From the NCBI RefSeq assembly GCF_001717955.1, contig NZ_CP014168.1, positions 4,557,501 to 4,621,500 of the forward strand: a stretch of DNA of 64,000 nt, read 5' to 3'. The DNA is from Sphingomonas panacis. GTDB lineage: Bacteria > Pseudomonadota > Alphaproteobacteria > Sphingomonadales > Sphingomonadaceae. Positions 1-64,000 of this stretch are shown piece by piece. The translations under genes were made by a program, and so were the position numbers. Numbering within the stretch: the first letter of the stretch is position 1; each line of letters starts with the position of its first letter. The notes beneath the pieces are model-generated. The model ran no database searches and had not been told where the DNA came from. It worked only from the letters and a program-made list of their open reading frames with translations.

Positions 1-329
<329 letters not shown>

Positions 330-405
330 GCACGGCTCGTCGCATCGCGTCGGCGGCATGCGACGAGCGGCGGAACCTCCAAGTCGGATGAGCGATTGAG
401 CGACC

Positions 406-585
406 GTGAACACCGAAACCACCGACCCGACTCGCTCACCGCGTTCCAACAAGCTCCGCCAGCAGGCCAGTAACTGCCTGTCGATCGCCGTCCGCGAAAA
501 GACTCCCGATTTCGCCGCCGAACTGATCGACGAAGCGATCCGTCTGGCGCAGCGCGCCCGGGAACTGGATACGCTCAAGCGCTGA
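406..585 (+). CDS. Small conserved-type hypothetical protein, 59 aa
   Basis: A short open frame begins with GTG at 406 and ends at TGA 583-585. The product is mostly helical in character: a polar, Thr/Ser-rich first 15 residues, then an amphipathic stretch (KLRQQASNCLSIAVREK) and a second helix (FAAELIDEAIRLAQRAREL). GC is concentrated in third codon positions as in neighbouring genes, which supports real coding. It sits alone between astD and cobA, with a hairpin repeat just after it. No strong Shine-Dalgarno is visible before the GTG. The function is unknown; a small helical regulatory or DNA-associated protein is possible but not shown. Confidence 0.55.
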   Translation: MNTETTDPTRSPRSNKLRQQASNCLSIAVREKTPDFAAELIDEAIRLAQRARELDTLKR

Positions 586-603
586 GCGAAACGCCGGACC
601 GTT

Positions 604-621
604 CCCCCGCGAAGGCGGGGG
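604..621. repeat. Short GC-rich hairpin (REP-like)
   Basis: A perfect 7-bp stem (CCCCCGC / GCGGGGG) with a GAAG loop lies in the gap between the 59-aa gene and cobA. It resembles the short palindromic repeats scattered through the intergenic spaces of this window. No T-run follows it, so it is not a classical terminator. Confidence 0.6.
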
Positions 622-742
622 TCCAGAGCCAAACGGTGCCACGCTCCAGGTGTCGCACGAACCAAGCCGAAGCAAGTTTCCCTACCCGCCGCAAAAGCAG
701 GCTTCGGTTGTACCGCCCCGCCAATTCTTGCATCGGGCGCAT

Positions 743-1534
743 ATGGCTACGCTGTTAGATCCCACCGCGCGCGGACGCGTCATCCTCGTCGGAGCCGGCC
801 CCGGCGACCCCGGCCTGCTCACCGTTCGCGCGGTCGAGGCGCTCAAATCCGCCGACATCGTCGTCCATGATGGCCTGATCGACCCACGCGTACTCGATCT
901 CGCCCCCGCCTCGGCACAGCGCATCTCGGTCGCCAAACGCCGCGCGCGCCATACGCTGCCGCAAGAGTCGATCAACGCGCTGATCATCGCGCATGTGAGG
1001 ACCGGCGCAATCGTGGTGCGCCTGAAGGGCGGCGATCCGTTCATCTTCGGGCGTGGCGGCGAAGAGGTCGAGGCGGTGCGCGCCGCTGGCCTGCCGGTCG
1101 AGGTGATCCCCGGCGTGTCGGCCGCGCTCGGTTGCGCGGCGGAGGCGATGCTGCCGCTCACGCACCGCGACTATTCGAGCGCTGTCAGCTTCGTCGCGGG
1201 CCAGTGCAAGGGCCTCGCCGATCAGGACTGGTCCGGCCTCGCCGGCAAGGGCCGCACGCTGGTCATCTACATGGGCGTCGCGACCGCCAACGACATCGCC
1301 GACAAATTGATGCGCGACGGCGTCGCCCCCGACATGCCGGTCGCCACGCTCGAACGCGGCACGCTCGCCGGCGCGCGCGCCTTGCGCACCTTGCTCGCCG
1401 ATCTCGGCGCGATGATGGCGCGCGAAAAGGTGGCGAGCCCGGCTATCATCGTTGTAGGCGAAGTCGTCGATCTGTCCGATGCTCAAGACAGACTCGGGCG
1501 CTGGGCTGCGGTTGCTGAAGGGACGTTCGCGTGA
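743..1534 (+). CDS. cobA: Uroporphyrinogen-III C-methyltransferase (SUMT)
   Basis: This 263-residue SAM-dependent methyltransferase converts uroporphyrinogen III to precorrin-2, the first step to siroheme. The tetrapyrrole-methylase motifs are clear: VGAGPGDPGLLT at residues 16-27, VRLKGGDPFIFGRGGEE around 92-108, and the VIPGVSAALG segment near 121. It is the single-domain CobA form; the CysG dehydrogenase/ferrochelatase half is absent. ATG 743 is chosen because it directly precedes the glycine-rich motif; the frame is open further upstream without family homology. It overlaps the next gene by GTGA, and the downstream siroheme enzyme CysI explains its place at the head of a sulfate-assimilation operon. 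Confidence 0.93.
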   Translation: MATLLDPTARGRVILVGAGPGDPGLLTVRAVEALKSADIVVHDGLIDPRVLDLAPASAQRISVAKRRARHTLPQESINALIIAHVRTGAIVVRLKGGDPFIFGRGGEEVEAVRAAGLPVEVIPGVSAALGCAAEAMLPLTHRDYSSAVSFVAGQCKGLADQDWSGLAGKGRTLVIYMGVATANDIADKLMRDGVAPDMPVATLERGTLAGARALRTLLADLGAMMAREKVASPAIIVVGEVVDLSDAQDRLGRWAAVAEGTFA

Positions 1535-1821
1535 AGCTGCTTACGGGAAATGACTTGCCGACCGGCGACGTGATCTGGTGGACCGGCTCGGGCTGGTCGC
1601 GTCATATCGCCGAAGCCGCCGATGTCGGCAGCGAAGGCGAAGCGCTGGGCAAGCTCGAAGAGGCGGCCCGCCGCGTCAACGGCCCCTATGTGATCGAGGC
1701 GACCGCCACGCCGCAAGGCCCCCGCCCCGCCCACATCAAGGACCGCGTCCGCGCACTCGGCCCGACCGTGCGGATGGACCTGACTCTCGCCCCCGAATCG
1801 TCGCCGCAGGTGGTGCTGTGA
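1531..1821 (+). CDS. DUF2849 domain protein of the sulfate-assimilation operon
   Basis: A 96-residue cytoplasmic protein starts with GTG overlapping the cobA stop by four bases. It begins KLLTGNDLPTGDVIWWTGSGW and matches the pattern of the DUF2849 family, which in alphaproteobacteria sits between the siroheme methyltransferase and the sulfite reductase genes. The biochemical role is not established; a small accessory role in sulfite reductase maturation or activity is inferred from context only. There are no membrane segments or metal-binding cysteines. Confidence 0.8.
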   Translation: MKLLTGNDLPTGDVIWWTGSGWSRHIAEAADVGSEGEALGKLEEAARRVNGPYVIEATATPQGPRPAHIKDRVRALGPTVRMDLTLAPESSPQVVL

Positions 1822-1826
1822 TGGTT

Positions 1827-2039
1827 CACGCGGAGGCGCGGCGGCGCGGAGAAAGAGGTTTGTTCGCGCAGAGGTGCAGAGGACGCAGAGGCGTTCGCGC
1901 GACCGTGCGACCGGGAGACCTTGCAACGGCTGAGGCAATAACACGCGCGCTGCCGCGCGCGATTCTCTCTCTGCGTCCTCTGCGCCTCTGCGCGAACCCA
2001 CTCTCTTTCTTCGTCTCAGCGCCTCCGCGCCTCCGCGTG
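1827..2039. repeat. Large imperfect inverted repeat between DUF2849 gene and cysI
   Basis: The left arm (1827-1890) and right arm (1969-2039) are near-complementary: CACGCGGAGGCGCGG at the left end answers CCTCCGCGCCTCCGCGTG at the right, and CAGAGGACGCAGAG answers CTCTGCGTCCTCTG towards the centre. The ~78-bp centre carries a smaller CG-rich near-palindrome. The element fills the whole gap before cysI, ending about 20 bases before its ATG. It has no coding gene, no terminal duplication that I can see, and no T-run. It looks like a non-autonomous palindromic repeat. Confidence 0.8.
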
Positions 2040-2059
2040 CAAAAAATCAGGGCTTTCTG

Positions 2060-3691
2060 ATGTACCAGTACGACACCTACGACCAGTCGATCGTCGATTC
2101 CCGAGTCGAGGAATTCCGCGATCAGGTCCAGCGCCGCCTCTCGGGTGAGATCACCGAGGACCAGTTCAAGCCGCTCCGGCTGATGAACGGCCTCTATCTC
2201 CAGCTCCACGCCTATATGCTGCGGGTCGCGGTGCCCTACGGCACACTGTCGGGCACGCAGATGCACATGCTCGCGCATGTCGCGCGCAAATATGATCGCG
2301 GCTACGGCCATTTCACCACGCGGCAGAACATCCAGTACAATTGGATAAAGCTCGACGAAGCCCCTGATATCCTTGCAGAACTCGCCAAGGTCGAGATGCA
2401 CGCCATCCAGACGTCGGGCAATTGCATCCGCAACATCTCGTCGGACCAGTTCGCTGGCGCCGCCGCCGACGAAGTCGCCGATCCGCGCCCGTGGGCCGAA
2501 CTGCTGCGCCAGTGGAGCACCTTCCACCCCGAATTCACCTACCTGCCGCGCAAGTTCAAGATCGCGGTGATCGCCGCCGACGAGGATCGCGCCGCGATGC
2601 GGCTGCACGATATCGGCATCCAGTTGCTCAGGCGCGATGGCCAACTCGGCGCCAAGATCTTCGTCGGCGGCGGCATGGGCCGCACGCCGATGATCGGCCC
2701 CGAGATCAAGGATTTCGTCACCGCCGACGACCTGATGAGCTATCTGGAGGCGTGCCTGCGCGTCTACAATCGCTACGGGCGGCGCGACAACATCTACAAG
2801 GCGCGGATCAAGATCCTGATCCACGAGATCGGCGCGACCGAATACGCCCGCCAGGTCGAGGAAGAGTTCACGCATGTGAAGACGCTCGGCATCGACCCGC
2901 CACTCGCCGAGCTGGAGCGGATCAGCGCCTTCTTCGCACCGCCCGCGTTCGATGCCGACGCACCCGACACGCTCGACCGCAGCGACCCCGATTTCGCGGT
3001 GTGGGTCGATCAGAACGTGCGCCCGCACAAGCAGCCCGGCTATGCGATCGTCACGATCAGCCTCAAGCCGACCGAGGGCATCCCCGGCGACGCCTCCGCC
3101 GACCAGATCGACGTGATGGCCGATCTCGGCGCCCGCTATTCGTTCGACGAACTGCGCGTCACCCATGCGCAGAACATCGTCCTGCCGCACGTCCGCAAGG
3201 CCGATCTGTACGCGGTCTGGCAGGCGCTCGACGCGGCTGGCCTCGCCACCGCCAACCTCGATCTGATCGGCGACATCATCGCCTGCCCAGGCCTCGATTA
3301 TTGCGCGCTCGCCAATGCGCGCTCGATCCCGGTCGCGCAGAAGATCGCCAACCGTTTCGCCGATCTCCAACGCCAGCGCGACCTCGGGGAATTGAAGCTC
3401 AAGATCAGCGGCTGCATCAACGCCTGCGGCCATCACCACGCCGGGCACATCGGCATCCTCGGCGTCGACAAGAAGGGCATCGAGAATTATCAACTTTCGC
3501 TCGGCGGATCGGGCGCGGAGGATGCCAGCATCGCCAAGATCACCGGCCCCGGCTTCGACGAGGACGGTATCGTCGATGCGGTCGAGACCGTGACCAACGT
3601 GTATCTGGAGCGGCGCGAGGCCGGCGAGCGGTTCCTCGATACGTATCGCCGCGTCGGCATGGAGCCGTTCAAGGTGGCGCTGTATGGGTGA
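2060..3691 (+). CDS. cysI: Assimilatory sulfite reductase / nitrite-sulfite reductase, siroheme subunit
   Basis: This 543-residue protein belongs to the siroheme and 4Fe-4S sulfite/nitrite reductase family and reduces sulfite to sulfide with six electrons. The four cluster ligands are visible as C-x5-C (Cys409 and Cys415, in CPGLDYC) and C-x3-C (Cys452 and Cys456, in GCINACGHHH). The repeated ferredoxin-like half-domains and siroheme region are complete. Context with cobA, DUF934 and cysH favours sulfite over nitrite as the substrate. The large palindrome ends ~20 bases before the ATG, so the ribosome-binding region (AGGGCTTTCTG) is squeezed next to it. No separate flavoprotein CysJ is nearby, so a ferredoxin or remote flavoprotein is the likely donor. 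Confidence 0.93.
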   Translation: MYQYDTYDQSIVDSRVEEFRDQVQRRLSGEITEDQFKPLRLMNGLYLQLHAYMLRVAVPYGTLSGTQMHMLAHVARKYDRGYGHFTTRQNIQYNWIKLDEAPDILAELAKVEMHAIQTSGNCIRNISSDQFAGAAADEVADPRPWAELLRQWSTFHPEFTYLPRKFKIAVIAADEDRAAMRLHDIGIQLLRRDGQLGAKIFVGGGMGRTPMIGPEIKDFVTADDLMSYLEACLRVYNRYGRRDNIYKARIKILIHEIGATEYARQVEEEFTHVKTLGIDPPLAELERISAFFAPPAFDADAPDTLDRSDPDFAVWVDQNVRPHKQPGYAIVTISLKPTEGIPGDASADQIDVMADLGARYSFDELRVTHAQNIVLPHVRKADLYAVWQALDAAGLATANLDLIGDIIACPGLDYCALANARSIPVAQKIANRFADLQRQRDLGELKLKISGCINACGHHHAGHIGILGVDKKGIENYQLSLGGSGAEDASIAKITGPGFDEDGIVDAVETVTNVYLERREAGERFLDTYRRVGMEPFKVALYG

Positions 3692-3697
3692 TCTTAC

Positions 3698-3780
3698 CGT
3701 CACCCCAGCGCAAGCTGGGGTCTCCCGCGGCGCCTGCCGTGCCCTCCCCAAAAAGACCCCAGCTTTCGCTGGGGTGACGG
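3698..3780. repeat. REP-like inverted pair, GTCACCCCAGCG family
   Basis: Two hairpins in opposite orientation flank a short spacer: GTCACCCCAGCGCAAGCTGG on the left and CCAGCTTTCGCTGGGGTGAC on the right. The same unit recurs at 4996-5077, in a degenerate form near 55820. It fills the space between cysI and the DUF934 gene without interrupting either. Confidence 0.85.
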
Positions 3781-3790
3781 ATGGTTGCCA

Positions 3791-4231
3791 ATGACCGACT
3801 CCCCCCTACGCTTCCGCGACGACGCCCCGCATGAGGAACCCGCCGTCACGCTCGACGCCTTCCTGGGCCAGACCAACGCCACCGCGGTCCGCATCGAGCC
3901 GGGTGACGATGTCCGCGCGCTGCTGCCGCATCTCGGCCAGCTCGCGCTGATCGAAGTGGCATTTCCCGCCTTTCGCGACGGGCGCGGCTATTCGGCGGCG
4001 CGAATCCTGCGCGAAGCGGGTTACACCGGGGAGCTGCGCGCCGAGGGCGACGTGCTGGTTGATCAGATCCTGCCGATGCGCCGCTGCGGCTTCGATAGTT
4101 TTGCTCCCCGCACTGAAATCGATTCTGCCACGCTGAAAGCCTCGTTGTCGCGCTACGAGCACGTATATCAGGGGGCGGCGGACGGTGCCGTGCCTGTTTG
4201 GAAACTTCGTCATGGCCAGTCTCGCCCGTAA
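3791..4231 (+). CDS. DUF934 domain protein (sulfite reductase-associated)
   Basis: This ~146-residue cytoplasmic protein matches the DUF934 family, which lies between the sulfite reductase and PAPS/APS reductase genes in many proteobacteria. Family-like features are the LIEVAFPAFRDGRGYSAARI segment and the LVDQILPMRRCGFDSF segment in the second half. Its function is undetermined; context suggests help in sulfite reductase function or regulation. ATG 3791 is preferred over an in-frame TTG six bases upstream. Its 3' end overlaps cysH by about 20 bases, indicating translational coupling. Confidence 0.85.
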   Translation: MTDSPLRFRDDAPHEEPAVTLDAFLGQTNATAVRIEPGDDVRALLPHLGQLALIEVAFPAFRDGRGYSAARILREAGYTGELRAEGDVLVDQILPMRRCGFDSFAPRTEIDSATLKASLSRYEHVYQGAADGAVPVWKLRHGQSRP

Positions 4232-4970
4232 GCTCGATATCATCGACACACGCCCCGCCTTCACCCAGGCCGATGCCGACGCGCTCAATGCGCGCTTCGC
4301 TGGCGTCGACGCGCAGACGATGCTGTCGACCTTGTTCGCGGAAGGGCTGTTGGGGCGCGTCGCGGTGGTGTCGTCGTTCGGCACCGAAAGCGCGGTGCTG
4401 CTCGATCTCGTCGCCAAGGCCGATCCGACCGTGCCGGTGATCTTCGTCGATACGCTCAAGATGTTCCCGGAAACGCTCGCCTATCGCGACACGTTGGTCC
4501 AACAACTCGGCCTGCGAAGCTCATGGTCGGTCGAACCCGAACCCACCGTGATCGCCGCGAAGGACGAGAAGGGCCTGCGCTGGTCCTACGATCCCGATGG
4601 CTGCTGCGAAATCCGCAAGGTCGAGCCGCTCAAGCGCGCCAAGCAGGGTCTCGATAGCTGGATCTCCGGGCGCAAGGCGTTCCAGTCGAGCACCCGTCAG
4701 AACATCGCCCGCTTCGAAATCGAGGACGGCCGCCTCAAGATCAACCCGCTCGGCGACTGGGTGAAGGCCGATCTCGAAGCCTATTTCGCCGCGCATGATC
4801 TGCCCCGCCATCCGCTCGAAGCCGATGGCTATCTTTCGGTCGGCTGCCAGCCCTGCACCAGCAAGGTGATGCCGGGCGAAGACCCCCGCGCCGGCCGCTG
4901 GCGCGGCTGGGAGAAGGTCGAATGCGGCATCCACGTCGCCGAAAAGCCCGGCGAAGAACCGGTCTTCTGA
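4212..4970 (+). CDS. cysH: Assimilatory adenylyl-sulfate (APS-type) reductase
   Basis: The 252-residue enzyme reduces activated sulfate to sulfite with thioredoxin or glutaredoxin. The catalytic ECGIH motif is near the C terminus (Cys238). It also has the paired cysteines CC (131-132) and CQPC (212, 215), which ligate a 4Fe-4S cluster in APS reductases and are missing from classical PAPS reductases. This indicates APS as the direct substrate, so CysC may not be required. The ATP-loop-like VSSFGTESAVLL segment is near residue 56. ATG 4212 is used; the frame is open to a GTG at 4185. It ends the cobA-to-cysH operon, with a bidirectional hairpin repeat after it. Confidence 0.92.
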   Translation: MASLARKLDIIDTRPAFTQADADALNARFAGVDAQTMLSTLFAEGLLGRVAVVSSFGTESAVLLDLVAKADPTVPVIFVDTLKMFPETLAYRDTLVQQLGLRSSWSVEPEPTVIAAKDEKGLRWSYDPDGCCEIRKVEPLKRAKQGLDSWISGRKAFQSSTRQNIARFEIEDGRLKINPLGDWVKADLEAYFAAHDLPRHPLEADGYLSVGCQPCTSKVMPGEDPRAGRWRGWEKVECGIHVAEKPGEEPVF

Positions 4971-4995
4971 CCGCGCGTCAGCAAACAGCCCCGCA

Positions 4996-5077
4996 CGTCA
5001 CCCCAGCGCAAGCTGGGGTCTCTCGCGGCAAGGGCACCCGCCATCACCACGAGATCCCAGCTTACGCTGGGATGACG
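4996..5077. repeat. REP-like inverted pair between convergent cysH and dnaB
   Basis: Same family as 3698-3780: GTCACCCCAGCGCAAGCTGG on the left and CCCAGCTTACGCTGGGATGAC on the right around a short spacer. It occupies the intergenic gap between the converging cysH and dnaB genes, where its hairpins could end transcription from both sides. Confidence 0.85.
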
Positions 5078-5085
5078 AACGTTAC

Positions 5086-6579
5086 TCAATACCCGACATA
5101 GTCGCTGAAGCGCGTGAACATCGGCTCGAACTTGAGGATCACCTTGCCGGTCGCGCCGTGGCGCTGCTTGGCGACGATGAACTCGGCGAGACCGAACACG
5201 CGTTCCATCTCGCTCGCCCATTGCGCATGATCCTCGAAGATCTTGGCGCCATCCCCCTCGACCGGACGCTTCGGTTCCTTGGCGGCGACGTAATAATCCT
5301 CGCGGAACACAAACATCACCATATCGGCGTCCTGCTCGATCGATCCCGATTCGCGCAGATCCGAGAGCTGCGGGCGCTTGTCCTCGCGCTGCTCGACCTG
5401 ACGGCTGAGCTGCGACAGCGCGATCACCGGCACGTTCATGTCCTTGGCGAGCGTCTTCAGCCCGCGCGAGATCTCCGAGATTTCCTGCACGCGCCCGTCG
5501 CCCGAGGCCTTGGCCGAGCCCGTCAGGAGCTGGAGGTAATCGACCACCACCAGCCCGATCTCGTTGTTGTGGCGGCGCTGGAGACGCCGCATCCGCGTAT
5601 GCAGCGCCGCGATCGACAGGCCGGCGGTATCGTCGATGAACAGCGGGAGGTTCTCCAACTCGGCGGCGGCGGCGGCGAGCTGGTTGAACTCGGTCTTGCT
5701 GATCTTGCCCATGCGCAGCGCCTCGCCGCTGATCCGCGCCTGCTCGGCAAGAATACGCGTGGCGAGCTGGTCGGCCGACATCTCAAGGCTGAAGAACGCG
5801 ACCTTGGCGCCGACCGATTCGCTGTGCGGCAGCCCGTCGGCACGGTCGCGCATGTAGCGTTGCGCGGCGTTGAACGCGATGTTGGTGGCGAGCGCGGTCT
5901 TGCCCATGCCCGGACGCCCCGCGAGGATCATCAAATCCGAATGGTGAAGGCCGCCGATCTTGCCGTTGATCGAATCGAACCCGGTGGTGATGCCCGAAAG
6001 GTTGCCACCCGAATTGAGCGCGCGCTGCGCCATCTTCACCGCCAGCGTCGTCGCCTGCGCGAAGCTCTTGACCGCGCTCTCGCTGCCGCCGTCGGCGGCG
6101 ACCTTGAACAATTCCTCCTCGGCGAGTTCGATCTGAGCGCGCGGATTGACCTCCTCCGAGGTGTCGAGCGCGCGCTCGACCAGACTACGCCCGACCGTCA
6201 CCAAGGTGCGCAGCATCGCCAGATCGTAGATCTGCGTGGCGAACTGGCGCGCGCCGATCAGCCCGGCGCCGCTGCCGGTCAATTGCGCGAGATAACCGGG
6301 GCCGCCGAGTTCCTTCATCCCCGGATCGGCGTCGAACAGCGGCCGCAGCGTCACCGGCGTCGCCAGCATGTCGGTGCCGCGCAGCTTGCGAATCGCCGCG
6401 AAGATGCGGCCGTGGAGCGGCTCGAAGAAATGCTCGGGTTCGAGCTTGTCGATCAGATCGTCGGCGAGCCGGTTGTCGATCATCATCGCGCCGAGCATCG
6501 CTGCCTCGGCCTCGACGTTCTGCGGAAGGGCGGGCGCCTCGGCGGCGGGCGGTACGGGGGTTACGAATGCGGTTGCCAT
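5086..6579 (-). CDS. dnaB: Replicative DNA helicase DnaB
   Basis: This 497-residue hexameric 5'-3' helicase unwinds the replication fork. The N-terminal primase-interacting domain (residues ~18-125) begins with the typical PQNVEAEAAMLGAMM. A linker leads to the RecA-like ATPase with Walker A GRPGMGKT at 221-228, Walker B-type VVVDYLQLL, and the LSQLSRQVEQREDKRP and LRESGSIEQDADMVMF segments. The length is typical and no intein is present. It faces cysH tail-to-tail and is divergent from the UPF0262 gene. Confidence 0.97.
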   Translation of the reverse strand: MATAFVTPVPPAAEAPALPQNVEAEAAMLGAMMIDNRLADDLIDKLEPEHFFEPLHGRIFAAIRKLRGTDMLATPVTLRPLFDADPGMKELGGPGYLAQLTGSGAGLIGARQFATQIYDLAMLRTLVTVGRSLVERALDTSEEVNPRAQIELAEEELFKVAADGGSESAVKSFAQATTLAVKMAQRALNSGGNLSGITTGFDSINGKIGGLHHSDLMILAGRPGMGKTALATNIAFNAAQRYMRDRADGLPHSESVGAKVAFFSLEMSADQLATRILAEQARISGEALRMGKISKTEFNQLAAAAAELENLPLFIDDTAGLSIAALHTRMRRLQRRHNNEIGLVVVDYLQLLTGSAKASGDGRVQEISEISRGLKTLAKDMNVPVIALSQLSRQVEQREDKRPQLSDLRESGSIEQDADMVMFVFREDYYVAAKEPKRPVEGDGAKIFEDHAQWASEMERVFGLAEFIVAKQRHGATGKVILKFEPMFTRFSDYVGY

Positions 6580-6696
6580 CGCCGCTCTCTAGCCCCCGCG
6601 ACGCCGCGCTCAAACCCGCTTGCGCCGGTTGGAACGTGCAAAGTGTGGATAAGCGGGTGATTGTCCGGCGGCGACTTCCCCGATAGGGCCGTGAGG

Positions 6697-7179
6697 ATGG
6701 CGGACCCGCGCATCATCCATGTCTCGCTCGACGAAGCCACGATCCTGTGGCGGTCGGCTGATATCGAGCAGGAACGGCGGATCGCGATCTTCGATCTGAT
6801 CGAGGAGAATTATTTCGCGCCGCAGCGGGCCTATGCCGACGGCTATGCCGGCCCGTACCGGATCGAACTGGCGGTCGAGGAAGGCCGCCTCGGCATCGCC
6901 ATCCACCGCGAGGACGGATCCCACCTCGAAACCTATGTGCTGGCGATGGGTCGGTTCCGGCGGCCGATCAAAGATTATTTCGCGATCTGCGACAGCTACT
7001 ATCAGGCGATCCGCAACGCCACGCCGCAGCAGATCGAAACGATCGACATGGCGCGGCGCGGCCTTCACGATGAGGCCGCCGGGCTGCTCAAGGAGCGGCT
7101 GTCGGGCAAGATCGAGATCGACTTCGCCACCGCGCGGCGGCTGTTCACGCTGATCTGCGTCCTCCACATCCGGAACTGA
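6697..7179 (+). CDS. UPF0262 family protein
   Basis: The 160-residue protein matches the UPF0262 family found in alphaproteobacteria: an N-terminal IIHVSLDEATILWRSADIEQ segment, a central FDLIEENYF and a C-terminal half containing the FRRPIKDYFAICDSYYQAI region. No catalytic motif or membrane segment is visible and the function is unknown. ATG 6697 fits the family length; an upstream in-frame start would add residues without similarity. It is divergent from dnaB and followed within a few bases by the GH25-like gene. Confidence 0.85.
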   Translation: MADPRIIHVSLDEATILWRSADIEQERRIAIFDLIEENYFAPQRAYADGYAGPYRIELAVEEGRLGIAIHREDGSHLETYVLAMGRFRRPIKDYFAICDSYYQAIRNATPQQIETIDMARRGLHDEAAGLLKERLSGKIEIDFATARRLFTLICVLHIRN

Positions 7180-7184
7180 AGACA

Positions 7185-7874
7185 ATGCGACTCAACACCT
7201 GGGGCAAGCGGCTCGGCGCGGCCGGCGTGGTGGCAATGCTGTTGGCCGTACTCGCCTGCGCTCTGTGGGCGCTCGCGCTGCAATGGCGTCCGACCGAAAA
7301 ATACCCAATCCAAGGCGTCGATGTGTCCGACGTGCAGGGCGAGATCGAATGGTGGTCGGTCCACGCCGCCGGTGCAGACTTCGCCTATGTCCGCGCCACG
7401 AGCGGTGCCGCCGGCCGCGACATGCGGTTCGCCGCCAATTGGGAGGCGGTTCCCAAGACCGGCATGCGGCGTGGCGCGATGCACCGCTATTCGCTGTGCC
7501 ATCTGGCGGTGGACCAGGCCAACAACTTCAACACCACCGTCCCCCGCACGCCCGATGCCCTGCCCGCCGCAGTCGAGCTCGATTTCAACGACGATTGCAC
7601 GGCCCGGCCCGATGCGCCTGCGGTGATCGCCGAACTGCGGCGTTTCCTGACAATGGTCGAGGCGTATACCGGCAAGCCGGTGCTGCTCAAGATCAGCCGG
7701 CCATTCGATTCGGCCTATCGCGTGACCGCCGCGTTCGATCGCCCGGTGTGGGCGACGGGCAACTTCTTTGCGCCCGAATATGCCGCGCGCGCCTGGCGGA
7801 TGTGGCAAACAAATGACATGCGCCGGGTCGATGGCATCGAAGGCCCGGTCAATTGGGATGTAGTGCGACCATGA
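7185..7874 (+). CDS. GH25-like (lysozyme-type) membrane-anchored protein
   Basis: This 229-residue protein has an N-terminal hydrophobic segment (residues ~11-30) acting as signal or membrane anchor, then a GH25-type fold opening GVDVSDVQGEIEW and containing FAYVRATSG. GH25 muramidases cleave the peptidoglycan MurNAc-GlcNAc bond using a D-x-E pair. Here the equivalent place reads VELDFNDD, so the acids appear as E-x-D, and activity should not be assumed. The C-terminal WRMWQTNDM segment matches the usual last strand. It overlaps cdd by ATGA. Confidence 0.8.
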   Translation: MRLNTWGKRLGAAGVVAMLLAVLACALWALALQWRPTEKYPIQGVDVSDVQGEIEWWSVHAAGADFAYVRATSGAAGRDMRFAANWEAVPKTGMRRGAMHRYSLCHLAVDQANNFNTTVPRTPDALPAAVELDFNDDCTARPDAPAVIAELRRFLTMVEAYTGKPVLLKISRPFDSAYRVTAAFDRPVWATGNFFAPEYAARAWRMWQTNDMRRVDGIEGPVNWDVVRP

Positions 7875-8344
7875 ATGAAGCCCCTGTTCTCGACGATGTG
7901 ATGCGCGACCGGCTGGTCGGCGCGGCACGCACGGCGGCGCTCAACGCGCACGCCCCGTATTCGCGCTTCGGCGTCGGCGCGGCTGTGCTGCTGATCGACG
8001 GCAGCGTCGTGACGGGCGCGAACTTCGAGAATGCCAGCTACGGCCTGTCGCTCTGCGCCGAGACGGTCGCGCTGGCGACCGCGAGCAGCGCCGGGCGGCT
8101 GCGCGACGTGGCGGCGATCGCGGTGATCGGCGGCGCGATGGACTCGGGCGGCGTACCGCGCGGGCTCGCGGTGGTCGGTCCATGCGGGCGCTGCCGGCAG
8201 GTCATCAACGAAGCCGCACAGATGGGCGGCCGCGACGTGACGATCTGGTGCGCGGCGGCGGAAGGTGATGAGGTCGAACGCTACACGGTTGCGGACCTGC
8301 TGCCCCATGCCTTCGGTCCGGCCGATCTCGGCATCGGCGTCTGA
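7871..8344 (+). CDS. cdd: Cytidine deaminase
   Basis: The 157-residue zinc enzyme deaminates cytidine and deoxycytidine to uridine and deoxyuridine in pyrimidine salvage. The zinc site is intact: the CAE motif (in LSLCAETVAL, near residue 60) and PCGRCRQ (near residue 105). The N-terminal APYSRFGVGAAVL matches the substrate-binding region. It begins with ATG overlapping the GH25-like gene by four bases and is followed with a one-base overlap by a small gene. The nearby dcd gene makes this a small pyrimidine-deaminase neighbourhood. Confidence 0.93.
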   Translation: MNEAPVLDDVMRDRLVGAARTAALNAHAPYSRFGVGAAVLLIDGSVVTGANFENASYGLSLCAETVALATASSAGRLRDVAAIAVIGGAMDSGGVPRGLAVVGPCGRCRQVINEAAQMGGRDVTIWCAAAEGDEVERYTVADLLPHAFGPADLGIGV

Positions 8345-8676
8345 TGGCCAAGGCCGATCGCCTCGCGCGCCTCGATGACCGGCGCATCGAACTCGAAGCC
8401 GAATATCGCGAGGCGCTGATCGCCGCGCTGCGCCTAACGGCTGCGGGCAAATGGGGCCTCTTTGGTCACACGGCCGATCGCGCGGCGCGCGCGGCAACCG
8501 CTCCGGTGCTCGACGCACTGGCTGAGATCGGCGAAGCCATCGACAAGGCGCGCGCGCAACTCGAAATGCCGCCGTTCACGCTCCAGCAGGAGTTTCTCGC
8601 GTCGCGGGGCCGGGTATCGCCGCAGGCGCCGGGCGAGCCGAAGCAGGCGCAGGCGTGGCTCGACCGGTTGGCGTAG
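8344..8676 (+). CDS. Hypothetical protein, 110 aa
   Basis: The start ATG shares one base with the cdd stop (TGATG), a sign of translational coupling. The product is hydrophilic and mostly alpha-helical, with a charged helix at residues 5-30, a GKWGLFGHTADRAARAATAP middle, and a Pro-rich end. There is no signal peptide, membrane segment or metal motif. I do not recognise the family; its position between cdd and dcd suggests co-expression but does not define a job. Confidence 0.7.
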   Translation: MAKADRLARLDDRRIELEAEYREALIAALRLTAAGKWGLFGHTADRAARAATAPVLDALAEIGEAIDKARAQLEMPPFTLQQEFLASRGRVSPQAPGEPKQAQAWLDRLA

Positions 8677-8742
8677 CGCGCGGACGGCTCTTGCCCTGCC
8701 CTGCCTTTCCGGCGAAAGCGACCGGCCACACAGGAGCGCCAA

Positions 8743-9297
8743 ATGTCCGTCATGTCAGACCGCTGGATTCGCGAGCAGGCACTTTCGACCGGCATGATCG
8801 AACCGTTCGTCGATGGTCAGAAGCGCGACGGCTGCATCTCTTACGGTCTGTCCTCCTACGGCTATGACGCGCGCGTCTCCGACGAGTTCAAGATCTTCAC
8901 CAACATCGACAGCGTGATCGTCGATCCCAAGGACTTCGCGGCAAACAGCTTCGTCGATCGCAAGACCGATGTTTGCGTGATCCCGCCCAACAGCTTCGCG
9001 CTGGCGCGGACGGTGGAATATTTCCGGGTGCCGCGCGATGTGCTGGTGATCTGCCTCGGCAAATCGACCTATGCGCGCTGCGGTATCATCGTCAACGTGA
9101 CCCCGCTCGAACCCGGCTGGGAGGGGCATGTCACGCTCGAATTCTCCAACACCACGCCGCTGCCCGCCAAGATCTACGCCAATGAGGGCGCGTGCCAGTT
9201 CCTGTTCCTGCACGGCAACGAGCCGTGCGAGACGAGCTACGCCGATCGCGCCGGCAAATATATGGGTCAGCGCGGCGTCACCTTGCCCCGGCTGTAA
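8743..9297 (+). CDS. dcd: dCTP deaminase
   Basis: The 184-residue trimeric enzyme converts dCTP to dUTP, the precursor of dTTP. The family opening [14 protein letters not shown], the [16 protein letters not shown] region, the catalytic [12 protein letters not shown] with neighbouring [16 protein letters not shown], and the C-terminal [13 protein letters not shown] are all present. The length fits the monofunctional Dcd of proteobacteria. An AGGAG Shine-Dalgarno lies shortly before ATG 8743; a second in-frame ATG four codons later is possible. Confidence 0.96.
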
Positions 9298-9340
9298 GCA
9301 TTGAAACGGTTTGGGATCGGCAATGATCCTCCAAAAGACC

Positions 9341-9473
9341 GTTCGTCCTGAGCTTGTCGAAGGGCGTGTCACGCGAGCCAGCGTTTGCGGCACGTGCTCC
9401 GACTGCGGTTCGTTAGGCCGAAGCCCGCCTGAGCCGCTGGCTTGCCAGCCAGCCGAAGGGCTCAGCACGAACG
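9341..9473. repeat. Inverted repeat of the GTTCGTCCTGAGC family
   Basis: The left arm carries GTTCGTCCTGAGCTTGTCG and the right arm AAGGGCTCAGCACGAAC, with ~75 bases of loop. Related pairs lie at 28131-28196, 55692-55762 and 58032-58108. It sits in the ~300-base gap between dcd and the convergent exbD gene; apart from this repeat and the terminator at 9544-9572 I see nothing else in the gap. Confidence 0.8.
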
Positions 9474-9543
9474 CATTGATACGATCACAAAAGGTTGTCA
9501 GGCACCCTCACTCGCAGATTTCCGCGCCACGGACAGCAGACAC

Positions 9544-9572
9544 AAAAAAGGCGGCCCCGAAGAGCCGCCTTT
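9544..9572 (-). terminator. Rho-independent terminator of the tonB-exbB-exbD-exbD operon
   Basis: On the minus strand a 9-bp stem (AAAGGCGGC paired with GCCGCCTTT) with an 8-base loop is followed by a run of six T. It lies about 27 bases beyond the last exbD stop. Confidence 0.85.
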
Positions 9573-9598
9573 GGAACCTGGAAGTTACCTCGTAACGA

Positions 9599-10024
9599 TC
9601 AGAAATCGTTGCGATATTGCTCGTTGCCGATGAAGCCGAGCTTCGAAATGCCAGACCGCTTGATGACGGCGAGGACGGTATCGACCTTCTCGTACTTCGC
9701 ATCCGGATTGGGCTGGAAGTGCAGTTCCGGCTCCGGGTTGATCGTCTTGGTCTGCTCAAGATACTGCTGGAGCGTCACGAGATCGACCGGGTTACCGTTC
9801 CACTGCACCACGCCGGCCGCATCGACGATCACCTTGTTCTTCACGGAATCGACGATTGGTGTGTTGGTCTTGCTGTTGATCGGCAGATCGACCTTCACCG
9901 CGTGCGTCTGCGGCGGGATGGTGATGATGAACATGATGAGCAGAACCAACATGACGTCGATCAACGGCGTCGTGTTGATGTCCATCATCGGTTCGCCTTC
10001 ACCGCGACCAGAACTCATTGCCAT
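9599..10024 (-). CDS. exbD: ExbD-family biopolymer transport protein (second copy)
   Basis: The 141-residue inner-membrane protein has a short cytoplasmic N terminus, the conserved MMDINTTPLIDVMLVLLIMF segment with the proton-conducting Asp inside the single membrane helix (residues ~20-42), and a periplasmic domain. It works with ExbB and TonB to couple the proton gradient to outer-membrane transporters. It is the last gene of the tonB-exbB-exbD-exbD operon and is followed by a clear terminator. Having two ExbD paralogues is common in related alphaproteobacteria and xanthomonads. Confidence 0.92.
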   Translation of the reverse strand: MAMSSGRGEGEPMMDINTTPLIDVMLVLLIMFIITIPPQTHAVKVDLPINSKTNTPIVDSVKNKVIVDAAGVVQWNGNPVDLVTLQQYLEQTKTINPEPELHFQPNPDAKYEKVDTVLAVIKRSGISKLGFIGNEQYRNDF

Positions 10025-10067
10025 ATGGAAATTTCCCTAAAACCGCGGCCCCAAAATGCCTGAATGA

Positions 10068-10553
10068 TCATTCGCCGGGGACGACGTTGGGCGGCGGCTG
10101 CGAAATGAAGCCGACCTTTGCGAAGCCCGCCATCTGCATCGTGTAGATCGCGCCACCGATGCACTTGTAGGGCACGTTCACGTCGCCACGGATATGCGCC
10201 TCGGGCAGATCGTCCGGGGTAAGATTGGCAGCGCCGCCGAGCCGCTTCACTTCGGATTCGAGCTTGTCGACCGCGCGCTTCAGCAGTTCCTCGTGCGTCA
10301 CGCGCGTGAGGTTCCAGTAGACCGCGCAATTGCCGCTGGTATCCTCAACCACGGACAGGCTGACGTTCTCGGGCTTGGTCGTCGTCGGATCGTATTTCAC
10401 GTCCGGCAACTTCAGCTTGATGTTCTGAACCACCACCGGAACGGTGATCAGAAAGATGATGAGGAGCACCAACATGACGTCCACGAGCGGCGTCGTGTTG
10501 ATGTCCGACATCGGCGTATCGCTGTCAGTTGGTGCGCCAGTGCTCATCGCCAT
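10068..10553 (-). CDS. exbD: ExbD-family biopolymer transport protein (first copy)
   Basis: The 161-residue paralogue of the downstream ExbD has the motif MSDINTTPLVDVMLVLLIIF, with the membrane Asp intact, and a longer periplasmic domain. A pair of cysteines in the periplasmic part (one in GNCAVYWN, one in YKCIGGAIY) could form a disulfide and is absent from the second copy. It lies between exbB and the other exbD with short gaps on the same strand. Confidence 0.92.
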   Translation of the reverse strand: MAMSTGAPTDSDTPMSDINTTPLVDVMLVLLIIFLITVPVVVQNIKLKLPDVKYDPTTTKPENVSLSVVEDTSGNCAVYWNLTRVTHEELLKRAVDKLESEVKRLGGAANLTPDDLPEAHIRGDVNVPYKCIGGAIYTMQMAGFAKVGFISQPPPNVVPGE

Positions 10554-10646
10554 GGACGGCTATCCTATTCTCAACAGTCGTACTGCCGGAACAACTTCCG
10601 GCAGCGGAGGGTGGGAGCCGCCGCATGAACGGCTCCCATATGCTGC

Positions 10647-11405
10647 TTACTTGGTAACGGTGGTCGCGGGCTTGACGGGAGCCACCGGAGCCTTGCGTGC
10701 TGCGATCGTCGGCTTCACGGCACCGTCCGAAGCGATGTAGCCGAGCACGTCGTTCGAGAACGCGCTGAGGTTCTCGGCGATCGCCTTGTTGCGGCGCTGC
10801 AGGTAGTTGAACGCGAGCACCGCGGGAACCGCGACGACCAGACCGAAGGCGGTCATGATGAGCGCCTCACCGACCGGACCTGCGACCTTGTCGATCGATG
10901 CCTGGCCAGCCTGACCGATCTTGATGAGCGCGCGGTAAATACCGAGCACGGTACCGAACAGACCAATGAACGGCGCGGTCGAACCGACCGTCGCGAGGAA
11001 GGCGAGACCGCCACCGAGCTGCGAGTTGATCGCCGCTTCCGAGCGGGCGAGCGAACCGTGAACCCAGTCATGCGCTTCGACCGGATCGGTCAGGCGGCCA
11101 TGCTGTTCCTGAGCGAGCAGGCCGTCGTCGACGATCTGGCGGTAGGCCGAGTTCTTCTCGAGCTTGGCAGCGCCTTCGCGCAGGCTGTTGGCGGCCCAGA
11201 ACTGGGTGCCGACGCGCTTGCCCTGGTTGATGACCTTCTGCTGCTCGAACAGCTTGGTGAACAGGATGTAGAGCGTGAAGAAGAGGAAGATCGTCAGAAT
11301 GACTGCGACGGTCCAGGTGACCGGGCCGCCTTCGTTCAGCGAGTTCATCAGGCCGAAATTGTTCTCGGGCGGCGTCGCCCCGGCAGCGAGAATGGTGGTG
11401 AGCAT
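10647..11405 (-). CDS. exbB: MotA/TolQ/ExbB proton channel protein
   Basis: The 252-residue protein has an N-terminal segment before the first membrane helix (~residues 33-55, TVAVILTIFLFFTLYILF), a cytoplasmic region, and the paired helices of the proton-channel domain, including FLATVGSTAPFIGLFGTVLGI and GEALIMTAFGLVVAVPAVLAF. It forms the ExbB pentamer around ExbD and powers TonB. The C-terminal ~30 residues are Ala/Pro/Val-rich, an extension likely cytoplasmic. It follows tonB directly and precedes the two exbD genes. Confidence 0.94.
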   Translation of the reverse strand: MLTTILAAGATPPENNFGLMNSLNEGGPVTWTVAVILTIFLFFTLYILFTKLFEQQKVINQGKRVGTQFWAANSLREGAAKLEKNSAYRQIVDDGLLAQEQHGRLTDPVEAHDWVHGSLARSEAAINSQLGGGLAFLATVGSTAPFIGLFGTVLGIYRALIKIGQAGQASIDKVAGPVGEALIMTAFGLVVAVPAVLAFNYLQRRNKAIAENLSAFSNDVLGYIASDGAVKPTIAARKAPVAPVKPATTVTK

Positions 11406-11466
11406 GCGGTAACTTCCCTCTCGATAAACCCCCGGCGCCCGATCTCAGGCGCGCCGGGGAAGATGA

Positions 11467-12132
11467 TTATTCAGGCAAAACCCATTTGACCGGCAAGGTC
11501 GTCGTCGAAACGATCGGACTGCCCGAAGCGTCCATCGCGGGCGAATATTTCACCCGACGCTTGGCGATGCTGCACGTGGTCGAATCGAGGTCGGAGTTTC
11601 CGCTCGATGTCGTCACGACGCAGTCGGTCACACGACCGTCAGTGCCGACGGTCAGCCTGGCCACGACACGTCCCTGGGCTTCGGCGCGCAGCGCCGCAGC
11701 AGGATAGGCGTCAGGGCCGAAGAACTGGCCGGGGTTACCCTTCAGACCAGCAGCCTTCGACACGACCGGCGGCGCGGGCGGCGCTGGCGGTGCCGGCGGA
11801 GCGGCCCTCGGGGTGATCTGGATTGCCGGCGGCGGGGTTTGCACCGTCTGGATCACCGGCGGCGGGGATTGCACCTGCACGATCGGCGGCGGCGATACCA
11901 CGGGAGGCGGCTGCACCTGAGGCTGATCTGGCGGTGGCGGGGGTGGCGGTTTATCCGGCGGCGGCGGTGGCGGTGGCGCCACGTCGAACGTATTAAGCTT
12001 TTCTTGCGCCTTCTTGATATATTTGAAGGCAAGCCCGTTCACGAATGCCCACCCGAATGCAGCGACCACGATCGAAACGATCACGATCGAGACAATACGG
12101 CTGCCACTTGTATCTCGATCAGCGTAAGCCAT
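11467..12132 (-). CDS. tonB: TonB energy transducer
   Basis: The 221-residue protein has one N-terminal membrane helix (~16-36), a long proline-rich periplasmic spacer (~48-130, repeats of PPPPPP, QPPP and QTPPPAI) and a C-terminal TonB domain of about 80 residues beginning around QFFGPDAYPAAALRAEAQG. It transmits proton-gradient energy from ExbB/ExbD to TonB-dependent outer-membrane receptors. It is the first gene of the four-gene operon and has an AGGAG 12 bases before ATG. No clear Fur box was recognised upstream, and no receptor gene is in the window. Confidence 0.94.
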   Translation of the reverse strand: MAYADRDTSGSRIVSIVIVSIVVAAFGWAFVNGLAFKYIKKAQEKLNTFDVAPPPPPPPDKPPPPPPPDQPQVQPPPVVSPPPIVQVQSPPPVIQTVQTPPPAIQITPRAAPPAPPAPPAPPVVSKAAGLKGNPGQFFGPDAYPAAALRAEAQGRVVARLTVGTDGRVTDCVVTTSSGNSDLDSTTCSIAKRRVKYSPAMDASGSPIVSTTTLPVKWVLPE

Positions 12133-12353
12133 TCAGTAACGAAACTCCTCTGTATACGACGGCGGCGCTTTGTACCGTGCCGTAATGCCCGCTCGTAACT
12201 GCCCTTGCGTGGGCTAGTGTATCCTGGACAGGCCAAACCTGTATCGCGGTGAAAACCACGAAGCAAACGCTTTGTCCCCTCGAAAGCCCCTAGCGAGCTT
12301 CCGTGGCAGAATTATTTCTGTATCCAGACGAAACGATCGGCTAACCAGCGACA

Positions 12354-13193
12354 ATGGCCAAGATTCCCGAAATCGCACTTTTTTGCGCGCTCGCAGCATT
12401 ATCCTGCGCCCCCGCAGGTGCCCAGCAGCTGGCTTCGCCGTCCGAACAGGCGCCGATGGCGACTTTGTCCTATACCCGATTCGCGGACCTGATTGTTAAC
12501 GCTCCCACGATCGTCGATGCGACGATCCACAGTGTCGCTTCGATCAAGGGGCCTGCCGCGGCCGACGTTAAGCCGGGCTACGCGCGAGTCTATATAGAGG
12601 CGGATGTCACCGCGTTGATCCGCGCGCCGGGTGCGCTACCGCCGACGATCGGCTATGTCGCCGATATCCCGCTGGACGCGCGTGGGCGGATGCCCAAGCT
12701 GCGCAAGCTCCGCGTGCTGCTGTTCGCCCGCCCTGCCCGCCAGCCCGGCCAGATTCAGCTCGTCGCGCTCGACGGGCAGCGCACCTGGTCGCCCGAGGCG
12801 GACGCGCTCACCCGCAAGATCGCCACCGAAGTGGTCGCGACGGGCGCGCCGCCCGCCATCACCGGCGTCGGCCATGCCTTCCACACGCCGGGCGCGCTTC
12901 CCGGCGAAGGCGAGACGCAGATTTTCCTTACCACCGCCGATGGCAGCCCGGTCTCGCTGACCGTCGCACGCAAACAGGGCGAACCGCCACGCTGGTCGCC
13001 GTCGTTCGGCGACCTCGCCGATCCCAACGCGGCGGCGCCCCAGCATGATACCTTGCTCTGGTATCGCCTCGCCTGCGGCCTGCCGGCGGCGCTGCCCGAC
13101 AGCAGCACCGCCGGGATCGACCCGTCCGAAGCGGCGATCGCGCGCGAGGATTACAAGGTCGTGCTGGACTCGCTCGGCAGCTGCGATCGGTAA
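12354..13193 (+). CDS. Secreted hypothetical protein, 279 aa
   Basis: The N terminus is a signal peptide (hydrophobic residues ~6-20, likely cleavage after AGAQ near 24). The mature part is an exported protein with a first domain around YTRFADLIVNAPTIVDATI and a later TLLWYRLACGLP near the C terminus; there are two to three cysteines that could pair. I recognise no catalytic motif or named family, although the style is that of conserved sphingomonad periplasmic proteins. It is divergent from tonB across a 221-base intergenic region that must hold both promoters. Confidence 0.75.
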   Translation: MAKIPEIALFCALAALSCAPAGAQQLASPSEQAPMATLSYTRFADLIVNAPTIVDATIHSVASIKGPAAADVKPGYARVYIEADVTALIRAPGALPPTIGYVADIPLDARGRMPKLRKLRVLLFARPARQPGQIQLVALDGQRTWSPEADALTRKIATEVVATGAPPAITGVGHAFHTPGALPGEGETQIFLTTADGSPVSLTVARKQGEPPRWSPSFGDLADPNAAAPQHDTLLWYRLACGLPAALPDSSTAGIDPSEAAIAREDYKVVLDSLGSCDR

Positions 13194-13211
13194 GGCCAGT
13201 TTCGCAGCAGC

Positions 13212-13583
13212 TCAGCGGCGGTGGCGAACCAATGTGATGCCGATCGATTCGCCGGCCTCGGCAATGGCGAGCTTGACGATTTTGACCTGAACGCGCCGCA
13301 CCCGTGCGTCCTGCAGGAACAGGGTATCGGCGATATGATCCGCCACCGCCTCGATCAGCGTGAAGTGAACGCCGGTGGGCAGCGCGGTGGTCGCGGCGCG
13401 CTTGAGATCGAGGTAATTCTTGGACATGCCGAGCGGATCGTCGGGTGCGAAATGCGCCGGGCAGTCGAGATCGACCGACAGCGAGATGCGCAGCGGCTGC
13501 GGCAGGTGGGTTTCTTCCGAATAGATGCCGGTCAGCACCTGTACTTCGAGATCATGTACTTCAAGGCAAAGCCGGTCGTCCAA
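13212..13583 (-). CDS. folB: Dihydroneopterin aldolase
   Basis: This ~123-residue enzyme splits 7,8-dihydroneopterin to 6-hydroxymethyl-dihydropterin in folate synthesis. The family elements are LEVHDLEVQVLTGIYSEE (with the catalytic Glu), the SKNYLDLKRAATT region, FTLIEAVADHIADTLF, and VKIVKLAIAEA (with the catalytic Lys) near the C terminus. No ATG is available. TTG 13583 is chosen because GAGGA lies eight bases upstream; a second TTG at 13598 would overlap that ribosome site. It is tail-to-tail with the secreted protein gene. Confidence 0.82.
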   Translation of the reverse strand: MDDRLCLEVHDLEVQVLTGIYSEETHLPQPLRISLSVDLDCPAHFAPDDPLGMSKNYLDLKRAATTALPTGVHFTLIEAVADHIADTLFLQDARVRRVQVKIVKLAIAEAGESIGITLVRHRR

Positions 13584-13728
13584 TGCGCGCGTCCTCAAGA
13601 TGTGCTATGCGCGCGCCATAGCAGATGCCGCGACCGTGGGAACCGCCGCGCGTATTCAGCTTGCGTTGGCGCACGGCGGCGCTAAAGCGCGCGGCCCCGG
13701 TCGCCCTTCTGCCGGGACGTTGCGGACG

Positions 13729-14241
13729 ATGCCTGTGATCGCGATTGTGCCCCTTGCCGAGATCGACACCGCCGCGACCGAGCAGTTGCTCGATCGTGCG
13801 TTCGGGCCGGACCGGCACCGCCGCACCGCCTATCTGATCCGCCAGGGCACCAGCGCCATTCCCGCGCTCAGCTTCGCGGCGGTCGCGGACACTGCGCTGG
13901 TCGGCACGATCCAATGCTGGCCGGTGCGGCTGGTGCGCGACGGCGGCGGCAACGATCCGCTGGTGATGGTCGGGCCGATCGCGGTCGAGCCGGCGCGGCA
14001 GGGCGAAGGCGTCGGCCAGCGGCTCACCCATCACGCGATCCGCGCCGCCGAGGCATCGGGCGCGCCCCCGCTGATGCTGATCGGCGACCCCGAATATTAT
14101 GGCCGCTTCTTCGGGTTCGATGCGCGCGCGACCGCGCTGTGGCGCGCGCCCGGCCCGGTCGAGCAGCGCCGCCTGCTCGCGCGCGGCGCCGCGCCCGAGG
14201 CTGCGGGAATGCTCGCTCCGCGCATACCTGCGCTCGCCTGA
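13729..14241 (+). CDS. GNAT-family N-acetyltransferase
   Basis: A 170-residue single-domain GNAT protein. The acetyl-CoA binding region is visible as VGPIAVEPARQGEGVGQRLT (motif A, the Q/R-x-x-G-x-G/A type near residue 88), and the C-terminal LIGDPEYYGRFFGFDA matches the YYGRFGF region of the YhbS-like branch. It should acetylate a small amine or protein N terminus; the substrate cannot be told. ATG 13729 fits the family; the open frame further upstream lacks similarity. It points away from folB. Confidence 0.87.
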   Translation: MPVIAIVPLAEIDTAATEQLLDRAFGPDRHRRTAYLIRQGTSAIPALSFAAVADTALVGTIQCWPVRLVRDGGGNDPLVMVGPIAVEPARQGEGVGQRLTHHAIRAAEASGAPPLMLIGDPEYYGRFFGFDARATALWRAPGPVEQRRLLARGAAPEAAGMLAPRIPALA

Positions 14242-14291
14242 ATCCAGCACCTGACTTTACGCGACCGCCGGGCTGGCTTACCGCCCGCACC

Positions 14292-14858
14292 ATGCCGATG
14301 GACCCCATGCCCGATTTGTCCGCGCTCTCGCTCGCCGAGATCGCGCGGCTTGCCGAAGACCAGAAACTCCCGCCGATCGAGCGGTGGAACCCCACGCACT
14401 GCGGCGACAGCGAGATGCGAATCGCCCGCGATGGCACCTGGTATCATCAGGGCTCGCCGATCGGACGCGAGGCGATGGTGCGGCTGTTTTCGACGATCCT
14501 GCGGCGCGAGGCCGATGGCGGCTACGTGCTCGTCACCCCCGTCGAGAAGCTCGACATCGCGGTCGAGGATGCGCCGTTCGTCGCGGTCGAGCTGAAGGCG
14601 GAAGGGTCGGGCCAGGCGCAGTCGCTCGTCTTCCGGCTCAACACCGGCGATCTCGTCACCGCCGGTCCGGATCATCCGCTGCGATTCGTCGCTGGCGAGG
14701 ATGGCCCCCGCCCCTATCTCGCCGTGCGCGGCGGGATGGACGCTTTGGTCGCGCGTCCGGTCTATTACGAACTCGCCGCTCTCGCGATCGCGAGCGGCGA
14801 CGAGCCGCCCGGCCTGTGGAGCAAGGGCGCGTTCTTCGCGCTGGAGCCGACCGAATGA
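14292..14858 (+). CDS. DUF1285 domain protein
   Basis: A ~188-residue cytoplasmic protein. Characteristic DUF1285 stretches are PPIERWNPTHCGDSEMRI, DGTWYHQGSPIGREAMVRLF, and the C-terminal LVARPVYYELAALAI. Family structures show a two-domain, possibly ligand-binding protein, but its role is not established. Several in-frame ATG codons lie close together (14292, 14298 and 14307), so the exact start is open. Its stop overlaps the Nudix gene by ATGA, starting a tightly coupled DUF1285-Nudix-cca set. Confidence 0.86.
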   Translation: MPMDPMPDLSALSLAEIARLAEDQKLPPIERWNPTHCGDSEMRIARDGTWYHQGSPIGREAMVRLFSTILRREADGGYVLVTPVEKLDIAVEDAPFVAVELKAEGSGQAQSLVFRLNTGDLVTAGPDHPLRFVAGEDGPRPYLAVRGGMDALVARPVYYELAALAIASGDEPPGLWSKGAFFALEPTE

Positions 14859-15457
14859 TTCTGGTCGAACGGCTGCGCCACGCACTCGCCGCCGGCCATG
14901 CCGAGGATACCATCCTGCTGACCGGCGATCATGTCGATGGCGCGCCGCTCCCTACCGGAGCCGATGTCCGCGCGGCGGTGCTGGTGCCCGTCACCGATCG
15001 CGCGCAACCCGGCGTCATCCTCACACGCCGTACCGATACGATGAAGCGCCACGCCGGACAGGTCGCCTTTCCCGGCGGCCGGATCGATCCCGACGATGCC
15101 GATGCCGTCGCCGCCGCGTTACGCGAGGCAGAGGAAGAGATCGCCTTGCCGCGCGAGCGGGTGATCGTCGTCGGGGAAAGCGATCCCTATCGCACCATCA
15201 CCGGCTTCAGCGTGACGCCGGTGGTGGCCGTGGTCCCGCCCGATCTCGTGCTGGTGCCGAGCGCCGCCGAAGTCGCCGAAGTGTTCGAGGTGCCGCTCGA
15301 TTTCCTGCTCGATTCGGGCAATCACCTCGAAGTGTCGGTCGAATGGCAGGGCCGCAACCGGCATTATTACGAGATCCTGTGGGGCGGTCAGCGAATCTGG
15401 GGCGCGACCGCGGCGATGATCGTCAACCTCTCGCGGCGGTTGCGATGGGCGGGCTGA
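14855..15457 (+). CDS. Nudix hydrolase, CoA-pyrophosphatase type
   Basis: The 200-residue enzyme carries a Nudix region running from FPGGRIDPDD through ALREAEEEIAL, with the one-residue-longer spacing seen in CoA-diphosphatase Nudix proteins, and the preceding MKRHAGQVAFPGG typical of this branch. It probably hydrolyses CoA or acyl-CoA to phosphopantetheine and 3',5'-ADP, using Mg2+ bound by the Glu cluster. It overlaps DUF1285 by ATGA and the CCA gene by 13 bases. Confidence 0.9.
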   Translation: MILVERLRHALAAGHAEDTILLTGDHVDGAPLPTGADVRAAVLVPVTDRAQPGVILTRRTDTMKRHAGQVAFPGGRIDPDDADAVAAALREAEEEIALPRERVIVVGESDPYRTITGFSVTPVVAVVPPDLVLVPSAAEVAEVFEVPLDFLLDSGNHLEVSVEWQGRNRHYYEILWGGQRIWGATAAMIVNLSRRLRWAG

Positions 15458-16644
15458 TCCTGCCCCACGCCGCATGGCGGTCGCGGCCGGGTCTCGACCG
15501 ATTGTGCGAAGTGCTGGGTCCGGGCGCGTCGCGCTTCGTCGGGGGCGCGGTGCGCGATACGCTGCTCGGGATCGATGTGGCCGACATAGACCTCGCCACC
15601 GCGCTGCCGCCCGAGGACGTGCTCGACCTTCTGCGCGCAAGCGGCATCAAGGCGGTGCCGACCGGCCTCGCCCACGGCACGATCACCGCCGTCTTGCCCG
15701 AAGGCCCGGTCGAAGTGACGACGCTGCGCCGCGACGTGGCAACCGATGGCCGCCACGCCACCGTCGCCTTCACGCGGGCGTGGGAAGAGGATGCCGCGCG
15801 CCGCGACTTCACGATCAACGCGCTCTATGCCGATCCGCGCACCGGCGAGGTGTTCGATTATTTCGGCGGGGTCGACGATCTCGCGGCGCGGCGCGTCCGC
15901 TTCATCGGTGATCCGCTCCAGCGCATCGCCGAGGATCATCTGCGCATCCTGCGCTTCTTCCGCTTCCACGCGCGCTTCGGCGAGACGGTCGATGCGGACG
16001 GACTGGCGGCGTGCGCGGCGCGTGCCAATGACCTGATGGCGCTGTCGCGCGAGCGGATCGCGGCCGAACTGCTCAAGCTGCTGCTCGCGGACAATGCCGT
16101 GTCCACGGTCGCGCTGATGATCGACAAGGGCATCTTCCGCCCCGTTCTGCCCGAGATCGTAGCAGCCGACCGCCTTGCCCGGCTGGCGACGCGCGAGGCG
16201 GACAGCGGGACCGCGCCCAACCCGATCCGCCGCCTCGCCGCGCTGTTGCCGGCCGATGCGACGATCGCGGAGGATGTCGGCGCGCGGCTGAAGCTTTCCA
16301 ACCTCGATCGCCGCCGCCTCGTCAGCGCCACCCAGCCCGCCGGGGACGCACCGGCAAAAGCGATCGCCTACACGCTCGGCCCCGATCTCGCGACCGACCG
16401 GCTGCTGCTGTCGGATCGCCCGGCCGCCGATGTCGAATCGATCGCTGGCTGGCAGCCGCCCCGCCTGCCGGTCAGCGGCGGCGCGCTGGTCGAACGCGGC
16501 GTCCGCAAGGGTCCGGAGGTCGCCAGACTGCTCCGCACGATCGAGGCGGAATGGGTGCGCGAGGGTTTTCCCGATCAGACCCGGCTCGACGCGATCGTCG
16601 ATGCGGCACTCGATCAGTGGCGGCGGGTTTCCAGCAACGCATAA
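15445..16644 (+). CDS. cca: CCA tRNA nucleotidyltransferase / poly(A) polymerase family
   Basis: The 399-residue class II nucleotidyltransferase has the N-terminal signature FVGGAVRDTLLGIDVADIDLA, with the Gly pair and the catalytic D-x-D, then RRDFTINALYADPRTGEV and DPLQRIAEDHLRILRFFRF. It adds or repairs the 3' CCA of tRNAs; a poly(A) polymerase role cannot be excluded from sequence, but the context and size favour CCA addition. ATG 15445 lies within the Nudix 3' end. The 3' end overlaps the convergent GGDEF-EAL gene by 31 bases. Confidence 0.9.
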   Translation: MGGLILPHAAWRSRPGLDRLCEVLGPGASRFVGGAVRDTLLGIDVADIDLATALPPEDVLDLLRASGIKAVPTGLAHGTITAVLPEGPVEVTTLRRDVATDGRHATVAFTRAWEEDAARRDFTINALYADPRTGEVFDYFGGVDDLAARRVRFIGDPLQRIAEDHLRILRFFRFHARFGETVDADGLAACAARANDLMALSRERIAAELLKLLLADNAVSTVALMIDKGIFRPVLPEIVAADRLARLATREADSGTAPNPIRRLAALLPADATIAEDVGARLKLSNLDRRRLVSATQPAGDAPAKAIAYTLGPDLATDRLLLSDRPAADVESIAGWQPPRLPVSGGALVERGVRKGPEVARLLRTIEAEWVREGFPDQTRLDAIVDAALDQWRRVSSNA

Positions 16645-18329
16645 GCGTCTTCCGCTTCGAGCGGTCGCGCATAGACGAAGCCCTGCGCGTAGGTGCAGCC
16701 GAGCGCGGCGAGCGTCTGCGCGAGATCGCTGGTCTCGACCCCTTCGGCGGTGGTCTGCATGCCAAGCGCTTGCGCCAGGCTGAGGATCGCGCGAACGATC
16801 GCCACCTTGTCGCGATCGGCGAGCATGCCGGTCACGAAGCTGCGATCGATCTTGAGGATGTCGATGGGCAGCTTCTGGAGATAGGCGAGGTTCGAATAGC
16901 CGGTGCCGAAATCGTCCATCGCGATCGTCGTGCCCAGCCCTTTCAGCCCGTGCATGATGCCGGCGATCCGGTCGGGATCGGTGACGAGCGCGCTTTCGGT
17001 AAGTTCGAGCGTGAAGCGCGATCCCGGCAGGCCATGCGTGGTGAGCGCGCTTTGCAGCAGCGGCGTGATACTGTCGCGCTGGAGCTGGATCGCCGACAGG
17101 TTGACCGCGATCTTAACCCCGCAATCGCCGCCGAACCGCGCGTCCCACTCCGCGAGCCTGCGCACCGCCTCCTCGATTGCCCAGCGGCCGAGCGGCACGA
17201 TCAGCCCCGATTCCTCGGCGACCGGGATGAAGTCGGACGGGAGGTACTCCATGCCCGCCTCGTCCCGCCAGCGCGCGAGCGCCTCGAACGACACCAGCCG
17301 CCCCGAGGACAGATCGTAGATCGGCTGGTAGTTGAGCCGCAACTGGCCGCGATCGATCGCACGGCGGAGCGCCGTTTCCATCCCGAACTGCTCGCGCGCG
17401 ATGTCGAACGCCTGCGGCTGGTACGCTTCGGCATGGCCGCTGCCCTTGGAGCGCTTCATCGCGAACTGCGCGTGGCGGATCAGTTCCTCGGGATCGTCGA
17501 GCCGCGCCGCCCCGAACGCGACGCCGACCGAGCAGGCCACGCGGATCTCATAGCCCGACAGGCGGAACGGCGTGGACAGCGCGCTCGCGACCCGTTTGGT
17601 GACATGCGCGACATCCTTGCTACCATCTTCCACGGTCAGGAAGATCGCGAACTCATCGCCGCCGCTGCGCGCCAGCACGTCATGCGCGCGCAGGACGCCC
17701 TTCAGGCGCCGCGCCACGGTGATGAGCAGTTCGTCGCCAGACATCGAGCCGAGGCAGGCGTTCACCCGGCTGAACCGGTCGAGATCGAGCATGATGACCG
17801 CGTAGCGAAATCCCGACGGCGCTTCTTCGAGCAGATGCTCCACCAGGTCGCTGAAGCCGGCACGGTTGGGCAGCCCCGTCAGGCTGTCGGTCAACATCGC
17901 GCGGCGCAGATTGTCCTCGGTGCGAAGCTCGGCGGTCTGATCGACGAAGGTGACGAGGCAGCGACTTTCCGCATTGCGCGCGACGCGCGCCACCGTCACC
18001 CGAAGGTGGCGGCGCTCGACCCGGTCACCGAAGTGGAGCGGGAAACTCTCTTCAAGCCGGTCGCTTTCCACAAAGGCGGCGATCCGCGCGCCGATCAGAT
18101 CGAGCAGCGACGCGCCGTCGATCGGGCACCCGAGGGCCGCCTGCTTGAACGGCACGTTGGTGGCGTCGATCGTGATTCGCCCCGCCTTGGCGCGGATCAC
18201 CATCGCCGGGATCGGCAACAGGCCGATCAGCCGCCCGGTCGTTTTGATGCTGGGCACGGCATTGAACACCCGCTCGACAAAGCCGAGCGGCGAGATTGCG
18301 GTCGACGCGCGAGATGTATCGAGTCCCAT
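16614..18329 (-). CDS. GGDEF-EAL cyclic-di-GMP turnover protein
   Basis: The 571-residue protein has a PAS-like N terminus (~30-135), a GGDEF domain with intact SGGDEF (223-227) and an RxxD product-inhibition site (RAHD, five residues before GGDEF), then an EAL domain with FEALARW (~349), the KIAVNLS and LELTESAL segments, and DDFGTGYSNL. Both the cyclase and phosphodiesterase residues look complete. No membrane segment is evident, so it is probably cytosolic. It ends inside the 3' end of cca on the opposite strand. Confidence 0.94.
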   Translation of the reverse strand: MGLDTSRASTAISPLGFVERVFNAVPSIKTTGRLIGLLPIPAMVIRAKAGRITIDATNVPFKQAALGCPIDGASLLDLIGARIAAFVESDRLEESFPLHFGDRVERRHLRVTVARVARNAESRCLVTFVDQTAELRTEDNLRRAMLTDSLTGLPNRAGFSDLVEHLLEEAPSGFRYAVIMLDLDRFSRVNACLGSMSGDELLITVARRLKGVLRAHDVLARSGGDEFAIFLTVEDGSKDVAHVTKRVASALSTPFRLSGYEIRVACSVGVAFGAARLDDPEELIRHAQFAMKRSKGSGHAEAYQPQAFDIAREQFGMETALRRAIDRGQLRLNYQPIYDLSSGRLVSFEALARWRDEAGMEYLPSDFIPVAEESGLIVPLGRWAIEEAVRRLAEWDARFGGDCGVKIAVNLSAIQLQRDSITPLLQSALTTHGLPGSRFTLELTESALVTDPDRIAGIMHGLKGLGTTIAMDDFGTGYSNLAYLQKLPIDILKIDRSFVTGMLADRDKVAIVRAILSLAQALGMQTTAEGVETSDLAQTLAALGCTYAQGFVYARPLEAEDAYALLETRRH

Positions 18330-18415
18330 TACCCTCCGCGCTACGGCAATTCGGTTAAGACGGTCTGAAGGTTTCAGCCCGTCGCAGCCGAAACAATGCC
18401 AGCAAAATCGTTATT

Positions 18416-20671
18416 TTAGAAACGATTATCGCGCGGAAACCCATTCGGCGGCATCCGCCCGGCAGCACCCCGTGCCGATCTCCAGAAGGTAAGGTCCGCT
18501 TCGGTGCGCGTGCGCCCGCTCTCGCCACCCATCGTCCAGCTCAGCCCTTGCGCCAGCACGAAGGTGATCGCGTCGGAAAGGCCGCCATCATTGTAGCGCT
18601 GGAACTGCACCCCCTGCCCGCGCGCCATCTCGGGCAACTCGGCCAGCGCGAACACGAGCAGACGGCGGTTCTCGCCGATCACCGCGACCTGGTCGGCGGT
18701 CGGGTCGACCGGACGCACCACTTTCAGCTTCGCGCCCGCGCGCGGCGTGACCACGGTCTTGCCCTTGCGCGTTTCGGCCAGCGTCTCCGCAACCGGCACG
18801 ATGAAGCCGCGCCCGTCGCTCGCCGCGACCAGCAGTTTCTCCGCCATGCTCGCGCGGAACAGTCCGACGATTTCGACCGCGCCGTCGAGGTCGATCATCA
18901 GCCGCACCGGCTCGCCGAAGCCGCGCCCGCCGGGCAATCTGTCGGCGCCGAGCGTGAAGAAGCGGCCATTGTCGGCGGCGAGCAGGATCTTGTCGGTGGT
19001 CTGCGCGGTCAGGCTGAACAGCGCGGCATCGCCCTCCTTGAACTTCGCCGCGGCGATCCCGGCCGCATCAAGATGCCCCTTGATCGCGCGAATCCAGCCG
19101 CGCTGCGACAGCAGGATGGTAACCGGCTCGCGCTCGATCATCGCTTCCAGCGGAATATCGCGCGCGGGCGCGGCTTCCTCGATCGAGGTGCGGCGCTTGC
19201 CGAGCGTGGCCTCGGGGCCATAGCGGTCGCGCAGCTTGCCGAAGTCGCGCTTCAACCGCGTGCGCTGCCGCGCCTCGCTGCCAAGCAGCGCCTCCAGTCC
19301 GTTGCGTTCGCTCTCCAGACCGTCGCGCTCCTTGCGGATCTCCATCTCCTCGAGCTTGCGCAGCCGCCGCAGCCGCATGTCGAGGATCGCCTCGGCCTGC
19401 CGGTCGGTCAGCCCGAACTCGGCGATCATCACCGGCTTCGGCTCATCCTCGGTGCGGATGATCTCGATCACGCGATCGAGGTTGAGATAGGCGATCAGAT
19501 AGCCGTCGAGCAGTTCGAGCCGGTCGGCGATCTTGGCGAGCCGGTGCTCGCTCTTACGGCGCAGGATAACGAACTGATGCTCGACCCACGCCAGCAACGT
19601 CTCGCGCAGGCTCATCACCCGCGGCGTGCGAGTCTTGTCGAGCACGTTGAGGTTGAGGCTGAAGCGCGATTCGAGGTCGGAGAGGCGGAACAGACTCTCC
19701 ATCAGCAACTGCGGATCGACGCTGCGGCTGCGCGGCTCGATCACGACACGGATCTCGCTGTCCGATTCATCGCGGATATCGGCGAGGATCGGCAGTTTCT
19801 TGTCGTTGATGATCGTCGCGATCTGCTCGATCAACTTGCCCTTCTGCACACCATACGGGATTTCGGTGACGATCGCGTTCCACGTACCGCGCCCGAGATC
19901 CTCGACATGCCAGCGCGCCCGCACGCGGAAGCCGCCGCGCCCGGTGCGATAGGTCTCGGCGATCGCGGCGGCGGAATCGACGACGAGGCCGCCGGTCGGG
20001 AAGTCCGGCCCGCGCACCAGCGCCCCCACCGCCGCATCGTCGGCCTCGGGCTGATCGACCAGCAGGATCGCCGCTTCGTACAGTTCGGCGACATTGTGCG
20101 GCGGAATGCTCGTCGCCATGCCGACCGCGATGCCGGCGGCGCCGTTGGCGAGCAGATTGGGGAAAGCGCCCGGGAACAGCTCGGGTTCGTGATCCTCGCC
20201 GTTGTAGGTCGGCCGGTAATCGACCGCATCCTCGTCGAGCCCGTCCATCAGGTCGATCGCGACCTGGGTCAGCCGCGCTTCGGTGTAGCGATAGGCGGCG
20301 GCGTTATCGCCATCGATATTGCCGAAATTGCCCTGCCCGTCGACGAGCGGATAGCGCATCATGTACGGCTGCGCGAGCCGCACCATCGCGTCATAGACCG
20401 ACTGGTCGCCGTGCGGATGGTATTTGCCGATCACGTCGCCGACGACGCGCGCACTCTTCTTATACCCCTGCGCGGGATCGAGCCGAAGCAGCCGCATCGC
20501 CCACAGCAGCCGGCGATGTACGGGTTTCAGCCCATCACGAACGTCGGGCAGCGAGCGCGCGGTGATCGTCGAAAGCGCATAGACCAGATACCGATCCGAA
20601 AGTGCGCTATCGAACGGGGCGTCGAGAATGCCGATGGGCGGGTTGTCGGGCGGCAGGTCGGTGGTGGCCAT
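18416..20671 (-). CDS. parC: DNA topoisomerase IV subunit A
   Basis: The 751-residue type IIA topoisomerase subunit decatenates sister chromosomes. It begins [20 protein letters not shown], contains the [17 protein letters not shown] segment, [20 protein letters not shown], and the catalytic Tyr in [11 protein letters not shown]; the C-terminal beta-pinwheel is shorter and lacks a GyrA box. At the quinolone-determining Ser position it has Gln (HGDQS), which is usual in alphaproteobacterial ParC. The partner parE is ~38 kb away at 58159, not adjacent. Confidence 0.96.
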
Positions 20672-20710
20672 ATGTTCCGGTTAATCCGGTTTAGCGCGCG
20701 TGGGAAGCTC

Positions 20711-21607
20711 TCACACCGGAAGCGGCACACCGCGCGCCAGTTCGTCGAGCAGCCACTCGCGGAAGCGCTTGACCTTGGGCACATTTCGCCGCGCCGCCGG
20801 ATACACCAGCCAATAGGCATGGCCGCGGGTCGAGACCTGTTCGAACGGCCGCACCAGCTTGCCGTCGGCGAGATCGTTGCGCCAGAAGAACGGCGTCAGC
20901 ATCGCCATGCCTTGCCCGGCGATCGCGGCGTGCCCCTCATGCGCCTGCGAATCGAGCCGCACACCCGGCGGCGGCTTGCCCTCGGGCACGTCCACACCGG
21001 CCTCGCGCAGCCAATAGGGCCACCAGATATCATGCCGGCTGATGATCGGCAGCCTGAGCAGATCCTTCGGCGTGAACGGGCCATAACGTTTGAGGAATCC
21101 GGGGCTGCACATCGGCGTGAAATCCACGTCGATCAATTTGTGCTCGGCAAGCTCGGGCCAGCCGCCCAGCCCGGCGCGGATCGCGACATCGACATCATCG
21201 GTCACGAAATCGGCCATCGCATCGCCGGTCAGCACGCGCACCGCCGTGTCGGGATGGCTGACCTGGAAGCTGCCAAGCCGCCACGCCAGCCACGCATTCG
21301 CGAACGTGTTCGAGGTAGAGATCGTCAGCAGCGCGCCATCGTCGGCCCGCACGGCGGCAAACGCGGTGTCGAGCGTGTCGAACGCCCCCGTCACCTGCGG
21401 CGAGAGCCGCCGTCCTGCTTCGGTGAGCAGCACGCGCTTCTTTTCGCGCCGGAACAGCGGCACGCCGAGCCGCTCCTCGATCAATTTGATCTGATAACTG
21501 ACAGCCGCCTGCGTCATGCCGAGCTCGGCGGCGGCTGCCGTGAAATTCTCATGCCGCGCCGCCGCTTCGAACACCCGGACGGCGGCTAGGGGCGGAATGC
21601 GGCGCAT
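20711..21607 (-). CDS. LysR-family transcriptional regulator, GcvA-like
   Basis: A ~298-residue regulator with an N-terminal winged helix-turn-helix (~1-60; IPPLAAVRVFEAAARHENFT and LGMTQAAVSYQIKLIEERLG) and a C-terminal effector-binding domain. The HTH and the WYW/PYWL regions resemble GcvA-type regulators. ATG 21607 is preferred on homology; a GTG at 21625 would add six residues. The target is unknown. The divergent neighbour is the 53-aa gene at 21721, a possible but unproven target. Confidence 0.9.
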   Translation of the reverse strand: MRRIPPLAAVRVFEAAARHENFTAAAAELGMTQAAVSYQIKLIEERLGVPLFRREKKRVLLTEAGRRLSPQVTGAFDTLDTAFAAVRADDGALLTISTSNTFANAWLAWRLGSFQVSHPDTAVRVLTGDAMADFVTDDVDVAIRAGLGGWPELAEHKLIDVDFTPMCSPGFLKRYGPFTPKDLLRLPIISRHDIWWPYWLREAGVDVPEGKPPPGVRLDSQAHEGHAAIAGQGMAMLTPFFWRNDLADGKLVRPFEQVSTRGHAYWLVYPAARRNVPKVKRFREWLLDELARGVPLPV

Positions 21608-21720
21608 CGCAAATTGATAAGCCACGCTTGTCGATCATGTCGAGCGCTTTGTTGGCGGCGATTTCTGGCCGGTGCCATATCCAACGTGCGCGCACCGAAC
21701 CGGAAACGAGGAGGACTGCC

Positions 21721-21882
21721 ATGCACGACGATTTTCACGGACCCGAATGGGCCGATCACCATCAGCGAGTCAGCGACATGATCCATAAGCTTTTCACGGC
21801 GGCGATGGCCGCCTTCCAGCGCCTGAACGAAGACCAGTTTGATGCGCCGTGGCGACGCGAGGTGAAGAAGCCCTGCAAATGA
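21721..21882 (+). CDS. Small hypothetical protein, 53 aa
   Basis: The ATG at 21721 has a strong AGGAGG Shine-Dalgarno about eight bases upstream. The product is a hydrophilic helical peptide: HHQRVSDMIHKLFTAAMAAF forms an amphipathic helix, followed by a basic end RREVKKPCK. No homology is recognised. It is divergent from the LysR gene, so it may share its regulatory region. Confidence 0.6.
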   Translation: MHDDFHGPEWADHHQRVSDMIHKLFTAAMAAFQRLNEDQFDAPWRREVKKPCK

Positions 21883-21977
21883 TCGCGCAGGGCCTAAACA
21901 CTTCGTCGCGATAAAATACCGCTTTACCGATCAACTTACTCGGATATGATCGTGCCATCCCGTTTAGGAGATGGTGG

Positions 21978-22823
21978 ATGCGCACAACTCTGGTGTTGGT
22001 TTCGATCCTGGCGCTTGCCGCGTGTAGCAAGGCGTCGAACGAAGCGCAGACCAGCGAAGCGGCGGATTCCAGCCCCGGCGTCGCCGTCACGGCAGCGCCG
22101 GGCGTCGCGTTCAACTACCATTACGCCTTTCGCCTGCCGCCGGCGCGTATTTCCGCCGCGCAGGAGGCACATGCGCAGGCCTGCGAGAAGCTCGGCATCC
22201 TGCGTTGCCGGATCACCGGCATGCGCTACACCCTGCTCGGCGACGACCGGATCGCGGCGTCGCTGGCGTTCAAGCTCGACCCCACCATCGCCCGCGCCTT
22301 CGGCAAGCAGGGCATCGCCACGATCGACGCTGCCGACGGCATGCTCGTCAACGCCGAGATCACCGGCACCGATGCCGGCGCCGCGATCGGCCGCGCGCAG
22401 CAGCAACTCGGCGACGTGAAAGCGCAACTCGCCCGGATCGACCAGCAACTCGCCCGCCCCGGTCTCGACAAGGATGTCCGCGCCACGCTGGAGCAGCAGC
22501 GCGCCGAGATCGCGCAGGCGCCTTCGCAGACCAACGCGCAGATCGCCGACCTGCGCGACAGCCTCGCCACCACGCCGATGGTGTTCGATTACGAATCGGG
22601 CCGCGTGATCCGCAGCTTCGATCCGCGCTCGCCCTTCGCCGATGCGCTCGCCACCATTACCGCGTCCGCGCAGACCACGCTGATCGTGGTGCTGCAAGTC
22701 CTCGCCACGCTGGTGCCGCCGCTGGTGGTGCTCGGCCTGCTGTGGCTGCTCTGGCGCGCGCTGGCGCCGTTGCGCAAACGCCTCACTCTCACCCGCTCGC
22801 GCACCGATGCCCCAAGCGATTGA
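21978..22823 (+). CDS. DUF4349 lipoprotein
   Basis: A 281-residue exported protein with a lipobox (LALAAC, cysteine near residue 16) that should be lipid-anchored. The middle matches the DUF4349 layout: a small alpha/beta domain, then a coiled coil (~135-190, IGRAQQQLGDVKAQLARIDQ and later), then a C-terminal membrane helix (~236-258, LATLVPPLVVLGLLWLLW) and a basic cytoplasmic tail. It could act in envelope stress or scaffolding; the function is not established. It is upstream of purC without evident linkage. Confidence 0.83.
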   Translation: MRTTLVLVSILALAACSKASNEAQTSEAADSSPGVAVTAAPGVAFNYHYAFRLPPARISAAQEAHAQACEKLGILRCRITGMRYTLLGDDRIAASLAFKLDPTIARAFGKQGIATIDAADGMLVNAEITGTDAGAAIGRAQQQLGDVKAQLARIDQQLARPGLDKDVRATLEQQRAEIAQAPSQTNAQIADLRDSLATTPMVFDYESGRVIRSFDPRSPFADALATITASAQTTLIVVLQVLATLVPPLVVLGLLWLLWRALAPLRKRLTLTRSRTDAPSD

Positions 22824-22920
22824 TTGCACCCCTCCTACGCTTTCGATATAGCCTCGGGCTTTCCCGCCCCGGCCGCGCGTCCCGCGATGCCGGGGCCGCT
22901 CATTTCAGGGGTATTGCCGC

Positions 22921-23700
22921 ATGGCTCGCCGCCGCCAGATTTACGAGGGCAAGGCCAAGATTCTCTATGAGGGTCCGGAGCCGGGCACGCTGATCCAATA
23001 TTTCAAGGATGACGCCACTGCGTTCAACGCGCAGAAAAAGGGCACGATCAACGGCAAGGGCGTGCTCAACAACCGAATTTCCGAGCACATCTTCACCCTG
23101 CTCGGCCAGATCGGCGTGCCGACCCACTTCATCCGCCGGCTCAACATGCGCGAGCAGTTGATCCGCCAGGTCGAGATCGTGCCGATCGAAGTCGTGGTGC
23201 GCAACGTCGTGGCGGGGTCGCTCGCGAAGCGGCTCGGCATCGAGGAGGGCACGCCCCTCCCGCGCACGATCATCGAATATTATTACAAGGACGATGCGCT
23301 CGGCGATCCGATGATCACCGACGAGCATATCTCGGCGTTCGGCTGGGCAAGCCAGGAGGAGATGCACGACATCGCCGACCTCGCGATCCGCGTGAACGAT
23401 TTCCTGAGCGGGCTGTTCGCCGGCATCGGCATCCGTCTGGTCGACTTCAAGCTCGAATTCGGCCGGATCTGGGACAATGATTTCGGCCGGATCATCCTCG
23501 CCGACGAGATCAGCCCCGATGGCTGCCGGCTGTGGGACATCGCGACCAACGAGAAACTCGACAAGGATCGCTTCCGCCGCGATCTCGGCGGCGAGGTCGA
23601 GGCCTATCAGGAGGTCGCGCGCCGGCTCGGCCTGCTCCCGGAGGGCGCCGAGAACGCGGTGCTCGATCTCGAACAGCACCGGCTGAACCGGGGCAAGTAA
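22921..23700 (+). CDS. purC: Phosphoribosylaminoimidazole-succinocarboxamide synthase
   Basis: The 259-residue SAICAR synthetase joins aspartate to CAIR in de novo purine synthesis with ATP. The sequence opens [20 protein letters not shown], typical of the family, with the [28 protein letters not shown] and LVDFKLEFG segments, and [12 protein letters not shown] carrying the substrate-binding residues. It is the first of three closely spaced purine genes. Confidence 0.97.
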
Positions 23701-23851
23701 GCACCGGGGCGGCGTGATTCGCCGCCTCGTCACCGCCACGCCGTCCGCGGCGCTGGCGCTCGACTGAGCGGTCGCGCTGTTCCGACAAGACTTGCGGCGC
23801 GCGCCCGCCATCGCCATAGCGCGCGGAACCTTTCCAAGCAGGACATTGCTC

Positions 23852-24082
23852 ATGAAGCTCCGCATCTTCGTCACGCTGAAGCCGGGCGTGCTCGATCCGC
23901 AGGGCAAGGCGATCCACAAGGCGCTCGATGGCCTCGGCTTCGCCGGTGTCAACGATGTCCGCCAGGGCAAGCTGATCGAACTCGACGTCGCCGACTCCAC
24001 CGACGATGCCAGCATCGACGACATGTGCCGCAAGCTGCTCGCCAACACCGTGATCGAAAACTACCGGGTGGAACGCGCATGA
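23852..24082 (+). CDS. purS: Phosphoribosylformylglycinamidine synthase subunit PurS
   Basis: The 76-residue PurS begins [20 protein letters not shown] and includes [18 protein letters not shown], the family's recognisable features. It bridges PurL and PurQ in the FGAM synthase complex. It follows purC after ~150 bases and overlaps purQ by ATGA. The purL gene is not in the window. Confidence 0.95.
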
Positions 24083-24747
24083 AGACCGCCGTCATCGTCT
24101 TTCCCGGCTCGAACTGCGACCGCGACATCGCCGTCGCGCTCGAATCGGTGACCGGCCGCAAGCCCGAGATGGTCTGGCACGGCGACAGCGCGCTGCCCGA
24201 CGGCGTCGGCCTCGTCGCGCTGCCCGGCGGCTTTTCCTACGGCGATTACCTGCGCTCCGGCGCGATCGGCGCACGCTCGCCGATCATGCGCGCGGTGGTT
24301 GAGGCGGCCGACAAGGGTCTGCCCGTGCTCGGCATCTGCAACGGCTTCCAGGTGTTGACCGAAGCGGGGCTGCTGCCCGGCGCGCTGATGCGCAACGAAG
24401 GCCTCAACTTCGTCTGCCGCGATGTCGCGCTGACCGTCGAGAATGCGCAGACCGCCTTCACCAGCCGCTACGCGCAGGGCGAGACGATCACCATTCCGGT
24501 CGCGCACCATGACGGCAACTACTTCGCCGACGCCGAAACGCTCGACCGACTCGAAGCCGAAGGCCGCGTCGCGTTCCGGTACGCTGGCGCCGTCAACGGC
24601 TCGGCGCGCGGCATCGCCGGCGTGCTCAACGCCGGCGGCAACGTGCTCGGCATGATGCCGCACCCCGAACGCCGCATCGAGGCCGCGCACGGCGGTGACG
24701 ATGGCCGCCGGCTGTTCGAAGGGCTGCTCGAAACCGTCGGCGCCTGA
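24079..24747 (+). CDS. purQ: Phosphoribosylformylglycinamidine synthase subunit PurQ
   Basis: The 222-residue class I glutamine amidotransferase supplies ammonia to PurL. The nucleophile is in [18 protein letters not shown] (Cys near residue 86) and the C-terminal His/Glu pair is in [25 protein letters not shown] is the glycine-rich oxyanion-side segment. It starts inside the purS stop (ATGA). Confidence 0.96.
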
Positions 24748-24754
24748 GCGTTTC

Positions 24755-25597
24755 TCAGGTCATCGTCCGGTTTCGGCCGGCGTCCTTGGCGCCGTACAGC
24801 GCCTCGTCGGCATCCCGCATCGCCGTCACCAGCGTCGGATAATCGCGCGCTACCGCCATCCCGCACGAAAACGTGAGCGAATGGCCCGATCCCGCCGTGA
24901 TCGGATCGGCGTACAACCCGGTGCGCAGACGCTCCACGATCTCGCGTGCTTCGTCCAGCCCGGTGTCGGGCAATAACACGGCGAACTCCTCGCCGCCCCA
25001 ACGCGCGCTCAGGTCGTACGGACGCAGCGCACCGTTCAGTCGATGCGCGAACTCGCGAAGCACCGCGTCGCCCACCTCGTGCCCGAACCGATCGTTGGTC
25101 GTCTTGAAATGGTCGAGATCGAGCATCGCTACCACCGAGGTCCGGTCGCGGTGGAGCAGCGGCGCCGCCGCATCGAGAAAGCCGCGCCGGTTGCGCAGGC
25201 CCGTCAGCAAATCCCTTTCGGCGGCCTTGGTGAGCCGCTCGATCCGCGCGCTCGTCTCGGCGGCCGCGCGCGCGACACCGCGCAGCAGTTCGCCGACCAG
25301 ATCCGGGCCGCCCACGGGAATCTCCGCGATTCGCTGGCCGCGCTGGAGCGTCCGCAGCATCGCGGTCGCGTGTGCCACCGGCGCGAGCAGCGCCCACACC
25401 GCGCCGATCGCCGCCACGGTGCCGGTCAGCGTCGCAACGAGCAGCGGCACGAACACGCGCCATTCCCATTGCTGCAGGACAGCTTCGGTGATGCAGAACG
25501 CGATCAGCGGCAGATGGACGGCACCGAAGCACAAGGTGAACAGGCGCAGGTGGAAACTGCGCGGGAAGAGGAACCGCGTGGCTTCGTAGAATCGCAT
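24755..25597 (-). CDS. Membrane-associated GGDEF diguanylate cyclase
   Basis: A ~280-residue protein with two N-terminal hydrophobic helices (~15-38 and ~47-70) forming a membrane anchor, a short HAMP-like connector (~75-120), and a GGDEF domain. WGGEEF is intact, and RPYD five residues upstream gives an RxxD I-site. It should make c-di-GMP from GTP. ATG 25597 is preferred (GGGGGAAG upstream); the frame is open to TTG 25639. It is convergent with purQ. Confidence 0.9.
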   Translation of the reverse strand: MRFYEATRFLFPRSFHLRLFTLCFGAVHLPLIAFCITEAVLQQWEWRVFVPLLVATLTGTVAAIGAVWALLAPVAHATAMLRTLQRGQRIAEIPVGGPDLVGELLRGVARAAAETSARIERLTKAAERDLLTGLRNRRGFLDAAAPLLHRDRTSVVAMLDLDHFKTTNDRFGHEVGDAVLREFAHRLNGALRPYDLSARWGGEEFAVLLPDTGLDEAREIVERLRTGLYADPITAGSGHSLTFSCGMAVARDYPTLVTAMRDADEALYGAKDAGRNRTMT

Positions 25598-25736
25598 GCT
25601 ACTGGCTTCCCCCGGGTACAGGACGGGCAAGCCCGTCAAACAGCAGCGATGAATCTAAAGAAGCGTGATTTAACAAACGCTAACACCCTGTCGTGCCGCG
25701 CTGAACGGTGCGGGGACGACGACGTTCCGAAAATCC

Positions 25737-26510
25737 CTAAACCCCGGCATGAAACGGCGAAAAGTCCGTCCCGCGATCATACACGTCGATTCCCTCGCGG
25801 CGCTTGAGGAAACCCACCACCGCATAGGTGACCGGGGTCAGCACCACTTCCCAGCCGACCTTGAGCACGAACTGGCTGAGCATCACCATCAGCATCGCTT
25901 GCACCGGCCAGTCGGGCAGGCCGTAGAACGCCAGCGGATAGAAGACGAGGCTGTCCGCCCCCTCCCCGACGATCGTCGAGCCGATCGTGCGCGTCCACAG
26001 CCACTTGCCCTCGGTCAGGATCTTCATGCGCGCGAGCACATAGGAGTTGAGCAGATCGCCCACCCAGAAGGCGCACAGCGACGCGAAGGCGATCCGCCCG
26101 CCGATGCCGACATCGACATAGGGGAACGCCGAAACGAAATGCGGCGGCGCGCCGAAGACATATTCATAATGCGCCTGCCCGCCCCAGTCCGCGGCGGGCG
26201 GCAGCGCCACCGTCGTCCATTCCATCGCCACCAGAAAGGCGAGCGCGACGAACCCCGCCCACACCACGCGCCGCGCGCGGGCATAGCCATACACCTCGGT
26301 CAGCACGTCATCGAGGATGTAGGAGATCGGAAAGAACAGGATGCCCGCGCCGAACGGCCACAGCCCGATCCACGGCAGGTCGATCACCGCGCGCTTGCCC
26401 GCACCGACGACGTTCGACAGCACCAGGATCACCACGAAGGCGACCATCACGAAATCATAGTAGCGGAATTGCCTGCCCCGCAGATCGGATGCCACCACCT
26501 TGTCGAGCAT
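25737..26510 (-). CDS. yhhQ: Queuosine precursor transporter, YhhQ/VUT family
   Basis: A ~257-residue membrane protein with six hydrophobic helices. Family marks are the YYDFVMVAFVVILVLSNVV opening, PISYILDDVLTEVYGYARAR, and GSTIVGEGADSLVFYPLAFYG in the second half. YhhQ-type carriers import preQ0 or preQ1 for queuosine tRNA modification. ATG 26510 (with GAAGGGGGC upstream) is preferred to TTG 26564. No preQ riboswitch pattern was recognised in the short leader. Confidence 0.9.
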   Translation of the reverse strand: MLDKVVASDLRGRQFRYYDFVMVAFVVILVLSNVVGAGKRAVIDLPWIGLWPFGAGILFFPISYILDDVLTEVYGYARARRVVWAGFVALAFLVAMEWTTVALPPAADWGGQAHYEYVFGAPPHFVSAFPYVDVGIGGRIAFASLCAFWVGDLLNSYVLARMKILTEGKWLWTRTIGSTIVGEGADSLVFYPLAFYGLPDWPVQAMLMVMLSQFVLKVGWEVVLTPVTYAVVGFLKRREGIDVYDRGTDFSPFHAGV

Positions 26511-26588
26511 GATCGCGCCCCCTTCGCGCACCAATCGTAATATCGTCGTTTCACGATCGCGCAAATCCCGCTAACCGGGGCGTAGCGC

Positions 26589-26665
26589 GCGCCCGTAGCT
26601 CAGATGGATAGAGCAAGGAGCTTCTACCTCCTCGGTCGGGGGTTCGAATCCCTCCGGGCGCGCCA
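26589..26665 (+). tRNA. tRNA-Arg (anticodon TCT)
   Basis: A complete 77-base cloverleaf with encoded CCA. The acceptor stem GCGCCCG pairs with CGGGCGC; the D arm is GCTC...GAGC; the anticodon stem AGGAG/CTCCT encloses the loop CTTCTAC, giving TCT; the T arm is GGGGG TTCGAAT CCCTC with one G-T pair. It reads AGA/AGG arginine codons. The TelA-like coding gene begins 31 bases downstream. Confidence 0.95.
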
Positions 26666-26696
26666 ATCGCCCGACGGGTTGTTGAAGGATCGGCCT

Positions 26697-27566
26697 TTGC
26701 CCACTGCCCCACCCGAGCGAGACCGCGACGTTCGCGCCGAGGCGCGGCTGGTGCTGCGGCAATGGCTCGCCGTGGAGGACAATGCGGTGCTGGCGGGGAT
26801 CGATTCGCTCGGCCGGCAGGCGATCAGCGCCGCCGCCGAAGCAAGCGGACGGCTTGAGCGTGGCGTGGTGGCAACCGCTTCGGCCGAACAGGGCCTCCAG
26901 ACCTTGCAGACACTCGCGCTGAGCCTCGCGGAGCCAGCGCCGAAACCCGCATGGTCGCTGTTCCCCACCCGCGCCGCGCCCGAGCCGCCACCCGCCGCCC
27001 GCATCGAGGCGCTGGTCGATACGCTGGCGCGCGAGCGCGACTCGGTCACGCGCGCGCAGATCATGATCGACACCGACCGCACCAAGCTCCGCGCCGCGGC
27101 GACCGCGCTCGATGACGCGCTCGGCCTGATCCGCGCCTGCGCGCAGGCAGTCGAATCGGCGGCACGCGAAATCGTCCGGGAGCGGCCGGAGCGCGCCCAA
27201 TTCCTGCGCGGCGCCGCCACCGAGCGCTTGCTGGCGCGCGAACAGGACATGCTCACCCAGATCGCTGTCACGCACCAGGGCATCCTCACGCTCGATCTCG
27301 TTGCGAACAGCCAGGATGCGCTCGCGCAGGCGCTCGACCGCGCGCGCGAGACCAGCGTCGCCGCGCTGCGCACCGCGCTCGCCGCGCGCCGCGCCGTCAC
27401 CGGCAGTCAGGCCCTCACCCGGCAGGCGGCGGCGCTGGAACGCACCGCCGATGCCGCCCGCGACACGCCCACGAGCGGCAACGCGCTGCAACGCGCGCTC
27501 GACGACGCGATCGCGCAAGCCCGCCGCGCGATCGACGCCGCCGAAGCATCGCGCGGCACCCTCTAG
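26697..27566 (+). CDS. TelA-like (toxic anion resistance-type) helical protein
   Basis: A ~289-residue protein, nearly all alpha-helical and coiled-coil-like, Ala/Arg-rich. The layout resembles TelA: RIEALVDTLARERDSVTRAQ, then a helix with TKLRAAATALDDAL, a central REQDMLTQIAVTHQGILTLDL (TelA has an LT-hydrophobic block here), and a C-terminal SVAALRTALAARRAVTGSQ helix. The match is weak in the key conserved residues, so a distant family member is the best reading. The TTG start at 26697 has GAAGGA seven bases upstream; the open frame before it runs through the tRNA. It faces the ter operon, which supports a TelA role. Confidence 0.6.
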   Translation: MPTAPPERDRDVRAEARLVLRQWLAVEDNAVLAGIDSLGRQAISAAAEASGRLERGVVATASAEQGLQTLQTLALSLAEPAPKPAWSLFPTRAAPEPPPAARIEALVDTLARERDSVTRAQIMIDTDRTKLRAAATALDDALGLIRACAQAVESAAREIVRERPERAQFLRGAATERLLAREQDMLTQIAVTHQGILTLDLVANSQDALAQALDRARETSVAALRTALAARRAVTGSQALTRQAAALERTADAARDTPTSGNALQRALDDAIAQARRAIDAAEASRGTL

Positions 27567-27624
27567 CGCGGCATCGGGTCGATGCTCTACCGTGGCGGGA
27601 CGGCGCAGGCGTGAGTAGGGTGAG

Positions 27625-28107
27625 TTGACGGGATTTCTCGACAGACTGGCGGGGTGGCTGAGCGGGCCGATCGAACCGCTGCCGACGGCGCCGGCGGGCA
27701 CCCCCGCCGCGCCGAGCGCACCCGCGATCTCCGCCGACGATCCGCGCCTGCCCGAAGCCTCGCGTCCGCTCGTCGCCCGTTTGCTCGCGCTGATCGCCGA
27801 AATCGACGCGCGCACCCGTGACGACACGCTGATGATCTCGGCGGCGACCGAAGTCCGCCAGATGCGCGACGATCATCTGCCCCGGCTGATCGAAAGCTAT
27901 GCCGAGATCCCGGCGAGCCACCGCGCCGAGATTTTCCGCCAGACCGGCCGCTCGGCCAGCTACAATCTCAATCAGGGCTTCGAACGCATGATCGCCCGTC
28001 TCGAGGCGCTGTCCCGCTCGCTTGCTCAGGAAGATCTCGACAGCTTCGCCGACAACCTCCGCTTCATCGAGAACCGCTACGGCAAAGGCGACGATCCGCT
28101 ACGATAG
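27625..28107 (+). CDS. Small helical protein, possibly XpaC-like, paired with TelA-like gene
   Basis: A 160-residue protein with a Pro/Ala-rich N-terminal part (residues 20-45) and a helical C-terminal half: HLPRLIESYAEIPASHR, NQGFERMIARLEALSRSL and DLDSFADNLRFIENRY. That tail resembles the ending of XpaC-type proteins that neighbour telA in other bacteria, but the similarity is only a pattern. It starts with TTG at 27625. It lies 58 bases after the TelA-like gene on the same strand and is convergent with AIM24. Confidence 0.6.
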   Translation: MTGFLDRLAGWLSGPIEPLPTAPAGTPAAPSAPAISADDPRLPEASRPLVARLLALIAEIDARTRDDTLMISAATEVRQMRDDHLPRLIESYAEIPASHRAEIFRQTGRSASYNLNQGFERMIARLEALSRSLAQEDLDSFADNLRFIENRYGKGDDPLR

Positions 28108-28130
28108 CGTGTCCGGCCGTCCGCAATCTC

Positions 28131-28196
28131 CGTTCGCCCTGAGCTTGTCGAAGGGCGTGTTCTGGACACGTGCTTCGACAAGCTCAGCACGAACGG
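28131..28196. repeat. Inverted repeat of the GTTCG(T/C)CCTGAGC family
   Basis: CGTTCGCCCTGAGCTTGTCG on the left answers CGACAAGCTCAGCACGAACG on the right around a ~25-base loop. It lies between the converging small helical protein gene and the AIM24 gene and may act as a transcription barrier. Same family as 9341-9473. Confidence 0.85.
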
Positions 28197-28214
28197 GTTG
28201 GGATCGGCTCGTTT

Positions 28215-28997
28215 TTACCCCAGCCGCATCGTCGGCGTAAGCCACACCGTACCCGTCCCGCGGAACAGATACACCAGCCCCTCACCGCTGCGCAGCGCGT
28301 TGCGCAAGCCCCGCACCAGCGGGCGAAGCTCGACCTGCAAGCCCGCCGAATACATCAGCATCAGATCGCCATCGACGATCAGTTCCTTCTGTCCGTCGAG
28401 CTCGACCACCTCGACCTCATCCGCCGGAACCGGTGATTCGACGACGAATGCGCCTGCGCCCGTCAGCTTCGGCTGCATCAGCCCATTGCCCGACAGGATG
28501 CCCTGCACCGAGCGGTGGATGTGCGTCGACAGCGCGATATTGGCGTCGCAGGCGTAGAATGCGCCATCGTCGAGGATCAGCGAATCCTGCGGGCCGTCCA
28601 TCGCGGCGAGGATGAAGTGTTTGGTCGTCACCTCGGTCCACACCTCGCCGTAACCGGCGTAGCGAGTCGCGAACGCGCTCTCACCCGATCCCGCCGAGGT
28701 GATCGCGCGCGAGAAGAAGCCGCCCGCGCCGGCGTTCTTCTGCATCTCGACCTGCAACTTGCCGTGCGCATATTGCAGTGCGCCCGGCTCCAACAGCGCC
28801 GCGCCGCCTTCCAGCACGATGCGGACCTGCCGCGCCGTCGCGGCGTGCGGCGGGTGGAGGTGGATCACCGGCGTGGTGCCATCGGTGGTGGTGGGCATCG
28901 GCATCGCGAGCACATGGCTCTTGCGCTCGAACTGATAGACTTCGAAGCGCACGCCGGCACTGGCCTGCTCGTCGATGCGGGTCCGAAAATCGCTCAT
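28215..28997 (-). CDS. AIM24 family protein (last gene of ter operon)
   Basis: A 260-residue cytoplasmic protein of the AIM24/TIGR00266 family, a beta-rich fold of two similar sheets. Recognisable parts are VRIVLEGGAALLEPGALQYAHG (family: L.PGal...G), the IVDGDLMLMYSAGLQVEL segment, and the C-terminal FRGTGTVWLTPT. Family function is poorly known (membrane or mitochondrial biogenesis in yeast); AIM24 proteins are often found in Ter systems. The start overlaps the CitE-like gene by ATGA, so it is translated as part of the operon. Confidence 0.9.
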   Translation of the reverse strand: MSDFRTRIDEQASAGVRFEVYQFERKSHVLAMPMPTTTDGTTPVIHLHPPHAATARQVRIVLEGGAALLEPGALQYAHGKLQVEMQKNAGAGGFFSRAITSAGSGESAFATRYAGYGEVWTEVTTKHFILAAMDGPQDSLILDDGAFYACDANIALSTHIHRSVQGILSGNGLMQPKLTGAGAFVVESPVPADEVEVVELDGQKELIVDGDLMLMYSAGLQVELRPLVRGLRNALRSGEGLVYLFRGTGTVWLTPTMRLG

Positions 28998-29935
28998 TGG
29001 TCGGCTCCTGTGATGAGGCGCAGCGCAGGCTGCGGGTCAGCGATTCCATAGAAAGCGGCGCGCTCCAGCAGCCGCTCGGCCCAGGCGCGGTGAGTCGCCG
29101 GCTCGCACATCGCGCCGTCGTGCGCGAACACGGCGGGCGCGTCGTCGGCGAGCATCAGCCGCGCTTCCTCGACCTGCGCGGCTGGCACCGCGAGCGCGGC
29201 GTGAATGACGGCGATCTGGTCGGGATGGATCGCGGTCTTGCCCTGCAGGCCATGTTCGATGTCGCGCGCAACCTCCTCGCGCAGCAGCGACACGTCGGCG
29301 AACCGCTCGAACACCGGCGCGCTGAGCGCGAAGCCCCATGGCGCGAAATTCGCGACGAGGCTCGCGATGATCCCGCCGAGCGGCCCGTCATACGCGGTGC
29401 GCCCGGCGGGGCGGCGCAAGCCCATGGCACGCAGCAGATCGTTGCCGCCGATCCTGAGCGCGAGGATACGGTCCTGCACCACCAGCAACTGGTCGCGCAG
29501 CCGCCGCATCTCATAGGCGTCGCACGCCTCGCGCGTCTCCAGCGTCGGCATTAGCCGGTGCCGGTCGTGGAAGGGCAGCGCGAGATAGGCCGGCATGCTG
29601 TCGGCATGCGCCTTGGGGATGACGAAGCCGGTCAGCCGCTCCACCCCCGGCATGCACAATATCCGTTCGAGCATTGCCGCATCGCGCGGGCGCGCGAACA
29701 GCAGCGGTTCGGCCGGACCCGCCGGGCGTGCGGACAGCGTGCGCAGAAACGCGGCGAGATGCCGCAGCGCCTGCGGCACGTCGCGCTCAAGCACCGCATC
29801 CTCAAGGCACAACACCGCCGACCGCAGCCCCGGAATGCGCCGCGCGCCGAGCAGCGCCTCGGCGAGGTCGTCGCGCGTGCAGGGCATGTACAGCGTCGCG
29901 CCGAGCGCCAGCGCGGGAAGCGGTTCGAGCGTCAT
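28994..29935 (-). CDS. CitE-like (HpcH/HpaI aldolase / citrate lyase beta) enzyme of ter operon
   Basis: A ~313-residue TIM-barrel enzyme. The family motifs seen are AVLCLEDAVLERDVP (metal-binding Glu-Asp), GFVIPKAHA, LALRIGGNDLLRAMG, and GKTAIHPDQIAVIHAAL near the C terminus. Typical members cleave or form C-C bonds in acyl-CoA or 2-keto acids with Mg2+; in the Ter biosynthetic module the substrate is unknown. ATG 29935 overlaps the StiP-like gene by ATGA and its stop overlaps AIM24 by ATGA. Confidence 0.88.
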   Translation of the reverse strand: MTLEPLPALALGATLYMPCTRDDLAEALLGARRIPGLRSAVLCLEDAVLERDVPQALRHLAAFLRTLSARPAGPAEPLLFARPRDAAMLERILCMPGVERLTGFVIPKAHADSMPAYLALPFHDRHRLMPTLETREACDAYEMRRLRDQLLVVQDRILALRIGGNDLLRAMGLRRPAGRTAYDGPLGGIIASLVANFAPWGFALSAPVFERFADVSLLREEVARDIEHGLQGKTAIHPDQIAVIHAALAVPAAQVEEARLMLADDAPAVFAHDGAMCEPATHRAWAERLLERAAFYGIADPQPALRLITGADQ

Positions 29936-31038
29936 GAATCGTGTCCCAGGGTACGGATGATCGCGACCGCCCGGTAGCGAGACTGTTCGCCGAGCGGCTC
30001 GACAGGAATGCCGTGCTCGGCGGCGAGATGGAGCAGATGTGCAACGTCTTCGTCGCCCCGGTCGCGCACCAGCAGCCGCTCGGGCATCCGCCGCAGCAGC
30101 GCGCGGGTCGCCTCGGCGATGCCGGGTTTGATCCGGTTGCGGTCCTGCGTGCCGGCATGCGCCAGCAACGCCGCCATCATCGCCTCGCACCCCTCACGCA
30201 GCGCCGGGCGACGGTCGGCATGGCCTGCGATGGAACGTGGCGTCGCGGCGGCGGCGAGCGGCGCAATACCATCGACGAAAGCGCGCGACAGATCGGCCGC
30301 GGCGAACTGCGGGTACGTGACGCAGGCGTGAAAATCGCCCGGCCCGACCACGTCGGCATTGAGGATAGACCGGCTCAACAACCCCGAGACGATGCCGTTG
30401 AGCAACCCCGAGGCGATCAGATAATCATCGTCGGTCGCGGCCAGATCGGCCTGTCCGGCCGGATCGGCGATCACCGCGAGTTCGGGCGCGAACCCGAACG
30501 GACGCTCGGCCAGCGAAGCGCGGAGTTCGCCCGCGATCGCGCCCTTGCCGGTCCAGCCATCGACGAACACCGCGTCGCGCGCATCATGCCGCGCGGCAAT
30601 ATAGGCGAGTGCGTTCAGGTCGATGCCACGATCACGGATGATGCTGATCGAATAATGGCTCGCCCGGTGCCCCCAGGCGCGCAGCGTGCGCGCGAGCAGC
30701 ACCCCGATCGGCGTACCCGCCCGCGCCAGCGACACGATCACCACCTCGCGCCCCGGTCGCCGCGCCGCGACGTGCGCGGCGAGGCTCGCGACATCCTGCG
30801 CCAGCCGCGCGCCGTTGCGCGCCAGCGCGGCGTGATACAGCGCGAGATAGTCCGCCCCCGGCACGCTTTCCGGCGCGATCATCTCCGAATAATGCCGCCG
30901 GCCCGACTGGATCGCGGCTTCCTTGTCGGCGACCCCGGTCGCCGCCATCGTCACCGGCTTGAGCAGGAAGGTGACGTCGGCGGGATCGTAGCTCCCCGAA
31001 AACGGCGTTTCGGCGCGCAGCCGTGCTTCAGCCGGCAT
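29932..31038 (-). CDS. StiP-type (phosphoribosyltransferase-like) protein with Pelota-type C-terminal domain
   Basis: A 368-residue protein. The N-terminal ~260 residues match the StiP family: opening FSGSYDPADVTFLLKPVTM, VVIVSLARAGTPIGVLLAR, HYSISIIRDRGIDLNALAYI, and VFVDGWTGKGAI. The last segment has the shape of a PRPP-binding loop, so phosphoribosyltransferase-like activity is plausible even though databases call the family cysteine protease. The C-terminal ~85 residues (LLVRDRGDEDVAHLLHLAAE to YRAVAIIRTLG) fit a Pelota-like RNA-binding fold. Its start overlaps the HAD gene by 11 bases. Confidence 0.86.
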   Translation of the reverse strand: MPAEARLRAETPFSGSYDPADVTFLLKPVTMAATGVADKEAAIQSGRRHYSEMIAPESVPGADYLALYHAALARNGARLAQDVASLAAHVAARRPGREVVIVSLARAGTPIGVLLARTLRAWGHRASHYSISIIRDRGIDLNALAYIAARHDARDAVFVDGWTGKGAIAGELRASLAERPFGFAPELAVIADPAGQADLAATDDDYLIASGLLNGIVSGLLSRSILNADVVGPGDFHACVTYPQFAAADLSRAFVDGIAPLAAAATPRSIAGHADRRPALREGCEAMMAALLAHAGTQDRNRIKPGIAEATRALLRRMPERLLVRDRGDEDVAHLLHLAAEHGIPVEPLGEQSRYRAVAIIRTLGHDS

Positions 31039-31777
31039 CGAACAGCCCCCCGGCGAGCTGCGAACGCGGCGGCATCATCGCGAAGTCGCACAGCGCCATG
31101 AACGGCGCGTCGGTGTAACTGTCGCCCACGCCGATCACCGGCGCATCGGGGAAGCGCGCGCGCAGCGCCGGCAGGATATGCGCCACCGCATGGCGCTTGC
31201 CGAGATACGGCGGCATCAGCGCGACATTGTTGCCGTTGCGATGGTCGGTCCAGCCTTCGGGCAACTCCGGCACGGCAGCATCGACCACCGCGAACAGCGC
31301 CTCGGCATCCGCATCGGCATGTTTGGCGAGCGTGTAGAGCGGCAGGTCGCCCTCGCTCAGCACGCGCGCGTTGATCGCCACGCCGCGCGCGGTCGCCTCG
31401 GCGGCAATCGCCTCGGCGAACCGCGCCAGCGTGGCGGCATGCGGCGCGGCACGCGCGGCGATCGTCTCCGCCCAGGCCGCATCGACCTCACCGGTCTCGT
31501 CGAGAACCACACCACCATGCGCGCACACCGCCGCGCGGAACGGGATATGCGCCCGCCGCAGCGCATCGAGGCTGCGCGCGGTAACGGGCACGAGATGAGT
31601 CGTCTCGGCGAGCCATTCGAGGAACCGCATCTGGCGCGGCGTCGCATAGCTCAGCGGCGATCCGTCCTTGGCGAAGCCGAGCGGAGTCAGCCGCTCGACC
31701 GGCACGTCCTCCGGGCATTTGCGCAGCGTCTGGAACAACGTGTCGTCCAGATCGACGAGCGCGATCGCGCGGATCAC
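31028..31777 (-). CDS. HAD-superfamily phosphatase of ter operon
   Basis: A 249-residue HAD hydrolase. Motif I is ALVDLDDTLFQT (D-x-D), motif II probably VPVTARSLDAL (Thr), and motif IV GVGDSYTDAPFMALC (GDSxxD). The cap domain (~75-165) is of the sucrose/trehalose-phosphatase kind. It likely removes a phosphate from an intermediate made by the neighbouring phosphoribosyltransferases; the substrate is inferred only from context. The start is GTG (31777), overlapping the PRTase stop by GTGA. Confidence 0.88.
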   Translation of the reverse strand: MIRAIALVDLDDTLFQTLRKCPEDVPVERLTPLGFAKDGSPLSYATPRQMRFLEWLAETTHLVPVTARSLDALRRAHIPFRAAVCAHGGVVLDETGEVDAAWAETIAARAAPHAATLARFAEAIAAEATARGVAINARVLSEGDLPLYTLAKHADADAEALFAVVDAAVPELPEGWTDHRNGNNVALMPPYLGKRHAVAHILPALRARFPDAPVIGVGDSYTDAPFMALCDFAMMPPRSQLAGGLFDAG

Positions 31778-32877
31778 GCCGACCAGCCGATCGGCGTCGC
31801 ATCGAGCGCGGCGATCAGTGCCGGATCGATCGTGCCAGCGCCGGTCTCGTGCGCGATCAGGGTCATGCGGCCATCCGACGGATCGGCATTGTAGAGATAA
31901 TTGGGCACACCGGTTCCATAATTGTCGGAGAAGCAGAGCTTGCTGGCCATCGCCGCGCCGATCCGCGCCGGGCTGCGGCTGGTCGCCTGCACGACCACGT
32001 CATGCCCTTCGCCGGCAAGGCGCTCGGCAAGACGAAACGGCAGATAGGTGAACTCGCCAGTGCCGAGCACACGCACCGGCCCGGTGATCTCCGGCAGCGC
32101 CATATCCGGCGGCGGCGCGACCGGCGCGGCGATGCCGAGCCTGCCGACATTGCGATGCGACGCCATCCGCCCGAGCGACGCCGCCGCCTGGTCGAACCCC
32201 GCATCCGCCAGCGCCACCGCGCCCTGCGTCCACTCCAGCCGCCCGCCGAGCAGCGACGCCACCTGAGTCGGGCGCGGCATCCGCGCCTGCCAGCCGCGAC
32301 CGCGCGACCAGTCGGTCAGCGTCGCCACGACGATCGCCTCGACCCGCGGCCACGCCGCCACCAAAGCCTCGGCGAGGTTGCACAGCGTCGTGCCCGTCGA
32401 AATCTCGTCATCGACGATCACCAATGTGCGCGGCTCGGGTAGATCGGGGCGATAGATCAGATGCGCCGAGGCATGGCTGTGCGGCTCCTCGAACCGGCAC
32501 AGCAAGGGGTGGTCGAGCTGCTGGCGGGTCGAGTGCAGGAAATACACATCGTCGCGCGCGCTCGCCGCGCGCAGCTCCTCATGCACGGTCTGGCCGAGGC
32601 ACACGGCGGTTTCGGCGAGCCCGATCACCATCACCGGCCCCGGCAGACCGGCGGGGATTCGCGCCGCCAGATCGCGCGCGCTGGCGCGGATCACCTGCGG
32701 CGGCGTCGGCAGATGCCGCCCGAGCACACGCGACACGACAAGGAAACCGCGCCGCGGGTTCTCGCGCGCGGCGAACGCGCACAGCCGGTCGAGCGGCCAC
32801 ACCGCCTCCTCGATCGCGATGTCGAGCCGCCCGGTCGGCAGGTCGATGACGCGCGTCTCTTCGGCCACGCTCAGCAT
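31774..32877 (-). CDS. Phosphoribosyltransferase with TRSP-type C-terminal domain (ter operon)
   Basis: A ~367-residue protein. The N-terminal half is a PRTase: LVIVDDEISTGTTLCNL is a near-perfect PRPP-binding loop, preceded by GPVMVIGLAETAVCLGQT (an AET motif) and HSHASAHLIYRP. The C-terminal ~130 residues match the TRSP type of tail (FTYLPFRLAERLAGEGHDVV, then TSRSPARIG and FSDNYGTGVPNYLYN). It is thought to build a phosphoribosylated, nucleoside-like compound; the base is unknown. ATG 32877 is chosen; GTG 32883 is two codons upstream. Confidence 0.88.
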   Translation of the reverse strand: MLSVAEETRVIDLPTGRLDIAIEEAVWPLDRLCAFAARENPRRGFLVVSRVLGRHLPTPPQVIRASARDLAARIPAGLPGPVMVIGLAETAVCLGQTVHEELRAASARDDVYFLHSTRQQLDHPLLCRFEEPHSHASAHLIYRPDLPEPRTLVIVDDEISTGTTLCNLAEALVAAWPRVEAIVVATLTDWSRGRGWQARMPRPTQVASLLGGRLEWTQGAVALADAGFDQAAASLGRMASHRNVGRLGIAAPVAPPPDMALPEITGPVRVLGTGEFTYLPFRLAERLAGEGHDVVVQATSRSPARIGAAMASKLCFSDNYGTGVPNYLYNADPSDGRMTLIAHETGAGTIDPALIAALDATPIGWSA

Positions 32878-34019
32878 TCGCACGTCACCCGTGCGATCGT
32901 GTCACGCGCCTGCCGCACGACGGCGGCGCGGCCGATCACGGCGTTGCCGTGCGCCATCTGTGGTTCGATACCGAACGAATCGAGGAAACTGAGGATCATC
33001 GCACCTTTGATGCCGAAATTGATGTTCTCCGCGCTCGCGCCGGACTGGCGGATGCGGTCGAGGTTGAGGGAGGAACACACCAGCCCGATCAGATGCCCGG
33101 CCATATCGAGGATCGGGCCGCCACTGTTGCCGCTGGCGATCGGTGCGGTGAACTGGAAGAGGCTGCTGTCATTGCCGATTCCGCACAAAGCCGCAATGTT
33201 GCCCGCGCTCGCCTGCGGTCCGGTGCCGAGCAGCCCCTGCAAGGGAAACCCCAAGGCGACGACATCCTCGCCCAGGTGAAGCCCCACTTCCGATCGGAAC
33301 TGCGCCACCCCCGCCATCGGCGTCTCGACGCGGAGCAGCGCGAGATCGTTGCGGCGATCGGCGAACACCGTATCGGCGGAAAGCGGCCGTCCGCCCGCCT
33401 GCACCGTCACCGTCCTCGCGTCCTCGACAACATGTGCGTTGGTCAGGATGTGGTGCCGCTCGATCGCGACACCGCTACCGCTCGACGCGCCGGTTCGCGG
33501 TGCGCGCTCGTCGGCGTCGGGCGGTTGCAGCCGCGGGATCAACCGCGTCACCCAGCTATGATCGATCCCATAGGCCGCCGCGATCGCGCTCAGCCCCATC
33601 GCGAAGCCCTGCCCGTTGGCCGCGATCCGCCACGCGCCCTGGTGCCGGTAGCATTCGATCAGGATCACCGCCGCGTCGGGCCGCTCGCGCAGATCGACCG
33701 CGAAGCGCAGCGCCTCGGTTTCGAGCGTGACGACCCGCGCGATCGGCTGGTTGCCGCGATCGAACGCGATCAACACCAGCCGCTCGACCGCGCCCGGCAT
33801 GTCATCGAGCGCGACGCGCAGCCGCGCGCCATCCTCGAATTGCGCCGCCGGGCGCATTTCGCGGGTGAGCGCATCGATCGGCGGGAAGACCGGCGACACG
33901 CGCCGGTCCGCCCCCAGCGCGATCAGCGCCAGCGTCGGCTGGTCGCCGCCATCCCCGGCGAGCGCGAAAACGCCCGCGCCAGCGATGGCAGCCCGTTCGC
34001 CCGCAACCAGATCACGCAT
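32871..34019 (-). CDS. TerD-like domain fused to trypsin-like serine protease
   Basis: A 382-residue two-domain protein. Residues ~1-150 resemble TerD (LVAGERAAI at the start, VILIECYRHQGAWRIAANGQ and FAMGLSAIAAAYGID at the end), but the calcium loop is not present. Residues ~170-370 are a trypsin/HtrA-type protease with the complete triad: His in TNAHVVED, Asp in RRNDLALL, Ser in ASGNSGGPI. There is no signal peptide or PDZ domain, so it is probably cytosolic. It lies 21 bases after terD and overlaps the PRTase gene. Confidence 0.9.
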   Translation of the reverse strand: MRDLVAGERAAIAGAGVFALAGDGGDQPTLALIALGADRRVSPVFPPIDALTREMRPAAQFEDGARLRVALDDMPGAVERLVLIAFDRGNQPIARVVTLETEALRFAVDLRERPDAAVILIECYRHQGAWRIAANGQGFAMGLSAIAAAYGIDHSWVTRLIPRLQPPDADERAPRTGASSGSGVAIERHHILTNAHVVEDARTVTVQAGGRPLSADTVFADRRNDLALLRVETPMAGVAQFRSEVGLHLGEDVVALGFPLQGLLGTGPQASAGNIAALCGIGNDSSLFQFTAPIASGNSGGPILDMAGHLIGLVCSSLNLDRIRQSGASAENINFGIKGAMILSFLDSFGIEPQMAHGNAVIGRAAVVRQARDTIARVTCEC

Positions 34020-34040
34020 CGGCGGGCGATGTCCTGCGTG

Positions 34041-34616
34041 TCAGACGTTGACGCCGAACGACTGGGCAAGCGGCCCCAGACCACCGGCGAAGCCTTGGCC
34101 GATCGCCTTGAACTTCCACTCGCCATTGTTGCGGTAGAGGTCGCCGAAGATCATCGCGGTCTCGGTCGATGCGTCTTCGGACAGGTCGTAGCGCGCGATC
34201 TCGGTGCCGCCATCGCCGTTGACGACACGGATGTACGCGTTCGAGACCATGCCGAAATTCTGCTTGCGCGCATCGGCGTCGTGGATCGTCACCGCGAAGC
34301 TCAGCTTCTCGATCTCGGCGGGCACCTGGTCGAGCGTGACCACCACAACCTCGTCGTCGCCGCTGCCCTCGCCGGTCTGGTTATCGCCCTGGTGGACGAC
34401 CGAGCCGTCGGCGCCGTTCTTGTTGTTGTAGAACACGAAATCGGCGTCTGAACGGACCTTGCCGGCTGAGGTGAGCAGGAAAACGCTCGCGTCGAGATCG
34501 AAGGCACTGCCGTCGGTGACGCGCGTATCCCAGCCGAGGCCGACCCGGACGACCTTGAGGCCGGGTGCTTCCTTGCTGAGGCTGACGTTGCCGCCCTTGG
34601 AAAGTGAAACTGCCAT
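34041..34616 (-). CDS. terD: TerD family stress protein
   Basis: A 191-residue TerD/TerE protein: [58 protein letters not shown], and the Ca2+-binding TGEGSGDDE. The C-terminal [20 protein letters not shown] is also typical. TerD proteins bind calcium and are needed for tellurite and phage/colicin resistance in model Ter systems. AGGAG precedes ATG 34616. It is a close paralogue of the upstream gene at 34643. Confidence 0.96.
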
Positions 34617-34642
34617 GTCGAACTCCTGTGTGGCCGAAAGAT

Positions 34643-35221
34643 TCAGCCGATGTTGACGCCGTAATTGCGCGCGAGCGGGGCGAGGCCACCCTTGAAGCCC
34701 TGCCCGACCGCGCGGAACTTCCATTCGCCATTGTGGCGATAGACTTCGCCGAAGACCATCGCCGTCTCGGTCGAGGCGTCCTCGGCGAGATCGTAACGCG
34801 ATATCTCGCGGCCAGTCGCATCGTTGACGATGCGGATGAACGCGTTCGAGACCATGCCGAAGCTCTGGCGGCGCGCCTCGGCCTCATGGATCGTCACGCT
34901 TATCGCGATCTTCTGCACGTCGGCGGGCACGCGGGTCAGTTCGACCTTGAGCGCCTCGTCGTCGCCGTCCCCCTCGCCGGTGCGGTTGTCACCGGTATGT
35001 TCGACCGATCCGTCGCTCGAACGCAGGTTGTTGTAGAAGATGAAGTCGCTGTCGCTGCGCACCTTGTCGCCCGCCGTAAGCAGGAACGCGCTCGCGTCGA
35101 GATCGAAATCCGCGCCGTCGGAGGTGCGGGTATCCCAGCCGAGCCCGATCAGGATCTTGCTGAGATCGGGCTCCTCCTTTGACAGACTGACGTTGCCGCC
35201 TTTGCTAAGGCTAACCGACAT
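34643..35221 (-). CDS. terD: TerD family stress protein (second copy)
   Basis: A 192-residue paralogue of 34041-34616 with [60 protein letters not shown] and the acidic TGEGDGDDE calcium loop. The two differ mainly in surface residues and may have arisen by tandem duplication; they could form hetero-oligomers. Short intergenic gap to the DUF475 gene above it. Confidence 0.96.
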
Positions 35222-35236
35222 GATGGTGTCTCCTGC

Positions 35237-36337
35237 TTACGAGATGTTGAGGCGTTCGCCGGTCGGCGCGACCGCGTCGTCGTCATCGTCGCCCTTCGAG
35301 CGCAGTGAGGCGACGAAGGCGAGGCCGATGAGACCCGCGCCGATCAGCCCGGTCACCGTCTCCGGGATTTCGAAGCGCACCGACAGCAGCATGATCGTGG
35401 CGAGCGCGATGATCGCATAGAACGCGCCATGCTCCAGAAAACGATATTCTGAGAGCGTGCCGCGATCGACCAGCATCACCGTCATCGACCGCACGAACAT
35501 CGCACCGATGCCGAGGCCGAGCGCGATGATGAACAGGTTGTTCGACAAAGCGAACGCGCCGATCACCCCGTCGAACGAGAAGGACGCATCGAGCACTTCG
35601 AGATACAGGAACGCCGCCAGCCCCGATTTCGCCGCCGCCACCGCGACGGCCTGCCCACCGGCATGGCCCGCGTCCTCATCGCCCTCACCCTGTTCGAGCA
35701 ACGCGCCGATCGCCTGCACCGCGATATAGGCGACCAGCCCGAAGATGCCCGCGGTGATGAAGGTCATCGCCTCCTCGGGCGCGATCATCCGCGAGATGCC
35801 GTAGAGCGCGAGCAGCACGATGCCGATCGCCAGCCCCGAGATGCGTGACAGGCTTGAGAACGGCCGCTCGATCACGCCGATCCAGTGCAGATCCTTCTCT
35901 TCGTCGAGGAAGAAGGTCAGCCCGACCATCGCGAGGAAGGCGCCGCCGAAGCCGGAGATGCCGACATGCGCGCCGGTGATGATCCGCTCGTAGGTGACCG
36001 GGTCGGTCGCGGCGAGCTTGAGCGCCTCGATCGGCCCGACCTGCGCTGCGATCGCGACGATCACCAGCGGGAACAGGATTCGCATCCCGAACACCGCGAT
36101 GATGATGCCCCATGATAGGAAGCGCCGCCGCCAGACCGGGTCCATGTCGCGCAGCACGGTCGCGTTGACGACCGCATTGTCGAACGACAACGACACTTCG
36201 AGCACGCCCAATACCAATACGATCCACAGGATGCCGAGCGTGCCGGCCACATCATGCGTGATCGTCCAGCCCAAAATCGCCCCGAGCACGAGGCACAGCG
36301 CGGTAAAAAGCAACGATCCCCTGAAATATTTAAACAC
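35237..36337 (-). CDS. DUF475 / TerC-like membrane protein
   Basis: A ~366-residue integral membrane protein with about eight to nine helices. It opens VFKYFRGSLLFTALCLVLG, followed by LGVLEVSLSFDNAVVNATVL and later LEVLDASFSFDGVIGAFAL: these paired segments carry the conserved acidic residues of TerC-type proteins, probably a metal-binding site in the membrane. The acidic tail (GDDDDDA) is cytoplasmic. GTG 36337, with GGGGA six bases upstream, is the best start. It is probably the membrane anchor of the Ter complex in place of TerC. Confidence 0.92.
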   Translation of the reverse strand: MFKYFRGSLLFTALCLVLGAILGWTITHDVAGTLGILWIVLVLGVLEVSLSFDNAVVNATVLRDMDPVWRRRFLSWGIIIAVFGMRILFPLVIVAIAAQVGPIEALKLAATDPVTYERIITGAHVGISGFGGAFLAMVGLTFFLDEEKDLHWIGVIERPFSSLSRISGLAIGIVLLALYGISRMIAPEEAMTFITAGIFGLVAYIAVQAIGALLEQGEGDEDAGHAGGQAVAVAAAKSGLAAFLYLEVLDASFSFDGVIGAFALSNNLFIIALGLGIGAMFVRSMTVMLVDRGTLSEYRFLEHGAFYAIIALATIMLLSVRFEIPETVTGLIGAGLIGLAFVASLRSKGDDDDDAVAPTGERLNIS

Positions 36338-36366
36338 TGTAATTCCCCGGTTTGCCGCGTGCGGCC

Positions 36367-37551
36367 TCAATCTTTGCGCCCGGAGACCCAGCGCAGGCCC
36401 CAGCCGAGCGATTCGTCCAGCACGCGCGTATCATGATGATATTCCACGATCCGCGTAACCTTGATTGCGCCCGCATCATTTTCGATCAACACGATTCCGC
36501 ACAGCCGCCGGTCATCGCGGCCTTCGGTCAGCCGCACTTCGATCGGCGGCTGGTCGGGCATGGTGACGAGCACCACGCCATCGGTCTGCTGCCAGTTGGG
36601 TACGCCCGAATAGATGTTGGCGAACACCGCGATACGCTTGATCTGCGGCCAGAACGCGCCGTTGATCCGCAGCGTCTCGCCCGCCGACACGTCGCCGGTG
36701 CGGTCGTCGCCCGACAGCATGACATACGGCGCCTGATCGAACGATCCGAACGCGTTGCCGAGCGCCTGCACCCCGCCCTTGCGCCCATCGGCAAGCTCGA
36801 ACAGGCAACCGATGTCGAGATCGATCGCGCTGCCGCCGCCGAACAGCCCCTTGCGCCCGCGTGACCAGTTGAGGTTGATCGTGATCTCACCGAAGCTGTT
36901 GCCACGCTTGGCGAGGCTTACGGTTTGCCCGCGCTTCTCCAGCGTCACCTTGCTGAGACTGACCGGCGGCGCGGCTGGCGGAGGTGCGGGGGGCGGCGGA
37001 GGCGGTGCCGCCGCAGCCGGCGCCTCGTCGGCGACATCGATCCCGAACGAGCGCGCGAGCGGGGCAAGCCCGCCGTTGAACCCCTGCCCGACCGCGCGGA
37101 ACTTCCACTGCCCGTTGCGACGATACAGTTCGCCGAAGGTCATCGCCGCCTCGCTCGCAGCCGCGAGTTGCGGACGGAAGCGCAAAGCCTCCCCGCCACC
37201 ACGCGGCGCGACCGTGATCTCCGCGCCGTCGAGCCGCGCCAGCGTCTGCCCGCGCGTCTGCGCCTCGTGGATCGTCACGCAGAACACGATCCGCTCGATC
37301 TCGGCCGGCAGCCGCGCGAGATCGACCTCGAACGCGCCCTGCCCGCCCGACGCGGCGAAACGGATGCCACCGTTGCCGCCCTCGGGCTGGTTGTAGAACA
37401 CCATGTCGGTGTCGCCCCGCACCTTGCCCGCACCGGTCAGCAGATAGGCAGATGCATCGGCATCCACCCCGCCCGCAGCGGTCCAGGCAAAGGTTACGGT
37501 CAGCGCATCGCCGGGCACGGGCGCGTTGCCGCCTTGTTGCAGATCGGTCAT
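36367..37551 (-). CDS. TerD-TerA fusion protein with proline-rich linker
   Basis: A 394-residue protein. Residues ~15-165 form a TerD domain that has lost the GDNxTGxGxGDDE calcium loop (it reads AASGGQGAFEVD there), ~170-195 is a Pro/Ala linker (PPPPPPAPPPAAPP), and ~200-394 match TerA (SLSKVTLEKRGQTVSLAKRG, INLNWSRGRK, LDIGCLFELADGRKGGVQAL, VFANIYSGVPNWQQTDGV). The start is ATG 37551 behind AGGAGATCGC. Loss of calcium residues implies a scaffolding rather than sensing role for that half. Confidence 0.9.
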   Translation of the reverse strand: MTDLQQGGNAPVPGDALTVTFAWTAAGGVDADASAYLLTGAGKVRGDTDMVFYNQPEGGNGGIRFAASGGQGAFEVDLARLPAEIERIVFCVTIHEAQTRGQTLARLDGAEITVAPRGGGEALRFRPQLAAASEAAMTFGELYRRNGQWKFRAVGQGFNGGLAPLARSFGIDVADEAPAAAAPPPPPPAPPPAAPPVSLSKVTLEKRGQTVSLAKRGNSFGEITINLNWSRGRKGLFGGGSAIDLDIGCLFELADGRKGGVQALGNAFGSFDQAPYVMLSGDDRTGDVSAGETLRINGAFWPQIKRIAVFANIYSGVPNWQQTDGVVLVTMPDQPPIEVRLTEGRDDRRLCGIVLIENDAGAIKVTRIVEYHHDTRVLDESLGWGLRWVSGRKD

Positions 37552-37594
37552 GCGATCTCCTGTTCGTGTCGGCAAAATAGAATGGGCGGCGGCG

Positions 37595-38176
37595 TCAGAG
37601 CACGCCGCGGATCACCCCCATCATGTCGTGGAATGTCCGTCCGGTGGTACGCTCGCCCAGCGCCTTCATCTCCCAGCCATCGCCCGATCGGACCAGCTTC
37701 GCCATCACCTGGCCCGTGTGCGGGCCTGACCCGGTCAGGTCATAGCGCGCCATTTCCTTGCCGTCGCTCAAATCGATAACGCGGCAATAGGCGTTTTCGA
37801 TCCGGTCGAAACTTTCGCCGGTGAAGCTGTTGACGGTGAACACCAGCGCGGTGACCGTAGCGGGCACGCGAGTCAGATCGACGTTGATCGTCTCGTCGTC
37901 ACCGTCGCCGGCGCCGGTGCGATTGTCACCGCTATGGACGATGCTGCCATCAGTGCTGGCAAGCTGCCGGAACCACACCTGATCGCGCACATTGCCGCCG
38001 GCATCGAACAGCAGGCACGAAGCATCGAGATCGATATCGCCGCCACCGCCGCCCAACAGCCCGAACAGACCCTTGGATTTGCGCACGTCCCAGCCCACGC
38101 CCATCGCCACCCGCGTCAGCGCGCCGCCACCCGATTTCTCCAGCCTTACGGACTGGCCTTTTTGCAGACTGACCAA
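37595..38176 (-). CDS. TerD family protein, TerZ-like
   Basis: A 193-residue TerD-fold protein: VSLQKGQSVRLEKSGGG, VAMGVGWDVRKSKGLFGLL, a DIDLDASCLLFDAGGNV segment, SIVHSGDNRTGAGDGDDET with the calcium ligands, and the C-terminal RSGDGWEMKALGE. The Gly-rich insert (LLGGGGGD) after WD is typical of TerZ/TerX. The start is TTG 38176 (GGAG eight bases upstream). It is the first gene of the ter core, with its own likely promoter at 38200-38228. Confidence 0.92.
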   Translation of the reverse strand: MVSLQKGQSVRLEKSGGGALTRVAMGVGWDVRKSKGLFGLLGGGGGDIDLDASCLLFDAGGNVRDQVWFRQLASTDGSIVHSGDNRTGAGDGDDETINVDLTRVPATVTALVFTVNSFTGESFDRIENAYCRVIDLSDGKEMARYDLTGSGPHTGQVMAKLVRSGDGWEMKALGERTTGRTFHDMMGVIRGVL

Positions 38177-38199
38177 GCGGGCTTCTCCATGAACTCATT

Positions 38200-38228
38200 A
38201 TTATAACGCGCTGTATGCCAAATGATTA
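38200..38228 (-). promoter_or_regulatory. Likely promoter of the ter core genes
   Basis: On the minus strand a perfect TATAAT lies at 38205-38200 inside a locally AT-rich stretch in a GC-rich genome. A weak -35 (TAATCA) lies 17 bases upstream. The TTG start of the TerZ-like gene is 24 bases downstream of the -10. It would let the ter core be transcribed separately from the ATP-grasp gene. Confidence 0.5.
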
Positions 38229-38289
38229 TGACGTTTGACCTACAAACCACAAGGCCGGACGATCGTGCCCATCCCGGCGCAGCTTCCGT

Positions 38290-39288
38290 TCATCGCCGCC
38301 GCTCGGCACGGACCACGGCAACGATCTCGGCATCCACGTCCGCGTCGAAGCGCCGGGCGGTTCCGGTCACCACGTCGATCCAGGTGGTGCTGAACGGTAT
38401 GCCGACCGCATCGCAATAGGACGCGCCACCAGCGGCGCGCGTGTTGATTTCGAGGATTCGCCACGCCCCGCCGCGATCCTGCCGATACTGGACGTTGACC
38501 GCGCCATGCAGCGCATAGCGCGCGACCAGACCGGTCGCATGCGCGATCAACGGATGCCGCGTCTCGATGCGCTGGCGGTTGGCGTCGAGCTTGGTCCGCA
38601 CCGCCGCGACCAGAACGTCTCCACGATCCGCGACCACATCGACCGAAGCCTCCAGCCCCGGCAGATGCTCCATGACGAGCAAGGAGAAGTCCTCCCCCCG
38701 CGCCTCGCCCTCGCGCAAGGCGGCGGCGTAGACTTCGGGGGTGATCCGGCGCGCATCGGGATCAGCGAGATGCTGGAGCGCGGCCACCGCATCGAGCGTC
38801 CAATAGCCCGCGCCGTAAATCCCCGTCGACGGCTTTACGCAGGCGGAAGCACCGCCTTGCGTCAACGCATCCACCGCCGCCTCGAACGCCAAGGCCGACG
38901 TGACCGGGATCGTCGGGCACAGCATCGGATCTCCCGCCAGCGCCACCGAGAATGCCGCCTTGTCGTCGAGCAGCCGCAGCGTCACCGCGTCGGCGGCAAC
39001 ATGCAGCGCGATCCCCTCCGCCGCGAACCGGTCGGCCATCGCGGCGACATCCATCCGCCCGCGCTGCGCGACCAGCGCATCGACACGCCGCTCGATCGCG
39101 GTCGCCAGCAGCCATTCCGGGTAATCGACCGTGCCGCGCGCCGGCTCCTGCCAGAATTCGGGCGCGACATCGCACACCGGCGACTCCGGGTCGATCGCGC
39201 TGACCGCGAGTTGGACGCCGGGCCGTTCCGACACGATCCTTGCGACGATGTTGCGAAGCGAAAACGATTGGTTGAACCACACCTTCAT
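38290..39288 (-). CDS. ATP-grasp ligase of the Ter biosynthetic module
   Basis: A 332-residue ATP-grasp enzyme. The ATP-binding lysine is in ACVKPSTGIYGAGYW, hinge residues in LVMEHLPGLEASVDVV, and the Mg2+-binding E...N in WRILEINTRAAGGASY. It joins a carboxylate to an amine or thiol via an acyl-phosphate; in this module it probably acts on the nucleoside-like intermediate. It is the most upstream of the minus-strand genes and is divergent from rplK across 199 bases. A 113-base gap with a promoter separates it from the ter core. Confidence 0.88.
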   Translation of the reverse strand: MKVWFNQSFSLRNIVARIVSERPGVQLAVSAIDPESPVCDVAPEFWQEPARGTVDYPEWLLATAIERRVDALVAQRGRMDVAAMADRFAAEGIALHVAADAVTLRLLDDKAAFSVALAGDPMLCPTIPVTSALAFEAAVDALTQGGASACVKPSTGIYGAGYWTLDAVAALQHLADPDARRITPEVYAAALREGEARGEDFSLLVMEHLPGLEASVDVVADRGDVLVAAVRTKLDANRQRIETRHPLIAHATGLVARYALHGAVNVQYRQDRGGAWRILEINTRAAGGASYCDAVGIPFSTTWIDVVTGTARRFDADVDAEIVAVVRAERRR

Positions 39289-39487
39289 AGCTTGCCGATA
39301 TCGCCCCGCGCCGCCGCGTCAACCGAAGCGCGCGATTGCATCGCCGCGCCGCTTGCGCTAAGCGCGCGCCCTTCCAGAGCGACAGCAATGGGATTCGTGC
39401 GGGAGGGTGCCGTCAAACGCGCCCGTTACCAACCGCTAGACTTGATCGGGGCACGCCACCGTGCGCGCCCGACCGAAAGAGAGTGAC

Positions 39488-39919
39488 ATGGCAAAGAAGA
39501 TTACCGGATACATCAAGCTGCAGGTTCCTGCAGGCAAGGCGAACCCCTCGCCGCCGATCGGCCCTGCGCTGGGTCAGCGCGGCGTGAACATCATGGAGTT
39601 CTGCAAGCAGTTCAACGCCTCGACGGGCAATGAGGAAGTCGGCACGCCGCTGCCGACCGTCATCACCGTCTATGCCGACCGCAGCTTCTCGTTCGAGACC
39701 AAGACGCCGCCGGCGACCTACCTCATCAAGAAGGCCGCCGGCCTCAAGTCGGGCTCGAAGGAGCCGGGCAAGACCAGCGCGGGCAAGATCGCCCGTTCGA
39801 AGCTGTCGGAAATCGCACAGGCCAAGATGAAGGATCTGAACGCGAACGACATCGAAGCGGCAACGCGCATCATCGAGGGCTCGGCCCGCGCGATGGGCCT
39901 CGAAGTGGTGGAGGGCTGA
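39488..39919 (+). CDS. rplK: 50S ribosomal protein L11
   Basis: The 143-residue protein begins [20 protein letters not shown], followed by [20 protein letters not shown] and ending with the family's ARSMG-like [11 protein letters not shown]. It binds the GTPase-associated region of 23S rRNA. GAGAG precedes ATG 39488. It is followed 4 bases later by rplA. The usual upstream partners secE and nusG are missing here; the ter operon lies there instead. Confidence 0.98.
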
Positions 39920-39923
39920 TATC

Positions 39924-40622
39924 ATGGCAAAGCTGACCAAGAAGGCGAAGACCCTCGCCACCGTGATCGACCGCGACAAGCTGTACAGCATCAACGAGGC
40001 AATCGAGCTGGCCCGCGCCAACGCGACCTCGAAGTTCGACGAGACGATCGAAGTCGCGCTCAACCTCGGCGTCGATCCGCGTCACGCCGACCAGATGGTC
40101 CGTGGCGTCGTCACGCTGCCCAAGGGCACCGGCAAGACCGTTCGCGTCGGCGTGTTCGCCAAGGGCGCGAAGGCTGAGGAAGCTCTCGCCGCCGGTGCCG
40201 ACGTTGTCGGTGCGGAAGACCTGATGGAAATCGTCCAGGGCGGCAAGATCGACTTCGATCGCTGCATCGCGACCCCGGACATGATGGGCGTCGTCGGCCG
40301 GCTCGGCAAGATCCTCGGTCCGAAGGGCCTGATGCCGAACCCGAAGCTCGGCACCGTCACGATGAACGTCGCTCAGGCGGTCAAGGACGCCAAGGGCGGC
40401 CAGATCGAATACCGCGTCGAAAAGGCTGGCATCATCCATTCGGGCATCGGCAAGGCGTCGTTCCCGGCGGAAGACCTGCGCGCGAACTTCGATGCGCTGG
40501 TCGATGCGGTCGTCAAGGCGAAGCCCTCGGGCGCCAAGGGCAAGTATGTCCGCAAGGTCGCCGTCAGCTCGACGATGGGCGCCGGCATCAAGGTCGACAC
40601 CGCGGAAGTCAGCGCGGCGTAA
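39924..40622 (+). CDS. rplA: 50S ribosomal protein L1
   Basis: The 232-residue protein begins [20 protein letters not shown] and contains [39 protein letters not shown] and [20 protein letters not shown]. It forms the L1 stalk and is the usual autoregulator of the rplKA mRNA. A strong terminator follows at 40654-40680, so rplKA ends here and does not read into rplJ. Confidence 0.98.
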
Positions 40623-40653
40623 GCCTTCGCAAATCCACGCGACAGACACGAAG

Positions 40654-40680
40654 GGCCGGGAGCAATCCCGGCCCTTTTTG
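40654..40680 (+). terminator. Rho-independent terminator after rplA
   Basis: A 9-bp stem GGGCCGGGA / TCCCGGCCC with a GCAA loop followed by TTTTT, starting 31 bases after the rplA stop. Confidence 0.9.
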
Positions 40681-40756
40681 CGTGCGCTGCAGCCTATGTT
40701 TACCACTTTCCTGTTTCGTAAGGCTTTTCTTGAAGTTTTAGCGCTATGATAGGCGC

Positions 40757-41542
40757 ATGGCCTTTTCCGTCACCCCGCCGGTCCCCTGCACCGGATGCCG
40801 CGACGGCGCAGGTCTCGACTTCGCCTTCTCGATGGCGTTCCAGCCGATCGTCGATATCGCCACCGGCACCCCCTTCGCCTATGAAGCGCTCGTGCGCGGC
40901 CCGGACGGGGAAGGCGCGGCGAGCATCCTGTCACAGGTTTCGGACGCCAATCGCTACGCCTTCGATCAGCAATGCCGGGTCCGCGCCATCTCGGTCGCGG
41001 CCGCCGCGGGCCTGATCGACACCGGCGCCCGCCTGTCGATCAACTTCCTCCCCAATGCGGTCTATTCCCCCGCCGCCTGCATCCAGTTGACGCTGAAAAC
41101 CGCCAGGGCGTTCGCGTTTCCCACCGACCGCCTGATCTTCGAATTCACCGAGAATGAAGAGATGACGGACCCGGCGCATGTCGCCGACATCGTCGCGACC
41201 TATCGGAAGATGGGCTTCGGCACCGCGCTCGACGATTTCGGCGCCGGCCATGCCGGTCTCAATCTGCTCGCGCAGTTCCAGCCCGACATCGTCAAGCTCG
41301 ACATGCACCTGATCCGCGACCTCGACCTGAGCCTGCCGCGCCGGACCGTCGTCAATGGCGTCGTCAGGATGTGCGAGACGCTCGGCATCACCGTCATCGC
41401 CGAGGGGATCGAGACCGTCGGCGAACTGGAGGCCCTGCGCGCGATGGATGTGCGCTACATTCAGGGCTTCCTCTTCGCCAAACCCGGCTTCGAAACCCTG
41501 CCGCCGATCACCTTGCACGCGACGGCGGAGGTGTCCGCCTAA
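40757..41542 (+). CDS. Stand-alone EAL c-di-GMP phosphodiesterase
   Basis: A 261-residue EAL protein with the complete catalytic set: FAYEALVRG, the SINFLPNAV Asn, FEFTENEE, DDFGAGHAGLNLL, VKLDM, AEGIE and QGFLFAKP. The N terminus carries CTGCRDGAGLDF, a possible metal- or redox-sensing Cys pair. The DDFGAGHAGLNLL style is that of BLUF-associated EAL proteins, but there is no BLUF domain here. It hydrolyses c-di-GMP to pGpG. It is placed directly behind the rplA terminator in an otherwise ribosomal neighbourhood, with its own AT-rich upstream segment. Confidence 0.93.
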   Translation: MAFSVTPPVPCTGCRDGAGLDFAFSMAFQPIVDIATGTPFAYEALVRGPDGEGAASILSQVSDANRYAFDQQCRVRAISVAAAAGLIDTGARLSINFLPNAVYSPAACIQLTLKTARAFAFPTDRLIFEFTENEEMTDPAHVADIVATYRKMGFGTALDDFGAGHAGLNLLAQFQPDIVKLDMHLIRDLDLSLPRRTVVNGVVRMCETLGITVIAEGIETVGELEALRAMDVRYIQGFLFAKPGFETLPPITLHATAEVSA

Positions 41543-41549
41543 CCGGGCA

Positions 41550-43469
41550 TTACCGCAGCGCCGCCGCGCTCAATCTGGCGCAATCGACCGGCATGAACGC
41601 CGGACGCGGCGCGGGTTTGTCGCCGAGCCCGATCGCTTCGCCGATCGAACGACCAAGCGCCTTGAAGAAGCCGCCGACGCCCGGTTTGCCGGATGGCGCA
41701 TCGCTCCCCGCGATCGCGATGGCCGGCTTGCTCAGGGTGCCGCCGACGCGGATCGGATCGACGATGCGCAGCGCCGGATCGTCGCGCGTCCGCCCGGCCA
41801 GCGTCAGCGCGATGCTCTCGTCGCGCAGGTCGATCCGCCCGCTGCCGCGCCCGATCGCACTGCCGGTATCGATCGCCAGCGGGTCCGGCACCAGCACGCC
41901 ACCGCGCGCGCGGAAGGTCGCGACAAGACAGCGCAGCGGCACCCGCTCGGACGGATGCAGGATCGCCTGCTTGATCGTGCCGCCGAGATCCTGCCCGAGC
42001 ACGTCCGCCACCAGCGCCTTGATCGTGCCGTCGTTGGATACGATCGCGGCGCTGCCATCGGCGCGGCTCAGCGCCTCGCGCACCGTATCGCCCTGCCCGC
42101 TCAGCGTGATCCGTCCGCGCACGATGCCGGTGATGTCGTCGGGCGATCCGACCAGCGTATCCAGCGCCATCCCCTCCAGCCGCAGGTCGGTCGAGAGCTT
42201 CGGGCGGCCGCTGCGGTGATCGACCCGCGCCACGCCGGTCATCTGCCCGGTCGCCAGCGTCGCGACGAGATGGTCGAGCGTCAGCAACTGGTGGTCGAGG
42301 TGAAGTTGCCCGCGCAAACTGCGGAACACCGTGCCGCCGTCCGACAGTAGACGATCGACCCGGAATGCGATCGTGCCATCGGTCTTCCACAGGTGCGACA
42401 GGTTGATCCGCGTCGGCGGCAACACGCGCGGGCCGATCGCCGCCTTGCTCGCCGCCGCTTTGGCGCGGCCGGCATCATCGGAAAGATCATCGAAGTCGAA
42501 CTGGCTCGCGCGCATCTGCGCGTCGATTGCGGTACGCCCGTCCCGCTTGAGGACGCTCGCCTTGCCGACGAAGCGCGAGCGGCCGATGCCGCCGCCGATC
42601 GTGTCGAGATACCAGTCGCGCCCATCGTGCCGCACCTGCCCGATCAGCGCAATCGGCTGCGTGCCGAACAGCCCGGCCTCGATCGCGCGGTCGAGGTTCT
42701 TGAGCGTCGGCGCGCGGGCGGTGACGGTGGCGCCGAAGCTATGCGTGTTGAGCACGCCGTCCGTCGTCCCCTTCGCCTCCAGCCGCAACGCTGGCGAGAC
42801 CAGATGCAGCTCGACCGGCCACGCCGCCGCCGGATCGATCCCGTCGATCCGACCGCCGCGCACGTCGAGCCGGGCGGGCGTATCGAGGAACGTGCCGGTC
42901 GCGGCGAGCCTGAGCCCCGCCGCGCCTTCCACGCTCAGCGCCCCAGCGAGGGTCAGCCGGCGCCTGGCGTCGCGCAGGCTGAGCTGGCCGTCATGGATCG
43001 TCAGCCGCGTCAGCCCCGGACCCGTCGTGAGCGGGGGCGCATCGGCGGCGCGGGGTTTGCCCTTCCAGTTGGAGCGCCCGTTCGCGTCACGCACCAGCGC
43101 GACCACAAGCCCGTCGATCGCCAGCGCATCAGGCTTCACCCCGCCGAACAGCAGTTTGAACACTGGCAACCGCACCGTCACCGTCCGCGCCCGGATGAAA
43201 TCGCCACCGCCGACCCAGTCAGGTTGCGCGATCCGCACATCTTCGATCGCGATGTCGGGGGTGTAGGAGAATGCCTGCAACCGCCGGATCGCACCGATAT
43301 GCGCCGGCGCGCCGAACCGCGCGGCGATCCGCCGCTCGATCGCCGGACGCAGCAGCCCGAACGGCAACGCCCCGAGCGCGAGCACGAGCAGCCCAATGAT
43401 CCCGGCGAAAATCAGCCCGCCCCAGCCGGCGCGCCGCAAAAGCGACCGCGTCGCCGGTGTCATCGCCAT
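41550..43469 (-). CDS. AsmA family protein
   Basis: A ~639-residue protein with one N-terminal membrane helix (~15-37, GGLIFAGIIGLLVLALGALP), followed by an AsmA-type chorein-like N domain (RIAARFGAPAHIGAIRRLQA) and a long beta-rich periplasmic part; the C-terminal region (LADVLGQDLGGTIKQAI, LDTLVGSPDD) matches AsmA_2. AsmA-like proteins help move phospholipids between membranes. ATG 43469 is chosen (GGGAAGGG upstream). It is convergent with the EAL gene. Confidence 0.88.
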   Translation of the reverse strand: MAMTPATRSLLRRAGWGGLIFAGIIGLLVLALGALPFGLLRPAIERRIAARFGAPAHIGAIRRLQAFSYTPDIAIEDVRIAQPDWVGGGDFIRARTVTVRLPVFKLLFGGVKPDALAIDGLVVALVRDANGRSNWKGKPRAADAPPLTTGPGLTRLTIHDGQLSLRDARRRLTLAGALSVEGAAGLRLAATGTFLDTPARLDVRGGRIDGIDPAAAWPVELHLVSPALRLEAKGTTDGVLNTHSFGATVTARAPTLKNLDRAIEAGLFGTQPIALIGQVRHDGRDWYLDTIGGGIGRSRFVGKASVLKRDGRTAIDAQMRASQFDFDDLSDDAGRAKAAASKAAIGPRVLPPTRINLSHLWKTDGTIAFRVDRLLSDGGTVFRSLRGQLHLDHQLLTLDHLVATLATGQMTGVARVDHRSGRPKLSTDLRLEGMALDTLVGSPDDITGIVRGRITLSGQGDTVREALSRADGSAAIVSNDGTIKALVADVLGQDLGGTIKQAILHPSERVPLRCLVATFRARGGVLVPDPLAIDTGSAIGRGSGRIDLRDESIALTLAGRTRDDPALRIVDPIRVGGTLSKPAIAIAGSDAPSGKPGVGGFFKALGRSIGEAIGLGDKPAPRPAFMPVDCARLSAAALR

Positions 43470-43568
43470 AGCCGTACCGCCCTTCCCCGGCCTCAATCGA
43501 CGGATCGACTTTTGGTTGCACCGCAGCGCGATCTGGACAGCGCCATCCGCATCGCTATCAGCGCACAC

Positions 43569-43769
43569 ATGGCAGTCATCGCAACCATCATGAACACGGC
43601 CACCGGCCAGCCCATCCAGAAAATGACCTTTGGGCGCATGCCCAAACCCTGGGCATCCTTCAACCTCGCCACCGGAGAACTCGTCACCGCCGACCGCGTC
43701 GACGTCGGCAAGCCAGCGCCCGGCAAGGTCATCGTGCCGGTCTCGGTGTGGGTGACGGTGAAGGAATAA
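43569..43769 (+). CDS. Small hypothetical protein, 66 aa
   Basis: Begins ATG 43569 (or ATG 43590, seven codons later) and ends TAA 43767-43769. The product looks beta-strand rich (PWASFNLATGELVTADRV, PGKVIVPVSVWVTVKE). Normal third-position GC and an orderly sequence favour real coding, but no homology or ribosome site is clear. It is divergent from the AsmA gene. Confidence 0.5.
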   Translation: MAVIATIMNTATGQPIQKMTFGRMPKPWASFNLATGELVTADRVDVGKPAPGKVIVPVSVWVTVKE

Positions 43770-44315
43770 CGAGCGCCGGAGTTAAGGGGCCGGTTGCTCC
43801 GGCCCCTCCTCTCCTCACTCGAAGCCCTGTCGGGCAAGCCAGTCCGCGAAATCTCCAGAGCACCCGACTCACCGGCGATGAGTCGAATGCACCCGTCGAC
43901 TGTCTCTCAAACCTTTCGGCTTTGCTACAAGGATGATGCCGCACGGCGGCGCGCCGCGCGCACCTCATCTACGAAACTGCACGCTTTGGCGCATCTCCAC
44001 GCCGCAAACGAACGGTGATTGACTTTCTCGCCACGTCCGCTAACAGCGCGCCTTCGCTCGGCGGACGTTCGCGTTTGCCGGGTCCGTCCGAGACAGTGGG
44101 TGCGCCGGGTTTGCCGTCGCTTAATTTCCCGCCGAGACGGGGAATGGAATTTCGGCCTGGGCGTTTCGCGTCCACGCCCTTCGGTCTGTCGCTCTATGGC
44201 GCGGTCCACCCATACCCCATCGCTGGACAGCCCCCGGAAGGGTGCGGCTGTGCGTCGCCTCCCTTCGGGTCAACCGGCCCGCCGTTCGCGGTGGGCCAGA
44301 CACGTGGAGAATGGC
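43770..44315 (+). promoter_or_regulatory. rplJ leader region (~546 bases without a gene)
   Basis: Holds a perfect 8-bp hairpin at 43786-43806 (GGGGCCGG / CCGGCCCC) after the small ORF, then several GC-rich stems before rplJ. The last ~150 bases contain CCGGAAGGG answering CCCTTCGG and GGCCCGCCGTTCGCGGTGGG just before rplJ, typical of an L10-binding leader that controls rplJL translation. No gene other than shadow frames is seen; a promoter for rplJL must be inside. Confidence 0.55.
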
Positions 44316-44843
44316 ATGGATCGTGCTCAAAAGACCGAGCTCGTCGCCGAGCTGAACCGCACTTTTGCCGAAGTCGGCGCGGTGATCGTCACCCGCAACC
44401 TCGGCATGACCGTTGCACAGTCGACCAAGCTGCGCAACGCGATGCGGGAAGCCGGCGCGAGCTACAAGGTCTCGAAGAACAAGCTTGCCAAGATCGCGCT
44501 CGACGGCACCGACTATCTCTCGCTGGGCGACATGCTCACGGGTCCGGTCGGTCTCGCCACTTCCGTTGATCCCGTCGCGGCCGCCAAGGTGGCCGTCGAA
44601 TTCGCGAAGACGAACGACAAGTTCGAAATCGTCGGTGGGGCAATGGGCGCGACCGTCCTCGACGTAGACGGCGTTAAGGCGCTGGCGACGATGCCGTCGC
44701 TGGATGAACTGCGTGCCAAGATCATCGGCCTGCTGGTTGCTCCCGCAACCAAGCTCGCGACGATCACGCAGGCTCCGGCGGCACAGCTCGCCCGCGTCCT
44801 CCAGGCCTATGCCGACAAGGACAAGGAAGCTGCGGACGCCTGA
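44316..44843 (+). CDS. rplJ: 50S ribosomal protein L10
   Basis: The 175-residue protein begins [20 protein letters not shown], with [20 protein letters not shown] and [20 protein letters not shown]. It anchors L7/L12 dimers on the ribosome stalk; its C-terminal helix ([18 protein letters not shown]) is the L7/L12 attachment site. GGAGA precedes ATG 44316. It pairs with rplL 65 bases downstream. Confidence 0.98.
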
Positions 44844-44908
44844 TCGCGTTCGCTTCGAGATTTTTTCCCTGAACAGACCGGGGCGCTGCCCCAAGATGGA
44901 GACTACAC

Positions 44909-45286
44909 ATGGCTGACCTGAACGCGCTCGTTGAGAGCCTGAGCGAACTGACCGTCCTCGAAGCCGCTGAGCTTTCGAAGATGCTCGAAGAGAAGTGGGG
45001 CGTTTCGGCTGCCGCTGCTGTTGCGGCCGCTCCGGCTGCTGCTGGCGGCGCTGCTGCTCCGGCTGCTGAAGAGCAGACCGAATTCGACGTCATCCTCACC
45101 GGCGACGGTGGCAAGAAGATCAACGTCATCAAGGAAGTCCGCGCGATCACCTCGCTCGGCCTGACCGAAGCCAAGACGCTGGTCGAATCGGCTCCGAAGG
45201 CGATCAAGGAAGGCGTGTCGAAGGACGAAGCTGCCAAGATCAAGGCGCAGCTCGAAGCCGCCGGCGCGACCGTCGAAGTCAAGTAA
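44909..45286 (+). CDS. rplL: 50S ribosomal protein L7/L12
   Basis: The 125-residue protein has the N-terminal dimer domain ([20 protein letters not shown]), an Ala/Pro hinge (~39-53), and the C-terminal factor-binding domain ([20 protein letters not shown] and [19 protein letters not shown]). GGAGA lies before ATG 44909. A terminator follows at 45405. Confidence 0.98.
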
Positions 45287-45303
45287 GCCGCAGCTGGGGA
45301 TGC

Positions 45304-45390
45304 GATTTGGCCCGCCAAATCGCCCCTCCCGCAAGGCCGGCCGGCGCTGGCCCAGGCCAGCGTCCGACGTGATGGGCTTCGCCCATCACG
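45304..45390. repeat. Two hairpins downstream of rplL
   Basis: GATTTGG / CCAAATC (45304-45321) and the longer CGTGATGGGC / GCCCATCACG (45368-45390) stems lie between the rplL stop and its terminator. They may protect the mRNA 3' end; neither has a T-run. Confidence 0.6.
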
Positions 45391-45404
45391 GCTTGCAAAG
45401 AAAA

Positions 45405-45438
45405 GGGGCGGCATCCGCAAGGATGCCGCCCCCTTTTC
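45405..45438 (+). terminator. Rho-independent terminator after rplL
   Basis: A 12-bp stem GGGGCGGCATCC / GGATGCCGCCCC with a GCAA loop followed by TTTTCTTT, about 120 bases after rplL. It separates rplJL from rpoB. Confidence 0.92.
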
Positions 45439-45449
45439 TTTATATCTAT

Positions 45450-45536
45450 CGTCGCCCCGGCGAAGGCCGGGGCCGCTGCGTTGTTTGGCAGACGGATCGC
45501 CCCAAACATGGCGGCCCCGGCCTCGCCGGGGCGACG
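45450..45536. repeat. REP-like inverted pair, GTCGCCCCGGCG family
   Basis: Left unit GTCGCCCCGGCGAAGGCCGG and right unit CCGGCCTCGCCGGGGCGAC in inverted orientation around a ~40-base spacer, between the rplL terminator and the convergent membrane-protein gene. Confidence 0.85.
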
Positions 45537-45545
45537 GCCTTATCC

Positions 45546-46700
45546 TCAATCGTCCCGCGACACCGTAAACGGCAACTGCCGCACCCGGTCATGCATCCTT
45601 GGCGCGCCATCGAGCCGGAACGGTCCGAGCTTCGCATCCGCCCCGCGATCGAGCCCGACCACGAACGACGCGGCGCTGCGCCCGCTGCCGCCGTCCCAGC
45701 CATAATCGAGCGCGACCGTCATCACGGGCACGAACAGCGCCCGCCCCTCGCCGATACCCTGGACCGCGAGCGGCGGCATGATGTCGCGCGGCAGCATCGC
45801 GGTGCCCTCCAGCGCGGCGGTCGCGCCGGCGGCGAGGTCGAACCGCGCGACGACCGCGCGCTCGATCGGCGCCGCGAACAAGGCCTCGAGAGTCCGCTCC
45901 AGCGCCGGATCGACCCCGAACAGCCGCAGGTCGAGCGCGATCGCGCGTGCGTCCACCTCGCCCGCATTGTGCAGGATGATGCGATATTCGACTGCGGCGC
46001 TCAGCAGGTTGGTGCCGGCGCGCTTGACCTCCAACGTGATGGCGACCCGCGCACGCGGCGCGGTGACCGCCTCAACGACAGGCGCTGGCGGCAGCGGCGA
46101 CGGCTCAGGCGGCGGTGCCACCGCTTCCTCTTCGACGGGAGCCTCGTCGGCCCCGCCCCGGCGGCGATACAGCGCGACACCGGCACACACGGCGACCAGC
46201 GCCACCCCGACCGCCCATAATTCGAGCGATCCCCAACCCGATGACTCGGCAGGCGCGGATGGCGGCGTCGCCGCTACCTTGGGCGGAGACGGGGACGCTG
46301 CCGGCACGGGTGTTACGGTCGGAACGGACTCAGGTGTCAGCGTCGCCACGGGCAAAGGCGTCGCCGACACCGTCGGGCGCGCGGTCGGCGTGGCAACCGG
46401 CTTGGGCGCGGGCCGGACCGTCGGACGCACCGGCGGCGGCACCACCGCGACCGGCGACGGCGTAACGCTCGGCACGGCGGTGGCGCTCGGCGTCGGGCGC
46501 GGCAATGGCGCGACCCTGGGTTCGGGCGTCGGCACGGGCGTCGGGCGAACCGGCTGGGTCGGCAGGCTGAAGCTGTCGAGCCCCGGGATCGTCGCGGGCG
46601 GCTGGCTGTTCTGCGCGCCCGCGCCTCCGGCCGCCCCGATCGTCACGGCCAGCGCGACCATCGTGCGCGCGCGCCGTGTCGCAGGAAAAAACAAAGTCAA
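45546..46700 (-). CDS. Proline/threonine-rich membrane protein of unknown function
   Basis: A 384-residue protein: signal-like N terminus (~14-29, ending GAGAQ), a long low-complexity P/T/V/A region (~30-155; PVPTPEPRV and PTPSATAVPSV style), a membrane helix (~160-180, LELWAVGVALVAVCAGVALY), an acidic linker and a ~170-residue folded C-terminal domain (VAITLEVKRAGTNLLSAAVE onward) likely cytoplasmic. The start is TTG 46700 with GAGG upstream, or ATG 46661. The domain is not recognised. It lies opposite in orientation between rplL and rpoB. Confidence 0.75.
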   Translation of the reverse strand: MTLFFPATRRARTMVALAVTIGAAGGAGAQNSQPPATIPGLDSFSLPTQPVRPTPVPTPEPRVAPLPRPTPSATAVPSVTPSPVAVVPPPVRPTVRPAPKPVATPTARPTVSATPLPVATLTPESVPTVTPVPAASPSPPKVAATPPSAPAESSGWGSLELWAVGVALVAVCAGVALYRRRGGADEAPVEEEAVAPPPEPSPLPPAPVVEAVTAPRARVAITLEVKRAGTNLLSAAVEYRIILHNAGEVDARAIALDLRLFGVDPALERTLEALFAAPIERAVVARFDLAAGATAALEGTAMLPRDIMPPLAVQGIGEGRALFVPVMTVALDYGWDGGSGRSAASFVVGLDRGADAKLGPFRLDGAPRMHDRVRQLPFTVSRDD

Positions 46701-47036
46701 AAGCGCCTCGGTGCGTCGTTCAAGTCAATGCCATGACGACCGCGCGATGATAAGACAAGCACCAGACGCAACGCCTGCGGCGATCCGATGCAGAGATTAC
46801 CTCGCCGGGTTTGACACGATCCAACACCACACCTATATGGCTCTCTTCACCACGACTTTCGGGAAATGACGTGCCCTCGCGCAGCATGTCGATCGAATTG
46901 AAGGTTGTGGCATCACGAGGACGCCGAGAAGCTGCTGTTTTCCGAATTACCCGGAGGACATGCGGCTTTTTGCGTCTTTCCGCGTGCCCGCCCGGGCGAT
47001 CCGGGCACGAAATTTTGACGTGAGGGCTAAAGACAC
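46701..47036 (+). other. rpoB upstream region (336 bases without a gene)
   Basis: Holds the promoter and leader of rpoB and the start-side region of the divergent membrane protein. It is AT-richer than its surroundings. No hairpin-terminator, tRNA or credible ORF is seen; small open frames here lack ribosome sites. AGGGC lies before ATG 47037. Confidence 0.6.
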
Positions 47037-51191
<4,155 letters not shown>

Positions 51192-51200
51192 CCGACTTCT

Positions 51201-51300
51201 CCCCTCCCGCTTGCGGGAGGGGTCGGGGGAGGGCCTGTGGGCCAAGCACCTCCCCGACGTGACATGCCCTCCCCTAGCCCCTCCCGCACGCGGGAGGGGA
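51201..51300. repeat. REP-like inverted pair between rpoB and rpoC
   Basis: Two identical-type hairpins, CCCCTCCCGC / GCGGGAGGGG at 51201-51222 and again at 51279-51300, enclose ~56 bases. They fill the rpoB-rpoC gap and end 15 bases before the rpoC ATG. They could tune readthrough or mRNA stability between the two subunits; no T-run follows. Confidence 0.85.
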
Positions 51301-51314
51301 ATTGGAGCTGAAAA

Positions 51315-55601
<4,287 letters not shown>

Positions 55602-55627
55602 TCGGCTCGCCTGATCGACACGCGAAA

Positions 55628-55664
55628 GCCGCCGTCCGGGGACACCCGGGCGGCGGTTTTCGTT
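55628..55664 (+). terminator. Terminator after rpoC
   Basis: A long, nearly perfect GC stem (GCCGCCG-CCGGG with CCCGG-CGGCGG) and a four-T run followed by CGTTT, starting 27 bases after the rpoC stop. Confidence 0.88.
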
Positions 55665-55691
55665 TGGGGACATTTGCGCGCGCCCTGTTCT

Positions 55692-55762
55692 CCGTTCGTC
55701 CCGAGCGAAGTCGAGGGATGAGCCCGGAGCGCAGACGCCTCGACTTCGCTCGGCGCGAACGG
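55692..55762. repeat. Inverted repeat, CCGTTCGTCCCGAGCG family
   Basis: CCGTTCGTCCCGAGCGAAGT on the left answers CTTCGCTCGGCGCGAACGG on the right around a ~30-base loop. A close relative lies at 58032-58108. Confidence 0.85.
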
Positions 55763-56060
55763 ATCGGGGTGGTGGCCGAGGTTACCGTACAGGGGCGGGT
55801 GTGACCGCCCTCCCCGACCGTCACCCCAGCGCAAACGGCAACTTCGCGTAAGAACCTTCTTGTTCTCCCGCGCACGCGGGAGTCCAGAGTCGTAAGAGCC
55901 GAACGTCGGTGTTCTGCTTGGCTCCGGGTTCCCGCTTCCGCGGCAAAACAAAAAAACGCCGTTGGTGACTTTCGCAAACGTCCGCAAGCCGATGCCTAAA
56001 GAGCGGGCGTTCCGTATCCACCTGCGAGCCCCCGGCATGTGCCGGCGTGACGCTATGCGG

Positions 56061-56405
56061 CTATTCCTCCACCAGCTTCATCAGCCGCCGCTCGACCGGC
56101 GCGAGCACCGGGCCAAGCTCGTGCCCGCGCTTCACCACCGCGCCCTGTTCGCCGACCAGCGCCCACATGCCCTGCTTGTTGCGCAGCGCCGGGCGCTTCT
56201 CGATGCGAAACTCGGGCCGCTCAGCGGTCCGGCGGAAGCAGGAGAACACCGCCGCGTCCCCGCCGAGATCGATCGCATAGTCGCGCCAATGCCCGGCCGT
56301 GACCATCCGCCCGTACAGATCGAGGATACGGTTGAGTTCGAGCCGGTCGAAGCCGATCTGCGACGGCTTGCCGGTCGGCTGCGGAAAGGGCGTTACCGTC
56401 CCCAT
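56061..56405 (-). CDS. DUF2794 domain protein
   Basis: A 114-residue cytoplasmic protein that matches DUF2794: RLELNRILDLYGRMVTAGHW, YAIDLGGDAAVFSCFRRT, and PALRNKQGMWALVGEQGAVV. The function is unknown. Its start ATG overlaps the cysE stop, so it is translationally coupled behind cysE. Confidence 0.88.
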   Translation of the reverse strand: MGTVTPFPQPTGKPSQIGFDRLELNRILDLYGRMVTAGHWRDYAIDLGGDAAVFSCFRRTAERPEFRIEKRPALRNKQGMWALVGEQGAVVKRGHELGPVLAPVERRLMKLVEE

Positions 56406-57085
56406 CAGGCGCGGTTGCGCACATCCTCTTGCTCGGCGAGCATCGCATCGAGCCGCTTGCGCATCGTCTCGATCTCGCAGCGTAGCAGTTCGACGCGCTG
56501 GGTCTGCGGATCGAACATGTCGCTGCACGGCGTGCCATATGCGAGGAACGCCGGCTTCGCCTGCCCGCCCTCGACCATCGACGCGCGCGCCGGAATGCCG
56601 ACCATCACCGCGCCCTCGGGCACGTCACGCGTCACCACCGCATTGGCGCCGACCCGCGCGCCCTTACCGACCGTGATCGGCCCGAGCACCTGCGCGCCCG
56701 ATCCGATGATGGCATTGTCGCACAAGGTCGGGTGGCGCTTGCCCGCCACGCCATTGTCGGGGCTGGTGCCGCCGAGCGTAACGCACTGATAAATGGTAAC
56801 ATTATCGCCGATCTCGGCAGTCTCGCCGATCACGGTGAAGCCGTGGTCAATGAAGAAATGCTTGCCGATCTTGGCGCCGGGATGGATGTCGATCGCGGTC
56901 GTCATCCGTGACAGATGGTTGACGAGCCGGGCGAGGAAGAACAGCCGCGCCTTGAACAGCCGGTGCGCGACGCGGTGCCACGCCAGCGCCCAAACCCCCG
57001 GATAGGTCAGGATCTCCAGTCGCGAGCGCGGCGCGGGGTCACGCGCCTTGATCGAGTCGAGATAAGCGATCAAGCGCTGAAGCAT
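56405..57085 (-). CDS. cysE: Serine O-acetyltransferase
   Basis: A ~226-residue left-handed beta-helix acetyltransferase: a helical N-terminal part, then IDIHPGAKIGKHFFIDHGFT, VTIYQCVTLGGT and GVAGKRHPTLCDNAIIGSGA with the catalytic His and Asp residues. It makes O-acetylserine for cysteine synthesis, linking to the cys genes at the start of the window. ATG 57085 is used; ATG 57100 would add five residues. It is the short EpsC-like form. It overlaps DUF2794. Confidence 0.92.
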   Translation of the reverse strand: MLQRLIAYLDSIKARDPAPRSRLEILTYPGVWALAWHRVAHRLFKARLFFLARLVNHLSRMTTAIDIHPGAKIGKHFFIDHGFTVIGETAEIGDNVTIYQCVTLGGTSPDNGVAGKRHPTLCDNAIIGSGAQVLGPITVGKGARVGANAVVTRDVPEGAVMVGIPARASMVEGGQAKPAFLAYGTPCSDMFDPQTQRVELLRCEIETMRKRLDAMLAEQEDVRNRA

Positions 57086-57245
57086 CACCCACGGTCCCAT
57101 AGCATTCGGCGATATCTAGGCGCTCGCGCCCGCGAAGAAAAGGACCGTCCCTTGGCGCGAAGCCGCTGGAATTAAACTCCATCTTCCTTGTAGGAATTGG
57201 AAACCGGGCCATTCCGGTGCGTTGAGCTTGTCCAAGGGAGCGCGA

Positions 57246-58013
57246 ATGCCGGATTTTTCCACGATCGACTTCACTGCAATCCTGCCCTTCATCGCGATCG
57301 GTTTCGCGGCGCAAGTGATCGACGGCGCGCTCGGCATGGCGTTCGGCCTCATCAATTCGACGTTGCTGGTGAGCATGCTCGGCATGCCGCCCGCGCTCGC
57401 CTCCGCGAGCGTCCACGCGGTCGAGACCTTCACCACCGCCGCCTCGGGGGTGAGCCACATCTACCATCGCAACGTCGATTGGCGGCTGTTCCGCCGGCTC
57501 GTCATCCCCGGCGTGCTCGGCGGCGTGATCGGCGCCTATGTGCTAAGCAACGTCGACGCCGCCGTCGCCAAGCCGTTCGTGATGGCCTATCTCGCCGCGA
57601 TCGGTCTGTTTTTGCTGTACCGCGCGTGGCGCGGTGCGCTCACGTTGCAATCGCCGAAGATCGTCGCGCCGCTCGGCCTCGCCGGTGGCTTCCTCGATGC
57701 GGCGGGCGGCGGTGGCTGGGGGCCGGTCGTCACCTCGAACCTGCTCGTGCAAGGCGCGGCGCCGCGCACCACGATCGGCACGGTCAACACCAGCGAATTC
57801 TTCCTCACCGCGACCGTCTCGATCACCTTCTTCACGCAAATGGGCCTCGCCGCCTTTTCGCTGGCGACGCTCGGGTTGCTGATCGGCGGACTGGTCGCCG
57901 CGCCGCTCGGCGGCATCCTCGCCAAACGCGTGCCCGCGCGGCCGCTGATGGCGATGGTCGGTGCGTTGCTGACGCTAACCAGCGCTTATACGATCTGGCA
58001 GGCGCTGCGGTAG
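57246..58013 (+). CDS. TSUP (TauE/SafE) family permease, probable sulfite/sulfonate exporter
   Basis: A 255-residue membrane protein with about seven to eight helices and the family repeats: IGFAAQVIDGALGMAFGLIN, VSMLGMPPALASASVHAVET, and in the second half GLAGGFLDAAGGGGWGPVVT, GTVNTSEFF. AAGGGAG lies seven bases before ATG 57246. Divergence from cysE fits a role in sulfur anion balance, but the substrate is not shown. Confidence 0.88.
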   Translation: MPDFSTIDFTAILPFIAIGFAAQVIDGALGMAFGLINSTLLVSMLGMPPALASASVHAVETFTTAASGVSHIYHRNVDWRLFRRLVIPGVLGGVIGAYVLSNVDAAVAKPFVMAYLAAIGLFLLYRAWRGALTLQSPKIVAPLGLAGGFLDAAGGGGWGPVVTSNLLVQGAAPRTTIGTVNTSEFFLTATVSITFFTQMGLAAFSLATLGLLIGGLVAAPLGGILAKRVPARPLMAMVGALLTLTSAYTIWQALR

Positions 58014-58031
58014 CATCCTCGCCCTCCCGCT

Positions 58032-58108
58032 CCGTTCGTCCCGAGCGAAGTCGAGGGATGTGCCCCACGCGCTGCGCATGGTGTCTCGACTGCGCTCGAC
58101 ACGAACGG
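58032..58108. repeat. Inverted repeat before parE, CCGTTCGTCCCGAGCG family
   Basis: CCGTTCGTCCCGAGCGAAGT on the left and CTGCGCTCGACACGAACGG on the right enclose ~38 bases in the TSUP-parE gap. It resembles 55692-55762. Confidence 0.85.
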
Positions 58109-58158
58109 TTAGGGAACATCCACTAGCCGCACGGTCTCGCGTGCGCTATCTCGGGACC

Positions 58159-60141
58159 ATGTCCAAAGACGATCTGTTCGCCGCCACCCCCAAGCCCGAC
58201 TTCGAATATGACGCCTCCTCGATCGAGGTGCTCGAAGGGCTGGAGCCGGTCCGCCGCCGCCCCGGCATGTACATCGGCGGCACCGACGAGCGCGCGCTCC
58301 ACCATCTCGCCGCCGAAGTGGTCGACAATGCGATGGACGAGGCGGTCGCAGGCCACGCGACGCGGATCGAGGTCACGCTCGAAGCCGGCAACCGGCTGAC
58401 CGTGGTCGACAACGGTCGCGGTATCCCGGTCGATCCGCACCCGAAATTCCCCGGCAAGTCCGCGCTCGAAGTGATCCTCTCGACGCTGCACTCGGGCGGC
58501 AAGTTCGAGGGCAAGGCCTATCAGACCGCCGGTGGCCTGCACGGCGTCGGCATCAGCGTCGTCAATGCTCTGTCGTCGGACACGACCATCGAGGTCGCGC
58601 GCAACAAGACGCTTTACCGCCAGCGCTTCTCACGCGGTGTCACGCTCGGCCCGCTCGAAGCGCTCGGGCCGACGCCCAACCGGCGCGGCACCTCGGTCAG
58701 CTTCGTGCCCGATACCGAGATTTTCGGGCCGGAGATGCTGTTCAAACCGGCGCGGCTCTACAAGCTGGTGCGCTCCAAGGCGTATCTGTTCGCCGGTGTC
58801 GAAGTGCGCTGGCGCTGCGCGCCCGAAATCATCACCGATGACACGCCGGCCGAAGCGGTGTTCCAGTTCCCCGGCGGCCTTGCCGATCATTTGCGCGAAC
58901 AGGTCGGCGCCCGCGAATGCGCGACATCCGATTTCTTCGTCGGGCGGCAGGATTTCGCCAACGGACAGGGCCGCGTCGAATGGGCGGTGGCATGGCCGCT
59001 GTGGAGCGACGGCAGCTATAGCTGGTATTGCAACACCATCCCCACCCCCGACGGCGGCACCCACGAACAGGGCCTGCGCGCCGCGCTGGTCAAGGGCATC
59101 CGCGCTTTTGCCGATCTCGTCGGCCAGAAGAAGGCCAAGGACATCGCGCCCGAGGACGTGATGACCGGCAGCGAGCTGATGCTCTCGGTGTTCATCCGCG
59201 ATCCGCAGTTCCAGAGCCAGACCAAGGACCGGCTCACCAGCCCCGAGGCAGCCGCGCTCGTCGAACGCGCGGTACGCGACCATGTCGACCATTTCCTCAG
59301 CGACAACATGGAGCGCGGCAAGGCGCTGCTCGGCTATATCCTCGACCGGATGGACGATCGCCTCCGCCGCAAGGCCGAGCGCGAGGTCAAGCGCAAGACC
59401 GCGACCAGCGCGCGCAAGCTGCGCCTCCCCGGCAAGCTCACCGATTGCGCCGCCGACAGCCCCGAAGGCACCGAACTCTTCATCGTCGAGGGCGATTCGG
59501 CAGGCGGATCGGCCAAGCAGGCGCGCGACCGCAAGACTCAGGCGATCCTGCCGATCCGCGGCAAGATCCTCAACGTCGCGAGCGCCACATCGGCCAAGAT
59601 CCTCGCCAATCAGGAAATCGCCGATCTCATCCAGGCGCTCGGCTGCGGCACCCGCAAGGACTGCAACGCCGATCATCTGCGCTACGAACGCATCGTCATC
59701 ATGACCGACGCCGATGTCGACGGCGCGCATATCGCCACGCTGTTGATGACCTTCTTCTTCCAGGAAATGCCCGATCTGGTGCGGCGCGGGCATCTGTTCC
59801 TCGCCCAGCCGCCGCTGTACCGACTGACGGCGGGCACCAAGAGCCTCTACGCGATGGACGACGCCGATCGCGCCCGCATCGAGGCGGGGCCGTTCAAGAA
59901 CAAGAAGGTCGATGTCGCGCGCTTCAAAGGCCTCGGCGAGATGAACCCGATGCAGCTCCGCGAAACCACGATGGACCCCAAGACGCGCGCGATGCTCCGC
60001 ATCACGCTGCCGCAGGAATATGAGGAGCGCGCCGGCGTCAAGGATTTGGTCGACCGCCTGATGGGCACCAACCCGGCGCACCGCTTCGCCTTCATCCAGG
60101 AGAATGCCGCGCGCATGGACGTCGCCGAACTCGACGCCTGA
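58159..60141 (+). CDS. parE: DNA topoisomerase IV subunit B
   Basis: The 660-residue subunit has the GHKL ATPase ([53 protein letters not shown]), the transducer domain, and the TOPRIM metal site ([20 protein letters not shown] and [10 protein letters not shown]). It works with ParC (18416) in decatenation. GACC precedes ATG 58159; the frame is open further upstream through the repeat without homology. Confidence 0.97.
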
Positions 60142-60203
60142 TCGGGCCTTCCGCCCGCGCCACTGGCAAAGACCGCGCCGATCGCCTACATGCGCCCTCT
60201 CTC

Positions 60204-61529
60204 ATGGCAACGATCCTCCCCTCCCCGCCGCGCGTCGGCATGGTTTCGCTTGGCTGTCCCAAGAACCTCGTCGACAGCGAGCGCATCCTCACCAAGCTGC
60301 GCAGCGACGGCTACCAGATGTCCCCCGACTATGCCGGCGCCGACGTCGTGCTCGTCAACACCTGCGGCTTCCTCGATTCCGCCAAGGAAGAGAGCCTCGA
60401 AGCGATCGGCGAGGCGATCGCCGAGAATGGCCGGGTTATCGTCACCGGTTGCATGGGCAAGGAAGCCGAGACGATCCGCGCGCGCTTCCCCAATGTCCTC
60501 GCCGTCACCGGCGCACACCAGTATGAAGAGGTGGTAGGCGCCGTCCACGACGCGGCACCGATGCCGCCCAGCGCCTTCCTCAATCTCGTGCCGGACAGCG
60601 GGCTGAAGCTCACCCCGCGCCACTACAGCTATCTGAAGATTTCGGAGGGCTGCAACCACCGCTGCTCGTTCTGCATCATCCCGAGCCTGCGCGGGGATCT
60701 CGTCAGCCGCCGCCCCGACGCGATCCTGCGCGAAGCCGAGAAGCTGATCGCGGCGGGCACGCGCGAACTGCTCGTCATCAGCCAGGACACCTCGGCCTAC
60801 GGCGTCGATATCCGCCACCAGCCGCGTCCGTGGCACGGCGCGGAGGTGCGCGCGCACATGACCGACCTGTCGCGCGAGCTGGGCAAGCTGGGCGCGTGGG
60901 TCCGCCTCCACTATGTCTACCCCTACCCCCATGTCGATCAGGTCATCCCGCTGATGGCCGAGGGGCTGGTGCTCCCCTATCTCGACATTCCGTTCCAGCA
61001 TGCCAGCCGCAACGTGCTCAAGCTGATGAAGCGCCCCGCCAACGAAACCAAGGTGCTCGAACGCATCAAAAACTGGCGGACGATCGCCCCCGACATCGCG
61101 ATCCGCTCGACCTTCGTGGTCGGCTTCCCCGGCGAGACCGAGGACGATTTCGCCTATCTGATGGACTGGCTCGAAGAAGCCCGGCTCGACCGTGTCGGCG
61201 CGTTCCGCTTCGAACCCGTCGAGGGTGCCGCCGCCAACGCGCTGCCGAACCATGTGCCGGAAGAGATCAAGGAGGAGCGCTACGCTCGCCTGATGGAGCT
61301 CACCGCGTGCATCTCGGCGGAGAAGCTCCAGGCCAAGGTCGGCCGCACGCTCGACGTGATCATCGACGCGGTCGGCGAGGATGGCGCCACCGGCCGCTCC
61401 AAGGCCGATGCGCCCGAGATCGACGGCGAGGTCCACCTGCGCGACGCCGGCCACCTCTCGCCCGGCGATATCGTGGCGGTCTCGATCGAGGATGCCGACG
61501 AGCACGATCTGTACGGCGTGCCGCTGTAA
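60204..61529 (+). CDS. rimO: Ribosomal protein uS12 methylthiotransferase
   Basis: The 441-residue radical-SAM enzyme has the N-terminal UPF0004 domain with cysteines in SLGCPKN, VNTCGF and VTGCMG (auxiliary 4Fe-4S cluster), the radical-[11 protein letters not shown] (C-x3-C-x2-C), and a C-terminal TRAM domain. It methylthiolates Asp of S12. The PCPKN form and lack of tRNA-specific motifs separate it from MiaB. It lies ~60 bases after parE. Confidence 0.95.
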
Positions 61530-61531
61530 GC

Positions 61532-62182
61532 GTGACGACACCGGCCGAAGCGCTCGCAAGCTGGCCGCCGCAGCGGTATGCGGCTGTGCGCAGCGCCGTC
61601 CGCACCGGCGATCTCGCGATCTGCTCGGGCAACCAGATGTTCTCGCGCGTCATCCAATGGGCGACCAAGAGCGAGTGGAGCCACATCGCGATGATCGTCC
61701 GGCTCGAAGAGCTAGACCGCGTGATGGTGCTCGAAGCGGTGCAGAAGATCGGCGTGCGCTGCGTGCCGCTCAGCCGCTGGGTCACCGATTTCCAGCCGCG
61801 CGGCAAGCCCTTCACCGGCAGGGTCGTGATCGCCCGCCACGACGAGATCGCGCGCGCCACGCAGGACCAGATGCGGCAAATGAGCGGCTTCGCCACCGGC
61901 CAGCTCGGCTGCCCGTTCGACGCCGCCGAACTCGCCAAGATCGCGCTGCGCATCTGCCTCGCGCGGTTCGGCGTGCGGCTGCCGCGCATGATCCAGCCCA
62001 ACGACGAGTATTTCTGCTCGGAATATCTCGACGAATGCTACCAGCGGCTCGGCGTGACGATCCCGTGGGACGGGCGCGGCTTCATCGCCCCGTCCGATTT
62101 CGCGCGCGCGCCGCATGTCCACGCGGTGATGCGGGTTTCGCGCTTCCCGTTCCGCACCGGCGCGGTACAAGCGGACGAATGA
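61532..62182 (+). CDS. YiiX/NlpC-P60-like (permuted papain-fold) hydrolase
   Basis: A 216-residue cytoplasmic protein with a permuted papain-like order: GDLAICSGNQMFSRVIQWAT at the start, SHIAMIVRLEE with the candidate His, and EYFCSEYLDECY with the candidate catalytic Cys. It resembles YiiX/YebB lipo-like hydrolases. The substrate is unknown (amide or thioester likely). It starts with GTG 61532, two bases after the rimO stop, and overlaps the serine hydrolase by ATGA. Confidence 0.84.
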   Translation: MTTPAEALASWPPQRYAAVRSAVRTGDLAICSGNQMFSRVIQWATKSEWSHIAMIVRLEELDRVMVLEAVQKIGVRCVPLSRWVTDFQPRGKPFTGRVVIARHDEIARATQDQMRQMSGFATGQLGCPFDAAELAKIALRICLARFGVRLPRMIQPNDEYFCSEYLDECYQRLGVTIPWDGRGFIAPSDFARAPHVHAVMRVSRFPFRTGAVQADE

Positions 62183-63567
62183 AAGCCCTGCTCGCCGCGC
62201 TGCTGCTCACCGCCGCTCCTGTTTCCGCACAGGAGCTGTCACCTGCCGAGACCGCGAAGGTCGAGAAGATCGTCGCCGACAGCCTCGCCCGCACCGGCGT
62301 CCCCTCCGCCTCGATCGCGATCGTGCGCGGCGGCCGCATCGTCCTCGCCAAAGCCTATGGCAAGCAATCCGAAACGATCCCGCAGGCCCGCGCCGACACC
62401 AAATACCCGATCGCCTCGATCTCGAAGCAGTTCACCGCCGCCGCGATCCTGATGCTGCGCGATCAGGGCAAATTGAGCCTCGACGATAAAGTCTCGAAAT
62501 ACGTCCCCGGCATCAGCGGCGGCGACATCATCACGATCCGCCAATTGCTCAGCCACACCTCGGGCCTGCAGGACTACTGGCCGCAGGATTACAGCTTCGC
62601 GGCGATGCGCGAACCCGTCACCCCGCAGGACATCGTCGATCGCTGGGCGAAGAAGCCGCTCGATTTCGCGCCGGGCACGCAGTGGCAATATTCGAACACC
62701 GGCTATGTCGTCGCCGGCATGATCGTCGAGAAGGTCGCGGCGATGCCTTTGCTCGATTTCCTCAAGGGCCACGTCTTCACCCCGCTCGGCATGGCGCCGG
62801 TCGATCAGGATATCGCGGTCGGCCCCGGCTATCCGCAGGGCTATCAGCGTTTCGCGCTCGGCCCGGTCCGGCCTGAGCGGCCCGCCGCGCACGGCTGGCT
62901 GTTCGCGGCCGGCGAACTGGCGATGTCGGCGAGCGATCTCGCCAGATGGGACATCGCGCGGATGAACCGCACGCTCCTCCCCGCCGCCGACTGGGCCGAG
63001 CAGGAAACCCCGGTCAAGCTCACCGACGGCACCACCAACGGCTACGGCCTCGGCGTCACCGCCGGCGAGCAGCTCGGCCACCGCTTCGTCGAGCATAGCG
63101 GCGAGGCGGTCGGCTTCCTGTCGCAGAACACCGTCTTCCCCGATGACAAGGCGGCGGTGGTGGTGTTGGTCAACGCCGATTTCAGCGACGCGTTCAGCAG
63201 CATCGCCGCGCAGATCGCCGAAACGATCCTGCCGCCCTCGCAGACCCAGCGCGCCGAAGGGACGACCACCGCCAAGGCGCGCCGCGTCTACGCGATGCTG
63301 CGCTCGGGCACTCTCGACCGCGCGGTGATGACGCCCGACTCCAATTATTATTTCTCCGCCAGCGCGCTTGCCGATTACAAGGCCACGCTCGGCCCGCTCG
63401 GCGAACCCAGGAGCTTCGAGCTGGTGCGGCCCCCGCGGCTGCGCGGCGGTTTCGTCAACCGCAATTACCGGGCAGTCTTCGCCGACCGCACGCTCAACAT
63501 CGTGACCTACGCCGAACCCGGCGAGACCGGGCGCTACGAACAATTTCTGGTGATGCCGAGCCAATGA
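62179..63567 (+). CDS. Exported serine hydrolase, beta-lactamase/PBP4 family
   Basis: A 462-residue protein with a signal peptide (~1-18, ending VSAQ). The serine beta-lactamase-type motifs are SISK (80-83), YSN (171-173) and HSGE near residue 308, all intact, with SHTSGLQDYW typical of class C-like esterases. It probably acts as a periplasmic esterase or D-amino peptidase rather than a true beta-lactamase. It overlaps both neighbours by ATGA. Confidence 0.9.
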   Translation: MKALLAALLLTAAPVSAQELSPAETAKVEKIVADSLARTGVPSASIAIVRGGRIVLAKAYGKQSETIPQARADTKYPIASISKQFTAAAILMLRDQGKLSLDDKVSKYVPGISGGDIITIRQLLSHTSGLQDYWPQDYSFAAMREPVTPQDIVDRWAKKPLDFAPGTQWQYSNTGYVVAGMIVEKVAAMPLLDFLKGHVFTPLGMAPVDQDIAVGPGYPQGYQRFALGPVRPERPAAHGWLFAAGELAMSASDLARWDIARMNRTLLPAADWAEQETPVKLTDGTTNGYGLGVTAGEQLGHRFVEHSGEAVGFLSQNTVFPDDKAAVVVLVNADFSDAFSSIAAQIAETILPPSQTQRAEGTTTAKARRVYAMLRSGTLDRAVMTPDSNYYFSASALADYKATLGPLGEPRSFELVRPPRLRGGFVNRNYRAVFADRTLNIVTYAEPGETGRYEQFLVMPSQ

Positions 63568-64000
63568 CCTACGATCCCACGCCCCTGTTCCAACCCGATC
63601 GCGGCCAGAGCGCCCACACCATCCACGTGGTTACGAAGGACGCGTTCGAAGGCTGGCGCACCGCCCAGTCGCCGCGCGTGCGAACCGCGCTCGACGCCGC
63701 CCGCGTCGAGGCCAAGCCGGGCGCAACCGCGATCCTACCCGGTGCGGAGGCCGAGGATTGGTCGGTGCTGCTGTGCGTCGCCAAGACGCCGCTCGGCACA
63801 TGGGATCTCGCCAAGCTCGCCGAGACCCTGCCCGACGGCAGCTACCGCCTAGACGGCGCGAACGCCGGTGCGGCGCTGCTCGGCTGGGCGCTCGGCCAAC
63901 ACGCCTTCACGCGATACAAAAAGCCCGACCGCACCCCCGGCCGCGTGCTGCTCACCGCCGAACCCGCGCGCATCGCCGAAGCGGTCGCGCTCGCCCGCGC
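63564..64000 (+). CDS. Leucyl aminopeptidase family (M17), N-terminal part (3' end outside window)
   Basis: The open frame from ATG 63564 reaches the window edge (145 codons). It is the M17 N-terminal domain: a first half around AHTIHVVTKDAFEGWRTAQ and GATAILPGAEAEDW, then LLGWALGQHAFTRYKK, a block typical of this family in sphingomonads. The metal-binding catalytic domain lies beyond 64000. ATGA overlap with the serine hydrolase indicates one operon. Confidence 0.8.
   Translation, partial: MTYDPTPLFQPDRGQSAHTIHVVTKDAFEGWRTAQSPRVRTALDAARVEAKPGATAILPGAEAEDWSVLLCVAKTPLGTWDLAKLAETLPDGSYRLDGANAGAALLGWALGQHAFTRYKKPDRTPGRVLLTAEPARIAEAVALAR

Follow-up and report, generated by a model that had tools for sequence, protein, structure and literature searches.

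Resistance to tellurite, phage and colicins is a long-established property of Ter operons, for which we know of no accepted mechanism. TerB is a usual, not universal, member of Ter systems, and XpaC is the usual partner of TelA. The module families described by Anantharaman, Iyer and Aravind in 2012 reportedly include PRTase_2, TRSP, StiP, PELOTA_1 and C-C_Bond_Lyase, and AIM24 and TelA are said to occur in Ter operons as well. The Pfam entry ATPgrasp_Ter is assigned to a biosynthetic pathway accompanying the Ter operon. A TerD-Tryp architecture, with TerD N-terminal to a trypsin domain (YP_273108.1, Pseudomonas syringae), appears in an excerpt of a 2008 survey, where it is called not functionally characterised (PMC2605481).

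The locus described here lies in a 64,000-nt stretch of the genome of Sphingomonas panacis (GCF_001717955.1, NZ_CP014168.1, positions 4,557,501-4,621,500, forward), hereafter the window. An ORF and Pfam survey of the window placed all twelve genes of the cluster on the minus strand, from 39288 to 28215 (Table 1), as the first-pass annotation had it, and Pfam names 11 of the 12, the exception being 31028-31777. From 39288 downward the junctions measure 113, 19, -4, 15, 26, 21, -13, -4, -11, -4 and -4 bases; the same annotation had counted ten that overlap or are shorter than 30 bases, and the computed gaps agree (10/11), the 113-base gap falling between the ATP-grasp gene and the TerD-domain gene (38176/38290). 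These lengths depend on the starts chosen, and the ATG at 37551 in the TerA-type gene turns one gap into 43. A consensus scan of the cluster found no more promoter-like sites than shuffled sequences contain, so that any co-transcription is judged from gene spacing. The gene order is found again in other Sphingomonadales genera, and the arrangement is therefore not due to chance.

Table 1. Features of the cluster and its border in the window, with the supporting profile matches or motifs.
Feature	Position	Strand	Evidence or remark
ATP-grasp ligase (ATPgrasp_Ter)	38290..39288	-	Pfam PF15632 E 3.1e-27
TerD-domain protein	37595..38176	-	Pfam PF02342 E 5.8e-46
TerA-type protein with two halves resembling TerD; ATG at 37551	36367..37575	-	PF02342 E 9.8e-50, 2 stretches
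DUF475 / TerC-family membrane protein	35237..36370	-	Pfam PF04332 E 8.5e-109, PF03741 E 2e-17; NCBIfam NF010620 above cut-off
TerD protein	34643..35221	-	Pfam PF02342 E 4.9e-88; D40, D42, D78, D88, E89
TerD protein, start MAVSLSKGG	34041..34616	-	Pfam PF02342 E 1.1e-84; longer ORF starts 34724
TerD-like domain + HtrA-type trypsin-fold protease (H196, D225, S299)	32871..34019	-	Pfam Trypsin_2 E 4.4e-26, TerD E 1.2e-9
PRTase_2 + TRSP phosphoribosyltransferase, PRPP loop VDDEISTGTT	31774..32883	-	PF15609 E 8.5e-57, PF12500 E 2.2e-13
HAD-type phosphatase	31028..31777	-	HAD motifs; TIGR01484 E 9.8e-4, under cut-off
StiP (predicted PRTase fold) + PELOTA_1	29932..31038	-	PF11202 E 4.4e-97, PF15608 E 3.4e-25
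CitE-like C-C bond lyase	28994..29935	-	PF15617 E 1.1e-87 (longer ORF 28994-30190); PDB relative 3qll E 5.5e-11
AIM24-domain protein	28215..28997	-	Pfam PF01987 E 2e-35
Inverted repeat, 31-nt arms, 87% complementary	28130..28196	.	in convergent junction
orf28k, unnamed 160-aa helical protein	27625..28107	+	recurrent cluster partner
TelA-family protein	26682..27566	+	Pfam PF05816 E 4.8e-12 (ORF 26604-27566)
tRNA-Arg (tct), 3' end toward cluster	26589..26665	+	borders cluster

The cluster shares with the Ter biosynthetic operon reported in 2012 ATPgrasp_Ter, PRTase_2 with TRSP, StiP with PELOTA_1, HAD, C-C_Bond_Lyase, TerD, TerA and a TerC-family protein; it differs in having DUF475 as its TerC, in carrying a TerD-protease and orf28k in addition, and in the absence of TerB and TerY, neither of which has a Pfam match among the 12 cluster genes. 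The product of 36367..37575 is presumably TerA; the second half of this protein scores 22.7 bits against the TerD profile, under the cut-off. All cluster genes share one strand, whereas in L229-L232 the enzymes are divergent from the ter genes. Also close is the ter region of Pseudomonas aeruginosa plasmid Rms139 (LC653116), which we take to be IncP-2: ATP-grasp, TerD-protease, PRTase_2, HAD, StiP and CitE follow in the same order as in the window, but the enzymes precede the ter genes, TerB is present, and there is a second HAD gene. The Rms139 protease is 33% identical over 86% to that of the window, and no match to orf28k or TelA was found within the 27-kb stretch of that plasmid.

The five-enzyme module with its Ter core is of an already known kind, and the union of a Ter system with the proposed nucleoside-like-metabolite module, claimed at first pass, is borne out by the Pfam families and by Pfam's own description of ATPgrasp_Ter. 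The description of the system as "complete" is not supported, for TerB is missing and the ATP-grasp and CitE genes are missing from related loci. The stated absence of TerB and TerY holds for the cluster; that of TerF does not extend to the chromosome, which encodes a TerD+vWA-TerF gene elsewhere (C1:3459029-3460285). Nor is there support for the enzyme set as the under-described part, as 2568 plasmid records contain a match to StiP alone, and in 2562 of them the match spans 80% or more of the protein. The original gene list was right as to the Ter genes, DUF475, the five enzymes and AIM24 and left the protease fusion at 32871-34019 unnamed. This fusion, the pair formed by TelA and the helical protein, and a sporadic, partly tRNA-bordered distribution were all absent from that first description.

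All five module enzymes, PRTase_2, StiP, HAD, C-C bond lyase and ATP-grasp, lie in one neighbourhood. The PRPP-loop residues of PRTase_2 are invariant in 41/41 sequences. The HAD gene has no Pfam match and matches NCBIfam HAD-IIB (TIGR01484) weakly, under the cut-off, with D9, D11, T66, K194, D219 and D223 invariant over 40 sequences. Among 40 StiP loci, PRTase_2 is present in 40, HAD in 39, CitE in 34 and ATP-grasp in 19; with ATP-grasp in only 19 of the 40, the five-enzyme set is not constant. These counts suggest that PRTase_2, HAD and StiP vary least among the enzymes, and the hunt for the product is narrowed accordingly. Active-site residues of the enzymes are conserved; the putative product is a nucleoside-like metabolite. 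ATPgrasp_Ter was considered as a marker of the cluster and discarded: 57 of 61 genomes carry a match, in most cases within frames of ~1100 residues, which we take for carbamoyl-phosphate synthase. Also rejected was a minimal working kernel on Bradyrhizobium plasmid L234 (PRTase_2, an unnamed protein and StiP): a short protease remnant (69% identity, E 4.6e-15) precedes these genes and IS elements follow them, marking the locus as a decayed piece of the cluster.

StiP carries the name "cysteine protease" in Pfam (PF11202) and in 26 of the 30 plasmid entries among the matches listed. An alignment of 31 sequences has no invariant cysteine column, L059 and L061 lacking C239, and the predicted model (pLDDT 93.8) matches phosphoribosyltransferase structures, HPRT and PyrR, in structure comparison; on these two grounds the cysteine-protease reading is rejected. 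Identity is 9-17% in the phosphoribosyltransferase matches listed, and StiP has a PRPP-type loop, VDGWTGKG, and an added C-terminal PELOTA_1 domain. StiP is therefore predicted to adopt a PRTase-type fold, in keeping with the first-pass count of two PRTase-like enzymes, which suggests that the name is wrong and that a PRTase assay would be more apt. Foldseek ranks a selenocysteine lyase first for StiP (E 4.3e-4, probability 0.72, rmsd 18 A) and repeatedly lists further PLP enzymes (probability 0.23-0.72, rmsd 15-21 A); all are treated as chance matches.

The TerD-protease resembles the HtrA/DegP/DegS S1C proteases in its trypsin fold and His-Asp-Ser triad and differs from them in its TerD-like domain and in the lack of a PDZ match, its only Pfam matches being Trypsin_2, Trypsin and TerD. 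Some S1C proteases have no PDZ. The triad (H196, D225, S299) is intact in 28/28 aligned fusion sequences (27 distinct; L065 and L165 come from the same genome), down to ~33% identity. The calcium-site residues D40, D42, D78, D88 and E89 are kept in both TerD proteins (34643-35221 and 34041-34616), whereas positions D40 and D42 hold aspartate in 0/28 fusions; Y161, G175 and G179 of TerD are kept in 28/28. The numbering of TerD sites follows an extract of PMC8779313. In L167-L176 the alignment has gaps at the calcium positions, so that in these ten loci TerD ancestry is judged from a profile match that starts at position 79-83. The fusion of the window gives a weak TerD match (38 bits, E 1.2e-9); PF02342 is present in all 120 fusion relatives among the matches listed, and Pfam TerD also matches the proteases of L060 and Rms139. 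The N-terminus, MRDLVAGERAAIAG, shows no evident hydrophobic stretch or signal peptide when judged by eye.

The neighbourhood of the protease is conserved as well. It stands upstream of PRTase_2 on the same strand in 24/24 distinct Sphingomonadales loci that carry it, and in 22 of the 24 no gene intervenes; strict adjacency in all 24 is refuted by L167 and L169, where an ORF lies between (736 and 1143 bases, respectively). The order recurs on two Pseudomonas plasmids, Rms139 and one of P. rhodesiae. In a sample of 396 genomes the protease occurs in 13/15 StiP-positive and 0/381 StiP-negative genomes (Fisher p 1.4e-22, a figure that ignores shared ancestry). Such co-occurrence does not show an interaction between protease and metabolite. 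Two Sphingomonadales loci, L221 and L222, keep the remaining cluster and lack the protease; it is absent from L229-L232, L058, L059 and L061 as well, so the metabolite pathway can exist without it. These absences, and a TerD part that Pfam does not detect in L168, the single distant relative examined, would fit a linked passenger, that is, an HtrA duplicate bearing a degenerate piece of TerD and kept by operon inertia. We consider this highly unlikely, given a triad intact in every aligned fusion down to about one-third identity and the same position in Sphingomonadales and Pseudomonas plasmids; the protease is moreover retained in the reduced locus L060, where it is divergent from PRTase_2-HAD-StiP, a TerB relative is present, and stand-alone TerD, TerC, CitE and ATP-grasp were not detected.

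TelA and orf28k lie on the plus strand, convergent with the cluster, and both recur with it. Relatives of orf28k were found in 26/26 Sphingomonadales loci examined (the window and 25/25 other distinct loci), and TelA is present in 21/25. The TelA start is likely a TTG 16 bases past the tRNA-Arg, judging from the relative in L065. Of the 166 relatives found for orf28k, the 120 listed have no Pfam domain, and a search of viral contigs gave no relative; its AF2 model has a pLDDT of 80.6. Against XpaC (PF10112) it scores an hhalign probability of 0.24%, with shallow profiles and 7 XpaC sequences. The inverted repeat between the convergent genes was not flagged by a terminator scan.

Occurrence of the cluster is sporadic, with differing flanks. 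The locus search kept the best 80 of 565 loci, of which 68 (L076-L143) were dropped, the protease being the sole cluster query with a match there; L165, on the same contig as L065, is counted once, and L063 (G009) shows no cluster gene. In some loci the cluster borders the 3' end of a tRNA, a count made over 25 loci other than the window and L165, with L076-L143, mostly not Sphingomonadales, as density controls. No attachment-like repeat is shared by the tRNA-Arg and the far border, the longest common stretch being 11 bases and GC-rich. The sporadic occurrence, differing flanks and tRNA borders would suit a role in conflict with phage or plasmids, in which phage entry would alter the amount of metabolite and the TerD-protease would act as effector and shut down the cell, as would the SF1 helicase and MTES_1575 nuclease found inside the cluster in L067-L069 and L221. 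Ter systems are presented as phage and xenobiotic resistance with a signal-metabolite arm in an extract of PMC7824862. The protease domain resembles RT-Protease_XI defence proteins (PADLOC E 5.1e-15), but this match is confined to the trypsin fold, the other nine of ten proteins scanned have no PADLOC match, and viral contigs hold a single StiP relative (L236). Abortive infection does not usually involve very long enzyme operons, and this too counts against an anti-phage role, which we judge quite unlikely.

Variation at the TerC position bears on another alternative, metal homeostasis (Mn/Ca/Te), in which DUF475 would move metal, TerD and TerA would buffer it, the enzymes would produce a metabolite that binds metal, and the protease would be a house-keeper clearing stress-damaged or mis-metalated proteins. 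A Na/Ca exchanger (PF01699) takes the place of TerC in L058, L059 and L061; TerC-family proteins move Mn and help to metalate exported enzymes in B. subtilis, according to part of PMC12096827, and terCD alone confer tellurite resistance in Pseudomonas citronellolis in the extract of PMC8779313. Metal homeostasis leaves unexplained, however, both the conserved PRPP enzymes and a calcium-dead TerD-like domain on a protease beside PRTase_2, and two of 24 loci (L066 and L071) show no TerC; on balance it seems somewhat unlikely. TerB occurs among the other Sphingomonadales loci only in L074.

The reading we prefer, tentatively and at rather less than even confidence, is a Sphingomonadales Ter variant that couples a PRPP metabolite pathway, a calcium-binding TerD/TerA assembly and a TerD-docked cytosolic protease. 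It draws on which genes are present and in what order, on the intact catalytic residues, the key calcium ligands missing from the fusion, co-occurrence and the predicted fold of StiP; its chemistry, product, docking, trigger, substrate and cellular place, and the physiological stress it answers, we infer as follows. PRTase_2 and StiP would transfer phosphoribose from PRPP to a base-like acceptor, the HAD enzyme would take phosphate off, and the CitE-like lyase and ATP-grasp enzyme would tailor the product. At the inner membrane, calcium-binding TerD and TerA proteins would form an assembly with DUF475 as metal carrier, and this assembly may sense metal imbalance, bind the product, or both. The HtrA-type protease, presumably cytosolic, with its TerD-like fold kept and its calcium residues lost, would use its TerD-like domain to dock on the TerD assembly, and the state of the assembly would restrain or free it, so that upon a stress signal it cuts a cytosolic target. 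TelA and orf28k may act as another pair close to the membrane. A more specific proposal, and on present evidence an unlikely one, makes the TerD-protease the output of Ter signalling: the calcium-dead TerD-like domain would replace the regulatory PDZ, and a calcium-bound TerD/TerA shell, modulated by the phosphoribosylated metabolite of the neighbouring enzymes, would turn proteolysis on.

A protease fixed beside metabolite enzymes is a directly testable candidate for the output of the Ter pathway. Environmental sphingomonads are convenient test hosts, among them Sphingomonas sp. ATCC 31555, an industrial gum producer that carries the cluster (locus L069). If the proposal is true, the cluster together with TelA and orf28k would constitute a response to stress or conflict that works by metabolite-gated proteolysis and is common to Sphingomonadales and Pseudomonas plasmids.

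The Ter stress cluster lies in a genome of 5.32 Mb on two contigs, and its closest named proteins, among the matches listed, come from Sphingomonas, the compared loci including those of S. populi (L064) and Sphingomonas sp. NFR15 (L065). The first-pass annotation had described twelve genes on one strand, ten of them tightly spaced, and both statements were confirmed: 10 of the 11 junctions overlap or span <30 bases, the sole larger gap being 113 bases after ATP-grasp. The gene order is ATP-grasp, TerD, a TerA-type protein, DUF475/TerC, TerD, TerD, a TerD-like plus trypsin-type protease, PRTase_2+TRSP, HAD, StiP+PELOTA_1, a CitE-like C-C_Bond_Lyase and AIM24. The PRPP loop of PRTase_2 (D158, D159, E160, T163, G164, T166) is kept in 41/41 sequences and the HAD motifs in 40/40.

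Coordinates of the cluster, its neighbours and compared features
Feature	Location	Strand	Remark
Twelve cluster genes	window 39288 to 28215	minus	ATP-grasp first, AIM24 last
TerD-protease fusion	window 32871-34019	minus	
Fusion C-terminus	window 32871-32882		
Long inverted repeat	window 28130-28196		between AIM24 and orf28k
orf28k	window 27625-28107	plus	converges with AIM24
TelA	window 26682-27566	plus	beside orf28k
tRNA-Arg and likely TelA start	window 26589-26682	plus	
SF1 helicase/MTES_1575	L067:1367-5947		
SF1 helicase/MTES_1575	L068 from ~1440		
SF1 helicase/MTES_1575	L069:1469-5977		
SF1 helicase/MTES_1575	L221 from ~11021		
TerD + vWA-TerF-like gene	C1:3459029-3460285 (L062:7030-8286)		own chromosome
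tRNA-Arg	L170:15792-15868		

The protease part of the seventh gene had been overlooked. Pfam matches to TerD (38 bits) and Trypsin_2 (E 4.4e-26) show a fusion of a TerD-like N-terminal part with an HtrA-type protease, whose PDB relatives are the HtrA proteases DegQ (6z05, E 3e-14), DegS (5jd8, E 1.7e-13) and DegP (2zle, E 3e-13), and the same Pfam pair occurs in all 120 fusion relatives among the matches listed. Catalytic His196, Asp225 and Ser299 are kept in 28/28 aligned fusions, a set that includes two from Pseudomonas plasmids and two (L065 and L165) from the same genome. At the TerD sites, numbered after the available part of PMC8779313, which cites a K. pneumoniae TerD structure, aspartate is found at D40 and D42 in 0/28 fusions, D88 is kept in 1/28, and position 78 is acidic in 15/28 (14 Glu, 1 Asp); the numbering is possibly off by one at 29, because the fusion has W at 29 and D at 30. 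Residues of the TerD C-half are kept far more widely (A154 27/28; E159 26/28; Y161, G175 and G179 28/28). The N-half alignment joins distant sequences, with L167-L176 gapped there, and the L168 fusion, the one tested of these, has no Pfam TerD match, so in L167-L176 the TerD ancestry rests on the profile match from position 79-83. The last residues of the fusion read C-x-C in the window and in the nearest relatives (L064-L072), and C-x-[GA] in L073-L075; such a tail is absent from the aligned fusions of L060, L166-L176 and the two Pseudomonas plasmids. This C-terminus is a possible redox or metal tail.

The fusion gene co-occurs with those of the putative metabolite enzymes. When one genome per species was scanned and the best 80 of 565 loci were kept, 12 full or near full-length protease relatives emerged (L064-L075), all from Sphingomonadales, and PRTase_2-HAD-StiP-CitE lies behind the protease in 12/12. 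Among 396 Sphingomonadales genomes sampled separately (protease at E <= 1e-40, StiP above its cut-off), 13 had the protease and 15 had StiP, all 13 falling within the 15 (Fisher p 1.4e-22, shared ancestry ignored). PRTase_2 follows the protease on the same strand in 24/24 distinct Sphingomonadales loci (the window, the 12 named loci and 11 further), and directly so, overlapping or within <=68 bases, in 22 of them; another ORF intervenes in L167 and L169. The other two of the 15 StiP-positive genomes, represented by the protease-free loci L221 and L222, keep most else, including TelA and orf28k, an unnamed 160-residue protein; no ATP-grasp was seen in L221.

Outside Sphingomonadales, L060 of the same class carries a TerD-protease divergent from PRTase_2-HAD-StiP, together with a DUF1523 protein and a TerB relative; separate TerD, TerC, CitE and ATP-grasp were not detected at this locus. 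The protease was matched in 140 plasmid records, 126 of them Pseudomonas, and StiP, tallied separately, in 2568 (130 Pseudomonas, 1052 Klebsiella). Rms139 (P. aeruginosa) and a P. rhodesiae plasmid share the order ATP-grasp, protease, PRTase_2, HAD, StiP, CitE, followed by ter genes with TerB. L229-L232, from genomes of the same phylum, have the enzymes and TerB, gave no protease match, and have a divergent layout resembling that of the Klebsiella ter locus in the available part of PMC8115787. TerB is also found in L058, L061 (Pfam) and L059 (BLAST), all with a Na/Ca exchanger (PF01699) and no protease. On a Bradyrhizobium elkanii plasmid (L234, NZ_CP126008.1), PRTase_2, HAD and StiP are 74-81% identical to those of the window, with a short protease remnant in front of them and IS elements near; this is a transferred, decayed piece of the cluster in another bacterial order.

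Pfam and plasmid annotation label StiP a "cysteine protease". None of its cysteines is invariant across 31 aligned sequences (C239 is absent in L059 and L061), and the invariant residues are S103, R106-G108, D160, W162, K165 and G166. The confident AF2 model (pLDDT 93.8, pTM 0.92) matches PRTases of the HPRT and PyrR type, with a Foldseek probability of 1.00 for 6igs; PRTases make up 48/50 VIA rows listed, and a capsule-synthesis multienzyme fills the top two. A cysteine protease was rejected on these residues and the predicted PRTase-like fold, which make the database name probably wrong and support the earlier count of two PRTase-like enzymes. A set of 40 StiP-bearing loci from 39 genomes, non-random because picked via protease, PRTase_2 or StiP and in part cut by contig ends, was compared by BLAST at 1e-6: PRTase_2 was detected in all 40 and HAD in 39, CitE in 34 loci and ATP-grasp in 19. 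PRTase_2, HAD and StiP would thus make a core compound that CitE and ATP-grasp tailor. A StiP relative of 48% identity lies on a contig classed as viral (L236, IMGVR_UViG_2660238583_000003).

Further genes accompany some loci. In L067-L069 and L221 a ~1500-residue SF1 helicase with an MTES_1575 restriction-type nuclease (Pfam in L069, BLAST in the others) sits next to TerD1 on the opposite strand, in L067 and L069 between TerD1 and ATP-grasp. The title of a 2012 Ter paper reportedly names DNA-processing, with which this arrangement is in line. TerF is absent from the cluster, as claimed; by Pfam, a lone TerD + vWA-TerF-like gene sits >1 Mb away in the same genome, near ORFs that by reading resemble a metal efflux pump.

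Also overlooked was the pair formed by orf28k and TelA, which converges on AIM24. An orf28k relative is present in each of the other distinct Sphingomonadales loci examined (25/25), even in L221 and L222, which lack the protease. It has 166 relatives; the 120 listed contain no Pfam domain, and those with organism names belong to Sphingomonas, Sphingobium, Novosphingobium or Croceibacterium. One relative (P0158) is automatically annotated as an HflD-like regulator; orf28k itself is predicted to be helical (pLDDT 80.6), and comparison of its model with the PDB gave no clear match. TelA adjoins orf28k in 21/25 of these loci (BLAST 9; Pfam 9/10 tested, with L221 at 29.6 bits, just below the cut-off of 30, and L166 negative; a further 3/3); BLAST found none in L073 and L075, and the sequence of L074 ends there. 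The likely TelA start lies 16 bases past the 3' end of a tRNA-Arg on the same strand, so TelA is possibly read from the tRNA promoter and the two may share a transcript; a tRNA also adjoins TelA in L064, L065, L067, L070 and L072. The inverted repeat between AIM24 and orf28k may act as a terminator in both directions or be a dispersed repeat element.

The cluster is sporadically distributed. PRTase_2 exceeds its cut-off in 5/385 genomes of the class, G000 included, and over 61 near genomes the best ATPgrasp_Ter score was 2.9e-27 (G000), followed by 4.5e-15 in G009, whose locus L063 showed none of the other cluster genes. The genes that flank the cluster in the window, ribosomal L11 and L1 at one end, have counterparts only at L064, L065 and the duplicate of the latter, L165. 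In L170 the tRNA-side neighbours adjoin the opposite end of the cluster, as if it had inserted at the same tRNA-Arg in reverse orientation. A tRNA lies <=300 bases from the cluster edge in 7/25 loci (Arg in L064, L065 and L170; Val, Ser, Gly and Thr in the other four), its 3' end always towards the cluster, whereas the tRNA density of 68 other loci predicts 0.6 within 600 bases. This suggests insertion at tRNA genes. No tRNA was found at the edge in 18/25 loci, however, and a search for attachment-like repeats shared by the tRNA-Arg and the far border of the cluster found none.

The metabolite arm of Ter operons, reportedly proposed by Aravind and co-workers, would operate here as in their proposal. 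The summary in the available part of PMC7824862 describes a nucleotide-derivative signal, ligand-binding TerB/TerD, membrane-borne TerC, and TelA/TerF as sub-membrane parts. The present analysis adds a TerD-tethered protease as the putative output, in which the TerD half would dock rather than sense, because the calcium ligands are absent. Counting against such an output are the protease-free loci and the weakness of the TerD match among distant relatives. The cluster belongs to a known kind of system, and its present form is a variant set apart by its conserved TerD-protease, by the unnamed partner family orf28k and by the re-reading of StiP.
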